Shown here: one piece after another, positions 1 to 64,000 of the stretch
Layout of the letters: every line of letters begins with the position of its first letter
Position numbering within the stretch: position 1 is the stretch's first letter
Program-made: the position numbers and the translations under genes
The notes under the pieces: generated by a model
The model's input: the letters and a program-made list of their open reading frames with translations, nothing else
Told to the model about the DNA's origin: nothing
Database searches by the model: none
DNA from: Bacteroidota bacterium
GTDB taxonomy: Bacteria > Bacteroidota > Bacteroidia > UKL13-3
Direction: 5' to 3'
DNA length: 64,000 nucleotides
Assembly: GCA_027484685.1 (NCBI GenBank)
Contig: JAIXSO010000014.1
Coordinates: forward strand, 1 to 64,000

Positions 1-1
1 T

Positions 2-106
2 AAAGGTTACAATAATTTTATTGATTGGTCTGGAAGCAATGGAACCACCAATACTGATTGGTATTTGAACTTATCGAATTTTAGAGATAATAATAATTTA
101 TACTAA
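2..106 (+). CDS. C-terminal end of an unidentified protein (partial)
   Basis: An open frame enters from the left edge and ends at a TAA at 104-106, giving 34 residues rich in Asn, Trp and Tyr (it ends NNNLY). A good intrinsic terminator follows 20 bp later, which supports this as a genuine gene end. The fragment is too short to assign a family. The composition would fit a secreted or surface protein, but that is only an impression. Confidence 0.55.
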   Translation, partial: KGYNNFIDWSGSNGTTNTDWYLNLSNFRDNNNLY

Positions 107-125
107 TTCATTTTTCTATAACATA

Positions 126-162
126 AAAACTCCTTTTATTCAGTTAAAAGGAGTTTTTTTTT
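126..162 (+). terminator. Rho-independent terminator
   Basis: A perfect 12-bp stem (AAAACTCCTTTT at 126-137 with AAAAGGAGTTTT at 146-157), an 8-nt loop and a run of nine T at 154-162. It ends the partial gene at the left edge and isolates the next gene at 208. Confidence 0.9.
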
Positions 163-207
163 ATTCCTAAAAATAAGTTTATTTGCTTAAGACAAACTTT
201 ACATTAA

Positions 208-489
208 ATGCAAGTAGAGAACGAATACAACGATAAAAAAGGAGAATTTTATATTTTAGAAAATGGCAAAAAAATAGCAGTGCTAGAATATGTTTTTGCT
301 GGACCAAATAAATTTATCATCGATCATACTGAGGTAGCCATAAACCAAGAAGGAAAAGGTTTAGGCAAAATTTTAGTAAAAGCTGCAGTTGATTTTGCAA
401 AAGAAGGTAACTACAAAATATTGCCTTTATGCCCTTATGCAAAAAGTGTATTTGACAAAACACCAGAGTACGCAGAAGTATTATTTTAA
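208..489 (+). CDS. Small GNAT-fold N-acetyltransferase (YidJ/NATD1-like)
   Basis: A 93-residue protein of the compact GNAT family typified by E. coli YidJ and human NATD1 (COG2388 type). The sequence runs from a short beta region (GEFYILENGKKIAVLEY) through the core HTEV strand to the acetyl-CoA pyrophosphate-binding loop (EGKGLGKILVKAAVDFA, around residues 50-66), and ends with the family's characteristic LPLCPYAKSVFDKTPEY segment. The length matches the family. Substrates of this family are poorly defined, so the acceptor is unknown. It lies 17 bp upstream of the Crp/Fnr regulator on the same strand, so the two may share a transcript. Confidence 0.85.
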   Translation: MQVENEYNDKKGEFYILENGKKIAVLEYVFAGPNKFIIDHTEVAINQEGKGLGKILVKAAVDFAKEGNYKILPLCPYAKSVFDKTPEYAEVLF

Positions 490-506
490 GTAATTTCTAT
501 ACGTTT

Positions 507-1085
507 ATGTTTGAACAAATAAATGCTCAAGTTTCCAAACTTGCCAACTTTTCAGCGCAAGAATTAGCCATTTTTAACCAATTATTGGAGCACAAATCAG
601 TGCCTAAAAAAACCATTTTATTACAAGAAGGCGAAATTTGTAACTTTGAAGCATTTATTATAAAAGGCTGTATTAGAAACTATTACATAAATGAAAATGG
701 TTTTGAAGTTACCATGCAATTTGGCATAGAAAATTGGTGGGCTAGCGATATGGCCAGTTTCCATGAACAAACACCAAGCAAGGTATTTATTGAAACTCTA
801 GAAGATTGTAAGATTTTACTTTTACATCGCGAAACCAAAGAAGAATTGCTTGAAAAAGTACCAAAATTTGAGCGTGTATTTCGTATTATGGTGCAACGTA
901 ATTTGTGTGCCACTCAAAATAGATTAATAGGCAGTATTTCAAAATCGGCTCAAGAAAAATATTTGGAGTTTATTGAAAAATACCCCACCATTCCGCAACG
1001 TGTAGCTCAACATTATATTGCATCTTATTTAGGAATTTCAGCTGAGTTTTTAAGTAAGGTTAGGGCCAAATTGAATAAAAAATAA
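507..1085 (+). CDS. Crp/Fnr-family transcriptional regulator
   Basis: 192 residues with the usual two-domain plan: an N-terminal cyclic-nucleotide-binding-like beta-roll (residues about 20-125, including LLQEGEICNFEAFIIKGCIR) and a C-terminal helix-turn-helix (HYIASYLGISAEFLSKVRAK, about 168-187). This is the form common in Bacteroidota, in which the effector pocket is often degenerate. There is no cysteine cluster of the Fnr iron-sulfur type. Its targets are not visible. The stop lies 7 bp from the stop of the convergent gene. Confidence 0.9.
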   Translation: MFEQINAQVSKLANFSAQELAIFNQLLEHKSVPKKTILLQEGEICNFEAFIIKGCIRNYYINENGFEVTMQFGIENWWASDMASFHEQTPSKVFIETLEDCKILLLHRETKEELLEKVPKFERVFRIMVQRNLCATQNRLIGSISKSAQEKYLEFIEKYPTIPQRVAQHYIASYLGISAEFLSKVRAKLNKK

Positions 1086-1092
1086 GGCTGTA

Positions 1093-2952
1093 TTACCTCA
1101 CCAAAGTAATGGTTCCATGGTAGTTTTTATCTCTATTTTTTAAAATATAAAAATACACCCCTGAGCTAACAGGTTTGTTTTCATAATTGCCATTCCAACA
1201 CACACCATCAGTTTCTGAATTAAACATTACTTGCCCCCATCGGTTAAATACTTTCAATGTATTACATTCATTATCAAGCATAATTCCTTTAATATAAAAA
1301 CAATCGTTCATGCCATCGTTATTAGGTGTAAACACATTGGGAATTAAAATAATAGAGTCAGTTGGAAGCGGATTTACTGTTTTCTCTATTTCATCTACGC
1401 ACAATCCATCCTTAGTATTTAGCTTTATTTGGTACGATTGATTTACTAAAAACTTAGTTTCTTCTAACTCTTTTAGCTGCTTTTTTTCATTGTTTAAATA
1501 CCATTGCATTTCGCTGAATTGAGAAATAGAATCAAATTTAATATTAGCTGTATTACAATTGGTAGTTATTTTATATGAAAACTGCGCTTCAATGGTTTTT
1601 ATGTAAATATTTACGGTATCTGAATTAGTACAAAAGTCGTTTTTTCGAGTTCCAATATATTGAATATTAGCCAATGGTTTTGATAATGGCCTAGCCAAAG
1701 TTGAATCGTTTAAATATAATGCGGTATTCCACACATAATTGTATTTAGCTGTATCGGCTATACCTAAAAGTACCTGTCCACCTTCACAAATGGTGGTATC
1801 GTTTCCTGCAAAACGCGCATTATCACTAAAAATAGTTACCAATGCCGATGTACTATCAAGACAATTGCCTTTGCCAACCTTGAGTTTAATTTTGTACTTT
1901 CCAGGACCGGGAAATAAAAAAATTGGTTCTTTTAGGGTACTTGTATCTGTTTGTAAATTATCTATTCCAAAATCCCATAAATAACTATCGGCACCAGTGC
2001 TATTGTTTTTAAATGCTACCGTATCAGTACATGTTTTTATATCGTTGGTAAATGAACTTACTATATTAAACTGACAATTCAGTACATTAAATTGAAAATC
2101 TCGCCTAATCGTATTAATTAATTTACCATTTCTATACTCTTTAACAGCTATACCAACCACATACTGCCCAATACTACGTGGTTTTACATTTAATACTCCA
2201 GTAATTGAATCAATAGTTAATTCGGGAGCTCCATTCATCATATTTTTTTCATCAAAAGTGTTTTCCCAAATAATTGGGGCATAAGGTGGTTTTGTTGGTG
2301 GACGAGGTAAGTTATTGATTGGATCAGCACCAATATAAGGTGTAATAAGTTCGTAAGCCAATGAATCTCCATCAATATCGGTAGCTGAATGATTGTAAAT
2401 AAAAGTATTGTTATTGCATAAAAAATTGGGAGGAACACTGTTAAAAACTGCTGACGAATTATAACCCATGGTTTGCAAAGTATCGGGCACATAGGCCCAA
2501 TAAGTTGCCCCAGTATTTCCAGGACTTACAATATTGGTAATACTGTTATTTCTACAACAACGCTGATAAGCCAAGTAGTACCCACCATTAACATAGGGTA
2601 ATCGAGTAAAATATTGATATACATATTTATCAACACAAGCATTAGTTGGTGGTAAAACACAATTATAATTTACAGAGTTTATTCTAATAGGTAAGCTCCT
2701 ATTTTCGAGCAATGTTTTAACCAAAGTTCCTGTGGTATCAAAAACACCAATCATGGCATCTGCATCTAAGGCAATGGCTCCAGGACTTCCATTAATACAA
2801 TCAATATACAGAACTAAGTTTATTTCAAAACTATCGTTGGCAATGTGCTTATAGGTTAAATCGCCACCAACTACATGGGTAGCTTTGCTGTTAGTGGTAA
2901 ATGCCAACAACAAACTTAAAAACATCCCAAATTTAGTCCAATTAAAACCCAT
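1093..2952 (-). CDS. Secreted surface protein with PKD-like domain and T9SS type B (CHU_C) sorting domain
   Basis: 619 residues. An N-terminal signal peptide (about 1-24, ending NSKATHVVGG) is followed by a long beta-rich ectodomain with several cysteines. A PKD-like segment appears near residues 310-375 (SYLWDFG), then further beta repeats. The last ~85 residues are the gliding-motility-associated C-terminal domain: IPNVFTPNNDGMNDCFYIKG, then VFNRWGQVMFNS and SGVYFYILKN, ending in TLVR. Such domains direct export through the type IX secretion system to the cell surface. The N-terminal half resembles large adhesin-like proteins of Bacteroidota, but no enzymatic motif is evident. Confidence 0.88.
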   Translation of the reverse strand: MGFNWTKFGMFLSLLLAFTTNSKATHVVGGDLTYKHIANDSFEINLVLYIDCINGSPGAIALDADAMIGVFDTTGTLVKTLLENRSLPIRINSVNYNCVLPPTNACVDKYVYQYFTRLPYVNGGYYLAYQRCCRNNSITNIVSPGNTGATYWAYVPDTLQTMGYNSSAVFNSVPPNFLCNNNTFIYNHSATDIDGDSLAYELITPYIGADPINNLPRPPTKPPYAPIIWENTFDEKNMMNGAPELTIDSITGVLNVKPRSIGQYVVGIAVKEYRNGKLINTIRRDFQFNVLNCQFNIVSSFTNDIKTCTDTVAFKNNSTGADSYLWDFGIDNLQTDTSTLKEPIFLFPGPGKYKIKLKVGKGNCLDSTSALVTIFSDNARFAGNDTTICEGGQVLLGIADTAKYNYVWNTALYLNDSTLARPLSKPLANIQYIGTRKNDFCTNSDTVNIYIKTIEAQFSYKITTNCNTANIKFDSISQFSEMQWYLNNEKKQLKELEETKFLVNQSYQIKLNTKDGLCVDEIEKTVNPLPTDSIILIPNVFTPNNDGMNDCFYIKGIMLDNECNTLKVFNRWGQVMFNSETDGVCWNGNYENKPVSSGVYFYILKNRDKNYHGTITLVR

Positions 2953-3036
2953 CTCTAGGCAAATATAATCAATAATGTATAGCTAAAACCTTAAGAACAA
3001 AAACACCTTGATTTTAAGTGAAATTTTACAAAAAAA

Positions 3037-6000
3037 TCATGTTTTACTAAATGTAATGGTAAAGGTAGTTCCTTTATTGATTTCACTTTGTACATGAATA
3101 GAACCGCCAAGCGAGTTTATTTGCGATTGAACCAAATATAAACCAATTCCTTTGCTGTCTTCGTGGTTATGAAATTTTTGATACAATCCAAAAATTTTAT
3201 CTTTTACTTTTTGTTCATTAAAACCAATTCCATTGTCCGAAAAACTTAGTTTTAATTTACCATCTTCTATAAAAGATTTGATAGTAATTAATGGTTTTAT
3301 CTTTGGCTGAGCATACTTTATGGAGTTGGTAATTAGGTTTAAAAATATACTTTCTAAATACGTTTTATTAAAGTAAACACTGTCAATATTTTCAAAATTG
3401 GCCAAAATTTGTGTGCCTGAATTTTTTATAAGAGAACCAATAGAATCAGAAACATTTGACAAAACATCATTGAAAGCAATTTTCTCTAATGTTTGATTGG
3501 TATTTCCTTTTATAATCAAAATTCTTATCAAATCATTTAAAGTATCGTTTAAATGATTGGTAGATGCTTTCATGGCACTTAGCAATTCTAAAGTTTCGCT
3601 ATCATCAATTTTTGACAAATCTAATATATCTAATATGGCCAATAAATTGGTTAGTGGCGAGCGCATATTATGAGATGTAATGTAGGAGAACTGCTTTAAT
3701 TCTAAATTACTATTGGTAAGCTCTTTAATTAAGTTCTTAAGTTCTTCATCCATCTTTTTCTTTTCGGTAATATCTTTTGTAACCGAAAAAATAAGTGCTT
3801 CTTCCACTAAAGGTGCACATGTCCACGATAACCATTTTACATCTCCATTTTTAGCTATAAATCTGTTTTCTAAATAGGTAGTTATTTTACCATTTTGCAC
3901 ATTTTCAAGTTCAGCAAGTGTTAAGTTCCTATCATCTTGGTGCACAAAATTTATTAGAGGTTTATTTAACATTTCCTCTTCTGAATAACCTAAAATGTTG
4001 GTAAAAGCAGGATTGACCTTTTTAAAATAACCATTCAAATTTGAAATGGCCAACATATCGGCCGACATATTAAAGAATTGATTCAACTCTAAATCTTTTC
4101 TATTTTTTTGAATATAAGCACCAATTTGCGTGGTAAGTTTATTTAATAAATCAGAATTTATTTGTTCTTTAGTAAATGGCTTTTCGCTAAATAAGTTAAA
4201 TACCGCTATTACCTCATTATTAAAGTAAATAGGCAATGCCATACCGCTACTTAACTTAGATTTTAAAGCATCGGCTTTACGCAAAAAAGTTGAATTTTGA
4301 AGGTCTTCAATATAAATGCGTTCTTTTAACTTCCAAGATAAACCTGGCAAGCCTTGTCCTTTTTCAAGTGTATTGGTACCTTTATTTATTTCTCCTAAAA
4401 ACTTACTATCATCAATTCTATAAGTTGCCCTATGCACCATTTTGGTTTCATCAATATTTATCGACCAAATTTCGCCATAATGAAAACCTAAAAACACGCA
4501 TACATTTTCAATAACCTCATTAAGCGAAAAACTTAAATTTTGGTTTTTATTAATGCTTTGAATAATTTCAAAAATGGTTTCTTTTTCTATGCTGTGTTTA
4601 TTTCTTTCAGTGGTATCGCGCTGAATAGAAACAAAGTGCGTACATTTACCTTGCGCATCAATTAATGGGAAAATGGACAGATTTACCCAATATTCCTCCC
4701 CATTTTTTTTGTAATTAATTAATTCAACTTCACAAATTTCTTGGTTTTCTAAACTTTTTCTAAGTTTATCTAATACATTTCTATTGGTTTTTGGTCCTTG
4801 TAAAACGCGTGGAGTTTTACCAATAATTTCTTCGCGTGTATAACCAGTCATTTTGGTAAACGATTCGTTAACATAAATAATTTTAGGGCCATTATTTGAT
4901 AAATCGGCTTCAGCAATAATTACACAATCGTTGGTATTGGTAATTACACTTTTGTATAATTTTAATTGTTGTTCTTCGGCTTTGCGTATGGTAATATCGC
5001 TTAAAGCACCAATCATTCTAATAGCTTTACCAGCTTCGTTTCTTATGATAATTGCTTTATCTTGTACTTGAACAAATTTTCCATTATTGTTTAAAAATCT
5101 GTAACTATTACTCCACGTTGTTTCGGTAGTTTGTAAAATTAATTTTAAACTTTTTTCTATTCTAAATCTGTCATCAACATGGCATCTTTCTAACACTTGA
5201 ACAAAGCTTTTACCTTCGGTAGCTTCGCTAATACCAAATATTTTAAAAAATCCTTCTCCCCAATAAACTCTATCATTTTCAATATCCCAATCCCAAATGG
5301 CTGCGCCTAATGCTTTTGTAACAAAGTTAAATCTTTCATTACTTAATTGCAGTTTTAACTCTGCTTTTTTACGCTCAGTTATATCCCTTATTGAACCAAT
5401 TAATTGAATACAATTATTTATTTCATCAAAAACAGGTGTTATGGTAACCAACCCAGTTTTTTCCTCATTATTAAAAGTAGAGGTTTCTTCCCATTTAACT
5501 GTTTGTTTACTCTCAATAGCTTTGGTATAATTTAGTAAAACTAAATTCAAAGAAGACTTGGGAATAATATCTGTTATGTTTGCATTTATAACTTCAGCCT
5601 TGGTGTAACCCGTACTTTTACAAAAAGCATTATTTACACTACTAAAAATAAATTCAATGTTATTTTTTACCTCAATGGTAAACAGTATGTCATCCACTGT
5701 TTCATAAATTAACTCTAACTGTTTCTTATTGGCTTTAAGTTCTAACCACGAATTTTCGTTAATACTATTGATGGTAAAAATAAACTGTTGTTCTTGTAAA
5801 TTATTATTGTAAAAGCTTGCTATGTTGTATTCAATAAATGCGTTTTTTGAATTACTGTTTATTAAAACACCAATTTTTTTAGTAGTAGGTTCAAGTATTA
5901 TTTTATTAATAATCTCTAAATCGGGATCGTAAGCTCGTAATAAGTTAAAAATTAAACTTTCTGAACCAGCACTATGGTACAAGTTAAATGAATTTTTAGC

Positions 6001-6114
6001 AAATAAATTTGTATAAATAACATTACCAATATTATTGGTAACCACTACAGCACTCGGAACATTGTCTAAAACTTGCTGCATGTAAAATCCAAATTGCTCA
6101 TCATTTAACATCAT
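3037..6114 (-). CDS. Multi-PAS/GAF sensor histidine kinase
   Basis: 1025 residues with no membrane segment, so probably cytoplasmic. Visible order: PAS-like units at about 10-120, 130-250, 258-378 and 386-505, a GAF-like domain at about 515-670, another PAS at about 680-785, then the HisKA dimerisation helix with the phosphorylatable histidine H815 (SYITSHNMRSPL) and a HATPase domain with the N-box around N926-N930, the G1 motif DNGIGF at 960 and the G2 motif GIGLYLV near 990. The fourth PAS carries GKTPRVLQGPKT, which resembles the LOV signature but has proline where the photoactive cysteine would be. There is no receiver domain; the single-domain receiver 97 bp downstream on the same strand is the obvious partner. 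The signal is unknown. Confidence 0.92.
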   Translation of the reverse strand: MMLNDEQFGFYMQQVLDNVPSAVVVTNNIGNVIYTNLFAKNSFNLYHSAGSESLIFNLLRAYDPDLEIINKIILEPTTKKIGVLINSNSKNAFIEYNIASFYNNNLQEQQFIFTINSINENSWLELKANKKQLELIYETVDDILFTIEVKNNIEFIFSSVNNAFCKSTGYTKAEVINANITDIIPKSSLNLVLLNYTKAIESKQTVKWEETSTFNNEEKTGLVTITPVFDEINNCIQLIGSIRDITERKKAELKLQLSNERFNFVTKALGAAIWDWDIENDRVYWGEGFFKIFGISEATEGKSFVQVLERCHVDDRFRIEKSLKLILQTTETTWSNSYRFLNNNGKFVQVQDKAIIIRNEAGKAIRMIGALSDITIRKAEEQQLKLYKSVITNTNDCVIIAEADLSNNGPKIIYVNESFTKMTGYTREEIIGKTPRVLQGPKTNRNVLDKLRKSLENQEICEVELINYKKNGEEYWVNLSIFPLIDAQGKCTHFVSIQRDTTERNKHSIEKETIFEIIQSINKNQNLSFSLNEVIENVCVFLGFHYGEIWSINIDETKMVHRATYRIDDSKFLGEINKGTNTLEKGQGLPGLSWKLKERIYIEDLQNSTFLRKADALKSKLSSGMALPIYFNNEVIAVFNLFSEKPFTKEQINSDLLNKLTTQIGAYIQKNRKDLELNQFFNMSADMLAISNLNGYFKKVNPAFTNILGYSEEEMLNKPLINFVHQDDRNLTLAELENVQNGKITTYLENRFIAKNGDVKWLSWTCAPLVEEALIFSVTKDITEKKKMDEELKNLIKELTNSNLELKQFSYITSHNMRSPLTNLLAILDILDLSKIDDSETLELLSAMKASTNHLNDTLNDLIRILIIKGNTNQTLEKIAFNDVLSNVSDSIGSLIKNSGTQILANFENIDSVYFNKTYLESIFLNLITNSIKYAQPKIKPLITIKSFIEDGKLKLSFSDNGIGFNEQKVKDKIFGLYQKFHNHEDSKGIGLYLVQSQINSLGGSIHVQSEINKGTTFTITFSKT

Positions 6115-6211
6115 TCTTTGAAATCAATTCAAATTATTTACCATAAAATTATAAGAAAATACAGCTAGTTTGTGTAAAAGTTTAATCGAATAAAAAATAA
6201 ACTAAAGTTTA

Positions 6212-6634
6212 TTACGAAAAATATTTTACCAATTCAGGATGTTCTTTTAAGCTTTTTAAATTGTCAATACCTATAGCTTTATCAATAAAAATAAATACAA
6301 AAGGATTTGCTTCCGCCTTTATTTTATCGTCAGGATTAACGCTTGATGAAAGAAGTGCTATTTTAACTTCTTCGTGGAGTGAAGGATAGTTATTTGAAAA
6401 CAACTCCAAAAACTCCCAACCATCAAGTACAGGCATATTCAAATCAAGCAAAATTAAGTTGGGAATTTTGCGTTCCACTTCGGGCAGTTGCATTTGGCTA
6501 TCAAAATAATCTAATGCCTGCTTACCATTTTCAGCGGTAATTATTTCTTTACAAAATTGGGTTTTTTGTAAATTGAGCTTGCTTATCATTAAAGCTACTC
6601 TATCGTCATCTACACAAAATACTATTGGTATCAT
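6212..6634 (-). CDS. Single-domain response regulator (CheY/Rcp1-like)
   Basis: 140 residues consisting of one receiver domain. The acidic pocket is D9-D10-D11, the phospho-acceptor is D64 (LILLDLNMPVLDGWEFL), the switch serines are at about 96-98 and the conserved lysine is K119 (FIFIDKAI). There is no output domain. Such receivers typically act by protein interaction. The extended loop between the helices is typical of the Rcp1-like group that pairs with PAS-rich kinases. The next gene downstream is the histidine kinase, making this a likely cognate pair despite the gene order. Confidence 0.9.
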   Translation of the reverse strand: MIPIVFCVDDDRVALMISKLNLQKTQFCKEIITAENGKQALDYFDSQMQLPEVERKIPNLILLDLNMPVLDGWEFLELFSNNYPSLHEEVKIALLSSSVNPDDKIKAEANPFVFIFIDKAIGIDNLKSLKEHPELVKYFS

Positions 6635-6725
6635 TTTTACTTATTTTGATATAACTAATACTTTAACTTAAATAAATTTTAAGTTACAAATTATATCGAC
6701 AATTATAGAGTAAAAAAGTTTAAAA

Positions 6726-6771
6726 TTGAATTACCTAAAAAATATTTATCCCTATTTTTTAGGTAATTCAA
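6726..6771 (-). terminator. Long perfect inverted repeat, probable terminator of guaA
   Basis: A 19-bp perfect inverted repeat (6726-6744 with 6753-6771) around an 8-nt loop lies 54 bp beyond the guaA stop. On the minus strand the stem is followed by only a short U-rich stretch (TTTTAAAC), so termination is likely but not textbook. An RNA-processing or regulatory role is possible. Confidence 0.55.
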
Positions 6772-6824
6772 TAGTGTTTTATCAGTATTAGTTTAAAAAA
6801 CTATACAAAATAGTACAAAATGAG

Positions 6825-8351
6825 TTATTCCCACTCAATGGTTGCAGGTGGTTTGCTACTAATATCGTAAACCACTCTATTTATACCTTTAACCTCGTTA
6901 ATTATCCTGTTTGATACCAAAGCTAAAAACTCATGAGGTAAATGGCAAAAATCGGCAGTCATACCATCAACCGAAGTTACTGCTCTTAAGCAAACTGCAT
7001 TTTCATATGTGCGCTCATCGCCCATAACTCCAACCGATTGAACAGGTAGGAAAATAACACCTGCTTGCCAAACGTTTTTATATTGGTCTTTGCTTTTTAA
7101 TTCACTAATAAATATGTGATCAGCTTCTTGTAAAATGGCTACTTTTTCAGGTGTAATATCGCCCAAAATACGGATAGCTAAACCTGGACCTGGAAAAGGA
7201 TGACGATTTAAAATAACATCAGCAATACCTAATTCACGACCAACTTTGCGTACTTCATCTTTAAACAAGGTACGCAATGGTTCTACTATTTTTAAATTCA
7301 TTTTTTCAGGCAATCCACCTACATTGTGATGAGATTTAATGGTAGCCGAAGGACCTTTAACACTTACACTTTCTATCACATCAGGATAAATGGTTCCTTG
7401 TGCTAACCATTTTACACCTTCAATTTTTTTAGCCTCATCGTCAAAAACTTCAATAAATACGCGACCAATGGTTTTACGTTTTTGTTCAGGATCTGAAATA
7501 CCTTTTAATTCACTTAAAAATCTTTCTCCTGCATCAACACCAATTACGTTTAAGCCCATTCCTTTATAAGCTTCAAGTACTTGTTCATACTCGTTTTTAC
7601 GCAATAAACCATTATTTATAAAAATACCAGTAAGGTTGTTTCCAATGGCATTTTTTAACAGAATGGCAGCCACACTGCTATCAACTCCACCACTTAAACC
7701 TAAAATTACTTTATCGTCACCAATTTTTTCTTTAAGTTCTTTGGTAATATTTTCAATAAAATGAACCGGAGTCCAATCTTGATCCATTTTAGCAACATGC
7801 TTCACAAAGTTTTCTAACATTAAAGCACCTTCGGGACTATGCGTTACTTCAGGGTGAAACTGAATTGCGTAAGTAGGTTCGCCTTCTATTTTGTAGGCAG
7901 CTACTTTTACTGACTCTGTACTTGCTATTACTTTAAAATTATCTGGTATGGTTTGAATGGTATCGCCATGGCTCATCCACACTTGCGAATTTACACTAAC
8001 ACCTGTAAACAACACATCATCAGCTATAAAACTTAAATTAGCACGACCATATTCTCTAATTTTTGACGGAACAACAAAACCTCCATTTTGATGAGCCATT
8101 AACTGAGCACCATAACAAACTCCTAAAATAGGCAATTTACCACGCCAAGCGCTTAAATCAATATTAGGTAAAAGACCATCGTTAACTGAAAACGGACTTC
8201 CACTTAAAATAATAGCTTTAGTAGCTTCGTCAATAAGGGGTAAATGAGTGCAAGGGTGAATTTCGGAATACACATTCAATTCGCGTAATCTGCGGGCAAT
8301 TAGCTGTGTGTACTGACTCCCAAAATCGATAATTAATATTTTTTGTTCCAT
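6825..8351 (-). CDS. guaA: GMP synthase (glutamine-hydrolysing)
   Basis: Converts XMP to GMP using ATP and glutamine, the last step of de novo GMP synthesis. Order: class I glutamine amidotransferase domain (nucleophile cysteine in [11 protein letters not shown], His/Glu in FHPEVTHS), ATP-pyrophosphatase domain with the PP-loop [11 protein letters not shown], and the C-terminal dimerisation domain ending in KPPATIEWE. 508 residues, normal for the family. The open frame extends five codons further to a TTG, but the ATG at 8351 gives [15 protein letters not shown], the standard GuaA N-terminus, so I use it. A single-gene unit with a long inverted repeat downstream. Confidence 0.97.
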
Positions 8352-8462
8352 GATTTTGGGGCACAAAGATGAACTTTTTATTTGAAGTTTTTAATTAATA
8401 TGTATGATTTTGTTCTTTTTATTTTTGGCGTATTCTTAAATGAGAAAAGAAAGTTAATTCTA

Positions 8463-9266
8463 TTAATCGCCACCTCCACAGCCTCCGCATCCAGAACAGC
8501 CACTACATCCTGAACATCCGTCTCCTTCAGCTCCAGCGCCACCAAAATCACCTCCTCCAAAACCATCAAAACCAGCACTTGCAGAATCAAAACTTGATGA
8601 ATAATCGTTAAATCCATCCCAAATAAAATATGAACTATTTGATATTTCGTAAGCAGAGTTTACTTGTTGGTAATTGGCAAATTGAGCTAATAATTCAAAA
8701 TTAATTGTTTTAATCAGCAAGGCATTCCCTCCTATTTTATTTAAAATTTGAAGTGCTTCGTTTAAATTAGACTCAATTAACTTAGGTAACTTTTCTTCAA
8801 GCTCAATTATTTCTTGTTCTATTTCATTCTTAATTTTAATACCAATATCACTAATTGAAAAAACTCCAAAATAACCAAGTAGTTTATATCCTTTATAGAA
8901 ATTAGGGTTTAACGAATTATGCACAATGCTTTTAATTAAAAAAGTCTTGCTTTTAGCTCTTTCTAAGCTAATTTTAACTAAATTTCTGAATAAAATTCTG
9001 GCATCATTATCAATTATAAATGGATAAATAAAATAGGTTTCATGTTTTTGAATTTGATAATTATTAAAATTTTCACCGACTTCTACATAGCTTAAAACCC
9101 TAACTTTATCGTTTATATGAGCTTGGGTTTCAACCTCAACAAGTTTTAATACATGTTTCGCCAATAAATCAAAAAATATTGCTTTTAATACCTCAGTAGG
9201 CCTAGGATTTCCTTTATTTAAAAGCATTAATACTTCAGCAGGTTTTATAGTAGAAAGGTGTTTCAT
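8463..9266 (-). CDS. Unknown protein with Gly/Cys-rich C-terminal tail (TIGR04222-like)
   Basis: 267 residues. The N-terminal ~65 residues look like a helical domain (IKPAEVLMLLNKGNPRPTEVLKAIFFDLL), followed by an alpha-helical middle region and a tail from about residue 235 that is almost only Gly, Ala, Asp, Ser and Cys, with a regular GCSGCSGCSGCGGCGGG pattern at the end. The tail recalls proteins of the TIGR04222 type, although I see no clear membrane helices here. Its start overlaps the stop of the upstream GRDP-like gene by 4 bp (ATGA), so the two are translationally coupled. The function is unknown; the cysteine array might bind metal or be modified. Confidence 0.75.
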   Translation of the reverse strand: MKHLSTIKPAEVLMLLNKGNPRPTEVLKAIFFDLLAKHVLKLVEVETQAHINDKVRVLSYVEVGENFNNYQIQKHETYFIYPFIIDNDARILFRNLVKISLERAKSKTFLIKSIVHNSLNPNFYKGYKLLGYFGVFSISDIGIKIKNEIEQEIIELEEKLPKLIESNLNEALQILNKIGGNALLIKTINFELLAQFANYQQVNSAYEISNSSYFIWDGFNDYSSSFDSASAGFDGFGGGDFGGAGAEGDGCSGCSGCSGCGGCGGGD

Positions 9267-9754
9267 TTTCTAAACGGTTTTTTTATAACCCAATTAATGT
9301 CTGTATTTACTCTAACAAACTTATTATTTTTAAATCTAACATTACTATCAGGCCAAATATTTTCAGGTGGTTTTGAACCAAATTTTTCTAAATAAAATGA
9401 TTTTGTGTTTTCGTATAAGTTTTCAAACTTTAATTTCTCACTTTCACCGCCTTTAGTTGGCCCATGGTGAATTTGTTTTTCTAATGTTTTGGTACACCAA
9501 TCATTCCAATACAACTTAGTATAAATTAAATGTAAATGCCAAGCCTGATCTACTTCATCAGACGGGGTTAATGGCTCTGTTGCAATGCAAAGCAAAAACA
9601 TAAACTTTTTATACTCTAAAATTACTTGCAAAGCAAAAGTTAAATCCCAACCATTTTCGCGTGCTAATCTAGCTGAAAAAGTTAATGAATCTGATGGGTC
9701 GTCAAACTCAAACTGTTTAATTTTAGTCCATAATTCTAATTCAGTTGAATTCAT
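9263..9754 (-). CDS. Glycine-rich-domain-protein-like (GRDP, PF07173-type) protein
   Basis: 163 residues from the ATG at 9754. The diagnostic segment is DEVDQAWHLHLIYTKLYWND, matching the D-x-x-W-H-x-H motif of the GRDP family, preceded by a helical region (TFALQVILEYKKFMFLL). An in-frame start 18 codons upstream (9808) would place the N-terminus inside the terminator hairpin at 9786-9819, so I reject it. The gene is coupled to the downstream Gly/Cys-rich gene by a 4-bp overlap. The biochemical role is unknown. Confidence 0.75.
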   Translation of the reverse strand: MNSTELELWTKIKQFEFDDPSDSLTFSARLARENGWDLTFALQVILEYKKFMFLLCIATEPLTPSDEVDQAWHLHLIYTKLYWNDWCTKTLEKQIHHGPTKGGESEKLKFENLYENTKSFYLEKFGSKPPENIWPDSNVRFKNNKFVRVNTDINWVIKKPFRK

Positions 9755-9785
9755 CTCACTTCGAAAATAGTAATTTTTGTTCAAC

Positions 9786-9819
9786 AAAAAAGCCCAACTG
9801 AATTTCAATTGGGCTTTTT
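9786..9819 (-). terminator. Rho-independent terminator downstream of pruA
   Basis: 11-bp stem (9787-9797 with 9809-9819) built on GCCCAA/TTGGGC and flanked by A and T tracts, so it can work in both directions. On the minus strand it ends transcripts from pruA and separates it from the GRDP-like pair. Confidence 0.85.
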
Positions 9820-9851
9820 GTAAATATTAATTTGTTGATTGTAATTTATTA

Positions 9852-9871
9852 AGACGTTGCATGCAACGTCT
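9852..9871. repeat. Dispersed 20-nt palindrome AGACGTTGCATGCAACGTCT
   Basis: A perfect 20-nt palindrome followed by CTAC. A near-identical copy with one extra central base occurs at 25614-25634, also followed by CTAC and also just downstream of a minus-strand peptidase or dehydrogenase gene. It looks like a REP-type intergenic repeat. Confidence 0.7.
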
Positions 9872-9917
9872 CTACAAAATCGTTATCTATCAACTGACAA
9901 CCATCAACCAACAACTA

Positions 9918-11546
9918 CTACGCTTCTTTCATAAAGTCGTACTCATATCTTTCTGGCGATACAAATGTTTCTTTAATGGTACGTTGACTAACCCAACGCA
10001 TTAAATTAATCATAGCGCCTGCTTTATCGTTGGTTCCACTGGCACGCGCACCACCAAATGGCTGCTGACCAACTACTGCACCTGTTGGCTTGTCGTTAAT
10101 ATAAAAATTACCTGCTGAATTACGTAATTTCCAAGTAGCTAAATCAATGGCATATCTATCTTGGGCCAAAACAGCACCAGTTAGAGCATACTCGCTAGTT
10201 GAATCAACTAATTCTAAAGTTTCTTCAAATTTTTCGGCATCATACACATAAATAGTTAATACTGGGCCAAATAACTCCTCACACATGGTAGTGTATTTTG
10301 GGTTGCTAGTAACTATAACCGTTGGGTCAATAAACCAACCTTTGCTTTTATTGTATGTTCCACCAGCAATAATCTCGCAGCTTGCATCCTTTTTAGCTTC
10401 GTCAATGTATTTCGCCAATTTATCAAACGATTTTTCATCAATAACAGCGTTTACAAAATTTCTAAAGTCTTCAACAGGGCCTACGTTAAAACTGGCAATA
10501 TCTTTTACCATTTTTTCTTTTACCTCTGCCCACATATTACTAGGTATATAAGCACGACTAGCAGCTGAACATTTTTGGCCTTGGTACTCAAAAGCACCAC
10601 GAACCAAAGCAGTAACCACTGCATCTACATTGGCTGATTTATGCGCAACTATATAATCTTTACCACCAGTTTCACCAACTATTCTAGGGTAAGTTTTGTA
10701 TTTATGAATATTGTTTCCAATGGTTTTCCAAATATCTTGAAATACACCTGTACTTCCTGTAAAGTGAATACCAGCAAAATCAGGATGATTGAATACTACT
10801 TCGGCAGCAACAGGACCGCTTGGATAAATTAAATTGATTACGCCATCAGGCACACCAGCCAATTTAAATACTTCCATTAAAACATTAGCTGAATAAACTT
10901 GTGTATTACTTGGTTTCCAAACAATTACATTACCCATCATAGCTGCACTAGTTGGTAAATTACCAGCTATAGCCGTAAAGTTAAATGGCGTTAAAGCATA
11001 AATAAAACCTTCTAACGGACGATACTCGATTCTATTCCACATGCCTTTACCCGATTGCGGTTGCTCGCTGTAAATTTGACTCATAAAATTTACGTTAAAA
11101 CGCAAGAAATCAATGAATTCACAAGCTGAATCAATTTCGGCTTGGTATGCATTTTTACTTTGACCTAACATAGTAGCAGCATTTAATTTAGCACGGAAAG
11201 GGCCTGCTATTAAATCGGCTGCTTTTAAAAATATAGCTGCGCGTTGCTCCCAAGTTAAAGCTTCCCATTTGGGTTTAGCCGCTAAAGCTGCATTAATTGC
11301 GTCTGTAACATGGCTTGCATCACTTACATGAAACTGACCTAATAAATGTTGATGGTCGTGTGGTGGACGCATATCCATGGTTTTTCCGCTACGCACTTCT
11401 TTACCACCAATATACATTGGCACATCAATAACCTTTGAGCGTGCTTCGGTTAAAGCATCTTTTAAATCTTTACGTTCTTTGCTACCAGGAGCATAATTTA
11501 ATACAGGCTCGTTAACAGGGCTAGGTACTTTAAAAAATCCGTTCAT
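9918..11546 (-). CDS. pruA: L-glutamate gamma-semialdehyde (delta-1-pyrroline-5-carboxylate) dehydrogenase
   Basis: 542 residues, an NAD-dependent aldehyde dehydrogenase that oxidises glutamate semialdehyde to glutamate in proline catabolism. The catalytic glutamate lies in RIVGETGGKDY and the nucleophile cysteine in YQGQKCSAASRAYIP; the coenzyme-binding FTGSTGV is present. The length and the N-terminal extension (NEPVLNYAPGSKERKDL) are those of the stand-alone PruA type and not of the bifunctional PutA. No proline dehydrogenase gene is adjacent. The ATG at 11546 is well placed, with an AT-rich divergent promoter region of 177 bp before the next gene. Confidence 0.95.
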   Translation of the reverse strand: MNGFFKVPSPVNEPVLNYAPGSKERKDLKDALTEARSKVIDVPMYIGGKEVRSGKTMDMRPPHDHQHLLGQFHVSDASHVTDAINAALAAKPKWEALTWEQRAAIFLKAADLIAGPFRAKLNAATMLGQSKNAYQAEIDSACEFIDFLRFNVNFMSQIYSEQPQSGKGMWNRIEYRPLEGFIYALTPFNFTAIAGNLPTSAAMMGNVIVWKPSNTQVYSANVLMEVFKLAGVPDGVINLIYPSGPVAAEVVFNHPDFAGIHFTGSTGVFQDIWKTIGNNIHKYKTYPRIVGETGGKDYIVAHKSANVDAVVTALVRGAFEYQGQKCSAASRAYIPSNMWAEVKEKMVKDIASFNVGPVEDFRNFVNAVIDEKSFDKLAKYIDEAKKDASCEIIAGGTYNKSKGWFIDPTVIVTSNPKYTTMCEELFGPVLTIYVYDAEKFEETLELVDSTSEYALTGAVLAQDRYAIDLATWKLRNSAGNFYINDKPTGAVVGQQPFGGARASGTNDKAGAMINLMRWVSQRTIKETFVSPERYEYDFMKEA

Positions 11547-11701
11547 ATTTTATAATTGTTGTATTGTTTTTATTGCTAAATTGTTTTTATTATGTTGGAT
11601 AAAAACGTGTGCAAAAATAATTCTTATTTTCAATTATTAGTTATAGTAATGATTATTAAAAAAAATGATACAATTGAATTTCATTAATTAATTTTAAACT
11701 T

Positions 11702-11709
11702 TATATTTG
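11702..11709 (+). promoter_or_regulatory. Bacteroidota -7 promoter box TATATTTG
   Basis: An exact TAnnTTTG match ending 14 nt before the ATG at 11724. The same octamer sits at the same kind of distance before the genes at 23144 and 35470. No good -33 TTTG was found at the usual spacing. Confidence 0.5.
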
Positions 11710-11723
11710 ACTATAAAAACTTC

Positions 11724-12374
11724 ATGAAATACATTTATTTCTTACTATTTACATTGTTGTTAATAAATTTTACTTCTGCACAAAAAAGTAAAAATGAATA
11801 CCCATTTTACAAATTACGAAATGATAAAATACTTCATTTAAATGTAGGTACTGTTATTCGTGTTTATTTAAACAATGCAGAAGATAGCCTTAACAAAACG
11901 TTTACCTCACATAATTATGTGGGTTATCTAATGTCATTAAATGATACAACTCTCACCCTAAAGTGCTTTGAAGAACATATTTATTTTTATAGTCCAATTA
12001 GATCAAATTACGATGATTTACATTATAAATACCCTTCTCGCAAAGATGAAAAAAGATTTGATTCAATAATTGGAACTTTAGAAGATTCTATATTAGGTGT
12101 TACTAAAATTATTAACTGTTCAAGTATTAATCAAATTAGTTACCAACCACCAATAGCTAAAGTTTATCAATTAACAGCCATGTTGACAACGGAAACAATT
12201 TTATTCTCACCACTTTTCTGCATTAACTATTCTAATTGGACTTTTAACTCAGGCCTATTTGGGCAAATTGCTGGTTACACTGGAATTGTTGCTGTACCTT
12301 CTATTATTTTAACTTTAATTTACTTAGAACGAAATTTAGTTATCATACCTAGCAACAAAAGAATTGCTAATTAA
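11724..12374 (+). CDS. Secreted/membrane protein of unknown function
   Basis: 216 residues. A clear signal peptide (about 1-19, LLINFTSAQ) is followed by a beta-rich region (GTVIRVYLNN, NYVGYLMSLNDTTLTLKC) and, near the C-terminus, one or two hydrophobic stretches (FGQIAGYTGIVAVPSIILTLIYL). The architecture of signal peptide, short beta domain reporting a value and terminal hydrophobic helices resembles the proteins at 24241-24732 and 24919-25545, although identity is low. I do not recognise a family. Its end overlaps the end of the convergent gene by 8 bp. Confidence 0.7.
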   Translation: MKYIYFLLFTLLLINFTSAQKSKNEYPFYKLRNDKILHLNVGTVIRVYLNNAEDSLNKTFTSHNYVGYLMSLNDTTLTLKCFEEHIYFYSPIRSNYDDLHYKYPSRKDEKRFDSIIGTLEDSILGVTKIINCSSINQISYQPPIAKVYQLTAMLTTETILFSPLFCINYSNWTFNSGLFGQIAGYTGIVAVPSIILTLIYLERNLVIIPSNKRIAN

Positions 12375-12945
12375 ACTTTAAATCTAATCCCAAAAGTAAA
12401 TTTGGATAGACTAATTCTTTCACCAATTCAGGTGGTTCAGTGCCCCCTATAGTTGATTTAATGCCAACAGTTTTTACCCTTACTCCTAAACCAAAATATA
12501 AATCCATTTTACAATTATTATTGATAATAAACTCTGTACCTTTCTTTAAATTAAGACTAAAAACAAAATTGTTATAAGTTTCTCCAACATCCAATCTCAT
12601 ATTTTCATTTCTTTTTACCATTAAATTTACGCCCAAAAAGGTTCTGTTTTTATTTTCTTCGTTGTTTTCGTAAAACCTTACTTCAGACTTTAAAGCTAAA
12701 CCCCAATAATTATTTCTAGAAATAAAATAATCTCGAAACCTATCATCGGTAAAATAATATTGGCCTTCAATTAAAAATGAGTTGTTGTTACTAAACTCTT
12801 TCTCATAACCTAATCGTAAATGCCCTACTAAAGCTTCTATAGGATAAACTACAATATAGTTGTTTTTGATTTGTTTATTGGATTGAGCCCAAATAACTGA
12901 ACTTATGAATAAAGTAAATATTGTAAAAAACACTTTCATTTTCAT
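12367..12945 (-). CDS. Putative outer-membrane beta-barrel protein
   Basis: 192 residues from the ATG at 12945 (MKMKVFFTIFTLFISSVIWAQ), which gives a proper signal peptide; a longer frame to 13026 lacks one. The mature part alternates hydrophobic and polar residues with aromatic strand ends (IVVYPIEALVGHLRLGYEKE, SFLIEGQYYF) and ends in LLGLDLKFN, typical of small outer-membrane barrels in Bacteroidota, perhaps DUF3575-like. No enzymatic motif is visible. Confidence 0.7.
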   Translation of the reverse strand: MKMKVFFTIFTLFISSVIWAQSNKQIKNNYIVVYPIEALVGHLRLGYEKEFSNNNSFLIEGQYYFTDDRFRDYFISRNNYWGLALKSEVRFYENNEENKNRTFLGVNLMVKRNENMRLDVGETYNNFVFSLNLKKGTEFIINNNCKMDLYFGLGVRVKTVGIKSTIGGTEPPELVKELVYPNLLLGLDLKFN

Positions 12946-13029
12946 GTTATTATTGATTTTGCTGGTTAAGCAATTATAGCAAGTAATACCGAAAAATGAA
13001 CAATCAAAACTTACTTTTTCTTCCAATTA

Positions 13030-15570
13030 TTAGTTATGATAGTACTTATCAAAAAACTTATCAATGAGTTCACAGTTGGATAATTTTTCGTAATAATACA
13101 TTCCTAAATGTTTATTTTTCAAATGTTTTAAATAAGGGTTGGTATCGCTATGTTTAATTCTATTATTAGCTAGCCAAGCCATGTAAGTGCTCATGGCCGC
13201 TAAATCTTCGCTTTTGGCTTCTTGTAACGCCATTAAATAATACTTTAAAGCCAATTTAGGTTTAAAAAAGCTACTATGCTCATTTACAAATGTTTTACTA
13301 TAACTGCTGTACTCTTCATTTTCCTCTCCGGGATTGTAATCGTACCAATAATTATTTTGCATAATCCAAAACTTGCCATGCACGGTGATGCTCAAATAAA
13401 AGTTGGCTATTTGAAAATAGGCCAATGCTTTTTTATTCCCTATGCTATTGTTGGCAGTATTAATTAAACGAATCAATTCTTTTAAAACCGCATGTTTGTT
13501 ATATGTTTTATCAAATTTATTAAATGAAAAATGTGGACTAGCAGGTGCAACCCAAAAAGGATTGTCATTTTTAAAATTATCGTTAGGGAAAATATTCCAA
13601 TAGTTTTTATCAATATGACAAGTGGCGGCATAGGCTTTATAAACTTCGTTTCGCTGCATATGGTAAGTACATTTCATATCGTAAATGCGGTTTAAATCCC
13701 ACGGACTATGGCTTATTTTTTCATAATAGTTTTCGTCATAATAAAAAGTATTGGTAGTATCGTATTGTTCGGTATGGAAAATGCCATCAGCACAAAGTAG
13801 TTTTTCAAAAGGAGTTTTTTGCTTTTTATTTATAACTGTTATAATGCTATCATAATCGGCTTCATTGGCTTTATCCAACATTAAGTGGTAAGCATTTTTG
13901 GCGTAATAAGGCTCTTGGTAATCAAACACATTACTACTGTGGCCTAACAACATTATTCCTTTATAAGTTTCGCCTTTTTCTAAATATAATTTTCCTACAA
14001 AAAACAGCAATTGTGATTTGGTGTATTCTGGAAAAAAGTAATCTGATTTATGTGCTTTTAGGGTGTTTAAAATATTTAAAACTCCAAACTCTGCATTTTC
14101 ACTTAATTTATCAGCAGTGCTTATGGTTAACAATAATTTATTGATAGCTAACTGCAAACTTACTTTTTTGTCTTTTTCGTTTATCAAAGCATTTTGCATA
14201 TAATAATAATTGGCCTGCCCATAATCTTTATTGATATAGCTTAAATAACCTGCCGCCAATTGGTAAAACGATTGATAAATACTTGGTGAAGCACTTAATG
14301 TTTTAAGCATACTTAAACATCTTTTTAAATGCAGTTTTTTCTTTAAAGTTCTATTTAAAATTTTCTTTTCATCTGCCGCATCAGTTTTGTTTACATAGTA
14401 ATAATAATCAAAATCTTCTTCAGGTTCATAAGTCATATTAGCCAACTCGCCTCCTATGCCTGTATATTCATCGCCTAATAATCCATCTTCAATTTTGTTT
14501 ATTTCGCGAGTTATTACGAAAGGAATCAATTCATGATTTGGTGCTACTTTTACTATTTGCTCCACCTCGGCTATGCAATTGTATGGATTTTGAGAAACGC
14601 CCATAATTAAAATAGTGCCTTTTTCTTCATTATTTTTAGCCAATTGCAATGTTTGAGGTAATAGTTTTTTGGTAAATAATTCTTGTGTTCTATACCTTTT
14701 TTCAGGACAATTTTTATATACTAAACTTAATAGATAATTACGTTCTGCAGCAGGTTTGGTAAGGGCTAAAAAGTACCTACCATAATTTTTTAAAAAATAA
14801 TTATCGGGTAAATCAGCTAAGTACTTATCATAAGTTTGCTCTAATAAATTGTATTGAAAACTATAATAATACATTCGGCAAAGCACAAAAGCATATCTGC
14901 TTATTAAAAACGGATTTTTAGTTTTAGCTAAGTTCTCTAAAATTTGAATTTCCAAATTGGTTTTACTTGGATTATCATTCATTACATATTCCTTGTTATT
15001 TAAATAATCGTTGCTGTAAGCGTCTATCCAAACCAATTTACCTGTTTTGCTTATTGCAGGGCAATCATAACAAGACCATTCATTATTATCGTAAGCAAAT
15101 AATTCAAGCTCTTTTACTATTTCAAAATAGGCCAACTCTTCTTTGTATTCAGGCTTTTGAAGCAATTTAAAAAATGGATCATTGGCTTTTAATAAATCGT
15201 ATTCTGTATAAAAATCCTTTACATCTTTTTCAAACATTAATTGATACACTTGGTCAAACGAAACTTTATTGTTAAAGTGCTTTACCCAATCATTTGCAAT
15301 AACCTCATAATCAGATATATAGTATTTATTATCCATATCTATCTGATTTATATGCGAATACCCATTATAAATATCCGGCTGAAAGTAATAGCTGTTTGAA
15401 TAAAAAAATGGAAACATTTCTAGTGGCGTTTTAGTAGCAGGTTGAAACAAACAAACCCGCGATAAATCGCCCGTTAACACATACACACCGCAGCTATCGG
15501 TTCCTTTATAAAACAAACAAAATAGCGCTATAAAAAAACTACCAAGAATAGGCTTTTTCAATGCTTTCAT
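13030..15570 (-). CDS. Large secreted protein of unknown function, TPR-like helical repeats
   Basis: 846 residues. An N-terminal hydrophobic segment (about 8-22) probably acts as a signal peptide or anchor, followed by SCGVYVLTGDLSRVCLFQPA. Much of the middle is helical with repeated pairs resembling tetratricopeptide repeats (for example SIYQSFYQLAAGYLSYINKD). It begins 32 bp inside the 3' end of the upstream gene, so the two are translated from one message and probably act together. Homologous pairs are, to my knowledge, uncharacterised. I do not assign a function. Confidence 0.75.
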   Translation of the reverse strand: MKALKKPILGSFFIALFCLFYKGTDSCGVYVLTGDLSRVCLFQPATKTPLEMFPFFYSNSYYFQPDIYNGYSHINQIDMDNKYYISDYEVIANDWVKHFNNKVSFDQVYQLMFEKDVKDFYTEYDLLKANDPFFKLLQKPEYKEELAYFEIVKELELFAYDNNEWSCYDCPAISKTGKLVWIDAYSNDYLNNKEYVMNDNPSKTNLEIQILENLAKTKNPFLISRYAFVLCRMYYYSFQYNLLEQTYDKYLADLPDNYFLKNYGRYFLALTKPAAERNYLLSLVYKNCPEKRYRTQELFTKKLLPQTLQLAKNNEEKGTILIMGVSQNPYNCIAEVEQIVKVAPNHELIPFVITREINKIEDGLLGDEYTGIGGELANMTYEPEEDFDYYYYVNKTDAADEKKILNRTLKKKLHLKRCLSMLKTLSASPSIYQSFYQLAAGYLSYINKDYGQANYYYMQNALINEKDKKVSLQLAINKLLLTISTADKLSENAEFGVLNILNTLKAHKSDYFFPEYTKSQLLFFVGKLYLEKGETYKGIMLLGHSSNVFDYQEPYYAKNAYHLMLDKANEADYDSIITVINKKQKTPFEKLLCADGIFHTEQYDTTNTFYYDENYYEKISHSPWDLNRIYDMKCTYHMQRNEVYKAYAATCHIDKNYWNIFPNDNFKNDNPFWVAPASPHFSFNKFDKTYNKHAVLKELIRLINTANNSIGNKKALAYFQIANFYLSITVHGKFWIMQNNYWYDYNPGEENEEYSSYSKTFVNEHSSFFKPKLALKYYLMALQEAKSEDLAAMSTYMAWLANNRIKHSDTNPYLKHLKNKHLGMYYYEKLSNCELIDKFFDKYYHN

Positions 15571-16654
15571 ATCTAATATTATTAATGTCGAATGCGTTTA
15601 AATCAAATAAAGAAACTTCGAGAGAATCATTTACTGGCAAGCGTCTCATGGCAAAATTTGCCAAGTCTAATTCCATATCTCTGCATTGTTCTATTTTAAG
15701 CAAATCGCCCGCTTCAAAGGGAATTTCGTTGTAAATGGTATCGCAAGTAACCAAGTATTCGTATGGGCGGATTTCGCGTAAAAACGATAAAAATTTAGCC
15801 TTACTGGTATTCATATCGTTAACCACAGCTTTATACTTGTAATTGTTAAATAAAATGCCCCAACTAAACATGGGCAAAGCCACAGAAAGCTGCAACGGAT
15901 AAGGATGATTGATAGGTAAATATTTAATGGCTTCTGGCAAATTAAATATGGAGTTTTTTGAATTATATTGAGTAGCGTTACTTAAATTATAAAGCATTAG
16001 CATGCCTTTATCCACTGGTGGTACGCCTGCTTTTTTAAAGTATTTGTATTGATATAACCTAATAGTAGCCGATACTTTTTTAGTAGGCAAATAGGTTTTC
16101 ATTTTTTTAATTAAAGCAAAATATTTGTCTTTGGTAGTTTCCGACCAATCACAATCCACTTGGTACTCGTTAATGGTTTGGCCTGTGTATTTTTCTAACC
16201 TAAACAAATGCCTTAAAATTTGCTCAGCAATATAACTTTGGTTGCTGCTGTCTAAATGCGCAATGGTTCTGTTGGTAATAAAAACCACTGGAATAAATGC
16301 AATGTTTTCTTTAGGCCTTTCGTAATATGCTAAATTGCTATCAATGGGCAGTTTATATGGTTTTAAATATTCTAAACCATCACTATATTCAGAGAGATTG
16401 GTTTTGGTAATTGGCACAATGCCTCTTTTTAAAACCCAATCAACATCCAGCATTTTTACATAAACCTTTTTTATTTTATGATTGCTTATAAATTGTTTAT
16501 AAACGCTGTCTTTATCAGTTTCGAAAACTGCGCTATTTTTCCAATAATAAACAGCACGATTGATAATAACCTTTTTGCCTTTTAACTGCGAAATACTAAA
16601 AATAACTAATAGGAACGAAAAAAGCGCGGTGCTTTTTAAAATATTGGGGCTCAT
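15539..16654 (-). CDS. Secreted TIM-barrel-like protein, possibly DUF3142-related
   Basis: 371 residues with an N-terminal signal (about 1-26). The segment YQVDCDWSETTKDKYFALIKK (around residue 170), followed by a strand with VSATIRLYQY, resembles the QLDYDA-type strand of DUF3142 and glycoside-hydrolase-like barrels, as do the regular strands IPVVFITNRT and MLMLYNLSN. The assignment is tentative. It overlaps the 846-residue partner by 32 bp, forming a two-gene operon that runs away from the accessory island. Confidence 0.6.
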   Translation of the reverse strand: MSPNILKSTALFSFLLVIFSISQLKGKKVIINRAVYYWKNSAVFETDKDSVYKQFISNHKIKKVYVKMLDVDWVLKRGIVPITKTNLSEYSDGLEYLKPYKLPIDSNLAYYERPKENIAFIPVVFITNRTIAHLDSSNQSYIAEQILRHLFRLEKYTGQTINEYQVDCDWSETTKDKYFALIKKMKTYLPTKKVSATIRLYQYKYFKKAGVPPVDKGMLMLYNLSNATQYNSKNSIFNLPEAIKYLPINHPYPLQLSVALPMFSWGILFNNYKYKAVVNDMNTSKAKFLSFLREIRPYEYLVTCDTIYNEIPFEAGDLLKIEQCRDMELDLANFAMRRLPVNDSLEVSLFDLNAFDINNIRYESIEKAYSW

Positions 16655-16786
16655 GAAATGGGGATATGAAAGTACAACGAATGTAAATAAATTTTATTGC
16701 GCTTTTCAAAATGTTTTTTTAGAATTTTAAGATGAAATAATTTTATTTTGAAAAAAAGAAAGGGGTTATGGAATTTAAAAATTAAA

Positions 16787-16820
16787 TTTGATAACATCAA
16801 TTTGCAATATCATATTTTTG
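16787..16820 (+). promoter_or_regulatory. Promoter of the Detocs-like operon (TTTG-N22-TATTTTTG)
   Basis: TTTG at 16787-16790 and TATTTTTG at 16813-16820 are separated by 22 nt, within the spacing accepted for the Bacteroidota primary sigma factor. Transcription would begin about 7 nt later, giving a leader of roughly 20 nt before the ATG at 16847. This also argues against the upstream TTG start at 16748. Confidence 0.55.
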
Positions 16821-16846
16821 ATTTTTGCATTTTTTACAAGAAAATA

Positions 16847-19800
16847 ATGAAGTTAAGGCAAATTTTAAACAACTCAAAAATTGGTATTTTAGATAAAGTA
16901 AATTATGTAAAGACTGAAATGGAGTCTGCTAGTTTTTTCAAAACTTTTAACAATAATGGAATTCTAAAACAAATTTTAAACAAAAATTTATTTCCAGAAA
17001 AAATTGAAAAAATTAGAACAAATGAATCTTATAATTTTACAAACAACTTCGAAACAGAATTTCAATGGATTGCCACTAAAGTATTATTTAATATTGAAAA
17101 AATAAACAATTACGTTATTCTGAAAGAAGAGTATGAAATATCTCTTTTAAAAAATGACTATGATTTAGCAAGAAAAATAATTGAAAAAATAATTTCTAAT
17201 TATGGATATAGTTTATGGGCAATTGAGTCAGAATTGCAAATTGAAGAAGAAGAAAATGGTTCAAGTTCTAATTGGCAAAAACTATCAAACTATTTGAAAA
17301 TAATAGAAAATCCCTTTTACGAGTTTTGTATTAATTCAAGTAGTAAAAAAATAGAAAATTCGATTTCATTCGAAAGCTATGTAAATCAAATTCAAAATGA
17401 TGTTGATACAATAAATGCTAACAATTTAGTTAAAGATTTTTTTGTATTTAATAATTTTAAATTAGCTAACTATAACTATGATTTTGCAGATTTAAAAAGT
17501 GTAATATATATAAGTAATTTATTTAGCTTAATAGATCAATATAATACGATTCTGGATGTAATAATCTTTAACCTTAACGATAAAGAAACCCAATATTCTA
17601 ATCTATTCAAGTCATTTGTTTCAAAACTTATTGAGGCAGGAAGCGTTGATTCTAGAGTTATTAATATTAATAATTATTTGACTAAAGAAAATTTTATTGA
17701 AAATAGAAATTGGAAAACAATTAATAATATACTGGAAAACTACTATGAAGGAAACTTTTTAAACGCTCTTCAATTAAGTAAAAATTTCATTTCAAGTTAT
17801 CCACTAGAATTTGAAATTTATGAGATTTATATAAAAACACTAATTAACTTAAATAGAAATTTTGAATTAACTAATATAAAGACCATTGATACAATCCTTT
17901 TCGAATTATTTCATTTTCTTCAATTCAAAAAAGAAAATGAAAAACATGGAAGAAAATTAATTAAATACGCACTGAAATATTCAAACTTGAACCTAGGTTA
18001 CCAAATAATGGACTTTCTAACAAGTGTAGATAATGTAAAGACTGATTCTATCAGATTTTCAATTTATTCCAATACATATAAATTAGCAACGCAAAAAACA
18101 GAAAAATATTTTTCAAGTGAACTAGAACAATACTTCGATAAATATAACTATTACAGGTACAAAAAAGTATTATATAACGTTAAAAATATAGACTTTAAAA
18201 ATTTCAGAACAAATAATAATTTATTACAATTAAATGCAGAAGTAACAAATCATTATAATAATGAAAATTACGAAAAAGTTATTGATATAATAAAAAATCA
18301 ATATTCTAATTGTGTTACAATAAATTATTATAAAGAGAGATTTATCTTTTTTTTATTCAATGCAAATTTAAAAGAAAATAAAATAGAGGATGCTCTAAAT
18401 CTATTTGGAGATATCTTTTTCGATGAATCAACTTTTTATATAAAAATAAATTTCAAAGATTTATACGATCAAACTTTTAAAGATGATAATAAATTTAAAT
18501 ATATTAAAAATATAAATTCATTAATAATCGCCTCATTATATCAATCAGAATACAATCTTTATGAAATCTTAGATGAATTTCTTTTTGCACAAGACATTGA
18601 TATAAATGAAATTATCCAGATTGAAAATTTAAAACATGAAATTTGTATTTATTTACTGGCTAAAATTTGTACTATAGACACCATCAAATATTACTTTGGG
18701 CGTATTAATGATGCTGAAGAATTTAGATTGAAAATTTTAAATTATTTGACAAGTATTGATGACTTAAATAGGAAGTTTTATACTGATGAAATTGACGAAA
18801 TTAATAAAAAAATTTCCGTAAGAAATGTAATTAAACAAGTTAATAATGGAAGACTATTTGTCGATATAGATAAACTTAAAGAACAACTAATTGAAAAGTA
18901 TAATGATGACTTCAATCGCCTTTTAAGAATAGTTGGAGAAAAGAAAAATAATAAATTAGTAGGATTTAATGCGTCAAAACCAAGAAATTGGGAAGCGTTA
19001 TTGAAGGAACAAATTCAAGATAATTCTAACAATTATAACGAAGCTGATTATATTGCTTTTAAAAATATTTATTACGAGGTACGAGAACAATTTTTATTTA
19101 GTAAAGAATACGGATTAGATAGTAGTTTAAGTACTAGAATTCGACATGGTGCTTTAGAGAATCAGATTAGAAGTGTTTTTGAAAATTTAAACTTAGTTAC
19201 AACAAAATTAAATGGTGAATATACAGATTCCGATTATTGGAATACTCAAAATTTAAATTACTTTGATTTAAAAATAATTCAAGAACAACTTAAAATATTC
19301 AGTAATTCTATTGACAATCTTACTAGTGGCTTAAAAAATAATTCCATTCAAATTTCTCATGAAAATATAAATAACATTTATGCTGTTTTTAACTATAGTT
19401 CTAATGATGAATTACTTTATAATTTCTACTTAGAATATCTAGAAAAATTTCAATCAACTGAAGATACAATAGACCTATTGTTAAATCAATTTGAAACTAC
19501 AACAAACTTTGTAATTTGCCAACAAATAGATGATTTTCTTAAGAATATCGTTTTTAAAGAATTTGAGCAGATTGTACAGCAATTCATATTTAATTTACCC
19601 AAAAATCTACCTAAAGATATTTATTTGCTAGAAAATTTAAACCAATCGCTTACAAATCTCAGGTTTTGTTTAGAAGAAATTAGTGAATGGTTTTGGTTAG
19701 AAACATCTTCTTCATCTCAGTTAATTTTGTTGGAAGATGTTATTAATGCAAGCATTGAAATAACACAAAGACTTTACAACAATGTAAACATAAACTTTCA

Positions 19801-20221
19801 ATTAAATATTAAAGAAAAAGGAATGGTTTGTTACAGTAGTTTAATTTATGTATTTAACATTCTTTTTTCAAATGCTATTTTACATTCAAATTTAGAAGAA
19901 AACATCAATATTGAAGTAGATGTAAGTATTGAAGAGGAAAAATACACTAGGATAAATGTCAGAAATAACTATACTTCAACAAATATGGAACTAAATAAAA
20001 ATAATTTAGAGGAGGTTAAAAATAATTGGACTAATTTAAAAAATATTGAACGTTCAAATTTGGAAGGTGAAAGTGGATTTCATAAAATTAAAAGAATTAT
20101 GATATATGAAGCTAAATGCATTACTAATAAATTCGATTATCAAATTTCAAAAAATAGCGTTACAATTTCATTATTTTTAATTTATAATAAATCTATAAAA
20201 AATGAAAATACTAATAATTGA
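16847..20221 (+). CDS. dtcA: Detocs-like sensor histidine kinase (DtcA)
   Basis: 1124 residues from the ATG at 16847. The frame opens 33 codons earlier at a TTG, which I reject because it precedes the predicted promoter. The first ~750 residues are Asn/Lys/Ile-rich and helical with TPR-like pairs (for example NFLNALQLSKNFISSYP) and no membrane segment, suited to a sensor of an intracellular cue. The kinase module follows: H-box STRIRHGALENQIR with H767, a dimerisation helix, then a divergent HATPase with the N-box asparagine N1009 (LFSNAILHS) and a glycine motif GESGFHKIK near 1074. It overlaps the receiver gene by 20 bp. GC is markedly lower than in the flanks, suggesting acquisition. The Detocs identity rests on architecture and gene order, not on a search. 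Confidence 0.8.
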   Translation: MKLRQILNNSKIGILDKVNYVKTEMESASFFKTFNNNGILKQILNKNLFPEKIEKIRTNESYNFTNNFETEFQWIATKVLFNIEKINNYVILKEEYEISLLKNDYDLARKIIEKIISNYGYSLWAIESELQIEEEENGSSSNWQKLSNYLKIIENPFYEFCINSSSKKIENSISFESYVNQIQNDVDTINANNLVKDFFVFNNFKLANYNYDFADLKSVIYISNLFSLIDQYNTILDVIIFNLNDKETQYSNLFKSFVSKLIEAGSVDSRVININNYLTKENFIENRNWKTINNILENYYEGNFLNALQLSKNFISSYPLEFEIYEIYIKTLINLNRNFELTNIKTIDTILFELFHFLQFKKENEKHGRKLIKYALKYSNLNLGYQIMDFLTSVDNVKTDSIRFSIYSNTYKLATQKTEKYFSSELEQYFDKYNYYRYKKVLYNVKNIDFKNFRTNNNLLQLNAEVTNHYNNENYEKVIDIIKNQYSNCVTINYYKERFIFFLFNANLKENKIEDALNLFGDIFFDESTFYIKINFKDLYDQTFKDDNKFKYIKNINSLIIASLYQSEYNLYEILDEFLFAQDIDINEIIQIENLKHEICIYLLAKICTIDTIKYYFGRINDAEEFRLKILNYLTSIDDLNRKFYTDEIDEINKKISVRNVIKQVNNGRLFVDIDKLKEQLIEKYNDDFNRLLRIVGEKKNNKLVGFNASKPRNWEALLKEQIQDNSNNYNEADYIAFKNIYYEVREQFLFSKEYGLDSSLSTRIRHGALENQIRSVFENLNLVTTKLNGEYTDSDYWNTQNLNYFDLKIIQEQLKIFSNSIDNLTSGLKNNSIQISHENINNIYAVFNYSSNDELLYNFYLEYLEKFQSTEDTIDLLLNQFETTTNFVICQQIDDFLKNIVFKEFEQIVQQFIFNLPKNLPKDIYLLENLNQSLTNLRFCLEEISEWFWLETSSSSQLILLEDVINASIEITQRLYNNVNINFQLNIKEKGMVCYSSLIYVFNILFSNAILHSNLEENINIEVDVSIEEEKYTRINVRNNYTSTNMELNKNNLEEVKNNWTNLKNIERSNLEGESGFHKIKRIMIYEAKCITNKFDYQISKNSVTISLFLIYNKSIKNENTNN

Positions 20222-20636
20222 GGATGATAAAATAAAGATTGAAAAATTAAAATCATTTCTTAAAAATCATGATTTTGATTTAACGGAATCTTTTCAATCT
20301 GGACTTGATGCTTTACGAAATAATAAGTATGACTTATTAATTCTTGATATGACTATTCCACTTTGGGAGAAAGAGAATAATGATATTAATCAAAACTATG
20401 AACAATTTGGGGGGGAAAAGATACTTCGTGAGATGAAACGAAAAAAAATAATTGTTCCTGTAATATTGTTTACAATGTTCGATAAATTTCCAATAGGTCA
20501 TGATGTTTTAACTTTTGAGCAAATTTCCGCTAAGTATAAGGAAAACTTTGATTTTTATATTGATGCCGTTTATTATGATTCCAGAAATGATGATTGGAAA
20601 AACAATTTATTAAAATTATTCAAAAGTATTTCATAA
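20202..20636 (+). CDS. dtcB: Stand-alone receiver protein, Detocs-like phosphate sink (DtcB)
   Basis: 144 residues, one receiver domain and nothing else. The acidic pair is E7-D8-D9 and the phospho-acceptor D49 (DLLILDMTIPLW), with a switch threonine in PVILFTMF. The position of the conserved lysine is occupied within AVYYDSRNDDWK, so the canonical lysine appears to be absent. In described Detocs systems DtcB is a receiver without effector that absorbs accidental phosphotransfer from the kinase; this gene fits that role in size and place. It starts 20 bp inside dtcA, and its stop shares a base with the start of the next gene (TAATG). Confidence 0.78.
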   Translation: MKILIIEDDKIKIEKLKSFLKNHDFDLTESFQSGLDALRNNKYDLLILDMTIPLWEKENNDINQNYEQFGGEKILREMKRKKIIVPVILFTMFDKFPIGHDVLTFEQISAKYKENFDFYIDAVYYDSRNDDWKNNLLKLFKSIS

Positions 20637-21715
20637 TGAATCCCAATATATCAATTTTAATTGCAGATGATGATATGAATAAAATACAACATATAATCTC
20701 TACAATAAAAACACAAATCAAAGATGTTCCTTTAAAAATAGATCAAGCCATAAGTATTTCAGAAGCTAAAGAGTATTTAGTAAAGGACAAGTATCATCTA
20801 CTAATTTGCGATTTACAAATGCCATTAAATGATGGTAATGAATTACTAGTCGATGGTGGTAAAATTCTGATAAATGAAATTTATCGAAAGAGAAATAAAC
20901 TAAATGTTCCATTATATATAATTGGTTTAACTCAGCATAAAGAAATAACCACTAATTTTAATAATCTATGGAAAGTACTTTTTTACAGTATGAATGAAGA
21001 AGACTGGAAAATATATCTAAGAGATTTAATTTTTCATATTGAATTAATTAAATCTAATCTGTCTAAATATCTAATCGAAACGATATATGTTGAGGGAATA
21101 AATGATTTTAAGTTATTACACAAAACGACAGAATTGTATTATCAAGAACAATTAACTAAATTTAAAATAGATTATGTAGAATTTGGAGGTGGAACTGATT
21201 GGGTTGAAAGAAAAATACTAATTTGGAGTAAATCACTAAATAAAAAAAATGATCAAACTCCATTAAAAGCAGTTGGATTGTTTGATAATGATATTCCCGG
21301 CCATAAATCAATAAATAATTTAGAACAAAATATTAAAGAAGAATCTGCCGAAAGAAAAACGTTTTCAATAATTGCAACCTATCCTAAATACTCGCCAATT
21401 CTCAAGTCTATAAAATCAAAAGGTATTGATTTTCATACAACTATGGAGGATTTAATAGGAATTGAAGTATGGAAAACAGCTAAAGAAAATAATTGGTTGG
21501 AAAATAGAAAAAAAAATAGTTACATAGAAATTAATGATATCAATAAAGATATATTATTTTCAAAGGGTTTAACAGAAGATGAAATATTAATAACTTTGAA
21601 TAAAGTTAAGGATAAATACAAAGATAATTTCACAAATTTAGCACTTAAGAAAAAAGATAACTTGCAAAATATAGCATACCTGCTAGAAGATTGTATTGAA
21701 AAACTAAAAATATAA
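20636..21715 (+). CDS. dtcC: Receiver-TOPRIM fusion, Detocs-like effector (DtcC)
   Basis: 359 residues from the ATG at 20636; the frame opens upstream at a TTG inside dtcB, which I reject. The receiver (about 1-135) has D11-D12-D13 and phospho-acceptor D59 (LLICDLQMPLNDG). Its last strand, VLFYSMNEEDWK, parallels that of DtcB and also lacks the usual lysine. Residues about 148-290 are TOPRIM-like: a first-strand glutamate E153 in IYVEGINDF, a glycine-rich GGGTDW near 185, and the D-x-D pair D217/D219 in GLFDNDIPGHK, with another acidic patch TMEDLIG near 270. This resembles the OLD-type TOPRIM nuclease core. The inference is that phosphorylation of the receiver by DtcA switches on nucleic-acid cleavage upon phage infection. 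Confidence 0.78.
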   Translation: MNPNISILIADDDMNKIQHIISTIKTQIKDVPLKIDQAISISEAKEYLVKDKYHLLICDLQMPLNDGNELLVDGGKILINEIYRKRNKLNVPLYIIGLTQHKEITTNFNNLWKVLFYSMNEEDWKIYLRDLIFHIELIKSNLSKYLIETIYVEGINDFKLLHKTTELYYQEQLTKFKIDYVEFGGGTDWVERKILIWSKSLNKKNDQTPLKAVGLFDNDIPGHKSINNLEQNIKEESAERKTFSIIATYPKYSPILKSIKSKGIDFHTTMEDLIGIEVWKTAKENNWLENRKKNSYIEINDINKDILFSKGLTEDEILITLNKVKDKYKDNFTNLALKKKDNLQNIAYLLEDCIEKLKI

Positions 21716-21766
21716 AAAATAGGTTTCTTCATTTGCTTTAAAAACCTAACTTAAACATCATTTAAA

Positions 21767-22093
21767 ATGGGAACAAAAAAAGTATGTTTTGATTGTAAAA
21801 CTTGTTTTAACCGTTATTACGATAGCGGTTCAGGATTAACTTACCCTTGCCCAGCTTGTTCAAAGCCTATGGCATTGCTTTCGCATACTTTTAGGCCTCC
21901 TGTAAAAACTGATGACAAAGCTTGGGAATTAGTAAAATTTTTATGGCTTAATGGCTTTTATTTTCAGCATATTTTTGATGAAGATGCAAATCAAACAACC
22001 ACAAATAGTACCAGAAAATATGTGCCTTACCCTAAAAATATGGCAGAAGCAAAAGAGTTTGTTTTAAAATATAAAATGCAAGCTATGAAGTAA
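21767..22093 (+). CDS. Zinc-ribbon protein of unknown function
   Basis: 108 residues. The N-terminal third holds C7, C10, C13 and a CPAC pair at C29/C32, a typical zinc ribbon, with the motif RYYDSGSGLTYPCPAC. The rest is mostly helical (DDKAWELVKFLWLNGFYFQHI) and ends in a basic tail. It lies 51 bp after the TOPRIM effector gene on the same strand. GC is nearer to that of the chromosome than that of the dtc genes, so it may be an independent gene and not part of the system. Confidence 0.7.
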   Translation: MGTKKVCFDCKTCFNRYYDSGSGLTYPCPACSKPMALLSHTFRPPVKTDDKAWELVKFLWLNGFYFQHIFDEDANQTTTNSTRKYVPYPKNMAEAKEFVLKYKMQAMK

Positions 22094-22226
22094 AAAAAAT
22101 ATACTATAAATTACTCTCTCAACACCAAATCAAATAGGTCATTTTTTCAATAATTACCATCAAATAAATTCAAATTAATACAATTTTTATGCATAAAATA
22201 ACTTAATTTGAAGTATATAATTAGTA

Positions 22227-23057
22227 ATGGAAAATAAAGATGAAATAAAAATATTCGAAGACAAAAAAGTAAGAACACTTTGGGATGAGGATAAAGAAAA
22301 ATGGTATTTTTCAATTGTGGATATAGTAAGTGTTTTAACTGAAAGTCCTAACCCGAGAAAATATTGGAGTGTTCTGAAAACCAGACTGAAAGCTGAAGGA
22401 AGTCAGTTGACTACAAATTGTAGTCAACTGAAAATGCAATCTACTGATGGAAAAAAATATTTAACAGATGTTGCCGATACAGAACAACTTTTCAGACTTA
22501 TTCAATCCATTCCATCCCCTAAAGCAGAGCCAGTTAAACTTTGGCTAGCTAAAGTGGCTGCTGAAAGATTAGATGAAATGCAAGACCCTGAATTAAGTAT
22601 TGACAGAGCCTTGCAACAGTATATGAATTTAGGTTATTCTGAAAATTGGATAAATCAACGCATAAAAAGTATTGAAATACGTAAGGAACTAACCGATGAA
22701 TGGAAAAAACGTGGCTTAAAAGAAGGAGGGCAATTTGCAACCCTTACAGATATTATAACAAAAGCTTGGAGCGAAAAAACAACCAAAGAATATAAAATAT
22801 TAAAAGGATTGAAAAAAGAAAATCTCAGAGATAATATGACTAATACTGAATTAATTTTAAATATGCTAGCCGAAGCATCAACAAAAGATATTTCAGTAGC
22901 AGTTGAACCAAAAAATTTTGAGGAAAGTAAAAAAGTAGCCAAGCAAGGCGGAAATGTTGCAAAAGTTGCATTAAAGGAATTAGAGGCAAAAACAGGTAAA
23001 AAGGTAGTTAGTGCTTTGAATGCAAAAAAAACATTGCCATATAAAGGCGGAAACTAG
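22227..23057 (+). CDS. BRO/DinD-family protein (phage antirepressor-like N-terminus)
   Basis: 276 residues. The first ~110 residues resemble the BRO-N fold (VRTLWDEDKEKWYFSIVDIVSVLTES, then KKYLTDVADTEQLFRLIQSIPS and EPVKLWLAKVAAERL), found in phage antirepressors. The C-terminal half carries LTDEWKKRGLKEGGQFATLTDI, followed by KGLKKENLRDNMTNTELILN, the hallmark region of the DNA-damage-inducible protein D (DinD) group. In E. coli DinD influences RecA filaments; whether that holds here is unknown. Such genes are often found in mobile or defence regions, in line with the neighbouring system. Confidence 0.8.
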   Translation: MENKDEIKIFEDKKVRTLWDEDKEKWYFSIVDIVSVLTESPNPRKYWSVLKTRLKAEGSQLTTNCSQLKMQSTDGKKYLTDVADTEQLFRLIQSIPSPKAEPVKLWLAKVAAERLDEMQDPELSIDRALQQYMNLGYSENWINQRIKSIEIRKELTDEWKKRGLKEGGQFATLTDIITKAWSEKTTKEYKILKGLKKENLRDNMTNTELILNMLAEASTKDISVAVEPKNFEESKKVAKQGGNVAKVALKELEAKTGKKVVSALNAKKTLPYKGGN

Positions 23058-23116
23058 TAAAGATATTTAGAAACAAGGTATTTTTTTTAGTACTTTAGAA
23101 CTACGTTATTTGTATT

Positions 23117-23124
23117 TATATTTG
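23117..23124 (+). promoter_or_regulatory. Bacteroidota -7 promoter box TATATTTG
   Basis: An exact TAnnTTTG octamer ending 19 nt before the lipoprotein ATG at 23144. No convincing -33 element was seen. Confidence 0.5.
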
Positions 23125-23143
23125 ACCATATATCTAAAGCCTT

Positions 23144-23623
23144 ATGAAACGCACTTTAACTATTTTAGCCACTGCTTGTATTTTTGCATCTTGCAGCGAA
23201 AACAAACCAAACACCACCAATACTGCTGTTGCAAGTGATACCACCAATGCAGTTGTTATTGAATCAGAATCGTTTTTATACGAGAAAAATGGAGATTCGA
23301 TTATTTTAAACTTGAGATATGCTACCTCTGAAATAACAGGTACTTTAGATTACTTACCTTATGAAAAGGATGGTACTATTGGAACATTACATGCTGGAAA
23401 AATGAGTGGCGATACTTTATTTGCTATTTATAATTCTACCCAAGAAGGACAAGATTCAGAATGTGAAATAGCTTTTCTAAAAAAGAACGATGGTTATATT
23501 GTTACTAACGAAATGGATGGAGGAACCAACTACCAATACAATAAAGATTATACCAAAGGCTCATTTATAAATAAAGGTAAAATCAAATTTGAAGGTGAGT
23601 TTTTGAAGAAGGGTGTTAAGTGA
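23144..23623 (+). CDS. Lipoprotein of unknown function
   Basis: 159 residues. The signal sequence ends in a lipobox, ACIFASC, with the lipidated cysteine at C17, followed by a Thr/Asn-rich linker (about 20-40) and a compact beta domain (SFLYEKNGDSIILNLRYAT, then EITGTLDYLPYEKDGTIGTL). The pattern of strands is common among small Bacteroidota lipoproteins of unknown role. It is the last gene before the repeat-rich spacer. Confidence 0.8.
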   Translation: MKRTLTILATACIFASCSENKPNTTNTAVASDTTNAVVIESESFLYEKNGDSIILNLRYATSEITGTLDYLPYEKDGTIGTLHAGKMSGDTLFAIYNSTQEGQDSECEIAFLKKNDGYIVTNEMDGGTNYQYNKDYTKGSFINKGKIKFEGEFLKKGVK

Positions 23624-23755
23624 TGGAGTTATTAGTTAATTGAGTTGATACGTAATTAGGTTATAAAGTTGCGTTCAATAAAGTAAATGCCAATATAGGT
23701 CTAATTATAAGGCTGCTGCTTACGCTTTAGCCTAACCCGAAGCGATGATTGTTCT

Positions 23756-23802
23756 GTCATGCAGCGCATTTCCTTGGTATCACAACCAATATTCCATTAG
23801 CT
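23756..23802. repeat. 47-nt direct repeat, copy 1
   Basis: Begins GTCATGCAGCGCATTTCC and is identical over 47 nt to 23876-23922. The two starts are exactly 120 nt apart, with a GC-rich hairpin between them. Confidence 0.85.
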
Positions 23803-23875
23803 ATCTTGGTTGTTAAGGAAAGGGTACCGCTGGAGCGGTACTTCGGAATGACGTTTCTTTCAATTATAAACATTC

Positions 23876-23922
23876 GTCATGCAGCGCATTTCCTTGGTAT
23901 CACAACCAATATTCCATTAGCT
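23876..23922. repeat. 47-nt direct repeat, copy 2
   Basis: Identical to 23756-23802. Both copies are preceded by a pyrimidine-rich stretch and lie in a GC-richer stretch than the surrounding spacer, as expected of a dispersed intergenic repeat. Confidence 0.85.
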
Positions 23923-23993
23923 TTATTGATTGCCAATTAATGGCGGGTGGTTAGGAATGAAACTAAGACTCTTAAGAACTTTTGTTCTTTCTT

Positions 23994-24085
23994 TCGGTTG
24001 GTCAGGAGACCCAACCGAGGGCAGAAATTTAGAGACGTTTAATTAAACATTTTTACTTAAAATTTAAAACAAAATATTTTATTCC
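23994..24085. repeat. ~92-bp repeat with CGGTTGG hairpin, copy 1
   Basis: Starts with a hairpin (CGGTTGG at 23995-24001, CCAACCG at 24011-24017), then GGCAGAAATTT and an AT-rich part ending TATTTTATTCC. Copy 2 is at 24774-24866. Each copy lies downstream of one of two tandem paralogous minus-strand genes. Confidence 0.8.
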
Positions 24086-24240
24086 AATTCATCATAATTA
24101 TTTTTCGAATTTCATGGAGTCTGTTTTTGCTTGCAGAAATATTCATTGATGTTCTATACAATCTGTTATCATTTAAAGCCAATAACACAAACCTTTAAAT
24201 TCGTAACAAATGTCAAATATTTTGATTTTTAAGAGTTCTT

Positions 24241-24732
24241 TTACTTTTGTTGAACAACCTGCCATCCAAACTTTTTTAGTTTATATCTTCTCATAGAAAA
24301 CTCACCTGAATAAGTTAAATAAAGCGATAGATAAGATACTGCCCAAAAAGGTAATATAATAAACGCTTTTTGGTTATCTAAATTTGCAAGTAGTAAAACG
24401 AAGGATGTCAAATTTATTACTCCACCAGCATAAAATCCAATAATTGATGCTGTTTGACCTTTATCATAATCTTGAATTTTAATTTTTTTACAGGAATCTT
24501 GACTTATATAAATTGTGTTTTTATTTTTATTTGAAACAAAAAATGAATCATTACTATATTGGATAGAACCTTCTAATTTAACATTGGAATTTAGTTTAAT
24601 AAATTTAATGTAAGCATTTTTTATGGTAACACTGTCTTTTGTTTTATTGTTGTAAAGCACCAATTTACTTTGACTAAAAACGCATAAAGGCAGCAAGTAT
24701 ATTATTAATATGGTATAATATTTTTTAAACAT
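24241..24732 (-). CDS. Membrane protein of unknown function, tandem paralogue 1
   Basis: 163 residues: signal peptide (about 1-20, LLPLCVFSQ), a short beta domain (KLVLYNNKTKDSVTIKNAY) and two hydrophobic helices (ASIIGFYAGGVINLTSFVLL and AFIILPFWAVSYLSLYL), then a basic end with KKFGWQVVQQ. The neighbour at 24919-25545 has the same order and a similar end (IKWKLVYR). With the ~92-bp repeat behind each gene, this looks like an old tandem duplication. I recognise no named family. Confidence 0.72.
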   Translation of the reverse strand: MFKKYYTILIIYLLPLCVFSQSKLVLYNNKTKDSVTIKNAYIKFIKLNSNVKLEGSIQYSNDSFFVSNKNKNTIYISQDSCKKIKIQDYDKGQTASIIGFYAGGVINLTSFVLLLANLDNQKAFIILPFWAVSYLSLYLTYSGEFSMRRYKLKKFGWQVVQQK

Positions 24733-24773
24733 ATTTTATTTACTTTATATTATTGATTTGAATAGTTTTTAAT

Positions 24774-24866
24774 TCGGTTGGTTGGGAGACACAACCGAAG
24801 GCAGAAATTTTAGATACGATTTTTTAAACGTTTTTGCTTAAAATTTAAAACTAAATATTTTATTCC
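24774..24866. repeat. ~92-bp repeat with CGGTTGG hairpin, copy 2
   Basis: Matches 23994-24085 along its length with scattered substitutions. The hairpin arms are at 24775-24780 and 24792-24797. It sits 53 bp beyond the stop of the gene at 24919-25545. Confidence 0.8.
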
Positions 24867-24918
24867 GAATTATTGGAAATATTTTAATTGGTTAGGAGAT
24901 TTTATTCTATCTTGTAAA

Positions 24919-25545
24919 CTACCTATATACCAATTTCCACTTTATTTTATCATTAGGTTTTTTACCTTTTAAAATATATTTATTTTGTAAAATGGCACTG
25001 GTTATAAATATAGGAATGGACGACACAAAAGATATTCCAACCACTTTAAAATATTCATCAAATACAAAGGGTCCTATTAATGTTACTAAACCTAAACCAA
25101 TTAATACATATCCTGCTGTATTATTAATAAAATTATATCTATCAAAGTCTCTAGAATAATCTAAAACCTCTATAACATCTTTTACATTAATTGAATCAAT
25201 TTCATTAAACTTAATTGAACCACCTTTTACTAAATAACGACTTTCGGTTTTTTGAATTTTATTATTAGAAAAATATATTTCAGTTCTTTCATAAGCTTTT
25301 TTAATGTAAAGTGTATTTTCTGTTGCGCTATCAATTAAACAATTTACATATTTAAAAATTCTTGTAACATTCGCATCTGGATTATAAATTTCAAGTTTAA
25401 AAGACAAGAGTTTATTAGACATTCTATAACTTTTTCCTGTTTTAATATTTTCAAAATAGTAAAATTTTTGTGCTTGAGTATTTTTTGAAATTACTAAAAA
25501 TAGTAACACAATAAAAATAGGTATTATGCTCCTTAAATTTTTCAT
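24919..25545 (-). CDS. Membrane protein of unknown function, tandem paralogue 2
   Basis: 208 residues. Signal peptide (about 1-25, ending NTQAQ), then a beta domain (YFENIKTGKSYRMSNKLLSF), a central segment IKFNEIDSINVKDVIEVLD, and two C-terminal hydrophobic helices (AGYVLIGLGLVTLIGPFVF and VVGISFVSSIPIFITSAIL), ending in a basic tail. Related in architecture to the gene at 24241-24732 and more distantly to that at 11724-12374. Function unknown. Confidence 0.72.
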   Translation of the reverse strand: MKNLRSIIPIFIVLLFLVISKNTQAQKFYYFENIKTGKSYRMSNKLLSFKLEIYNPDANVTRIFKYVNCLIDSATENTLYIKKAYERTEIYFSNNKIQKTESRYLVKGGSIKFNEIDSINVKDVIEVLDYSRDFDRYNFINNTAGYVLIGLGLVTLIGPFVFDEYFKVVGISFVSSIPIFITSAILQNKYILKGKKPNDKIKWKLVYR

Positions 25546-25569
25546 TTTTTTATTCTCTTGAAACTGCTT

Positions 25570-25634
25570 TCCCGCTTTGGCGGGACAGTGATGTTAATTT
25601 TTTTATATAATAAAGACGTTGCAATGCAACGTCT
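25570..25634. repeat. GC hairpin plus second copy of the AGACGTTGCA palindrome
   Basis: TCCCGC-TTTG-GCGGGA (25570-25585) is followed by AGACGTTGCA-A-TGCAACGTCT (25614-25634), then CTAC. The second element is the variant of the palindrome at 9852-9871. Both lie between a peptidase gene end and the start of the upstream membrane protein. Confidence 0.7.
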
Positions 25635-25692
25635 CTACCAATTTAACTATTTAAAAGATTCCGCATTTTACATTTCGAAATCCGCATTTCCA

Positions 25693-27396
25693 TTATTTAC
25701 ATTTTTCCAATTCGTCTTTTACAAAAGCCATCAATTGTTTGATGTATGGCGCTGTAAAGTTAAATTCAATACCAGCAGTTTTATAAATTTCGCCAATGGT
25801 TTTGGTATAACCTAAACTTAAAGCAGCTTTGTATTGCGCCAATGCAGTTGGTTTATCGGCAATATAGTTTTTCCAAACAGCCAATGCGCCTAATTGAGCC
25901 ATTCCGTATTCAATATAATAGAATGGTACTTCGTATAAATGCAATTGTTTTTGCCAAGTATAAGCTTGTATGTGCTCAAAGCCTGTCCAATCAACCATGC
26001 CTGTACCAAACTCTTTGCTTAACTTTACCCAATAATCCCTGCGCTCGGTAGAAGTGTGAGTTGGGTTGCTGTAAATCCAATGTTGAAACTTATCAATAGT
26101 GGCTATCCAAGGTAATATTTTAATAATTCCTTCTAAATGTTCTTCCTTGGCACGGTTAAAATCTTCTTTGGTGGTATAAAATTCATCTTGACCTTCGTAG
26201 CTAATTAACTCCATGCTCATGCTGGCTAGTTCAGCTACTTCGCTTGGACAATTTTTAAATGCAGCCAATTCTAAATCTTTACTCAAAAACGAGTGAACTG
26301 CATGTCCGCCTTCGTGTACCATGGTTTCTACATCGCGTGTTGATGAAGCAGCATTCATAAAAATAAATGGAACACTGGTTTCTGCCATTGGATAATTATA
26401 ACCGCCTGGAGCTTTGCCTTTCCTGCTTTCAAGGTCTAATCTATCCATATTATCCATGGTAGTAATACACCAAGCAAAATAATCATCTACTTTTTTAAAG
26501 CATTTAACTGTTTTTGCCAATAAATCTTCGCCTGTAGTAAATGGTTCTAAAGCCTCACGGTTTTGGGTATCCACTTCCATATCCCAAGGTTTTAAATCAA
26601 AACCTAATTCTGCTTTGCGCTTTTCATTAAAAGCTTTTACCAATGGCAACACTTCTGTTTGAATAGCATCATGAAATGCAAAACAATCGGCTGGCGTGTA
26701 ATCAAACCTGCCTAAAGCAGCAAACATATAATCCCTAAAATTATCGAAACCGGCATTCACAGCTACTTGATGGCGTAAGGCAATTAATTTATCAAACAAT
26801 TCATCTAACTCCGAAGTATGTTTGCTACGCACTTCGTTTATTTTTAAAAATGCATTTTCACGCACACTTCTATCCGGATTTTTTAAGAAATTAGCCGCTT
26901 GTTGTAAGGTTAATTCTTTACCATCAATCTCTACGCTCATGCTGCCTACAATGCTGCCATATTTTTGGCTTTCGGTAGCTATTTCAGCCATTAAAGGCAC
27001 GTTTTCTTCTCTAAAAATTTCAATCTCTTTTTTTACACCACGCAGGTAAATAAAGTATTTATCGTTATCTAACTCATTAATAAACGTACAAGCCACTAAC
27101 TTACGGTTTAACTGGTCTGTTAAAGGAGAAATTTGAGGTTCAATTTCGGTAACAAAAAATAGATATGCTTGCTCTAAATCTTTATTGGTGGTATCGCAAG
27201 TCATTTTTACATAACGCCAAGCTAAATCTTCGCTTACAAAAGCTTCTAGCTCACTCCTATCCTTTAGCCAATTTTCAAGTTCTTCTTTGCTATTAATAGT
27301 TCTTTCTAATAATTGGTTAAAGTATGGAGCCAATACATCCCAAGCGGTAACTTTAATTTTATTGGGTAAAAATCTGCGGTTTATTATCGTTATCAT
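25693..27396 (-). CDS. M3-family oligoendopeptidase (PepF-type)
   Basis: 567 residues, a cytoplasmic zinc oligopeptidase of family M3. The zinc motif is HEGGHAVHSFL (an HExxH variant), with the downstream glutamate in a helix SEVAELASMSMELIS. The N-terminal half is the helical lid typical of oligoendopeptidase F. No signal peptide. The predicted role is degradation of short peptides. The start ATG at 27396 follows a poorly conserved upstream sequence. It appears to be a single-gene unit. Confidence 0.93.
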   Translation of the reverse strand: MITIINRRFLPNKIKVTAWDVLAPYFNQLLERTINSKEELENWLKDRSELEAFVSEDLAWRYVKMTCDTTNKDLEQAYLFFVTEIEPQISPLTDQLNRKLVACTFINELDNDKYFIYLRGVKKEIEIFREENVPLMAEIATESQKYGSIVGSMSVEIDGKELTLQQAANFLKNPDRSVRENAFLKINEVRSKHTSELDELFDKLIALRHQVAVNAGFDNFRDYMFAALGRFDYTPADCFAFHDAIQTEVLPLVKAFNEKRKAELGFDLKPWDMEVDTQNREALEPFTTGEDLLAKTVKCFKKVDDYFAWCITTMDNMDRLDLESRKGKAPGGYNYPMAETSVPFIFMNAASSTRDVETMVHEGGHAVHSFLSKDLELAAFKNCPSEVAELASMSMELISYEGQDEFYTTKEDFNRAKEEHLEGIIKILPWIATIDKFQHWIYSNPTHTSTERRDYWVKLSKEFGTGMVDWTGFEHIQAYTWQKQLHLYEVPFYYIEYGMAQLGALAVWKNYIADKPTALAQYKAALSLGYTKTIGEIYKTAGIEFNFTAPYIKQLMAFVKDELEKCK

Positions 27397-27724
27397 AATC
27401 TAAATTATTTATGCCACAGATTTAATATAGTTTTAGATAAGAAAAAAATAATTTTTATGCAGGAGAAAGGTTAATTGGTTAATTAGGTTGATTGGTTAAT
27501 TAGGTTGATTGTTGAAGTATGTCTATTTTAGGTGCAATTAGTTACGTGAATTTAGTAATTAATAATATTTTGCGTTAGGGATAGCAGTGGAAATCCTTTT
27601 TGGGAGAGTTGGGATGTGGGGTTAGGAAAAAAGATTGGAACGAATAGCCCGCTCGAACGCCATAAAAAAACCTCCGAAAAGTATAATACTTGACGAAGGT
27701 TTGAGTGAATTAATTTTGTTTGAT
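27397..27724. other. Intergenic spacer with 17-mer tandem repeat and terminator
   Basis: 328 bp without a gene. It contains two perfect tandem copies of GGTTAATTAGGTTGATT (27477-27510) preceded by a partial third, and the terminator at 27664-27702. Nothing else is recognised. Confidence 0.7.
27664..27702 (-). terminator. Rho-independent terminator of the TPR/urea-transporter operon
   Basis: Arms at 27668-27676 and 27694-27702 with an inner AAGTAT/ATACTT extension. On the minus strand the stem, with one G-U pair, is followed by seven U. It lies 23 bp after the stop of the TPR gene. Confidence 0.88.
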
Positions 27725-28333
27725 TTATTTTATCAATGCTAATCCTTCTAATGAAGAGGCATCGTTTGGTGCTAAAAGCAATACTCTGTTAAACAATTGT
27801 TTTGCTTCTTTTGGTTTGCTTAAGCGGTAGTTTGTCCAAGCTAACATGTGTAATCCATCGTAGGTAAACGGATATAAGTTAACCAATAACGAAAAACATT
27901 TGTGTGCTTTTTCGTACAATTTTCCATTATAATAAACCATACCTAATGCATATAAAGCAAAGCTATTATTGGGGTCAAGTTTTAAGATGGCATTGTATTG
28001 ATTGGCTACTTCGTCCCATTCGTTTAAAACCGAAAGAGGATAAATGTATCCAAACTTTGCCTCCACCGAAAATGGCATTAATTCCATGGCTATTTTGTAA
28101 TACTTTTTAGAGTCTACTTGTGAGCCAGCGCAATAATGTAACCAACCTAAACGCAGGTTCATTTCGTAAGAAGTGGAGCTGTAAACTTCCATTATTTTAC
28201 TAATGGCTAAAGCATAATTGGTTTTGTTTTCGTAACCTAAACTGGTGGCAAAAGCTGTTTTAACTTTGTCGTCTTGCGCATTGGCAAACCCAATAAAAAA
28301 GGTAAATAAAAGGGCTAAAATTGTTTTTTTCAT
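27725..28333 (-). CDS. Periplasmic TPR-repeat protein
   Basis: 202 residues with a signal peptide (about 1-19, GFANAQ). The rest consists of about five tetratricopeptide repeats, the clearest being NSFALYALGMVYYNGKLYEKA and YDGLHMLAWTNYRLSKPKEA. TPR proteins usually scaffold complexes. It is the last gene of a three-gene operon after the urea transporter-M23 fusion and an outer-membrane protein, 1 bp after the latter. Confidence 0.85.
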   Translation of the reverse strand: MKKTILALLFTFFIGFANAQDDKVKTAFATSLGYENKTNYALAISKIMEVYSSTSYEMNLRLGWLHYCAGSQVDSKKYYKIAMELMPFSVEAKFGYIYPLSVLNEWDEVANQYNAILKLDPNNSFALYALGMVYYNGKLYEKAHKCFSLLVNLYPFTYDGLHMLAWTNYRLSKPKEAKQLFNRVLLLAPNDASSLEGLALIK

Positions 28334-28334
28334 A

Positions 28335-29258
28335 TTATAAATTGTATTTGATTCCTAAAAAAATAGAGTTAAAGTGGTAATTAAAATTAAAGAAATAATC
28401 TTGTTTTCGTTCAAATTGGTAAACTACAAATAAAAATGCATTATTTAAAAACTCGTACTTGGCGGTAAGGCTGGTTCTGTCGATTGTTTTATCAACCGAA
28501 TTATAAATTAAATAACCATCTTGATCACTAAAATTTTTGGCACTTGCATATAAATAATCAACTGAAATTAACAAGTCGTCATTTACCAAAAACGAGGCAT
28601 AAGGTTTAATAATGGTACTTAAATTATTGTTATTATTTAAATGATACATACCTAATCCAAAAACGTACGACTCATTATTTTGTAAATCAAAAAATAAATC
28701 GCCACCAAGCTGATATTGGTAGTTTTTTTCGCTTAAATTATTGAGCTGACTAAAGGCAAACATTGGTTTATAAAAAAAATGTTTTACATTAAATGTAGCA
28801 CTGGCTAACACAAAGTAATTATGATTGGTATAGTATGTTAAATCACTAACTAATGGAACAGGAAACTGCTTGGTTTTATTATACAAATAGGAACCAACTA
28901 CATTTAATTTAACTTTTTTATTAGCTTTATATTCAAAATTGGCATAATAACTTTGTTGTTCAATAGTTCCCCAATAAACGCCTTGAATTAAATTATTATA
29001 GGCATGAAAAACAGCAAGTTTTTTGGTAAGCTGATGTTGCAATCCAATTTGAAAATTATTTAAATTACCAATAGAATCAGAGAGAGATGATGCTTTAACA
29101 CCTGCTTCCATATATATTTGATTAAACAAATTGGTTTTTCCAAGACGCAAGCTGCCACTAGGTAAATTGTTTTCAGCTAAAAAAGAAGCACTTGAAAGCT
29201 GCTGACCAAAAACATTGACCGTAATAATTAATAATAGGATAGTTAAATAACTTCGCAT
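28335..29258 (-). CDS. Outer-membrane beta-barrel-like protein
   Basis: 307 residues. Signal peptide (about 1-18, LIITVNVFGQ), then strands with alternating polarity and aromatic ends (YANFEYKANKKVKLNVVGSYLY, LTAKYEFLNNAFLFVVYQFE), ending NSIFLGIKYNL, a classical outer-membrane C-terminus. It overlaps the upstream urea transporter-M23 gene by 16 bp, so the gene products are probably made together. It may be a channel or anchor for that system, by inference from its position. Confidence 0.8.
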   Translation of the reverse strand: MRSYLTILLLIITVNVFGQQLSSASFLAENNLPSGSLRLGKTNLFNQIYMEAGVKASSLSDSIGNLNNFQIGLQHQLTKKLAVFHAYNNLIQGVYWGTIEQQSYYANFEYKANKKVKLNVVGSYLYNKTKQFPVPLVSDLTYYTNHNYFVLASATFNVKHFFYKPMFAFSQLNNLSEKNYQYQLGGDLFFDLQNNESYVFGLGMYHLNNNNNLSTIIKPYASFLVNDDLLISVDYLYASAKNFSDQDGYLIYNSVDKTIDRTSLTAKYEFLNNAFLFVVYQFERKQDYFFNFNYHFNSIFLGIKYNL

Positions 29259-31513
29259 GTGGCTTTTATAGTTCTATTTTTAAAATGAGTTTCAAAATAC
29301 TGAATATTACCATTATTTAAAATAATTTCAGCTTCAAACTGCTTATTGGTAGTAAGCAAAGATTTTAAACTTACACTGCTTTTAAGCACCATATTTTTGG
29401 TGTATAAATAATCATCAATGCTTGCATAAGTAAGTTTGTATTGAGCTTTTAAGGTATTGGTAAATGGTAAAATAAAATCGTTAAGCAATCTACTAATAGG
29501 TTTAAATACTTCGTAAACAGGTAATGAATCGGTTACTGTTAAATCTTGGTAATAGGTAAAAATTATTTTATGCGCACTTAAATAAAAGTAATACAATAAA
29601 CTGTTTTTATTGCCTTCAAAAGTAGTAAAGTAAAATTTGGTTCCATCGTTTACAAACCAAGCAATGGCTTTGGTTTGCTTACAATACAAGTAAGTTTGGT
29701 TATTTATGTCTACAAAAACTTCCCAATTTTGATTGGTTTGTGTTTGGTTCATGTTTATATCCCAATGCAGTTTTTTACCTGGAATTAAATGAAAAGCATT
29801 TTTAAGTAAAGTATTTGAAACAGCATTTGAAATAATATCGTTTTCAAGCGGAATGCCACTGTTGTGGTATTGGTAATTATTATCAACTTTGGTTACATAA
29901 TGGCTTAAAGGATACTTAATGGTAGTAGCTGCAATAACCGCTGTAGATTGTAACTGAAAATGAATATGCGGCTCAGGTGAGCGGCCTGAACTACCATTGC
30001 TAGCAAGTACCTGACCTTTGTAAACATAATCGTTTAAACTTACTTTAAAACTATCTTTTTTGATATGACTAATTTTACTGTACAATTGTTCAGTATGTTT
30101 TATAATGATGGTATTGCCCCAATTTTGTTGGAGGTTTACATCGCCAATTAAGTTATCATCTACACCATCAATTATATTTACCACAAAACCATCGGCAGGG
30201 GCTAAAATGGGTAATGAATAGCAATAATAATCTTCTAAACTAGTGCCCGGTAATCTAAATGTTTTATGGTCATCGTCTTTAATTACAAAATCCCAAGCAT
30301 ATTGGTATTCGTTTTTGTGGGTAATGGCTCCATTTTGTCCTTGCGATATATTCCATTCACCATAAAAAGGTAAACCAATTTTTATATACACTTCATCATT
30401 ATACCTTTCGGTTTCGTTTAAGAAACGGTATAAGTTTTTTTCGGGAGAGAATAATTGAACTTTGGTAATTTTAAGTTTATCGGCTTTTACTCTATTGTAT
30501 AAGAAATAGAGAACCATTATTACCATAATGTTGAAAGGCAATGATAAAACGGGTAATCCGAACGAACCTAATATGGTAGCTGATGCCGCAATTATCATGG
30601 AAATAATTGGGGTAGCAATGATTACTAATAAGAACGAGTATGAATTTGCTAGTAAAAAATATCCTCCAATGGCAATAGCTGCTAGAATAAAATTAAAGCC
30701 AATGTAAGTGTAGTTTATAAGTCCAATATTGCCTTGCAACAAAATAAAAAAGTAATATCCACTTAAAAATCCAACGATTGAAAGCATAAAGGCTATCCTT
30801 GAAAAAATAAGTAACCCAATAACAATTAATAATCCAGCAACAATATTATACTGAAAAATAATTGCTCCTAATGATTTTAAATATACATCAATGATTTTGG
30901 GAAGTTCAATGCTATCATAAAAATGATAGGCATTTACCATATCGCTTCCTCCCAATTTCATTAAATCGTTGTAAATAAAAATACTGCTTTCGCTATCAAT
31001 TAATGATTTGAAATGTGGAGTTGCAAGTATGATTAACCAAACAGTAAATAGAAAAGGTAAACTTAAATAAGGTAGTTTTTTATTGGCTTGTAAGCCAGCA
31101 ATAACAATGGTTAGCACAAAACATAAAAAACTTGCCAATGCCGAAAAAATAAACAATTGCCAACTTGGAGCATAGCTATATCCAATAAATAAACCAACTA
31201 ATAAACTATTAAAACCATAATATCCTTTTGAAATAGAATGATGATTGTAATTTAAGATTTGGGCATAAAAATTAGTTAAAACCAATGAAAACATTCCATA
31301 AAATCCAACATAAACATCAATAAACGAGGCCAAAATAATGAATGCAGCAAACCAATAACTATTTGATAAAAATAGTTGCGAATAGCTATTAATTAAGCCA
31401 TAACCATGTAATTTAAAATGATATGTAATGTTTGTTTTGATCAATGTTTTTTGTTTATCCAAAATAAAAAAGATGTCGAACGTAATAAAAAAGTTCAACA
31501 ACAAATAAATCAA
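29243..31513 (-). CDS. Urea transporter-like protein fused to an M23 peptidase domain
   Basis: 756 residues from a TTG at 31513; no in-frame ATG lies near, and a TTG at codon 24 is an alternative start. Residues about 40-335 are a urea transporter-like membrane domain with its internal repeat: two loops LPYLSLPFLF (147-156) and GLPVLSLPFNIM (319-330). A hydrophilic region then leads to a LytM/M23-type domain (about 380-530) with the aspartate in YAWDFV (D408), the strand WGNTIIIKH and the HxH pair H516/H518 (PEPHIHFQ). The final ~200 residues are beta-rich and unassigned. The family normally facilitates urea passage; here the M23 module would face the periplasm. It overlaps the next gene by 16 bp. 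Confidence 0.85.
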   Translation of the reverse strand: MIYLLLNFFITFDIFFILDKQKTLIKTNITYHFKLHGYGLINSYSQLFLSNSYWFAAFIILASFIDVYVGFYGMFSLVLTNFYAQILNYNHHSISKGYYGFNSLLVGLFIGYSYAPSWQLFIFSALASFLCFVLTIVIAGLQANKKLPYLSLPFLFTVWLIILATPHFKSLIDSESSIFIYNDLMKLGGSDMVNAYHFYDSIELPKIIDVYLKSLGAIIFQYNIVAGLLIVIGLLIFSRIAFMLSIVGFLSGYYFFILLQGNIGLINYTYIGFNFILAAIAIGGYFLLANSYSFLLVIIATPIISMIIAASATILGSFGLPVLSLPFNIMVIMVLYFLYNRVKADKLKITKVQLFSPEKNLYRFLNETERYNDEVYIKIGLPFYGEWNISQGQNGAITHKNEYQYAWDFVIKDDDHKTFRLPGTSLEDYYCYSLPILAPADGFVVNIIDGVDDNLIGDVNLQQNWGNTIIIKHTEQLYSKISHIKKDSFKVSLNDYVYKGQVLASNGSSGRSPEPHIHFQLQSTAVIAATTIKYPLSHYVTKVDNNYQYHNSGIPLENDIISNAVSNTLLKNAFHLIPGKKLHWDINMNQTQTNQNWEVFVDINNQTYLYCKQTKAIAWFVNDGTKFYFTTFEGNKNSLLYYFYLSAHKIIFTYYQDLTVTDSLPVYEVFKPISRLLNDFILPFTNTLKAQYKLTYASIDDYLYTKNMVLKSSVSLKSLLTTNKQFEAEIILNNGNIQYFETHFKNRTIKATCEVI

Positions 31514-31554
31514 TTTACAGTTATTTAATTGTCAATTTCGTTTGTTAAATAAAA

Positions 31555-31615
31555 TTCGACCCTTTCAGGGTCGAAAATGATGTGCTATAATTCCTTCCCC
31601 GAATTTCATTCGGGG
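31555..31615. repeat. Two adjacent TTC-triloop hairpins
   Basis: TTCGACCCT-TTC-AGGGTCGAA (31555-31575) and CCCCGAAT-TTC-ATTCGGGG (31597-31615). Different stems, same loop. The CCCTTTCAGGG core of the first recurs beside the transposase gene near 57.8 kb. Confidence 0.8.
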
Positions 31616-31620
31616 CTATT

Positions 31621-32069
31621 AATATTCAATCCTTTCAGGATTGCTTTATTTTCAACCAAAACCCGAATTCAATCTTGCTGATAACTATTGTTACAATATT
31701 GATTTCATTTTCAACCAAAACCCCAAAGGGGTCTAATTTATAAAGACCTTAATTACATTCGGGCCTTTTAATATTCAATCCTTTCAGGATTGTTTTATTG
31801 GTCAACCAAAACCCGAATTCAATCTTGCCGATAACTATTGTTACAATATTGCTTTCCTTTTCAACCAAAACCCCAAAGGGGTCTAATTTAAATAGACCTT
31901 AATTACATTCGGGGCTATTAATATTCAATCCTTTCAGGATTGTTTTATTGGTCAACCAAAACCCGAATTCAATCTTGCTGATAACTATTGTTACAATATT
32001 GATTTCATTTTCAACCAAAACCCCAAAGGGGTTTAATTTAAATAGCCCAGAATTAAATTCGGGGTATTA
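31621..32069. repeat. Three tandem copies of a 149-150 bp repeat
   Basis: Units begin at 31621, 31770 and 31920, each with AATATTCAATCCTTTCAGGA. Each contains a hairpin AATCCT-TTC-AGGATT, a segment ATTGTTACAAT, and a CCCCAAAGGGG palindrome. The copies differ by a handful of substitutions; the last part of the third is more diverged. Confidence 0.9.
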
Positions 32070-32160
32070 ATAATGAACCATACAACCAACTTCGAAGTAG
32101 TTGAATTAAATTAATCAATATTGATTGATTGATTCAAAAATGGATTACATTTTTATACTA

Positions 32161-33519
32161 TTATAGTTTAAATTCTTTTAAATATGCTGGTGTTTCTTCT
32201 AAACTATTCATGTATTCCAAAGTTTCTTTTTTTCTAATTAAATGAGGTTTACCTTCCATATCAATAATAACTACATTTGGTCTCATTGAAATAAATTGCA
32301 TCCATTGAGTCATATTATAAGCTCCTACAGTATGAACTACAACATTATCACCTTTTTTCATTGGAGGTAAAGTAACATTTTCACGAATTACATCAATATT
32401 CATGCATAAAGGTCCATATATTACCGAATCTTCAGTATAATGGCTAAATTCCTGTGCTGGAGAAATTTTATGTTCATACCAAAAAGAAGTAAACAATAAA
32501 TTTACACCAAAATCCATAATGGTTGCTTTTCTTCCATCACTTAATCGTTTATTTGCCAGCACAGTTCCCAATAAATATCCAGCATCATCAACCAATGAAC
32601 GACCACTTTCAAGAATTAATAAAGGCAATTCATCTTTACTGTAATCAGAATTTAATAAAGCGGAGCAAATTGCTTCAGCATAATCATCAAAAGTTGGAAC
32701 AGTATCAGCACCCATCAGGTAAGAACCTTTAAGTGTATTGCGTGAAGCAAACCCACCACCCATATCAATATAAGTTATGTTTTTACCAAACTTGGCTTTT
32801 ATATGAAATGCCAAATCGGATAATTTAGTAGCCGCCACCGCATAAGCACTTGGGGTTAACATAAATGTACCAATATGGGTATGCAAACCAATTAAATCCA
32901 TTTTATCGGTTAAGATAATTTTGTTAATAGCATCCCAAGCTTGGCCACTTTCGTAGTTAAAACCAAATCTATCCCACATTGGGTACACACCTGTATCCAT
33001 ATTAACCCTAATGGCTACTTTTGGACGTTTTTTTAACTCTTCAGTTAATTCAATTATTCTGTATAATTCATCTAAATGATCTATATGAATCATTGACTCA
33101 TTGTTGATGGCTAAAATCAAATCATCATCGGTTTTATCAGGACCGTTGAATATGATTTTATTGCCGGGCACACCATTTAATAATGCCTTATTATACTCAA
33201 AGCCCGAAACTACTTCAGACCAGCTTCCTTCTTGATGAAACACACTGCAAATGGCATTGTTATAATGTGTTTTATAACTCCAAGCAAATTGAACCTTTGG
33301 GTACCTAGTAGTAAATGCGCGTACTGCATCTTTATAAGTTTTGCGTAAGGTAGTTTCGCTCATTACAAATAATGGCGAACCAAATTCTGCAATTAAATCT
33401 TTAACCTTTGCACCATCAATATTGGTAAATGGAGTGTACTCAGTGCGAGTTCCGTACTTGTTCATTACGCCAGTATTTAGTTTTTTAATAACGGGTCTTT
33501 CGTATCTAATTTTTTCCAT
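32161..33519 (-). CDS. Type III PLP-dependent decarboxylase (diaminopimelate/ornithine decarboxylase-like)
   Basis: 452 residues with the alanine-racemase-like barrel and the decarboxylase C-terminal domain. PLP lysine K83 (FAWSYKTHYN), H213/H215 in LHTHIGTF, the glycine loop DMGGGFAS near 253, E304-S-G-R307 for the phosphate, and the C-terminal cysteine C372 and aspartate D376 (GPLCMNIDVI) with Y401. In diaminopimelate decarboxylases the segment after this cysteine is usually CESxD, where the glutamate binds substrate; here it reads CMNID, so the substrate may not be diaminopimelate. It shares a strand and a spacer full of palindromes with an ATP-grasp ligase and a PqqD-like protein, suggesting a small-molecule or peptide-modifying pathway instead of lysine synthesis. 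Confidence 0.85.
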   Translation of the reverse strand: MEKIRYERPVIKKLNTGVMNKYGTRTEYTPFTNIDGAKVKDLIAEFGSPLFVMSETTLRKTYKDAVRAFTTRYPKVQFAWSYKTHYNNAICSVFHQEGSWSEVVSGFEYNKALLNGVPGNKIIFNGPDKTDDDLILAINNESMIHIDHLDELYRIIELTEELKKRPKVAIRVNMDTGVYPMWDRFGFNYESGQAWDAINKIILTDKMDLIGLHTHIGTFMLTPSAYAVAATKLSDLAFHIKAKFGKNITYIDMGGGFASRNTLKGSYLMGADTVPTFDDYAEAICSALLNSDYSKDELPLLILESGRSLVDDAGYLLGTVLANKRLSDGRKATIMDFGVNLLFTSFWYEHKISPAQEFSHYTEDSVIYGPLCMNIDVIRENVTLPPMKKGDNVVVHTVGAYNMTQWMQFISMRPNVVIIDMEGKPHLIRKKETLEYMNSLEETPAYLKEFKL

Positions 33520-33538
33520 TGTTTTTATATTTTTTTTG

Positions 33539-33780
33539 CCTCCAGCTAAAGCGTGGGGCTATTGATTTATTTGCTTTTATTTTTTTTCCACTAGTGGCTA
33601 TTGATTCTTCAGCTAAAGCAGGAGTCTATTGATTTATTTGCCTTTATTTTTTTCCACCAGCTAAAGCAGGTGGCTATTCATTCTCCAGCTAAAGCAGAAG
33701 GCGATTGATTTAATTGCCTTTATTTTTCCACTAGCTAAAGCTAGTGGCTATTTATCCTTCAGCTAAAGCAGGTGGCTATT
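33539..33780. repeat. Array of seven CAGCTAAAGC palindromes
   Basis: Units at 33539-33563, 33588-33602 (shortened), 33607-33630, 33654-33678, 33683-33706, 33728-33752 and 33757-33780 follow the plan CCACYAGCTAAAGCWRGTGGCTATT. The best is the perfect CCACTAGCT-AA-AGCTAGTGG. Several units are separated by a T-rich linker with TTTATTTGCCTTTA. The spacer between the two genes (303 bp) consists mostly of this array. Confidence 0.85.
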
Positions 33781-33822
33781 TATTTTTAATTGCTAATTAC
33801 TTATTGCTAATTGCCTATTAAA

Positions 33823-34869
33823 TTAAAGCTCCCCTACCGTTGATATCTGTTCAAATTCTTTTAAATCTACAATCATATCGTACGAGTATCGTATAAACAT
33901 TTTACCTATTTCGTAATTGCCAAATGGCTCCACATTTTGCCCTAAAGCTAGTTTTACCAAAGCTTCAGGTTGATTATGTCCGCAGCCTGCGGCTAAATAT
34001 ACCCAAGCTGGAAAACGCGGATTTATTTCCAATAAATAGTATTTGTTTTCAGCAGTTTTTATAAACTCTAACTCCATTCCACCACGCCATTTTGATGATG
34101 AAATTACTTTATTGGCAATGTCAACCAACTCGCTATCGTCAAGCGAAATACCTGCCCAAGCTTTGCCTTTATCGGTAATAAAAAGCTTACGCATAGGCAC
34201 TGCGCTTATGGCATTTCCCTTCCCATCGCCAAGGGCTGTAACGTTAACTTCGCTGCCAAACACATACTCTTGTATTATAATGGGCAAACCCCACTTAGCA
34301 CTTAGTTTATTAAAATAATTGGCCACTTGTTCAGCATTATAAGCTATATAAGCCTCATAAAACCTTCCTTTAACTACCATGGGGTAAGTAAATTCGGTGG
34401 TTATACTTGGAATTTCGGCAGTGCTAAACATCATTTTACTATAAGGAACACTTACTCCATGTGCCTCGCCAAACTCATACAAATTGGCTTTGTGGCGCTC
34501 ATCAAATTGCTCCTGAGTAGGTAAAAACATACTTATTCCTAAATCGGCCTTTATCCTATTTTCTATTTTCATAAAATTGGCCAATTCAGCATCAAAATTT
34601 GGAATAATTACATCCAATTTTTCTTGATTATGAATATAAGTTAATCGTTCTAACAAGGCATCAATTCCTGCACTTGGTAAGGGTATTTGGTACGATTTAT
34701 CAACCAAATGATGCATATATAAACCCGGTTCTAGGGTTTCGTAACTAAGGCCAATAATCCTTACATCAAAGTTGTTACTTTCTTTTAAAGCCCTAATAAC
34801 AGGTATTCCAGGCCCAGGACTATCTATATTATTAAGACCCGATACAGCAACAGTTATTTTTTGTTTCAT
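33823..34869 (-). CDS. ATP-grasp ligase (carbamoyl-phosphate synthase large-subunit-like)
   Basis: 348 residues. An N-terminal Rossmann-like part (TVAVSGLNNIDSPGPGIPVI) is followed by the ATP-grasp fold: a lysine on VVKGRFYEAYIA, the hinge QEYVFGSEVNVTALG and the metal-binding MELEFIKTAENKYYLLEINPRFPAW, which contains the conserved E and N-x-R. Members join a carboxylate to an amine or thiol through an acyl-phosphate. Neither the acid nor the acceptor is visible. It sits 23 bp after the PqqD-like gene and upstream of the PLP decarboxylase on the same strand. Confidence 0.88.
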   Translation of the reverse strand: MKQKITVAVSGLNNIDSPGPGIPVIRALKESNNFDVRIIGLSYETLEPGLYMHHLVDKSYQIPLPSAGIDALLERLTYIHNQEKLDVIIPNFDAELANFMKIENRIKADLGISMFLPTQEQFDERHKANLYEFGEAHGVSVPYSKMMFSTAEIPSITTEFTYPMVVKGRFYEAYIAYNAEQVANYFNKLSAKWGLPIIIQEYVFGSEVNVTALGDGKGNAISAVPMRKLFITDKGKAWAGISLDDSELVDIANKVISSSKWRGGMELEFIKTAENKYYLLEINPRFPAWVYLAAGCGHNQPEALVKLALGQNVEPFGNYEIGKMFIRYSYDMIVDLKEFEQISTVGEL

Positions 34870-34892
34870 AAATTAATTTTGAAGGTTAAAAA

Positions 34893-35141
34893 CTATTCGC
34901 TGTCATCGCCCACTTGGTTATTAACTAGCATCATTACAAAATCGTAATAATCTTTTTCAAAGGTTGATTCATCGGTAATGTATTTTCCCAAAATTGCTTT
35001 TCTTATTTCATCTTTGCTTTTTTCATCCTTAAGCATACGGATTATCTCCAATCCTATTGGATTGGTGCTAAATGAATCGCCTGTGGTTGGATTAAATATA
35101 AATCCTGATTCACTTATAGCCACATTCTTTTTAATTTTCAT
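34893..35141 (-). CDS. PqqD-like small protein
   Basis: 82 residues. The pattern SGFIFNPTTGDSFSTNPIG, followed by EIIRMLKDEKSKDEIRKAIL and a terminal helix, matches the PqqD fold (winged-helix-like carrier/chaperone that presents a peptide to modifying enzymes). No radical SAM gene is nearby, so the peptide-modifying partner would be the ATP-grasp enzyme 23 bp downstream. The protein could be a carrier to which the ligase attaches an amino acid, but that is inference. It ends in an acidic tail (VGDDSE). Confidence 0.78.
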   Translation of the reverse strand: MKIKKNVAISESGFIFNPTTGDSFSTNPIGLEIIRMLKDEKSKDEIRKAILGKYITDESTFEKDYYDFVMMLVNNQVGDDSE

Positions 35142-35247
35142 AACAGTAAAATTTAGTTACTTTAAAACCTATTGTTTTATTGAATACGAATTAAACAATT
35201 AGGGTTATAAGACGTGTTATAAAATTTGGTGATTATGTTATAAAATT

Positions 35248-35283
35248 AAAAAAGGTAAGATTTTTTATAATCTTACCTTTTTT
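35248..35283 (-). terminator. Strong bidirectional terminator behind a gene remnant
   Basis: 15-bp perfect stem (35248-35262 with 35269-35283) flanked by A and T runs. On the minus strand it follows the decayed M13 peptidase 3' end by 22 bp and probably was its terminator. It now insulates the PqqD-like operon. Confidence 0.88.
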
Positions 35284-35305
35284 TATAAGTTATTGAATAG
35301 TTAAA

Positions 35306-35380
35306 TTACCAAATATCAGCTCTTCCAACATCGTTAATATACATTTCGTCACCATCTTTGCAATGCTCATTTGATGTTGG
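35306..35380 (-). pseudogene. Remnant of the 3' end of a second M13 peptidase gene
   Basis: Reading the minus strand gives a frame ending KDGDEMYINDVGRADIW and a stop, almost the same as the last 15 residues of the intact M13 peptidase at 36355-38406 (KNGDEMYINDAGRADIW). Upstream of this the match collapses to a TSPTSNEHC stretch that may be a deleted remnant of the preceding family segment, and the frame reaches a stop at 35399-35401. No start or catalytic domain remains. Confidence 0.75.
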
Positions 35381-35451
35381 CGAGGTTGTCAAAATTGGCT
35401 AAAAAATATTAAAAGCAACTTTAGTAAACTAATATTTTACTTATAAATAAC

Positions 35452-35459
35452 TATATTTG
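35452..35459 (+). promoter_or_regulatory. Bacteroidota -7 promoter box TATATTTG
   Basis: An exact TAnnTTTG octamer ending 10 nt before the lipoprotein ATG at 35470, identical to the boxes at 11702 and 23117. The message would have almost no leader. No strong -33 match was found. Confidence 0.5.
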
Positions 35460-35469
35460 ATTAAAGCTT

Positions 35470-36222
35470 ATGAAACCAATTAAATTATTTACCGCACTGA
35501 TGCTTGCATTTATATTAGTTAGTTGCGAAAAAGAAAAAACACCAGTTACAGTTACGCCAGAAGATTTAACAAATTATAAAGTTTTTAAAGTACATGTTCA
35601 ACAATTAAGCAATGGACAACCAAATAATAATTATGAATTGTATTTCAGAATGTTAAAATTTTACCATATTTCAGGAAGCACTCAAGGTGTTATACTGAAA
35701 GATACCATACTTTATACTGTTAAAACTGATGCAAATGGAAATGCTAGGTTTAAAATACATAAAGATTCTTTAACAACGGATTCAAGTATTTACATTCATA
35801 AATCATATTATATAGGAGGATTAGAAAATTTAACAGATTCGATAAGTAATAAAAATAGTAATTGGAATTTTAAATCACCACAAGAATCAGAAGTGGTTTA
35901 TCATAATAGCAAACAACTAATAACGGAATTAAAATTTGAACTAATATCGCGTTTAAACTGTCCTGCTCAGATTATAATCGATGAAAATTTATGGTGGATT
36001 CCTACTTTAGACTCTTTAATTATTTCAAGTAATCTAGTAAAACATTATAATCTTAATTTTCATGATGAAACTAATTTTAGCTTAAAAAAACTAGGCTGGG
36101 CTATTGATTGCGATAAAACTAACAAAATAACCTATTATTATTATTGGCGAGGTGGACAAAAAAGTAAGGAGTACTCTACAACAATAGACCCTCAAAATAA
36201 TACCTTTATTTTAAATTTTTAA
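35470..36222 (+). CDS. Lipoprotein of unknown function
   Basis: 250 residues. The signal peptide ends at a lipobox (AFILVSC, C19), followed by a charged linker and a beta-rich domain (FKVHVQQLSNGQPNNNYELYF, TDANGNARFKIHKDSL). The region with ANGNARFKI resembles a carboxypeptidase-regulatory or Ig-like beta sandwich, often found on surface lipoproteins, but no named family is certain. It ends before a shared bidirectional terminator. Confidence 0.75.
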   Translation: MKPIKLFTALMLAFILVSCEKEKTPVTVTPEDLTNYKVFKVHVQQLSNGQPNNNYELYFRMLKFYHISGSTQGVILKDTILYTVKTDANGNARFKIHKDSLTTDSSIYIHKSYYIGGLENLTDSISNKNSNWNFKSPQESEVVYHNSKQLITELKFELISRLNCPAQIIIDENLWWIPTLDSLIISSNLVKHYNLNFHDETNFSLKKLGWAIDCDKTNKITYYYYWRGGQKSKEYSTTIDPQNNTFILNF

Positions 36223-36292
36223 TTGATAAAGATAAAGAATAAAAGGGTTTGCTTTATGTCAAGCACTTTGATATGAGCAACTTAATAACTAC

Positions 36293-36330
36293 AAAAAAGG
36301 CTACTATAATTCATTTATAATAGCCTTTTT
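36293..36330 (+). terminator. Bidirectional terminator between convergent genes
   Basis: AAAAAGGCTA (36294-36303) pairs with TAGCCTTTTT (36321-36330), with an inner TATAA/TTATA extension. It serves the lipoprotein gene on the plus strand and the M13 peptidase on the minus strand. Confidence 0.9.
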
Positions 36331-36354
36331 GTTTATAATCAACTTACCTCTCTC

Positions 36355-38406
36355 CTACCAAATATCAGCTCTTCCAGCATCGTTAATATACATTTCGTCA
36401 CCATTTTTTACTTTAAATGCTTCGTAAAAAGTAGGCATATTGCTTAACGGGCCTTTTACCCTAAATTCTCCTGGCGAATGTGTATCGGTTAGTATCAACT
36501 GACGAATAGCCTCTGGCCTTGCATTGTTTTTCCATAATTGCGCAAACCCAATAAAGAAACGTTGTTCAGGTGTAAAACCATCTTTCACTACATTTTCTTC
36601 AGGATGTTGCTTTAAGTACAATTTAAATGCATCGTAAGCTATGCTTAAACCACCTAAATCGGCAATATTTTCGCCTAAAGTAAGTTTACCATTTACGTAT
36701 AAACTATCGCCTACTTTAAATTTATTAAACTGTTCAACCAACACATTGGTTCTGGCTTCAAATTGTTTTCTGTCGTTTTCTGTCCACCAACTATTTAAGT
36801 TTCCATTTGCATCGTATTTGCTTCCTTGGTCATCAAAACCATGTGTAATTTCATGGCCAATTACTGCTCCAATAGCACCATAGTTTAAAGCAGCATCGGC
36901 CTTTTCATCAAAAAATGGTGATTGTAAAATAGCAGCAGGAAACACAATTTCGTTATTAATTGGGTTATAGTAAGCATTTACCGTTTGTGGTAACATGCCC
37001 CACTCTGTTTTATCAATTGGTTTGCCTAAGCGGTTAATCATTTCATTGTAATCAAACTCATTGGCAGCAAGCACATTTTCAAAATAACTTGAATTGGTGA
37101 TATTTAAAGCGGTGTAATCAGTCCATTTATCAGGATAACCAAACTTGCGCGAAATGCTCAATAATTTGGTATTTGCTTTTTCTTTGGTTTCGGCACTCAT
37201 CCAAGCCAAACCTTTTAAACGAACAGCAAAAGCATCCGAAATATTAGAAACCATGGTGTTTACTTGTGTTTTAGCATTAGGGCTAAATGTTTGTTTTACG
37301 AATAACTGTCCTAACATTTCGCCAACGCCACCATTACAAGCTGCAATAGCTTTTTTCCATAAAGGTTTTTGCTCCTTAGTTCCACTTAATACGGTAGCAT
37401 AAAAACTAAATTGAATTTGCTCTAACTCAGGTGTAAGTAATGAAATGGTGTTATTCATAAAACTCCAACTCATGTAAGTTTTCCAATCTTCAATACTGTA
37501 TTTAACTAATAAATCGTTAAGGTTTTTGAAGAATTTAGGTTGCCCTACAATCAATTTATCGAACGAGGCAATGCCTGTTTTTGAAATATAATCTTTTAAA
37601 GGAACTGCACTTATTTCAGTATACAATTCGCTTAAATTATACTTGTTGTATTGTTTATCAGGGTCGCGTCTTTCTAATCTGTTTAAACTTCCCGTTGCTA
37701 AATCGGTTTCCATTTTTAAAATCAATTGTGCATCGCGCACTTGTGCTATAGCATCTTTACCATACACTTTTAAAACCTTCGAAATATAGTTAATATACTC
37801 ATTTCTAATTTTCACTGATTTTTCGTCAGTTTTAAAATAAAAATCTTTATCGGGTAAACCTAGCCCACCTTGCGATAAATATGGAATATAAACTTGGCTA
37901 TTTTTAGCATCTTGCGAAACTCCAAATCTAAACAAAGTAGAAATTCCCAAACGATGCATTTCGGCTGCAAGCACAAACATTTCGCGGGTATTGGTTAATG
38001 AATTTATTTTAGTCAAATAAGGTTCAGTAACTTTTAAACCATCTATTTTTCGTTTATTGGTATCAACATACAATTTATAAAAAGTAGCAATTTTATCTTC
38101 AATAGAACCTGCCTTGTGGGTAGTTTTAGCTAAGTTTTCTAAAATACCACGTAAAATATCGTTGTTACGTTCAGCTACAATGTTAAAGTTACCCCAACGG
38201 CTTTCGGTACTTGGAACAGGATTATTTTTAAGCCAAGTTCCGTTTGCATATTGGTAAAAATTTTGATTTGGCTTTACGCTTAAATCCATTGACGCCTTGT
38301 CAATTGCTGGTTTTTTAGCACTTTTTTTAGCCTTTTTACCATCTTGAGCCGAGGTAGTGAGGGCACAAACTGCCGATGTTAACAATAAGTAATGTTTAAT
38401 TTTCAT
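36355..38406 (-). CDS. M13-family zinc metallopeptidase (neprilysin/PepO-like)
   Basis: 683 residues, exported by a signal peptide (about 1-20, CALTTSAQ). A Lys/Ala linker follows, then the large helical N-terminal domain and the catalytic domain with VIGHEITHGFDD (HExxH), the third ligand and structural motif GENIADLGG, and the family C-terminus GDEMYINDAGRADIW. Its role is cleavage of short peptides in the periplasm or on the cell surface. A decayed 3' end of a second copy lies about 1 kb away, so the gene was once duplicated. Confidence 0.95.
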   Translation of the reverse strand: MKIKHYLLLTSAVCALTTSAQDGKKAKKSAKKPAIDKASMDLSVKPNQNFYQYANGTWLKNNPVPSTESRWGNFNIVAERNNDILRGILENLAKTTHKAGSIEDKIATFYKLYVDTNKRKIDGLKVTEPYLTKINSLTNTREMFVLAAEMHRLGISTLFRFGVSQDAKNSQVYIPYLSQGGLGLPDKDFYFKTDEKSVKIRNEYINYISKVLKVYGKDAIAQVRDAQLILKMETDLATGSLNRLERRDPDKQYNKYNLSELYTEISAVPLKDYISKTGIASFDKLIVGQPKFFKNLNDLLVKYSIEDWKTYMSWSFMNNTISLLTPELEQIQFSFYATVLSGTKEQKPLWKKAIAACNGGVGEMLGQLFVKQTFSPNAKTQVNTMVSNISDAFAVRLKGLAWMSAETKEKANTKLLSISRKFGYPDKWTDYTALNITNSSYFENVLAANEFDYNEMINRLGKPIDKTEWGMLPQTVNAYYNPINNEIVFPAAILQSPFFDEKADAALNYGAIGAVIGHEITHGFDDQGSKYDANGNLNSWWTENDRKQFEARTNVLVEQFNKFKVGDSLYVNGKLTLGENIADLGGLSIAYDAFKLYLKQHPEENVVKDGFTPEQRFFIGFAQLWKNNARPEAIRQLILTDTHSPGEFRVKGPLSNMPTFYEAFKVKNGDEMYINDAGRADIW

Positions 38407-38496
38407 ATAAATTTTTTACAAATTTTTAAAGGAACGAAAATATAAACTTACACCTAATTAATGGTATGAATTATTTTAAATGGAAAATGATGTTGG

Positions 38497-38901
38497 TTAA
38501 ACTATTCGTTCCATCATTTTTTCGGGCGATTTTAATGCGATAAAACCAAATTTTTGATATAAATAATGTGCATCGGTAGTGGCTAAACGCCAAACTTTTA
38601 CGCTTTTAAGTTCAGGATAGTTTAATATGAAACCCATTAATTGGGTTGAATATCCTTGCTTTTGGTGTTGCTCTGTAATAAATACATCCAATAAATAAGC
38701 AAAAGCCACATAATCGGTAACCACTCGCGCATAACCTATTTGTTGGTTATTTAAATAAATACCAAAATTCAGGGAATTGTCAATACAAATTTGAACTTCC
38801 TTTAATGATCGGCCTTTAGCCCAATAAGTATTGCTAATAAACGCATGAATAAAGTTTAAATCCAATAGATTTTTATTGGTAGAAATGGTGATGGTGTTCA
38901 T
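38497..38901 (-). CDS. GNAT-family N-acetyltransferase
   Basis: 134 residues with the GNAT core: a beta pair (FGIYLNNQQIGYARVVTDYV), the strand FAYLLDVFI and the acetyl-CoA loop EQHQKQGYSTQLMGFIL, then RLATTDAHYLYQKFGF near the end, as in standard GNAT enzymes. The acceptor is unknown. It is the last gene of the murF-alr operon, 17 bp after the membrane-bound acyl-carrier-like gene. Confidence 0.85.
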   Translation of the reverse strand: MNTITISTNKNLLDLNFIHAFISNTYWAKGRSLKEVQICIDNSLNFGIYLNNQQIGYARVVTDYVAFAYLLDVFITEQHQKQGYSTQLMGFILNYPELKSVKVWRLATTDAHYLYQKFGFIALKSPEKMMERIV

Positions 38902-38918
38902 GGTGTTTATGAAAATAG

Positions 38919-39626
38919 TTAATCAATACCTAAATCTCTTGTTAAACTTTTTTCGGGTGTAATTTCAGCTAAATCAATTCCCATCTTGTTACTGATAATT
39001 TCCCTAATTACTATTTCTAAATCATTTTTGGTTATTCCTTTTTCATTGGTAATTACTTTAAAATTCTTCCCGTAAACATTTTTAGTAAGTTCTCCAAAAT
39101 CATTGGGTACAAATTTGGTTCTAAAAGGAGTAAAAGCTTTTGATAATAAGCTTGTCAGCAAAATAGCAATTAAACTATAACCATAAACCCAATAGGATGC
39201 ATCATAAATAATCACCATAAACAATTCAACTAATAAAGAACCTAAAATGGTTTTTATTCCAAAAGCATTTAAAATAATATTATAGGGTTTTCGTAACTCC
39301 AATTGCGGTAATTTAAGTTGTAATTTATCTTCTAGTTGTTGCCAAATTTGCCTCCTATTTTCAAATGGAATAATGTCAGCAATTTTAGTTTTAGGTGTGA
39401 TACTTGCCTTATCTACTTTAATATTTTCAACAACGGCTTGCCTTATTTTATAAAATACACTTTGCGTATAACATTCTGCAATGGCTAATTTTTTATTTGA
39501 AACATGTTTCCATGCACAATCATAAAAATCTTGAACGGTATCTATTTTCTCGGCTTCCAAGTTTGAAATTTCAATACCCAAAGTTTCTTCCACTTCTATA
39601 ACTAATTCAACACTATCTAAACCCAT
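38919..39626 (-). CDS. Membrane protein with a split, circularly permuted acyl-carrier-protein fold
   Basis: 235 residues. It starts MGLDSVELVIEVEETLGIEI, which is the DSxE phosphopantetheine site and second helix of an acyl carrier protein, without the first helix. It ends VIREIISNKMGI, then TPEKSLTRDLGID and stop, which is the first helix and loop of an ACP, cut just before the serine. The two ends together make one ACP. Between them are a cytoplasmic segment (about 50-120) and two membrane helices (GIKTILGSLLVELFMVIIY and YSLIAILLTSLL, about 122-165). S5 would be the pantetheine attachment site. The start is 1 bp after the preceding stop. Whether it is modified is unknown. Confidence 0.75.
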   Translation of the reverse strand: MGLDSVELVIEVEETLGIEISNLEAEKIDTVQDFYDCAWKHVSNKKLAIAECYTQSVFYKIRQAVVENIKVDKASITPKTKIADIIPFENRRQIWQQLEDKLQLKLPQLELRKPYNIILNAFGIKTILGSLLVELFMVIIYDASYWVYGYSLIAILLTSLLSKAFTPFRTKFVPNDFGELTKNVYGKNFKVITNEKGITKNDLEIVIREIISNKMGIDLAEITPEKSLTRDLGID

Positions 39627-39627
39627 T

Positions 39628-40044
39628 TTACCCTAAATTTTTAAAATAGTTTCTAGTTAAAACCTTTTTCAATTCACGTACTATAATTTCATACGAAATA
39701 ATTTGTTGTTGATTCTCAAAATTGGTCAAGCTACGATTATTAGTCGGAGTTTGATTGTTATCGGACGAATTAAATTGTAGTGCTTTTTTAATATTCCTTT
39801 CCGAAAGGTCAATTCTATATAAAATGGATTGTAATTTACTTTTATCGTTAGCTAATAATTGTTTTACCTCTATGGTTAAACCATTCATTAATTGTTCGTA
39901 AGCAGTTTCTGTATTTCCATCAAACTGAATATTGATATTATACATCCCAAAATCTTTTTGAATTTGCGCTATGGTTTCGTTAATAATGTTTTCTTTATTA
40001 AGTAGCTGCGCAATATTTTGATGGGTAATTTCGGGTAAATTCAT
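39628..40044 (-). CDS. Hypothetical protein in the murF-alr operon
   Basis: 138 residues, soluble and helical, with an Asn/Thr-rich break near residue 95. There are no recognisable motifs, signal or membrane segment. It lies 9 bp after murF-alr and 1 bp before the acyl-carrier-like membrane gene, an arrangement that suggests a partner for either, but no function can be named. Confidence 0.65.
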   Translation of the reverse strand: MNLPEITHQNIAQLLNKENIINETIAQIQKDFGMYNINIQFDGNTETAYEQLMNGLTIEVKQLLANDKSKLQSILYRIDLSERNIKKALQFNSSDNNQTPTNNRSLTNFENQQQIISYEIIVRELKKVLTRNYFKNLG

Positions 40045-40053
40045 GGTTTTAAA

Positions 40054-42525
40054 TTATTCAGCGTAATACACACGCTTTACACGTTGAGAAATAGAAGTCA
40101 ATATTTCGTAAGGAATGGTTCCTAGTTTTTCAGCCAAAATTTCAATACTTAACTCGCCACCAAAAACTATTACTTCATCGCCTTCTTGGCAATTAATTTC
40201 AGTTACATCTATCATGGTCATATCCATACAAATGCTACCAATAATAGGTGCTTTTTTACCATTTACCAACATGTAACCATTTCCATTACTTAACTTTCTA
40301 TCCAATCCATCAGCATAACCAATGGCAACTATCGCAATGCGTGAAGGCTTATTTACCTTGCCTCTGCGTCCATAACCAATGCTTTCATCTACACTTATAT
40401 TTCTAATTTGTGAAATTACTGTTTTTAAACTTCCAATGGCTTGCAGTTGTTTTTGAACTTCTAAAGCAGGATCAATTCCGTATAAACCAATTCCCAAACG
40501 AACCATATCAAACTGTGCATTTTTAAACCTCACAATTCCGCTGCTATTTAAAATATGCCTTAAAATTTTATAAGGAAACTCATTTGTTATTTTTTGCGAA
40601 AATGCATCAAACTTAGCTATTTGGTTTTGTGTAAAAGCATCGTGTTCATGAGCTTCGCTAGCTGCCAAGTGCGATAAAATACTTTTTATTTGAATATGGT
40701 TATTTTGAGCTAAAATATTTAATAAATCTGGCAATTGAGGTTCATCAAAACCCAAACGTTTCATGCCTGAATCTAACTCAATATGAATACCAATTTCTTG
40801 TCCGTTGATGGCTTTTATTAAATCGTTTAAGATACTTAAATTATAAATGGCTGGTTCTAAGTTGTATTTTACAATCAAATCAAAGCTCGATTTTTCAGGA
40901 TTCATAACCATAATAGGTGTTTTTATTCCTGCTTTGCGCAGCACCACACCTTCATCTGCGTATGCCACTGCAAAATAATCCACCTGATTAAATGCCAATG
41001 TTTTTGCAATTTCATAACTACCTGTTCCGTAACTAAAGGCTTTTACCATGGCCATAATTTTGGTTTTGGGTTCCACCAATTTACGGTACACGTTAAAGTT
41101 ATTGGTCAGTGCGTTTAAGTTGATTTCAAATACAGTTTCATGTACACGTTTTTCTAGCAATGCATTTATTTTTTCAAACTCAAATTGCCTCGCACCTTTT
41201 AATAAAATAATTTCATTTTCAAAGGTTAAACTGCTGAAAGCATCAATAAAATCTTGGGTATTATTGTAAAATTGAGTGTTTACTTGAAATAAGTCTTTAT
41301 GCTTTTCAAACATATTACCAATGCTGATAAACTTACTTATTTGGTTTACTTTTATCAATTCGTTTACCTGTTCGCACAATGCTAAATCAGTTAAACCACT
41401 TTGAAAAATATCAGATAAAATAAGGGTTTTGTTCAATCCATTTCCTTGATGCAATAAAAAATTTAAAGCAATTTTTAAACTATCAATATCGTTGCTATAA
41501 CTATCGTTTATTACGATGCAATTATTGTTTGCTTCCTTTAATTGCAAGCGCATTTCAACTGTTTGTAGGTTTTTAAATTCAGCTAAAACGGTATCAAAAT
41601 TAAAAGCAAATAGCTGTAAATCATGCACCATTAACACCAAAGCCAAACAGCTACACGCGTTCCAAATACTGGCTTCATCGGTAAACGGAATAATTATTTT
41701 ATGTTGCTTATAGCTAATTTCGGTTACATGAATTTGCTCTTTTACCTCAAACTTAAAATGAGCTTGATTACCCGCTTTACTCCATGAAAATAAATTGGTG
41801 TGATGATGTTTAGCAAAGCTTTGAATAGCCTCATTTACCTGTGGTTGGTCAACACAAAAAACCAATTGTTTTACTCGGGTAAATAGTTGTAATTTTTCGT
41901 TTAGCTTTGCTTCATCATTGGTAAAACCTTCGCTGTGTGCATGTCCCAAATAATTAAACAAACCAATTGTTGGATTGATTATTTGAGCAAGTGTTTGCAT
42001 TTCGTTTGGTTCAGAAATACCTGCTTCAAAAATCCCTAGTTGGTGCTGGTTATTTAACTGCCAAACACTTAGCGGAACTCCAACTTGCGAGTTATAACTT
42101 TTAGGATTTTTACAAACATTTAATTGGTTGGCAAACAATTGAAACAACCACTCTTTTACAATGGTTTTTCCATTACTACCTGTAATACCAATTACTGGAA
42201 TGTGAAATAAATTGCGATGATGAGTGCTTAAACTTTGTAAAGCTAATTGCGTGTTTTCAACTAAAATGATATTGGCATTTTTAAACGGTTCAATATCAAT
42301 TGGGTCACTTACAATAAAATTCCTAATACCACCTTCATAAGCATCTAACAAATATTTATGTCCGTTATTTTTATTGCTTTTAAGTGCAAAAAACAAGCTT
42401 GTTTCAGCAAATATTATTTTTCTTGTATCAAAAAGTAAATGCACAATTGTATCGTTTCCATTGCTTTTTAAAACAAATGTTCCTTTTATAATTGAGGCAA
42501 TATTTTCGATGGTGTAATGATTCAT
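40054..42525 (-). CDS. murF-alr: Bifunctional MurF ligase / alanine racemase
   Basis: 823 residues, a fusion characteristic of Bacteroidota. The N-terminal ~450 residues are MurF, which adds D-Ala-D-Ala to UDP-MurNAc-tripeptide; the P-loop is GITGSNGKTIVKE (G116-T121). The C-terminal ~370 residues are a PLP alanine racemase: PLP lysine K495 (AMVKAFSYGTGSY), RLGIGLYGIDP near the middle, and the closing GYADGLDRKLSNG. The fusion would feed D-alanine production into the ligase pathway. The downstream gene is 9 bp away; the upstream ArsC-like gene ends 23 bp before the start. Confidence 0.96.
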   Translation of the reverse strand: MNHYTIENIASIIKGTFVLKSNGNDTIVHLLFDTRKIIFAETSLFFALKSNKNNGHKYLLDAYEGGIRNFIVSDPIDIEPFKNANIILVENTQLALQSLSTHHRNLFHIPVIGITGSNGKTIVKEWLFQLFANQLNVCKNPKSYNSQVGVPLSVWQLNNQHQLGIFEAGISEPNEMQTLAQIINPTIGLFNYLGHAHSEGFTNDEAKLNEKLQLFTRVKQLVFCVDQPQVNEAIQSFAKHHHTNLFSWSKAGNQAHFKFEVKEQIHVTEISYKQHKIIIPFTDEASIWNACSCLALVLMVHDLQLFAFNFDTVLAEFKNLQTVEMRLQLKEANNNCIVINDSYSNDIDSLKIALNFLLHQGNGLNKTLILSDIFQSGLTDLALCEQVNELIKVNQISKFISIGNMFEKHKDLFQVNTQFYNNTQDFIDAFSSLTFENEIILLKGARQFEFEKINALLEKRVHETVFEINLNALTNNFNVYRKLVEPKTKIMAMVKAFSYGTGSYEIAKTLAFNQVDYFAVAYADEGVVLRKAGIKTPIMVMNPEKSSFDLIVKYNLEPAIYNLSILNDLIKAINGQEIGIHIELDSGMKRLGFDEPQLPDLLNILAQNNHIQIKSILSHLAASEAHEHDAFTQNQIAKFDAFSQKITNEFPYKILRHILNSSGIVRFKNAQFDMVRLGIGLYGIDPALEVQKQLQAIGSLKTVISQIRNISVDESIGYGRRGKVNKPSRIAIVAIGYADGLDRKLSNGNGYMLVNGKKAPIIGSICMDMTMIDVTEINCQEGDEVIVFGGELSIEILAEKLGTIPYEILTSISQRVKRVYYAE

Positions 42526-42548
42526 TTGATAAGCAATATTAGCAATTA

Positions 42549-42893
42549 TTACTTAAATATTTCAGCCCAAGTTGCCTCATTAAATCCAACATAAACCTGA
42601 TTGTTTATTTCTATTAATGGGCGTTTGATTACAGAAGTATTTTTGTTGATTATACTAAAAGCTGTTTCAGGAGTTAAAACTGCTACTTTTTGTTCATCAG
42701 TCAATTTTTTAAAAGTAGTTCCTTGCTTGTTTACAATTTGTTCCAAAGGCAATTTTGTGAGCCAAAACTTAAATTGCTCCTCTGCTAATATTTCTTTTTT
42801 ATAATCAAAAAATGTGTATTCAATGCCTTTATTGTTTAACCATGTAAACGCTTTTTTCATGGTATCGCAGTTTTTTATTCCGTAAATTATCAT
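42549..42893 (-). CDS. ArsC/Spx-family protein (YffB-like)
   Basis: 114 residues with a thioredoxin-like fold: MIIYGIKNCDTMKKAFTWL with a single N-terminal cysteine (C9), a central EQIVNKQGTTFKKL and the closing RPLIEINNQVYVGFNEATW. The lone cysteine, without a CxxC, places it with the ArsC/YffB/MgsR group. Members act as glutathione-dependent reductases or transcription modulators. Its start overlaps the upstream lipoprotein stop by 4 bp. Confidence 0.88.
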   Translation of the reverse strand: MIIYGIKNCDTMKKAFTWLNNKGIEYTFFDYKKEILAEEQFKFWLTKLPLEQIVNKQGTTFKKLTDEQKVAVLTPETAFSIINKNTSVIKRPLIEINNQVYVGFNEATWAEIFK

Positions 42894-43294
42894 TTTTTTC
42901 TTTCTTTAATTAAACGTTCGGTAACTTCTTCAATTAACAAGCCAGCTCTGAGAGTCATGCGGGTTTGATACTTTTTACCATTTAACACATATTGTGTACA
43001 ATTACTTGAAGTGGTGGCTTTGAATAAAACTGAATCGTTTTGCATAAAAATTAAACTGCCTTTTGGTGTGCAGCCTAGTTTCTTATCTTGACGGCCATTC
43101 ATTAATTCTTTAAAAGTAATAATGGTGCTTTTATCCTGTGTAAAAGTAGTAAAAGTATCTCTGTTCTGATAAGCCTCAATGATAACTTTATTACAGTTTT
43201 TTAGTTTGGTATCAAGTATTGCTTTTACCTCATCTTGATTGCTTGAAGTGCAAGAAAACAAGAATAAGATGGTTATTATGTTGATGTATTTCAT
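42890..43294 (-). CDS. Lipoprotein of unknown function
   Basis: 134 residues from the ATG at 43294, which yields a proper lipoprotein signal with lipobox LFLFSC (C15). The frame extends 14 codons further to 43336 through a palindrome, which I reject. The mature part has a short domain with KAILDTKLKNCNKVIIEAYQ and three further cysteines. It overlaps the ArsC-like gene by 4 bp and is the first gene of the murF-alr operon. Confidence 0.75.
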   Translation of the reverse strand: MKYINIITILFLFSCTSSNQDEVKAILDTKLKNCNKVIIEAYQNRDTFTTFTQDKSTIITFKELMNGRQDKKLGCTPKGSLIFMQNDSVLFKATTSSNCTQYVLNGKKYQTRMTLRAGLLIEEVTERLIKERKK

Positions 43295-43312
43295 TTTTTT
43301 GTTTTTAGCCAC

Positions 43313-43332
43313 ATCCCGAAAGCTTTCGGGAT
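43313..43332. repeat. 20-nt perfect palindrome ATCCCGAAAGCTTTCGGGAT
   Basis: A self-complementary 20-mer directly upstream of the lipoprotein start. The rest of the spacer up to 43574 holds two imperfect copies of a GATTxxxTCAGAT-type motif (around 43335 and 43415) and nothing that looks like a gene. Confidence 0.6.
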
Positions 43333-43574
43333 TCACTGATTTCTCAGATATGCTGTGTGTTTTTTACTCTAAATGCTTTTGTTTTGTGTCCTGACCAATA
43401 ACTCTTTTGCCCGCTGATTACATAGATTTTCTCAGATGTAACTCTATTTTTTAACTGTAAATGCCTTTTTGAATTTATCAGACGATAGCTTTATTTGACA
43501 AAACTATTTTAATTATTCAAACTTTATGTTTCTAACCTTCACATATGTTTAAAAAACAAAAATACTCAAAAATG

Positions 43575-44750
43575 CTAATTTGCTAATTTAAATTTAAAAG
43601 TATAATTTAAATTATCACTTTCTAAAAATAGTAAATAAATTTCGTTATTTACTTCGAAATTTAAAGGAATTATTTCATTTTCAATATAAGTTTCTTGCAG
43701 TAATTGACCCATTAAATTATATATTTTTATCTTAATTAACTTTTTACTATCTAAACCTTTAATAATCAAATTCTTCCCAACAAAAAGCAAGTCAAAAGAG
43801 CTTTGTTTTATTAACGAATTATTTTTAATACCAACCGATTCATTATTTGCAGCTAAATGACAGATAGAAGAAATAGCTAATTTAGTTGTCTTAAAAAAAT
43901 AGTCAATATTGCAGTTTTCTAAACTATCACTTAATTTATGCCAATGTGGATTAAAATCAGGACCATAATCTTCAGTAATAGCCATTGCTGTTACATTTCT
44001 TCTTGAAAAAGAAAAATTATCAGAATCCTGAGTTCCAGGATTTATAATTACGGGATTTAAACCAATACCATACCACGAATTACAATTTTTTACAGTTTGG
44101 CCTAATTGAATTGACGAATTAGTTGGAAAAACGTGTATATTAACTAAGCTGTCATTATTTGAATCATAGGCAATCATATCCAAGTTTATAACACCTTGAA
44201 TAAACCACTCATAAGGTCCCATTGGTGCAAAAGCAGCACTGCCTAGTAATCCAAGTTCTTCTTCATCCCAAAATGCAAAAGCTATTGTAAAGGGAAATTG
44301 ATAGTTTTTTAAAACTCTTGCAGCTTCTATAACTGCCGCACATCCACTTGCATTATCATCAGCTCCTTGAAATGGATTACGTGAAGAACCAACGCAATCA
44401 TAATGGGCACAAATCATATAAACCTCTTTTGGTGATTTATTGCCAGTTTTGTATGCAATAATATTTCCACCATTATCGCTGAATGTATTTTTAAAAACTT
44501 CGTAACCTAAATTTTTACACTCTTCAAAAAGATATTTTTCAGCAAAAACATTGTCGGCATGATAAGCATAACGGGAAGTAATTTTTTTATCAGCACCATC
44601 AATATTTATATTTTTTTTTCCAACTAATACCTGTAATTTGGAGGTAAGTGAATCTAAACTAATTTTTTGTAAGGCTTTTACACAATCAAGATTTTGCGAA
44701 TACAATGTATTAAAAAGAGCCGATAATACTATCAATAATTTAAACTTCAT
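43575..44750 (-). CDS. Secreted M28-family metallopeptidase with T9SS type A C-terminus
   Basis: 391 residues. Signal peptide (about 1-18), then a zinc aminopeptidase domain: first ligands in ICAHYDCVGSS, bridging aspartate in FQGADDNASGCAA, glutamates in AFWDEEELGLLGSAAFA, aspartate in INLDMIAYDS, and a final histidine in NPHWHKLSD. The last ~70 residues are beta-rich with LIKIKIYNLMGQLLQETYI and an ending like T9SS type A sorting domains, so the enzyme is probably surface-exposed or released. Confidence 0.9.
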   Translation of the reverse strand: MKFKLLIVLSALFNTLYSQNLDCVKALQKISLDSLTSKLQVLVGKKNINIDGADKKITSRYAYHADNVFAEKYLFEECKNLGYEVFKNTFSDNGGNIIAYKTGNKSPKEVYMICAHYDCVGSSRNPFQGADDNASGCAAVIEAARVLKNYQFPFTIAFAFWDEEELGLLGSAAFAPMGPYEWFIQGVINLDMIAYDSNNDSLVNIHVFPTNSSIQLGQTVKNCNSWYGIGLNPVIINPGTQDSDNFSFSRRNVTAMAITEDYGPDFNPHWHKLSDSLENCNIDYFFKTTKLAISSICHLAANNESVGIKNNSLIKQSSFDLLFVGKNLIIKGLDSKKLIKIKIYNLMGQLLQETYIENEIIPLNFEVNNEIYLLFLESDNLNYTFKFKLAN

Positions 44751-44848
44751 AATTAATCTTAAAATGTAAAAATAGTATAAACATAATCAATTATTCCATA
44801 GGTAATATAATTTAAGAAAACTTTAGTTAAATATGTTATTCCTAGAAT

Positions 44849-44877
44849 AAAAAAGGTGAAGTAAATAATACTTCACC
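44849..44877 (-). terminator. Terminator of the cytochrome operon
   Basis: 9-bp perfect stem GGTGAAGTA/TACTTCACC (44855-44863 with 44869-44877) and six U on the minus strand. It lies 96 bp beyond the end of the small membrane gene at 44973-45137. The plus-strand tail is also T-rich. Confidence 0.82.
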
Positions 44878-44972
44878 AATTTTATTTTGTTGATTATAAA
44901 CACTTTGTAAAATAATACTCTACAAACATTTACTTTGATGACTATACCTATGCTTACAACACAACAATATTT

Positions 44973-45137
44973 TTAAAATAACCCTTTAATAAATTGATAT
45001 TTATTTTCAAGTACATTTTTTTGTAAAACAATTTCTTTTTCTTTTTTAACAATAGAAATTAAACCGTACAAATCAATCACTAATTTAATTAAAAAGATTA
45101 CAAGCCCAACGGCAAATGCTAATAAAAAGGTTTCCAT
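44973..45137 (-). CDS. Small membrane protein (54 residues) in the cytochrome operon
   Basis: An ATG at 45137 opens a 54-codon frame that closes with TAA at 44973, 7 bp after the upstream cytochrome gene's stop at 45145. It reads as a hydrophobic N-terminal helix (METFLLAFAVGLVIFLIKLV) followed by a charged helix (VKKEKEIVLQKN). Small single-helix subunits accompany many respiratory oxidases (such as CydX and CcoQ), so it may stabilise the complex. There is no sequence evidence beyond position, length and topology. Confidence 0.5.
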   Translation of the reverse strand: METFLLAFAVGLVIFLIKLVIDLYGLISIVKKEKEIVLQKNVLENKYQFIKGLF

Positions 45138-45144
45138 ATTTTGA

Positions 45145-46473
45145 TTATTTAATTGTTAATATATAATTACTAAGTTGATTTAATTCACTATCAGACAATT
45201 TATTGGCAAAAGCAGGCATTTGAGGATACCCTTCACGTTTTTTACCAGGAGCTTTAATCCAAGCTTTTAATCCAGATGGATTATTTGAATAAATTGTTTG
45301 CATTTCTCTTATTGGTGGCCCAACAACTTTTTCATCTTTAGCATGGCAGGCAGCGCAATTCTGTTCAAAAATTTCCAATCCTTTGTTTGAATCCGTTTTA
45401 TCTGAAACAGCCGTTTGAGGTTTAGCACTTTCTTGCCTTGCTATTTCAGATTCTTTAATAAAAGATTGTGTTTTTTCGCTTATCATTTTTATATGAGGAT
45501 TTAAGGTATTGGCTCTATAAATATGACGGCCCGAGCCCATAAAAACAACAGTTATAGTTAAACAAATAACTACTATCTTAAAGTTTTTATTTATATTTTC
45601 AGGTTTGCCAACGATAGCTTTATACATATAAAAAATGGCTGGTAATGAAATAATGGCACCTGTAAATATTACTAAAATTAAATTCCACCCTAACCCTTTT
45701 GAGGGAAGAGTTAGCAAAACAATTGGTCCTATAATAAACTGCGAAACACTTGCTGCTAAAACTAATGAGTAAGCCTTCTTTTTAACCTCATATCTTGTTA
45801 ACTGGTTAAATATTGACTCAAAGTCATAATTTTTACGACCAACATACCAAAATAAAAACAAACCTGTAACCGCTAATGATGCAAAAATGAAATGCAAGTA
45901 ACGTGGAAAGACGTTTGGTAATAAAAGTGCCGACATAAAACCTTTTATAGTTCCCCATTTTTCGGGAAACAGCATTAAGTTTACGTTTGTAAAAAAAACC
46001 AACGGAATAATCATAAAAATAATACATGCAAATGCAATAATTAAAATATGTATTGGCTTATTATTACTAAATGTATTCCAAGTATATTTATGTAAATAAG
46101 TTAATAAAAAAGCAACAGTAACCAAAGGAATTATCGCTATCCACATAAGCCCAGTTAGTGAATTGGCTGTATAAAAAAATACGGTATATAACGTATTAAT
46201 TGTTAGCAATGGAGCAATTCCCATAACTACTGCTAAGCTTTTATTAACTGTAATGGTTTTTGCTATTTCATGAGCCAAGGTATCATATTCTTTATTTTTT
46301 ATTCCTTTTATTTGACACCAAAGTGTTAACAATGACCCCCCAAGCATTAAATTAACAAATACTATGTGTACTAAAAATGAAATAATTAATATAGTAACTA
46401 AAAACCATTCTGGAGCAGGAAATGGTAAAGGTATATCTTTGGGAACTGGAATTGAGGTTTGTAATAATAACAT
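45145..46473 (-). CDS. Cytochrome bd-superfamily membrane protein with C-terminal heme c domain
   Basis: 442 residues. About nine hydrophobic helices cover residues 25-310; these include FLVHIVFVNLMLGGS and the loop LPNVFPRYLHFIFASLAV and resemble CydA-like subunits. A Gln/Lys-rich linker then leads to a class I cytochrome c domain with CAACH (C373-H377) and a methionine in YPQMPAF near 417 as the sixth ligand. It lies 2 bp after a second protein of the same plan and directly before a 54-residue membrane protein. The substrate cannot be read from the sequence: these may be c-type-heme members of the bd superfamily that do not use quinol. Confidence 0.82.
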   Translation of the reverse strand: MLLLQTSIPVPKDIPLPFPAPEWFLVTILIISFLVHIVFVNLMLGGSLLTLWCQIKGIKNKEYDTLAHEIAKTITVNKSLAVVMGIAPLLTINTLYTVFFYTANSLTGLMWIAIIPLVTVAFLLTYLHKYTWNTFSNNKPIHILIIAFACIIFMIIPLVFFTNVNLMLFPEKWGTIKGFMSALLLPNVFPRYLHFIFASLAVTGLFLFWYVGRKNYDFESIFNQLTRYEVKKKAYSLVLAASVSQFIIGPIVLLTLPSKGLGWNLILVIFTGAIISLPAIFYMYKAIVGKPENINKNFKIVVICLTITVVFMGSGRHIYRANTLNPHIKMISEKTQSFIKESEIARQESAKPQTAVSDKTDSNKGLEIFEQNCAACHAKDEKVVGPPIREMQTIYSNNPSGLKAWIKAPGKKREGYPQMPAFANKLSDSELNQLSNYILTIK

Positions 46474-46475
46474 AT

Positions 46476-47966
46476 TTATTTTTTTACTAAATTATTTTGA
46501 GATTCGTTTTGTGTTTCTTTGTTTGCAAATTGACTTTTAAAGGCTTCAACTGATTGATCTTTATTTATAGCAACACCAACTTCTTGAGCTCCTTCCAAAA
46601 CTTCGTTTGTAACTTGCAATTGTTTTATATAAGCTACCAACGCATCTAGTTCTAAATCATTTCCAGGAAATGGAGGCATATATTCTCTAGATTTATGCAT
46701 ATTTTTAATATAACTTTTCATCATGTCTTCTTTAAATGGCTTTCCAGTGTTTCCATACATTCTATCAAATACATAGGTAATAGAATTTATCCCTTGTGTA
46801 GTATGGCATCTACTACATGCTAACATAAATACATTTCTTCCAGCCTCCACTTTGTTCTCATTAGTAACTGTAGGTGTGCTATTGTATGTAGCCCATTTCA
46901 GTATTCCATCTTTTTTATACAATGGATAATCTTCTTCGCGCAATAAATTTGAATACATGTATTCACTTATTATATATGGTTTTCTAATAAACTCTCTTAC
47001 CCTTTCAAAAAGTCCCATAAATCCCAAAGCAAAAACTAATGTAATAGCAAGAAAATAGCTTTTCATTATTTGAGGTTTCCATACAGTTATAATTGCTGTA
47101 ATTAAAATAATGATGGACGAACCAACTATAACCTTCCACATAATATCGTACCATTGTTGAAACGACTGAGTACCAATAGCAACTTGCAAATTAGCAAGCA
47201 TGGTTTTAGGTATTACATTAAAGTAATAAACCGCACCTGCAACGGCAAATGGAAGCCAGCATAAAATCCACTTTCCAATATACCTAAAAGCTTTTATTCT
47301 AATTGTATCGCCTTTGTTAGTAAAAACACTTACTAAAAACAATCCTAAAGTTCCTGCCAACACCATAGCAAGTGGAGTTCTATAAAGCAATTGAGGCAGG
47401 TACAAAGGATTAGTAAACCCATTTATCAAACTTTGCTCATTATTCCAATTACCAGGATCCATCATAAAACCTAGTATTGAAACAATGATAGCCATTGTTA
47501 CCCACGAAAAAACACTTAAATACCAACCAAATTTTATATGTCGGGTTTTAGCTTTTAAGGTCTTATTGGCATTTTTCCATGTTAAAAAGTAAATTAATAT
47601 TAAAACCACTTCGGTTACAAAAACTAACCACTCAACAAACCAAGCAAAGTAAAAAACCCTAATTAAACTAGCAATTGAATTAGGACTGACCAACGACACT
47701 GAAAACCAAATACCAACACCTGTCATAGCGCCAATTGTAGTAGTTATTATAAATGCTGTCCACATCATTTTATAGACCATTTTATCCCATTTGGGATCGG
47801 TTATTTCGTGTGGATTACTATTAACTACACCTTTGTTTTCCAACCAAGTAACCAAAGGCATAAAACCTACTGCTAACGAATGATTAATTAATGCATGCAA
47901 TGTGGCTATTATAGCAATTAACATTCTATTGTTAAGCCAATCTAAATGAAATAAAGGAATGTCCAT
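46476..47966 (-). CDS. Cytochrome bd subunit I-like protein with C-terminal heme c domain
   Basis: 496 residues. About eight membrane helices with the N-terminal histidines H24 and H29 (ATLHALINHSLAVGF), in the place of CydA heme ligands, and FAWFVEWLVFVTEVVLILIYF. The C-terminal ~120 residues hold CSRCH (C384-H388) and a likely methionine ligand in REYMPPFPGND. No long quinol-binding Q-loop like that of E. coli CydA is seen. It is the first gene of a three-gene operon, and its product probably pairs with the next protein. Confidence 0.82.
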   Translation of the reverse strand: MDIPLFHLDWLNNRMLIAIIATLHALINHSLAVGFMPLVTWLENKGVVNSNPHEITDPKWDKMVYKMMWTAFIITTTIGAMTGVGIWFSVSLVSPNSIASLIRVFYFAWFVEWLVFVTEVVLILIYFLTWKNANKTLKAKTRHIKFGWYLSVFSWVTMAIIVSILGFMMDPGNWNNEQSLINGFTNPLYLPQLLYRTPLAMVLAGTLGLFLVSVFTNKGDTIRIKAFRYIGKWILCWLPFAVAGAVYYFNVIPKTMLANLQVAIGTQSFQQWYDIMWKVIVGSSIIILITAIITVWKPQIMKSYFLAITLVFALGFMGLFERVREFIRKPYIISEYMYSNLLREEDYPLYKKDGILKWATYNSTPTVTNENKVEAGRNVFMLACSRCHTTQGINSITYVFDRMYGNTGKPFKEDMMKSYIKNMHKSREYMPPFPGNDLELDALVAYIKQLQVTNEVLEGAQEVGVAINKDQSVEAFKSQFANKETQNESQNNLVKK

Positions 47967-48145
47967 ATATTTTGAATTTTATTACGATACAAAATTGCTG
48001 TAATACATGGCTAATACCTAAAATTTTATAGTCTATTAACTTTCAAATTCAATCCTTTTTTATTATAAAAATCGGTATTGTATTAACAGATTTACACTAT
48101 TCAATTGTAGTTTTCAATCATTTCATTTCAATAATCAAACATTTA

Positions 48146-49369
48146 TTATTGTTTTATTATTTTTTCACAAACCCAATCTCCATCAGAGTTAAAAAGCTTT
48201 ATGTAATAAAGTCCATTTGATAATTTACTTACGTCTATTTTATTATCATTAATATTTGCATGCAGTATTAGCTCTCCAAGGTTATCAATTATTTGCACTT
48301 CGGTAAACTTTTTATTGCCATTAATGGTAATAAAACCATAAGCAGGATTGGGACTTATTGTTATATTAGTTTCAATTTCATTAGGAGTTTTAATTGATAC
48401 TTTGGCTGACAAATCCCAAAGTACAACGTCACTTTTTGAGTTTCCTGTTACAATAAAATTTTCGGTTGGTGACCAAGCTACTGTATTAATTGCACCACTA
48501 TCTTTAACTCCAAATGAGGCCAATATAGAACCATCATTTATGTTAAATATTTTACTAGTTTCATCGCTAGATGCTGTTACTACCATTTTTCCATTACTTG
48601 AAATATCAAATCCATTTACATCATCGTTGTGCACTGTAAATGTTTTTAACAACTCACCCGTTTTAAAATCCCACATTTTAATGGTATTGTCTTTTGATGA
48701 CGACAAAACATATAAATTATCGGGAGTAACTTTAACTTGGGTTATATCATCAGTATGGCCCGAAAGGGTTTTGTAAATGGTTCCATCCATATTCCAAATT
48801 TTAACTCTGTTATCACTACCTCCAGATAATATGAACTTTCCATCTATTGAAAAAGCAACACTTGTTACCCAATTTTGTAACGTATTAAACTCTTTAATTA
48901 ATTTACCAGAAGATATTTCATAAAGTTTTAGCATATTGTTAGAACCACCTACAGCCAAATGCAAATTATTTGGTGCAATCGCAATGCTAAATGCATATTG
49001 AGTACCAATATTAATGGTATCAATAGGAATTGGTAAAGTTGAACTATTGCTAAATAAAAATATATTCCCAAACTCTTCTATTGTTGCAATATACTGGGCA
49101 TTAGAACTAAATGTAACGCCCATAATGCAAAGATAATCTTCTCCAACTGTGTAATCCCAGTTTATAGCTCCTGTATTTTTATTGTAAATTCTAATACTTG
49201 CAGGATGGCAATTTGTACCACTTAAAACTTGCGTACCAGTATTATTAAAAACAATACTATTTATGCTTTGATTGGCAGGATTTGCCTTTTTAGTCCAAAC
49301 CATAGTTTGGGCAATTGTTTTTGTGCAAAACAAAACAATTGAAAAAATAATAATATAAATTCTTTTCAT
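48146..49369 (-). CDS. Secreted WD40-repeat protein with T9SS type A sorting domain
   Basis: 407 residues. Signal peptide (about 1-20), then at least six WD40 blades, the clearest being WVTSVAFSIDGKFILSGGSD and DITQVKVTPDNLYVLSSSKD, each followed by a KIWN or KMWD end. The C-terminal ~75 residues (ITISPNPAYGFITINGNKKF, then VQIIDNLGELILHANI and GLYYIKLF) form a T9SS type A sorting domain. It is 4 bp downstream of an AraC regulator gene. The ligand or partner is unknown. Confidence 0.88.
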   Translation of the reverse strand: MKRIYIIIFSIVLFCTKTIAQTMVWTKKANPANQSINSIVFNNTGTQVLSGTNCHPASIRIYNKNTGAINWDYTVGEDYLCIMGVTFSSNAQYIATIEEFGNIFLFSNSSTLPIPIDTINIGTQYAFSIAIAPNNLHLAVGGSNNMLKLYEISSGKLIKEFNTLQNWVTSVAFSIDGKFILSGGSDNRVKIWNMDGTIYKTLSGHTDDITQVKVTPDNLYVLSSSKDNTIKMWDFKTGELLKTFTVHNDDVNGFDISSNGKMVVTASSDETSKIFNINDGSILASFGVKDSGAINTVAWSPTENFIVTGNSKSDVVLWDLSAKVSIKTPNEIETNITISPNPAYGFITINGNKKFTEVQIIDNLGELILHANINDNKIDVSKLSNGLYYIKLFNSDGDWVCEKIIKQ

Positions 49370-49373
49370 GTTA

Positions 49374-50240
49374 TTAACTATTAGTTGTTTTTCTGAATTG
49401 ATCTGGAGTTAAACCAGTAATTTTTTTAAAAAAAGTAACAAAATACGAAGCATTTTCAAACCCAAGTTTGTAGGCTATTTCACTAATATTGTAGTTAGTG
49501 TAATGCAATAATCTTTGCGCTTCTATAATTATTCTTTTTCTTATTAAATCACCAGCAGTTTGACCTGTTTCTTCCTTACATATTTTATTTAAGTAATTAG
49601 GACTTACGTTTAATAAATCTGCATAATACGAAGGTAATTTGTTTGATTGAAAATGATTGTTAATTAATTCTTCAAATTGACTAATTTTATCAATTTTAGG
49701 ATTTTTATTTTTACTGTTTCCTAATGGCTTGTAAAGTCTCTCTAATTCAAATAATATAATATTTAAATAAGAGCGCAATACTTTCTGAGTTTCTCGTTTC
49801 TTTAGTTCAAACTCATTTGTAATTAACTTATTTAAAGTTTGCCAATGTTCATTTTGTTCCAAGTTCAATCTTATATATGGAGTAGTATCCACTTTTAAAA
49901 AATGAAACTGATATAATATGTTATTATTATACCTTAATGAAAAAAAGTCCTCGGTAAAGCAAAGAATTTTGCCAACCGCATGCCTATTTATGTTTATACT
50001 ATATACGCAGCGTGGTTTAATGATGATAATTTTAGGGCTATCTAATCTTATATTGTAATTATCTATAACAATATGACCATCAGCTTTTTCAATAAAAAGT
50101 AAAGTATAAAAATTTTGCTTATGTGGAAATTCAAGTTGTGGATACTTTTCAAGTAATCCAGCAACATTATCCATCCAAAAATGCTTAACCCCATCACCAA
50201 ATAAACCAATACTGCAAATGTCAATTTCTGTTTTTTGCAT
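49374..50240 (-). CDS. AraC-family transcriptional regulator
   Basis: 288 residues. N-terminal cupin-like sensing region (about 10-150) without obvious metal ligands, then two helix-turn-helix motifs: LPSYYADLLNVSPNYLNKI and NISEIAYKLGFENASYFVTF, followed by KKITGLTPDQFRK, the AraC signature. It sits immediately upstream of the WD40 gene on the same strand, and the cytochrome operon follows. Control of either is possible, but no operator is visible. Confidence 0.9.
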   Translation of the reverse strand: MQKTEIDICSIGLFGDGVKHFWMDNVAGLLEKYPQLEFPHKQNFYTLLFIEKADGHIVIDNYNIRLDSPKIIIIKPRCVYSININRHAVGKILCFTEDFFSLRYNNNILYQFHFLKVDTTPYIRLNLEQNEHWQTLNKLITNEFELKKRETQKVLRSYLNIILFELERLYKPLGNSKNKNPKIDKISQFEELINNHFQSNKLPSYYADLLNVSPNYLNKICKEETGQTAGDLIRKRIIIEAQRLLHYTNYNISEIAYKLGFENASYFVTFFKKITGLTPDQFRKTTNS

Positions 50241-50286
50241 TTGAGTTTTTGTTAGTTAAAATGATAATAATAAAATAATGGTTTTC

Positions 50287-50652
50287 CTATTGGGGTGGAT
50301 GATACGGTGAAGCTAAATAAGTTTTAATCAATTGAAGTTTATAAGGAGTTGTTGACTTTAATAATCTGTTGGAAGCCACAAACAAATTATAAGTAACTAT
50401 CTGGAAGTTTGAAAATAATTCAGTTTCTTTAATTTTAAAATTAGGAGTATTGGATTTAGCAGCTTCTTGTTTGCTCAACTCTTTTTTCAAGTAACAGGCA
50501 CCTCTACAAATTGGTATTTCAGCAAATCTATTTTCGCATAAGTTTTTTTCAATATAATTTCTTTGTAAGTAAAATGAAAGTATAACCCAAACACTACAAG
50601 TGCTTTGCAACAAAAGTAATAACGTTAAGGTAAATAAATAAATTCTTTTCAT
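50287..50652 (-). CDS. Small conserved cysteine-motif protein
   Basis: 121 residues from the ATG at 50652 (MKRIYLFTLTLLLLLQSTCS); an upstream in-frame start at 50691 adds a second, less likely hydrophobic start. One membrane helix is followed by the cysteine pattern NLCENRFAEIPICRGACYLKKEL, with three cysteines and CxGxCYLKK as seen in a family of small Bacteroidota proteins often found near metal-related genes. The C-terminal part is polar. The role is unknown; metal handling is plausible but unproven. Confidence 0.7.
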   Translation of the reverse strand: MKRIYLFTLTLLLLLQSTCSVWVILSFYLQRNYIEKNLCENRFAEIPICRGACYLKKELSKQEAAKSNTPNFKIKETELFSNFQIVTYNLFVASNRLLKSTTPYKLQLIKTYLASPYHPPQ

Positions 50653-50756
50653 TTTAAGGCAAAAGTAAATAATTGAAGCATAAAATATCAACTTTTTAAA
50701 TGAGTAAAATTAAGTTATTCTAAAAACAATACTATTACATAATTCAGAAAATAATA

Positions 50757-51146
50757 TTATTTTTTAAATTTACGCTGAATGTATTTTTTCAATTCTCCAT
50801 AAATCAACAATGAGTTAATAATTTCAGTATTATCATCTCTTACGTTAATCAACACACATTCAAAATCGTTGTTTGGTTTTGGTGATAAAAATAAATTTTT
50901 CTTGTTTCCATATTGTTTACAAGTATCGTGTTTGGTTTGATTACAGTATTTGTAAGTGATTATGCTATTTGATTTAGGTTCATAACGGGTAAACGATAAC
51001 GTATCCCAAGTAAATAATTTAGGCTGTTTAGTTATCAAAGAAGAGTCTTTAGGAACTATTGCTACATTACACCAAACTATTCGCTGCGCATGTGTTTTAT
51101 TTATAAAGAGTAGCAAAAAAATAATTAATAAAAATTTACAATTCAT
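50757..51146 (-). CDS. Small secreted protein of unknown function
   Basis: 129 residues with a signal peptide (about 1-20, LLLFINKTHAQ) and a small domain with four cysteines (C26, C67, C75 and C94), the middle two around YCNQTKHDTC. No recognised family. A TTTG-rich leader precedes it, and its gene ends 66 bp before the start of the next gene. Confidence 0.6.
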   Translation of the reverse strand: MNCKFLLIIFLLLFINKTHAQRIVWCNVAIVPKDSSLITKQPKLFTWDTLSFTRYEPKSNSIITYKYCNQTKHDTCKQYGNKKNLFLSPKPNNDFECVLINVRDDNTEIINSLLIYGELKKYIQRKFKK

Positions 51147-51180
51147 AATTCAACATCCAAAATTCAACATTCATAATTCA

Positions 51181-52035
51181 TTACAGCGAAGCTAAAACTT
51201 CCCTAATGGTTCTATCAACAATTTCAGCAGGATTTTTACTAAATTCATTACTAATTCTATTAGCTAAAATACAATTTACCGAAACTGCTTGATGTCCTAA
51301 AACATGGGCCATTCCATAAATGCCTGCTGTTTCCATTTCAAAATTGGTAACACTTTTACCATTTATGTTTAGCTGATTCAACTTTTGAATTAAAGTGTTG
51401 TTTACTCCTTTAGCCTTTAAAAATCGGCCTTGAGGCGCATAAAAACCACAGCAAGTGGCAGTTATTCCTTTTAAATAATTATTGGGCAATAAATCAATTA
51501 ACGCATTATTACCATTTACCAAATAGGGATTGATAAAATCAAAACCAAGTTGTTGCTTAATGGATTGCTCCAACACTTCATCCTTTTCGCGTTCATAAAA
51601 AAGCATCAAACTATCCAAACCAATGGCTTGTTCACTTACCAAAACAGAGTTAATTGGAATATTTGATTGCAAAGCACCCGATGTACCAATGCGAATGATG
51701 TTTAAAGCAGTATGATTTTTTTTGATGGTTCGTGTAGCCAAATCCACATTTACCAAAGCATCCAACTCGTTCATTACTATATCAATATTATCGGTTCCAA
51801 TACCTGTACTGATAACAGAAATACGCTTTTTACCAATATAACCAGTGTGTGTTACAAACTCGCGTTTCGCTTTTTTAAGTTCAATGCTATCAAAGTATTT
51901 ACTGACTTCTGGAACACGCTCTTGGTCGCCTACAAAAATGATTGTTTCAGCAATATCTTCGGGCAACAAATGTAAATGATAAATGGAGTTATCGTTGTTT
52001 AAAATCAATTCACTTTCTGGTATTTGGTATTCCAT
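51181..52035 (-). CDS. Nucleoside phosphorylase (PNP/uridine phosphorylase family)
   Basis: 284 residues from the ATG at 52035 (MEYQIPESELILNNDNSIYH); the frame extends 21 codons further to 52098 with no support. Motifs: VGDQERVPEV, ISTGIGTDNIDIVMNELDAL for the ribose/phosphate loop, IRIGTSGALQ for phosphate, and NFEMETAGIYG near the end with the base-binding region. It reversibly splits nucleosides with phosphate. The precise base, uridine or purine, cannot be told. Confidence 0.9.
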   Translation of the reverse strand: MEYQIPESELILNNDNSIYHLHLLPEDIAETIIFVGDQERVPEVSKYFDSIELKKAKREFVTHTGYIGKKRISVISTGIGTDNIDIVMNELDALVNVDLATRTIKKNHTALNIIRIGTSGALQSNIPINSVLVSEQAIGLDSLMLFYEREKDEVLEQSIKQQLGFDFINPYLVNGNNALIDLLPNNYLKGITATCCGFYAPQGRFLKAKGVNNTLIQKLNQLNINGKSVTNFEMETAGIYGMAHVLGHQAVSVNCILANRISNEFSKNPAEIVDRTIREVLASL

Positions 52036-52263
52036 TTTGTTAAAATTAGGAGGTTCGAAATTAGTATTTTTAGCTACATTCTTAGGAAAGAAAAACAAAG
52101 ATTTAGCATAATATATCTAAAACTCAATTGCCATTTGTTTGTTAGTTGTTATAAATTGAGTAATTAAAAATCAAATTTTATTATTTTATTGCAACAAAAA
52201 CAACTTAGCACTTAGAATAGAAAACTAAGTACTAAGTACTACGAACTAAGAACTAAAAAATTA

Positions 52264-53664
52264 ATGAAAATCACCTTTTTAGGTGCCGCTCGACAAGTTA
52301 CGGGCAGTATGCACCTAGTTACGCTACAAAGCGGATACAATATTTTAATAGACTGCGGTATGGATTACGAATTAAAACGTAACCCAACTTTTAAAGAAGA
52401 TATTTTTCCTTTTAATCCAGCTGATATTGATACAGTTATTCTTACGCATGCGCATATTGACCATTCGGGTAATTTACCAAGTTTAGTTTATCAAGGTTTT
52501 AGAGGAAGTATCATTTGTACTGGTGCTACAGCCGAACTAACCGAATATTTACTATACGATAGTGCCAATATTCAATTAATGGAATACCGCAAGGCATTAG
52601 GAAATGCCAAGAAAACCAAACGTAATAATGTTCCAAAACCTTTATACATGGCTAGCCATGTTAAAGATTGCGTTGATAGATTTACCACAGCAAAATTTAA
52701 TGAACCATTTACCATAAATCAGGAAGTAAAAGTTACTTTAATTGAAGCGGGCCATTTGCTTGGAGCTGCTTCGGTAAAAATGGAAGTGGTAGAAAATGGC
52801 ATTACCAAAACAATTGGTTTTACTGGCGATTTAGGTAGAAGTAACTCAAAATTAATTAACGATACTACCCTACTTACTGGCATTGATACTTTGGTTTCGG
52901 AAAGTACTTATGGCGGACGAAAACATAAAATTACTCGTTCGGCCGAAGATGAAATGCTGCATTATATTACCACCACTTGTATTGATATACGAGGCAGACT
53001 AGTAATTCCAGCATTTAGTGTGGGCAGAACGCAATCTATTGTATTTACCATCAATCAATTAAAACGCCAAGGATTTATTCCAAATGTAAAAATATTTGTT
53101 GATAGTCCTTTGGCTATAAGAAGCACCGATGTTTACGAAAAACACAAGGAATTGTTAAATCCAGAGGCATTTGCTTTCCAAAAACAGTACGGCTCATTGC
53201 TTGAACATGAAGATATAGAGTATTTAACTGAATTTAAGCATCATGAAGCTTTGATGTATTACACCGATCCATGTGTCATTATATCGGCAGCAGGAATGGT
53301 AGAAGGCGGGCGTATTCAAGAGCATATTACCAATAATATCGAAAATCCATTTTCAACTATATTAATATCAGGATTTTGCGCAGAAGGAACTTTTGGTCAC
53401 CGATTGCTAAATGGTCAATCAACCATTAGCATCAAAAATAAAGTAAAACGTGTGTTTGCCAAAATAGCTAGTACAGATATTTTTAGTTCACATCCTGATT
53501 GCGATGAGGTGTTCAATTATATCAATCAAACTCACCAAAATGGTTGTAAAAATGTGTTTTTAGTGCATGGTGATGAAACCCAAATGACGGCAATGCGTGA
53601 TAGATTGGCATCGGCAGGAATCAAAGCTGAAATGCCTGAACAAGGTCAAGTTTTTGAACTGTAA
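52264..53664 (+). CDS. MBL-fold beta-CASP metallohydrolase, RNA-processing type
   Basis: 466 residues. Metallo-beta-lactamase core with HAHIDHSGNLP, GHLLGAAS, GDLGRS and SESTYGGR, followed by the beta-CASP cap with PAFSVGRTQ and a C-terminal HPDCDEV. The set is that of CPSF-73/YSH1-like RNases, predicted to cleave RNA using two zinc ions. The 5' leader upstream (52200-52263) contains several CTAAGTACTA-like short repeats. Confidence 0.9.
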   Translation: MKITFLGAARQVTGSMHLVTLQSGYNILIDCGMDYELKRNPTFKEDIFPFNPADIDTVILTHAHIDHSGNLPSLVYQGFRGSIICTGATAELTEYLLYDSANIQLMEYRKALGNAKKTKRNNVPKPLYMASHVKDCVDRFTTAKFNEPFTINQEVKVTLIEAGHLLGAASVKMEVVENGITKTIGFTGDLGRSNSKLINDTTLLTGIDTLVSESTYGGRKHKITRSAEDEMLHYITTTCIDIRGRLVIPAFSVGRTQSIVFTINQLKRQGFIPNVKIFVDSPLAIRSTDVYEKHKELLNPEAFAFQKQYGSLLEHEDIEYLTEFKHHEALMYYTDPCVIISAAGMVEGGRIQEHITNNIENPFSTILISGFCAEGTFGHRLLNGQSTISIKNKVKRVFAKIASTDIFSSHPDCDEVFNYINQTHQNGCKNVFLVHGDETQMTAMRDRLASAGIKAEMPEQGQVFEL

Positions 53665-53674
53665 ATTGTATATA

Positions 53675-53720
53675 AAAACACTTCTAATATATTTGTTAGC
53701 ATAATTTAAAGAAGTGTTTT
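53675..53720 (+). terminator. Terminator-like hairpin with large loop
   Basis: AAAACACTTCT (53675-53685) pairs with AGAAGTGTTTT (53710-53720) across a 24-nt loop, with the right arm ending in T4. It lies 11 bp after the MBL gene and 15 bp before the next start. Confidence 0.6.
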
Positions 53721-53734
53721 AAAAATATTTATCA

Positions 53735-55381
53735 ATGCAAAACCGTTTTTATTTACTCATAACTCTTTTATCATTTACTTGGCAATTAAAGGCCCAGAGT
53801 AACTATTATTTTATTTCATTTAAGGATAAAGACACCACTAATTTTTCGCAATTGCTGCCCGAAAATTACCTTTCGAACAAGGCAGTTGAACGAAGAAAAA
53901 AGTACAATTTACCTTTACTCAATATTTCAGAACTACCTGTTAATTCTCAATACATAGACTTAATTACTCCTTTTATTGATAACCATATTTCAACCATAAA
54001 ATGGTTAAATGGTATATTGGTTTTGGCTAACCCAAACTTACCCGATAGTTTAAAAAAATTTAAACACATAAAAGCTATAACTTTAGTTGGTTTTGATAAT
54101 TTAAAAGAAAGAAAAAGTGCTATAAACTTAGCCGATAGAATTAGTTTATTAGAGCAAAAATTTGAAACCACTGAAACAATTGACTCCAATCTTTTTTATG
54201 GAAAAGCTACAGACCAAGTGTATTTTAACCAAATACAAAAACTACATCAACTTAATTTAAAAGGGCAAAATATTGATATAGCAGTGTTTGATGCTGGTTT
54301 TACTAACTTAGATAAAATAGCTGGATTCAATAAACAAAACATAAAAGCTGGCTACAATATTGTTGATGAAGAGGCTAGTATTTACAGTAGTGATAACGAT
54401 GAACATGGTATAAACGTAGTAAGTTTTATGGCTGCCAATTGGCCTTATAACTTTGTAGGCACTGCTCCTAGTGCTAATTATTATTTATTTAAAACTGAAA
54501 ACACCAATTCAGAATTTCCAATTGAAGAATATTATTGGACCAAAGCTGCCGAAATTGCTGATAGTTTGGGCATTGATTTAATCACTTCATCTTTAGGTTA
54601 TACCGAGTTTGATAACAAACAATTTAACTATAAAGCCAAAGATTTAAACGGCAAAAAATCAATTATTGCACAAGCAGTTAATATGGCTGCAAGCAAAGGT
54701 ATTTTTGTGGTAATAAGTGCTGGAAACGAAGGCAATAAAATGTGGGAAACACTAAGCACACCAGCTGATGCCGATAGTGCTTTTACAGTTACTTCCTGTA
54801 CTTTTGATGCTAAAATTTCAAACTTTAGCTCCATAGGTTTTTTAAGAAAAAACAAAGTTAAACCGAATATAACTTCGGTTGGTGAAGCAGTGAGTTATAT
54901 AAACGAAGAAGGAAAAATTATTACTGGAAATGGCACCAGTTATGCCACTCCACTAATGGCTGGAGGCATAGCTTGTTTAATGCAAGCATTTCCTAATAAA
55001 ACACCTTTTGATATAAAACATGCCATTGAAACAAGTGCTGATAGGTATTATAATCCGGATAAGTTTTGGGGTTATGGTATTCCTAATTTAAAATTAGCTT
55101 ATAAAATTCTGGCAACTAACATCTATACCGACACCATTATTGAATACAAACAGTTGCTAGATAGCAATATACATATCTGCATGAATATTAGCAGTAACCA
55201 AAAAGTAGAAATTACTTTGCAATCGGTTGATGAAAAAGTGGTTTTTAGACAAAAAGAGAAAGTAAACTTTGGTATCAATCGTTTTGTGTTGAGTAAATCA
55301 TTTAAACTAAAACGTGGTTTGTATATTTTAAAAATAAAAACTGCTAATACCGTTTTAGTAAAACGTATTGAAAAAGAATAA
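53735..55381 (+). CDS. Secreted subtilisin-like serine protease (S8)
   Basis: 548 residues. Signal peptide (about 1-20, TWQLKAQ), then an N-terminal prodomain-like region and the catalytic triad: aspartate in DIAVFDAGFTNLD, histidine in SDNDEHGINVVSFMA, oxyanion-hole asparagine in VVISAGNEG and serine in GNGTSYATPLMAGG. The last ~90 residues are a beta-sandwich ending in YILKIKTANTVLVKRI, like a T9SS type A sorting domain. It is likely an exported protease. The stop lies 1 bp from the convergent FAD oxidoreductase gene. Confidence 0.92.
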   Translation: MQNRFYLLITLLSFTWQLKAQSNYYFISFKDKDTTNFSQLLPENYLSNKAVERRKKYNLPLLNISELPVNSQYIDLITPFIDNHISTIKWLNGILVLANPNLPDSLKKFKHIKAITLVGFDNLKERKSAINLADRISLLEQKFETTETIDSNLFYGKATDQVYFNQIQKLHQLNLKGQNIDIAVFDAGFTNLDKIAGFNKQNIKAGYNIVDEEASIYSSDNDEHGINVVSFMAANWPYNFVGTAPSANYYLFKTENTNSEFPIEEYYWTKAAEIADSLGIDLITSSLGYTEFDNKQFNYKAKDLNGKKSIIAQAVNMAASKGIFVVISAGNEGNKMWETLSTPADADSAFTVTSCTFDAKISNFSSIGFLRKNKVKPNITSVGEAVSYINEEGKIITGNGTSYATPLMAGGIACLMQAFPNKTPFDIKHAIETSADRYYNPDKFWGYGIPNLKLAYKILATNIYTDTIIEYKQLLDSNIHICMNISSNQKVEITLQSVDEKVVFRQKEKVNFGINRFVLSKSFKLKRGLYILKIKTANTVLVKRIEKE

Positions 55382-55382
55382 T

Positions 55383-56432
55383 TTATACCAATAGTTTATC
55401 AAAACGGTTAATGCTTATTTCTTTATCAACTGATATATTTTTATTTATCAAATTCAATAATTGTTTGGCCAAATAAGGCGCATGCATTACTCCTTTGGTA
55501 CCTAAACCATTTAATACAAACATGTTTTTATGTTTTGGATGTTCGCCTACAATGGCTTTCCTATCTTTGGTGGTCGGCCTAATATTGGCTTCGTGTTTTA
55601 AAACTTCATACGGTACTTTTAAGAAATCATTTAATTTTTCTTCTAAAAATGTTTTACCTTGTTCGGAAATGTTTTCAGTTAAATCGTTCCACTCATAAGT
55701 GGCACCAACTTTATATACATCATCGTAAAGATTAACCAAATAAATTCCTTTTTTAATGATTTTGTCTTTAGTTAGTCCACTGCATTTTATGGTAAAAACC
55801 TCCCCTTTACATAATACAAAAGGCAAGTAATTAAAGTATGGATTATTTTGATTTTTATAGCCTTGGCAAAAAATAATGTGTTTTGCGTTTATATCATTGT
55901 ATTGCCAACCATCGGTAAGTTGTTGCAAATTTTCACAATCAAAATCTTGGTCTACTAAACAATTTTTATGAAGTAATAATTCGCGCATTTTTTCAATTAA
56001 AGCACGTGTATAAACCCAACCAGTTTCTTTTATTTCAAAAGCCCCAAATGCATCGTTTAAGTTAGGTTCTTTGGTTGGAAATAAATTTACATGTTGCGAA
56101 AAATCTTCATTATCCATACGACTTGAAAGGTCGTTTTGCTCCTTTACTGAGCCAAATAATTGGTAAATATTTTGCTTAAATAAAAGCTTACAATTCAAAA
56201 CTTTTTCCAATTCGGTATAGGCTTTAAAAGTGTCGGCTAATAAAGCATCGGCATTCCAACTTTTAACCATTCGTTTGCCACTTATTGGGTTAAACATGCC
56301 AGCAGCTACTTTGGTTGAAGTACTTTCGTTAAATTTATCAATAACCACAAAACTTTCATTGGCTTTCATTAATTCATGAGCCAGCAAAGTTCCAGCTAAT
56401 CCTTGTCCTATAATTAAATAATTGGTTTTCAA
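55383..56432 (-). CDS. FAD-dependent oxidoreductase, possible MnmC(o)-like half
   Basis: 349 residues with a Rossmann FAD fold (LIIGQGLAGTLLAHELM), a glycine-rich AAGMFNPISGKRMVK and C-terminal RPTTKDRKAIVGEH, FVLNGLGTKGVMHAPYLA, as in the D-amino-acid oxidase group. In E. coli such a domain is fused behind MnmD as MnmC(o). Here mnmD is the next gene upstream, 80 bp away on the same strand, so this may be the separate second half that acts on the tRNA wobble uridine. Alternatively it is an unrelated amine oxidase. Confidence 0.8.
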   Translation of the reverse strand: MKTNYLIIGQGLAGTLLAHELMKANESFVVIDKFNESTSTKVAAGMFNPISGKRMVKSWNADALLADTFKAYTELEKVLNCKLLFKQNIYQLFGSVKEQNDLSSRMDNEDFSQHVNLFPTKEPNLNDAFGAFEIKETGWVYTRALIEKMRELLLHKNCLVDQDFDCENLQQLTDGWQYNDINAKHIIFCQGYKNQNNPYFNYLPFVLCKGEVFTIKCSGLTKDKIIKKGIYLVNLYDDVYKVGATYEWNDLTENISEQGKTFLEEKLNDFLKVPYEVLKHEANIRPTTKDRKAIVGEHPKHKNMFVLNGLGTKGVMHAPYLAKQLLNLINKNISVDKEISINRFDKLLV

Positions 56433-56512
56433 ATTTACTTGTTATATTGTTGAATTGTTAGATTGCTGAATTGTTTATTTGCATTTTTTAGCGTTGGTTT
56501 ATCTTCTATCGA

Positions 56513-57217
56513 CTATGGTCTATTAACTATCAACTTTTTCCCACGAAGCATATGCCTTTTTCTAGGTGGGCCATCTAATTTTTCAACAGTTAATCCTACT
56601 TGTTGCATGGCTCGTTTTACATCGCCTTTAGAAGTATAAGTTACTAAAATTCCATTGGTAGCTAATAATTGATATAGCTTTTCAAAAATAGCAATTTCCC
56701 ATAATTCAGCTTGTTTATTGGGCGCAAACGCATCCATATAAATTACATGAATATTATTTTGGAAGCTATTGCCATCAAAACCTTCCAATTTATCATGATA
56801 TTTTACCAAAGTAAATTGGTTATTGATAGCAATGGGTTTATTCCATTCCGCCAAATGCATTTGTTTAAAAATGGTTTGCTCTTGCTCAGTTAATCCATCT
56901 ATATAGTTTAATTGATTAGTGATTTCAATTGGTAAAGGAAAAGCCTCAATGCTATGGTAAACCACGTTTATGTTTAACTTTTGAGCTGATATAAAAGTTA
57001 GCATAGCATTTAAACCTGTACCAAAACCAACTTCAAATATTTGAATGGTTTTTATTTCAAGATTTTGAGATAAGAAAGCATTTAACCCTTTATCAATAAA
57101 CACATACAAACTTTCTTCAATAGCCCCATTGCGCGAATGATAGGTTTCATCTAAATGTGGTAAATACAAAGTATGAGAACCATCGTTGGTGGTGTATAAT
57201 TCTGGTGTTTGGTTCAT
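56513..57217 (-). CDS. mnmD: tRNA wobble-uridine methyltransferase MnmD
   Basis: 234 residues, S-adenosylmethionine-dependent, homologous to the N-terminal half of E. coli MnmC: GFGTGLNAMLTF for the cofactor, DAFAPNKQAELWEIAIFEKL and the diagnostic end GPPRKRHMLRGKK. It would methylate 5-aminomethyl-2-thiouridine at tRNA position 34. Such stand-alone MnmD is normal in Bacteroidota. It precedes an FAD oxidoreductase gene. Confidence 0.9.
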   Translation of the reverse strand: MNQTPELYTTNDGSHTLYLPHLDETYHSRNGAIEESLYVFIDKGLNAFLSQNLEIKTIQIFEVGFGTGLNAMLTFISAQKLNINVVYHSIEAFPLPIEITNQLNYIDGLTEQEQTIFKQMHLAEWNKPIAINNQFTLVKYHDKLEGFDGNSFQNNIHVIYMDAFAPNKQAELWEIAIFEKLYQLLATNGILVTYTSKGDVKRAMQQVGLTVEKLDGPPRKRHMLRGKKLIVNRP

Positions 57218-57253
57218 TGGTTATTTAGTTATTGTTTAGTCCTTATTTCTGTA

Positions 57254-57298
57254 GCAATGGGTTGCACCCATCGCTAGTATATTTCGCCCCTTTGGGGC
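57254..57298. repeat. Two-hairpin REP unit, left flank of the RAYT gene
   Basis: GCAATGGGT-TGC-ACCCATCGC followed 14 nt later by GCCCC-TTT-GGGGC (57286-57298). The same plan in the same orientation occurs at 57801-57845, so the transposase gene is bracketed by direct copies. Confidence 0.85.
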
Positions 57299-57323
57299 TT
57301 GCTGACATTAAAAATATAGAATT

Positions 57324-57776
57324 TTATTCCCAAACATAACTTTCATCGTATTCAACATTATACTTTTTCAATATTAAACGAAACTCATCTTTAAAGTCTT
57401 TATTTTTATGATGCTCTTTTTGATTAGTTATATAATTAACAACGGCTGGCAAATCCTTTTCACTTACAGAAAAAGCCCCATAACCATCTTGCCAATAAAA
57501 ATTTGCAAACTCAGTACCTTTTGTTTTTATCCACTTTGAAGAATTAGCTTTTAACAATTCCATAAATTTCGCTAATGCAATTTTCTTTGATAAATTACAC
57601 AAAACATGCACATGGTCTAAATAACCACCTACTTTAATTGGCTTACATTCTAACTTATTACAAATTCCCCCTAAATAAGCAAACAGTTCATTTTCAATAT
57701 TCTCTGTTATTAATGGTTGTCGTAATTTGGTGCTAAAAACTATATGCAGGTAATTTTTTACTAATGATTGTCCCAT
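57324..57776 (-). CDS. REP-associated tyrosine transposase (IS200/IS605-like, RAYT)
   Basis: 150 residues from the ATG at 57776 (MGQSLVKNYLHIVFSTKLRQ); an upstream start at 57818 lies within the flanking hairpin region. Y1 transposase hallmarks: HIVFSTKLRQP, the HUH motif in YLDHVHVLCNL, and the catalytic tyrosine in NYITNQKEHH, followed by a C-terminal tail ending YVWE. It is a single-copy gene of the RAYT type with no further IS genes. Both flanks carry the two-hairpin units. Confidence 0.93.
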   Translation of the reverse strand: MGQSLVKNYLHIVFSTKLRQPLITENIENELFAYLGGICNKLECKPIKVGGYLDHVHVLCNLSKKIALAKFMELLKANSSKWIKTKGTEFANFYWQDGYGAFSVSEKDLPAVVNYITNQKEHHKNKDFKDEFRLILKKYNVEYDESYVWE

Positions 57777-57800
57777 ATAATTTGAAATATAATTTTCTTT

Positions 57801-57868
57801 GCAATGGGTCTTACCCATCGCTTAAATATATTGCCCTTTCAGGGCTATTTGTTAAGCCCTGAAAGGGC
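57801..57868. repeat. Two-hairpin REP unit plus inverted partner, right flank of the RAYT gene
   Basis: GCAATGGGT-CTT-ACCCATCGC and GCCCT-TTC-AGGGC (57833-57845) repeat the left-flank plan. An inverted copy GCCCT-GAA-AGGGC follows at 57856-57868, the exact reverse complement of the second hairpin, as in the paired arrangement typical of BIME elements. Confidence 0.85.
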
Positions 57869-57878
57869 GTTACAGAAA

Positions 57879-57901
57879 AACATAGGGTGAAGCCCTATGT
57901 T
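57879..57901. repeat. Hairpin AACATAGGG-TGAAG-CCCTATGTT
   Basis: 9-bp perfect stem with a 5-nt loop, 10 bp beyond the REP unit and 10 bp before the stop of the nuclease gene. It may be a terminator-like end for that gene or part of the repeat cluster. There is no strong U run. Confidence 0.6.
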
Positions 57902-57911
57902 AAACCAACAA

Positions 57912-58928
57912 CTACTTACTAATCTGTAAAAAAATCATAACAGGTAAATGATCACTGAAACCACCTAGGTATTTGTTTCCAACAAATGTTCTCAGTGGAT
58001 TTCCTTTGTATTTTTCTTCAGTTTCAAGCATAAAATCTTGTTTATAAACTTGTGCCGAGCCTGTTATAAATTTAACTTTCGATTTAGCATTCAACAAATT
58101 AGCACTGATGATAATTTGATCGAGCATACTCCATTCGCTTTTATATTTGTGTGAGCCAAGCCCTTCATCTGATAATTCTTTCATGGTATTAAATAGCATA
58201 CCATCTTTGGTTTTACTTGCAGCTCCGGTGGCTCCTAAAGTTCCAATAACCGACATGTTAGTTGGTTCATCGTTTAAATCGCCCATCACAATAATATTAG
58301 CTTTGGCATTTTTAGCATAAATTTCATTACAAACCTTACGTACTTCACTAGCTACAAAAATGCGCTTGAATTCACTTTCTTTTTCGCCTTCACGTCTGCT
58401 AGGCCAATGGTTTACAATAAAATATACTTTTTCATTATTTTTTAAAGTAATTTCGGCTACCAAAATATTTCTAGTATGATCGCCACCAATTCCTTCGCTA
58501 TTAATAACTACTGTGCGTCCTTTAGCTTCTTTTACCAAACTACTTTTGTAAATAAATGCATTATCAATTCCGCGCTCATCTTCGCCTTCAAAAAATACGG
58601 TTTTATAAGCCATTTTTTTCAATTGCTTATTTTTAGTTAAATCGGTTAAGGCTTCAATACTTTCGACCTCACACATTCCTAAAAAATCAGCACCTGCGCC
58701 ATTATTTATACTGGCTATAACTTTAGCCATTTGATTTAATTTTGCTAAATAACGCTCTGTATTCCATTTGTATTTGCCATTAGGCAAAAATTCTTCATCG
58801 TTTTTTCGTGGATTATCGATAGTATCGAATAAATTTTCTTGATTATAAAAAGCTACGCATGCCTTTTGTTGCCCAAAAACATTGCCTAAAGCAAGGAATG
58901 TTAAAGCTGAAATAATACATTTTTTCAT
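57912..58928 (-). CDS. Endonuclease/exonuclease/phosphatase-family protein
   Basis: 338 residues with a signal peptide (about 1-20, LALGNVFGQ). Motifs of the DNase I-like superfamily: FYNQENLFD, DFLGMCEVES, NHWPSRREGE, MGDLNDEP and SDHLPVMI. The predicted substrate is a phosphodiester or phosphomonoester; secretion suggests extracellular nucleic-acid or phosphate scavenging. Its C-terminus borders the REP/hairpin cluster. No partner gene on its strand. Confidence 0.9.
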   Translation of the reverse strand: MKKCIISALTFLALGNVFGQQKACVAFYNQENLFDTIDNPRKNDEEFLPNGKYKWNTERYLAKLNQMAKVIASINNGAGADFLGMCEVESIEALTDLTKNKQLKKMAYKTVFFEGEDERGIDNAFIYKSSLVKEAKGRTVVINSEGIGGDHTRNILVAEITLKNNEKVYFIVNHWPSRREGEKESEFKRIFVASEVRKVCNEIYAKNAKANIIVMGDLNDEPTNMSVIGTLGATGAASKTKDGMLFNTMKELSDEGLGSHKYKSEWSMLDQIIISANLLNAKSKVKFITGSAQVYKQDFMLETEEKYKGNPLRTFVGNKYLGGFSDHLPVMIFLQISK

Positions 58929-59034
58929 GAAGCAATTTTATGGTGCGAAACAGCATAAAACAAGAAATATTTTTTTACACAAAAAAAATTATTAAGTTCA
59001 CACAACAAAATCAAATAACATTGTTATCAATAAT

Positions 59035-60132
59035 ATGAAAGGTCATTTATTTTCAAAATATATTCCCAACCAAAATCAAGGCTCCTTATTCGACCAATTG
59101 CTCAATTTGTTTTTACAAATGATGCAATATACCAATGGCGATGTGGCTGAAACCCTTGAATGGATGAACGAGGTAGATAGAGAGCATCATTTTACCAATA
59201 ACGAATATGGAATGGGTAATTTTATTCAAGACCTAAAAGATAAAGGTTATGTAAAAGATAATCCAGCAGAAGGAACGCTTGATCCAACCAGTAAAACCAA
59301 TCAAACCATCAGAAAAAAGAGTTTAGAGGAAGTTTTTGGTAAGCTAAAAAAAGGTGGACGAGGAAACCATAAAACCAAATTTACAGGCCAAGGCGATGAA
59401 GCTAATAGCGATACCCGCAAGTTTAACTTTGGCGATTCTATTGACCAAATTGACATCACAGCAAGTTTACATAATGCGCAAGTAAATCATGGCATTGAAA
59501 CATTTAGTTTAACTGAAGATGATTTAGAAATTAGAGAACGTGATTTTAAAACGCAAACATCTACTGTATTAATGATTGACATAAGCCATAGTATGATTTT
59601 GTATGGCGAAGATCGCATAACGCCTGCTAAAAAAGTAGCCATGGCATTGGCGGAATTGATTAAAACCAAATACCCAAAAGATACTTTGGATATCATAGTT
59701 TTTGGAAACGATGCTTGGCCAATTGAGATTAAAGATTTGCCTTATTTACAAGTTGGGCCTTATCACACCAATACTTACGCAGGTTTAGAGCTAGCCATGG
59801 ATATTTTACGCAGAAGAAAAAATGCCAACAAACAAATATTTATGATTACAGATGGCAAACCAACTTGTTTAAAAGAAGGTAATGGCTATTACCAAAATAG
59901 TTTTGGACTTGATAGAAAAGTAATCAATAAAACCCTGACCATGGCAGCGCAAGCAAGAAGGGTAAACATTCCAATTACTACTTTTATGATTGCAAGCGAC
60001 CCTTATTTACAACAATTTGTAAGAGAGTTTACTCAAGTTAACAATGGCAAAGCCTACTATAGCGGATTAAATGGCTTAGGCGATTTTGTGTTTGAAGACT
60101 TTGAACGTGGCCGCAGGAAAGTTCTTAAATAG
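59035..60132 (+). CDS. VWA-domain protein (partner of the AAA+ ATPase)
   Basis: 365 residues. N-terminal helical region with charged linkers, then a von Willebrand A domain with the MIDAS residues D182-x-S184-x-S186 in LMIDISHSMILYG, a threonine region THTY-like in HTNTYAGLELAM, and ITDGKP. No signal peptide, so cytoplasmic. Such proteins usually act with a MoxR/RavA-like ATPase; the one at 61848 is on the same strand but separated by a GH16 gene. Chaperone-like assembly of a metal-dependent complex is a common role. Confidence 0.85.
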   Translation: MKGHLFSKYIPNQNQGSLFDQLLNLFLQMMQYTNGDVAETLEWMNEVDREHHFTNNEYGMGNFIQDLKDKGYVKDNPAEGTLDPTSKTNQTIRKKSLEEVFGKLKKGGRGNHKTKFTGQGDEANSDTRKFNFGDSIDQIDITASLHNAQVNHGIETFSLTEDDLEIRERDFKTQTSTVLMIDISHSMILYGEDRITPAKKVAMALAELIKTKYPKDTLDIIVFGNDAWPIEIKDLPYLQVGPYHTNTYAGLELAMDILRRRKNANKQIFMITDGKPTCLKEGNGYYQNSFGLDRKVINKTLTMAAQARRVNIPITTFMIASDPYLQQFVREFTQVNNGKAYYSGLNGLGDFVFEDFERGRRKVLK

Positions 60133-60160
60133 TTTATTATCAAATTTAAATTGATCAAAA

Positions 60161-61789
60161 ATGAATAAAAAAAATTCGCTCATTTTATTCCTAATTTTAG
60201 GAGTTTTTACTTTTAAAATAAATGCACAAACCATTCAGGATGATTTTGAAGGAAATGGAAATATTAGTACTTGGTTTGGCGATAACTGTGGTTTAAACAC
60301 AAGCTTGAATAATCCATTTAAAGATGGGTTAAACAATAGCAATAAAGTATTAGAATACAATGATAACGGTGGTCAATATGCGAATATAAGATTTGACGTT
60401 GCCAAAAATTTAAACTTATTGGATTCTAGTACTTTCACTTTGTTAATTTATGTTCCATCAAGTTCAATAACTGGAAGTAGTAATAACCAAATTTCACTAA
60501 AATTACAAGATGGAAATTTACCCGCACCTTGGTCAACTCAGTGCGAAATTATTAAACCACTAGTATTGGATAGTTGGCAAGTAGTAAGCTTTAATTTTGC
60601 TAAAGATACTTACATTAATTTAAATCCAAATTCATTGCCTCCAACCAAAAGACAAGATTTTAACCGAGTATTACTGCAAGTAAATGGAGAAAATAATACA
60701 AACAAAGTTATTGCATACCTTGATGATTTTTATTTTTATTCCAACGATTCTATTAATCCAAGTAAATACAATACTTTAGTTTGGTTTGATGAGTTCAATA
60801 ATAATGGAGACCTTGATTCAAGTAAATGGTTCAAGCAAACAAAATTACCCAATGGCGAAAGTTGGTATAATGGAGAAGTGCAACACTATACCAATCAATT
60901 ATCAAACTCATTTGTGGCAGATGGGAATTTAAAAATTGTGGCCAAAAAAGAAAATTTTACAGACCAAGGCCAAACCAAATCATACACCTCTGCTAGGTTA
61001 AATTCAAAATTTGCATTTACCTATGGAAGAGTTGAGATAAAAGCAAAACTACCCACAGGTGTAGGAACATGGCCTGCCATTTGGATGCTTGGAAAAAATA
61101 TTAATGAACCTGGAGCTTATTGGGACAATAAAGGATTTGGAACCCAAAACTGGCCCGCTTGTGGCGAAATAGATATTATGGAACATTGGGGCGATAACCA
61201 AAATTTTGTTCAAAGCGCCATGCACACCCCTTCTAGTTTTGGAAATACAGTAAACAAAGGTGGTAGAATAATTTCCACTGTTTCTTCAGCATTTCATGTT
61301 TATTCACTGGAATGGGGTCCTGATAAAATGGATTTTGCTGTTGATGGAATAATACATTATACTTATAAACCTTCGGTATTTAACAACTCAACTTGGCCAT
61401 TTAATGCTGCGCAATACTTAATTTTAAATATTGCCATCCAATCAAATATAGCTGCTAATTTTACCCAAAGTGCCATGGATATTGATTACATAAGAATATA
61501 CCAAGAAGAAAAACCAACAGCATTGGCAACTTTAAATAATAATGACCAAATAAACTTTTTTCCAAACCCAGTAAACAACGAATTAAACATTGATTTATTA
61601 GGTAATTTTAAGGAAAATACAACCCTGAAAATAAGCAATATTTTAGGCGAAACAGTTTATACAAAAGAAGTATTTGTAAATGGAAACAATTTACAACTAA
61701 ACAATTTAACCCATTTAAAACAAGGAGTTTACTTTACTACATTTACTTTAAATCAACAAAACTATCAGTTTAAATTTATCAAAAACTAA
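60161..61789 (+). CDS. Secreted GH16 endo-glucanase with T9SS sorting domain
   Basis: 542 residues. Signal peptide (about 1-22), an N-terminal carbohydrate-binding-like beta domain (about 25-195), then the GH16 catalytic core with WFDEFNNNGDLDSSKW, YGRVEIKAKLPTGVGTWPAIW and the catalytic E336-x-D338-x-x-E341 in GEIDIMEHWG. The end is a T9SS type A sorting domain (INFFPNPVNNELNIDLLG and GVYFTTFTL). Likely substrates are beta-1,3 or mixed-linkage glucans, the usual targets of the laminarinase branch. It lies between a VWA gene and its AAA+ partner, possibly as a recent insertion. Confidence 0.93.
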   Translation: MNKKNSLILFLILGVFTFKINAQTIQDDFEGNGNISTWFGDNCGLNTSLNNPFKDGLNNSNKVLEYNDNGGQYANIRFDVAKNLNLLDSSTFTLLIYVPSSSITGSSNNQISLKLQDGNLPAPWSTQCEIIKPLVLDSWQVVSFNFAKDTYINLNPNSLPPTKRQDFNRVLLQVNGENNTNKVIAYLDDFYFYSNDSINPSKYNTLVWFDEFNNNGDLDSSKWFKQTKLPNGESWYNGEVQHYTNQLSNSFVADGNLKIVAKKENFTDQGQTKSYTSARLNSKFAFTYGRVEIKAKLPTGVGTWPAIWMLGKNINEPGAYWDNKGFGTQNWPACGEIDIMEHWGDNQNFVQSAMHTPSSFGNTVNKGGRIISTVSSAFHVYSLEWGPDKMDFAVDGIIHYTYKPSVFNNSTWPFNAAQYLILNIAIQSNIAANFTQSAMDIDYIRIYQEEKPTALATLNNNDQINFFPNPVNNELNIDLLGNFKENTTLKISNILGETVYTKEVFVNGNNLQLNNLTHLKQGVYFTTFTLNQQNYQFKFIKN

Positions 61790-61847
61790 CCTAAGAAATA
61801 TACAACAATAGCTATAAAAATAAAGTAGCTAGAAGCAAAAAATAAAA

Positions 61848-63317
61848 ATGAAAAATATAGCAGAATTAAAAGCAAGCGGATACAAACCAAAAAGTGTAAA
61901 ACAAGAAATGCGTGATAACTTAATTGCATTTTTAAAGGGAGGTAAAAACCCTTTTGAAGGCATTCAAGGTTATGACGAAACGGTATTACCACAATTACAA
62001 ACAGCCATTTTATCACAACACAATATTATTTTATTGGGACTAAGAGGTCAGGCCAAAACACGTATTGCCCGATTGATGTTAAACCTATTGGATGAATACA
62101 TTCCGGTAGTAGAAGGCTCAGAAATAAACGATGATCCTTTGGAACCTTTGAGTCGTTATGCCATTGATTTGATAGCAGAAAAAGGTGATAAAACTCCTAT
62201 AACTTGGATGCACCGCAATGATAGATATACTGAAAAGTTAGCAACGCCCGATGTAAGTGTAGCCGATTTAATTGGCGATGTGGATCCAATAAAAGCAGCT
62301 ACTTTAAAGTTACATTATAACGATGAACGAGTAATCCATTTTGGATTGATTCCTCGCAGTCACCGTTGTATTTTTGTTATAAACGAATTGCCCGATTTAC
62401 AAGCCCGTATTCAAGTGTCTTTATTCAATATTTTGCAAGAAGGCGATATGCAAATACGAGGTTTTAAATTGCGTTTACCTTTGGATGTGCAATTTGTATT
62501 TACTGCCAATCCAGAAGATTATACCAACCGCGGTAGTATTGTTACACCTTTAAAAGACAGGATTGATAGCCAAATTTTAACGCATTATCCTAAAACTTTA
62601 GAAATATCTAAAACCATTACACAACAAGAAGCAGCTATTAAACCAGAACAAAGAGCAGCAATTACTTCAAATGAATTATTGAATAATTTGATTGAACAAA
62701 TAGCCATGGAAGCCCGCCAAAGCGAACTGGTTGATCAAAAAAGTGGGGTATCTGCTAGGTTAACCATTAGTGCTATGGAAAACTTATACAGTGCTGCCGA
62801 GCGCAGAATGTTATTGAATGGTGAAAAGAATACGCATTTGCGTATTGCCGATTTATTTGCTGTGTTGCCAAGTATTACTGGTAAAGTAGAATTGGTGTAT
62901 GAAGGCGAATTAGAAGGTGCAAATAATGTAGCTCAAAACTTAATTGGCAAAGCTATTCGTACTTTATTTAGCGAACAATTTGCTAATCCTGAAAAAGTAA
63001 AAAAATCAAAGAAACCGAATCCTTATGCGGAGATTATCAATTGGTTTAACGATGGAGATATGATTAGCATTTTATCAACTGCTTCTAACCAATTATACGA
63101 AAGTGAATTGCTAAAAGTAAAAGGTTTAAAAGAAATAGTTAAAACCACTTTGGGCAAAAGCAGCAAAGCCGATGAGTTATTAATGATGGAATTTGTGCTT
63201 CATGGCTTATCAGAATTTAGTCAATTAAGCAAACACCAACTAAACAGTGGCTTTGAATTTAAAGACTTAATGAGCAGCATGTTTAATATGGGTAGCCGAG
63301 CCGAAGACGAAATTTAA
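61848..63317 (+). CDS. AAA+ ATPase of the MoxR/magnesium-chelatase type
   Basis: 489 residues. AAA+ core with the Walker A sequence GLRGQAKT (64-71), sensor and Walker B region CIFVINELPDLQARIQ, and FTANPEDYTNRGSI, as in magnesium-chelatase subunit I/MoxR proteins. A helical C-terminal half follows. It probably powers the VWA protein encoded at 59035. The stop is followed at 63325 by a strong terminator. Confidence 0.88.
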   Translation: MKNIAELKASGYKPKSVKQEMRDNLIAFLKGGKNPFEGIQGYDETVLPQLQTAILSQHNIILLGLRGQAKTRIARLMLNLLDEYIPVVEGSEINDDPLEPLSRYAIDLIAEKGDKTPITWMHRNDRYTEKLATPDVSVADLIGDVDPIKAATLKLHYNDERVIHFGLIPRSHRCIFVINELPDLQARIQVSLFNILQEGDMQIRGFKLRLPLDVQFVFTANPEDYTNRGSIVTPLKDRIDSQILTHYPKTLEISKTITQQEAAIKPEQRAAITSNELLNNLIEQIAMEARQSELVDQKSGVSARLTISAMENLYSAAERRMLLNGEKNTHLRIADLFAVLPSITGKVELVYEGELEGANNVAQNLIGKAIRTLFSEQFANPEKVKKSKKPNPYAEIINWFNDGDMISILSTASNQLYESELLKVKGLKEIVKTTLGKSSKADELLMMEFVLHGLSEFSQLSKHQLNSGFEFKDLMSSMFNMGSRAEDEI

Positions 63318-63324
63318 ATCCATA

Positions 63325-63354
63325 AAAAAACACGAGTTATGGCTCGTGTTTTTT
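63325..63354 (+). terminator. Bidirectional Rho-independent terminator
   Basis: 12-bp perfect stem AAAAAACACGAG/CTCGTGTTTTTT (63325-63336 with 63343-63354), a 6-nt loop and T tracts on both sides. It lies between the convergent ATPase and DUF3078 genes. Confidence 0.93.
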
Positions 63355-63386
63355 GTTTTATAAGTAAATAAATTAATGTTTTAAAA

Positions 63387-64000
63387 TTATCTCTGCCAGC
63401 TATATAAAATACCTAACGAGAGTATTTGCGAACGTTGCCAATCTTTATCTTGATCGTAATCGTAAAGCACTACAGCTTGTAAATTGGTATTGATGTATTT
63501 ATTTACCTTCATGGTAAAGTTAATATCAAAACGCTGAACAATGGCACCTACTTTATCAAATTTGATATAATCCCAGTTGGTAGCAGAGCGAAACTTCAAA
63601 TTAACATTTTTCATTACATCTCTATCAAAATTGATAATAGCTTGTAATACCGCCTGATTTCTAATTTTATCGCCAGCTTTTTCCAAACCATAAGCTTTAA
63701 TTGCAGAAAGGTTATCGTCTAACACAAATGTTTGGCGCAAAGTTCCAACACCCAATCGTCCCCAAAAATATGGAACTGGCTTGTACTCCACCCCTAATGA
63801 TGAAGTTAAATAAGCGGGAGCCATAAATAACGAAACCAATGAATCGCCACCATCACTTTTTTTACCATACAAATATCCTTCTTGAAATTGTGTTTGAAAA
63901 TTGCTTGAAACGAATAAATCCCAATGTTTGGCAATTTTTCTACCAGCTTTCAAATCATAAAAAATTCTATCAGCGTTTTTGGTGGTTTGCTTGCCATTGT
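63387..64000 (-). CDS. DUF3078-family protein, partial
   Basis: The frame runs from the stop at 63387 to the right edge without an internal stop, so the N-terminus lies outside the window and no start is given. The visible ~203 residues are beta-strand-rich (LFMAPAYLTSSLGVEYKPVP, FWGRLGVGTLRQTFVL) and end NTNLQAVVLYDYDQDKDWQRS and LSLGILYSWQR, matching the DUF3078 outer-membrane family. It is expected to be exported. Its function is unknown. Confidence 0.85.
   Translation of the reverse strand, partial: NGKQTTKNADRIFYDLKAGRKIAKHWDLFVSSNFQTQFQEGYLYGKKSDGGDSLVSLFMAPAYLTSSLGVEYKPVPYFWGRLGVGTLRQTFVLDDNLSAIKAYGLEKAGDKIRNQAVLQAIINFDRDVMKNVNLKFRSATNWDYIKFDKVGAIVQRFDINFTMKVNKYINTNLQAVVLYDYDQDKDWQRSQILSLGILYSWQR

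Follow-up and report, generated by a model that had tools for sequence, protein, structure and literature searches.

A putative circularly permuted acyl carrier protein unit, lacking the pantetheine serine, in a predicted membrane protein of Bacteroidota

Introduction

In a 64,000-nucleotide stretch of a Bacteroidota genome (contig JAIXSO010000014.1, positions 1 to 64,000; hereafter, the window), an open reading frame on the minus strand (38919..39626, ATG to TAA) codes for a protein of 235 residues whose N-terminus resembles the second half of an acyl carrier protein (ACP) and whose C-terminus resembles the first half. Is this a permuted ACP, or the debris of one, and does it carry the pantetheine arm? 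The initial annotation had proposed that the two ends complete one ACP when joined, with two membrane helices between them. Two explanations were offered: a true circular permutation, which would place a pantetheine arm at the membrane, or two half-domains left by a rearrangement.

Results

The termini match the two halves of one ACP

In its native order, the protein matched ACPs in two separate pieces. PF00550 aligned residues 207-235 with profile positions 3-30 (E 3.9e-6), the NCBIfam ACP models matched residues 3-36 with their second half, and the top match in the PDB, the Aquifex ACP 2ehs, covered residues 203-235 with its positions 2-34 and residues 3-36 with its positions 36-69. We also built a rejoined construct in which the C-terminus was placed first, followed by the N-terminus with Met1 removed. 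The rejoined ends matched NF002148 (ACP) in a single ungapped stretch with 72.5 bits, above the cut-off of 71 (65.9 bits when Met1 was kept), and PF00550 with 41.9 bits (cut-off 20.8), while TIGR00517 gave 65.4, slightly below its cut-off of 70.45. Membership of the whole domain in PF00550 and NF002148 was reached only after this C-to-N rejoining.

As a reference for the rejoined alignment we used the host's own ACP, encoded in the same genome (locus L113). Residues 196-235 followed by residues 2-49 aligned with it without a gap, 30 of 59 positions being identical (51%). The score of the rejoined ends, 146, is the sum of the two parts (78 + 68), as compared with 78 for the native order and 64 for the best of 2000 shuffles. 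The C-terminal end falls at position 35 of AcpP and the N-terminal start at 35-36, with no gap or large overlap at the seam. That the two ends complete one ACP when joined is borne out by the ungapped match with the host's protein and by the NF002148 score.

We call the two ends together unit A. Its second half, residues 2-49 (39480..39623, minus strand), corresponds to ACP helices II, III and IV, which AlphaFold2 places at residues 3-16, 22-26 and 31-43; its first half, residues 198-235 (38922..39035, minus strand), supplies helix I and loop I, and its last residue corresponds to Asp35 of the ACP. In place of the order I-II-III-IV of an ordinary one-chain ACP, helices II-III-IV come first, then another unit, and then helix I. 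A longer N-terminus that would restore an ordinary ACP was considered and ruled out, because the reading frame meets a stop three codons before the ATG and cannot be extended.

An additional ACP-like unit and a predicted membrane hairpin lie between the halves

Between the halves of unit A lies a second, degenerate ACP unit (unit B), which the initial annotation had missed and into which a hairpin is inserted. Its first part, residues 50-112 (39291..39479, minus strand), would comprise a degenerate helix I, a loop and helix II, as judged by hhalign, Foldseek and conservation; its last part, residues 167-197 (39036..39128, minus strand), contains a helix-IV-like 'TVG-L' segment, predicted by AlphaFold2 as a helix at residues 177-187, and a linker. 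The first part aligned with ACP with an hhalign score of 28.5 (shuffled maximum 16.1). Once the hairpin was skipped, residues 50-112 and 167-197 followed the order of ACP in the alignment, through to helix IV, and the middle part as a whole scored 33.2 (best of 60 column shuffles, 18.4), at only 9% identity. The order along the protein is thus A(II-IV), B(I-II), hairpin, B(IV), A(I). Unit B also holds the residues that are invariant in the family, C52, Q55, F58, Y59 and R91, the first four in a C52-x-x-Q-x-x-F-Y pattern. The strongest conservation in the family is in unit B, and not on the ACP face of unit A.

The AlphaFold2 model, computed from an alignment of 30 rows, had an ACP-like helix order with a pLDDT of 81 and a pTM of only 0.51. 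When residues 1-47 were deleted from the model, nearly all of the best 50 Foldseek matches in the PDB were ACPs, mostly over 49-59 columns and with probabilities of 0.5-1.00 and E-values above 0.05. Since the model without the N-terminal half still matches ACPs, the middle unit must be the matching part. Unit B is accordingly modeled with an ACP fold, with a weak sequence match and with Foldseek E-values above 0.05. A search among viral folds returned only ACP-like or chance matches. In a second AlphaFold2 run without the N-terminal half, the pLDDT of the C-terminal half fell from about 82/85/87/72 to 71/80/76/61 per block, whereas that of the middle ACP-like unit was not lowered and rose to 90-94. 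The drop agrees with a predicted contact of the termini and is supportive, not decisive.

The hairpin itself occupies residues 113-166 (39129..39290, minus strand). The hydropathy peaks, which begin at residue 115, and the two AlphaFold2 helices, at residues 113-141 and 147-164, uphold the two membrane helices that had been proposed between the halves. With a hairpin, the two termini end up on a common side of the membrane, presumably in the cytosol. Taken together, the sequence alignments and the models make it very probable that the protein consists of two ACP units, with A permuted around B and the hairpin inserted in B between helices II and IV.

The layout is conserved and the seam is displaced in one subgroup

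About 45 loci, all from Bacteroidota as far as searched, share this layout, which is kept at 20-25% identity across the phylum; homologues with the same termini thus exist. None of the full-length relatives is an ordinary ACP with an intact second half. The gene is sporadic, with 10 full-length matches among 395 Bacteroidota genomes. A 195-residue homologue (L018) and a frameshifted copy from Persicobacter (L055) begin with MGLD(S/T)V, end with DLGID and have no hairpin, and another relative (L017) ends with DDLHID. The Persicobacter copy was the only match in a search of plasmids.

A subgroup of 33 loci, recognized by the motif CT(S/T)QQAFYKLR (subgroup II), has its seam elsewhere. Its members start at about AcpP position 26-30 (22 or lower in a few), as in MKNHLGIDPDD (L090) and MNAHHLGIDHEE (L071), and end at about position 29, the C-terminal ends of a few having been placed by eye. 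The loop segment LGID/NID has therefore moved from the C- to the N-terminus. Relative to the window type the seam, at about AcpP 26-30, is displaced by about 6-9 residues, and the ends still make one ACP. Of the sequence arguments that the two ends would fold together, the strongest is that they stay complementary although the seam has moved. Three copies look broken: those at L055:5998-6577 (the Persicobacter plasmid) and L086:5821-6503 (subgroup II) are frameshifted, and another subgroup II copy, at L078:5965-6498, has an early stop.

When compared with the intact copy of a sister species (L058), the gene showed a dN/dS of 0.2 overall and of 0.07 in the N-terminal half. Frameshift or decay of the window copy was ruled out by these values and by the intact sister copy. 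Because of the dN/dS of 0.2 and the conservation across Bacteroidota, the view of the gene as two half-domains left by a rearrangement is contradicted. The exact complementarity of the ends, the common termini of the homologues, the seam that moved and stayed complementary, and purifying selection all favor the other explanation offered initially, and we read unit A as a true circular permutation of an ACP, cut exactly at the pantetheine site.

The modification serine is absent and the recognition face is retained

The gapless alignment places DLGAD-S-LDTVEL of the host ACP over DLGID-G-LDSVEL of the window protein. Gly2 (codon at 39621..39623, minus strand) thus stands where E. coli AcpP has its pantetheine serine, Ser36, as it does in the family alignment, and the serine of the DSL motif is replaced by this glycine both in the window protein and in the MGLD relatives. 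Ser5 (39612..39614, minus strand) lies three residues inside helix II, on the position of AcpP Thr39, and in the Persicobacter homologue, which begins with MGLDT, it is itself a threonine. Since the alignment puts Ser5 on Thr39 and Gly2 on Ser36, Ser5 is not the pantetheine site, and the arm that had been assigned to it has to be given up. Most homologues in the family alignment have no modification serine: of 28 aligned rows of subgroup II, 12 have Pro at this position and 5 have Ser, the others having D, T, I, H, E, G, W or Y. Unit B has no DSL motif. Because the modification serine is absent from both units, the protein should carry no acyl chain.

The acidic residues D235, D4, E7, E13 and E14 are retained. 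They match D35, D38, E41, E47 and E48 of AcpP, the acidic residues that ACP partner enzymes read.

The neighborhood does not indicate a function

The gene lies between a 138-codon open reading frame (39628..40044, minus strand), which is upstream of it and next to murF-alr, and a gene for a GNAT acetyltransferase (38497..38901, minus strand) downstream. The 138-residue protein is unannotated and matches no Pfam family; it follows murF-alr in 8 of 10 sampled genomes of the genus and has weak matches elsewhere in the family. The permuted gene, in turn, is present in 2 of the 10. In a sister genome (G006) the same murF-alr genes, with 99% identity at the C-terminus of Alr, and the same 138-codon frame are followed directly by the GNAT gene, with a gap of about 10 bp: a clean empty site with no ACP gene. 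Beside 35 other loci no recurrent partner gene was found, and in other genera the neighbors are unrelated. Because of the empty site and the unrelated neighbors of homologues, the position in the operon is uninformative on function, and the lipid or cell-wall role that it had been taken to hint at loses its basis.

Discussion

The reading that we favor, and to which we would give about an even chance, is that the protein is a membrane-tethered ACP mimic without pantetheine that binds an ACP partner. Unit A would close into a four-helix ACP fold, presumably on the cytosolic side of the membrane, and it likely does so in cis. Since the ACP recognition face is retained, unit A is probably an ACP mimic. 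More tentatively, it might dock an ACP-binding protein, or withhold that protein from real acyl-ACP. The specific activity of the protein itself would reside in unit B, in the C52-x-x-Q-x-x-F-Y pattern and R91. Docking through unit A may be the wrong choice of surface, because conservation in the family is highest in unit B and not on the face of unit A. The serine kept at the modification position in 5 of 28 subgroup II rows counts against a pantetheine-less mimic, and the lack of a recurring partner gene beside the loci counts against a mimic role. It is highly improbable, in addition, that removal of Met1 leaves the free amine of Gly2 at the pantetheine position, where the membrane-bound mimic would present it, free or acylated, to ACP-dependent enzymes.

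Four other explanations were weighed, and are taken here in falling order of likelihood. The ACP units could be a scaffold that no longer has any contact with ACP partners, the function residing in the conserved patch of unit B, for example as that of a small accessory effector of mobile cassettes (in defense, as a toxin or in stress). The placement of the invariant residues in unit B fits this, as does the cassette-like nature of subgroup II, two genera sharing exactly 836 bp at 99.6% identity; but no family member matched the PADLOC defense models, no partner recurs, and unit A of the window lineage still shares 51% of 59 aligned residues with the host ACP, the N-terminal half having the lowest dN/dS, so that we consider a scaffold of this kind somewhat unlikely. 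Less probable again, and on the whole unlikely, is completion in trans, in which the C-terminal helix I would pack on helices II-IV of the next molecule to build up head-to-tail chains, or dimers with swapped domains, on the membrane. The halves do stand apart, with all of unit B and the hairpin between them, and complementarity of the ends fits closure in cis and in trans alike. The hairpin, through which the two ends face the same side, and the single-chain deletion of the N-terminal half, which suggests mutual dependence, speak for cis closure, although both are compatible with trans as well.

A working carrier, in which a phosphopantetheinyl transferase modifies Ser5 or another residue and a pantetheine arm stands at the membrane, appears very unlikely: the GLDSVEL string resembles the LGxDS motif of carriers and a few subgroup II members (5 of 28 rows) do have Ser at the true site, but Ser5 falls on the Thr39 position, the modification position is Gly2, Persicobacter has Thr in place of Ser5, and most relatives have no Ser at the true site. 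Barely credible, finally, are two half-domains without a joint function. The sporadic occurrence of the gene (10 of 395 genomes) is what such a remnant would predict, and it is set against a dN/dS of 0.2 with the N-terminal half most constrained, and against a layout that is kept at 20-25% identity across the phylum and whose ends stay complementary when the seam shifts.

Both permutation by duplication and ACPs as structural subunits are already known; no earlier permuted ACP was found, either among the solved structures searched in the PDB or, for a natural one, in the literature searched, which lay mostly outside subscription journals. AcpP (TIGR00517/NF002148) shares with the window protein the four-helix ACP sequence, at 51% identity over 59 residues when rejoined, and the acidic residues of helix II; in contrast to AcpP, the window protein is permuted, has no pantetheine serine and is fused to a second ACP-like unit and a hairpin. 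The matches of the model without its N-terminal half include AcpM on MmpL5 or EmbA, AcpP on MukBEF and ACP with ISD11. These are precedents for an ACP fold in docking or structural roles, membranes included, although as subunits of complexes they are separate, unpermuted proteins with the modification serine present. PF10501 (mitoribosomal L50) gave a weak Pfam match at residues 11-71 (E 0.007, below cut-off); L50 has an ACP-like fold, is a soluble ribosomal protein and is, to our knowledge, not permuted. The classic permutation by duplication is swaposin, the plant-specific insert of aspartic proteinases (PMC3320104). Swaposin is likewise a small domain of four helices, permuted in that its chain starts and ends midway through a repeated unit, but it belongs to an unrelated fold family, and the window protein keeps a whole repeat unit and a hairpin between the halves.

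ACP is among the most conserved small proteins. Here its defining residue is lost, the face that partners read is kept and a tie to the membrane is predicted, so that the protein-recognition role of ACP becomes testable separately from its chemistry. The family would also be a clear case of permutation by duplication, with a seam whose position has shifted between subgroups.

Additional observations

Subgroup II genes lie in cassette-like units (L065:120-955 and L069:2501-3335), and similar flanks were seen at L062, L064, L066, L068, L070, L081 and L082. Sphingobacterium composti and Faecalibacter rhinopitheci have such a unit in common; their copies are 99.6% identical across exactly 836 bp and are bounded by GTTACC...GGTAAC-type flanks. 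An imperfect palindrome of about 130-140 bp stands at the 3' end of the cassette and recurs several times in L065. An Rfam scan of the cassette loci gave no match. By these features the units appear to resemble integron cassettes; with IntegronFinder 2.0, very few integrons have been reported in Bacteroidetes (PMC9024848). At another locus, the gene for a tyrosine recombinase of 381 residues (L057:213-1358) precedes a subgroup II gene by about 115 bp, and by eye the extra domain of IntI integrases is absent from the recombinase.

Elsewhere in the window, a PqqD-like protein (PF05402; 34893-35141) is encoded beside what appear by eye to be an ATP-grasp protein and a decarboxylase (32161-35141); together they may form a small gene cluster for a peptide ligase or an amino-acid ligase.
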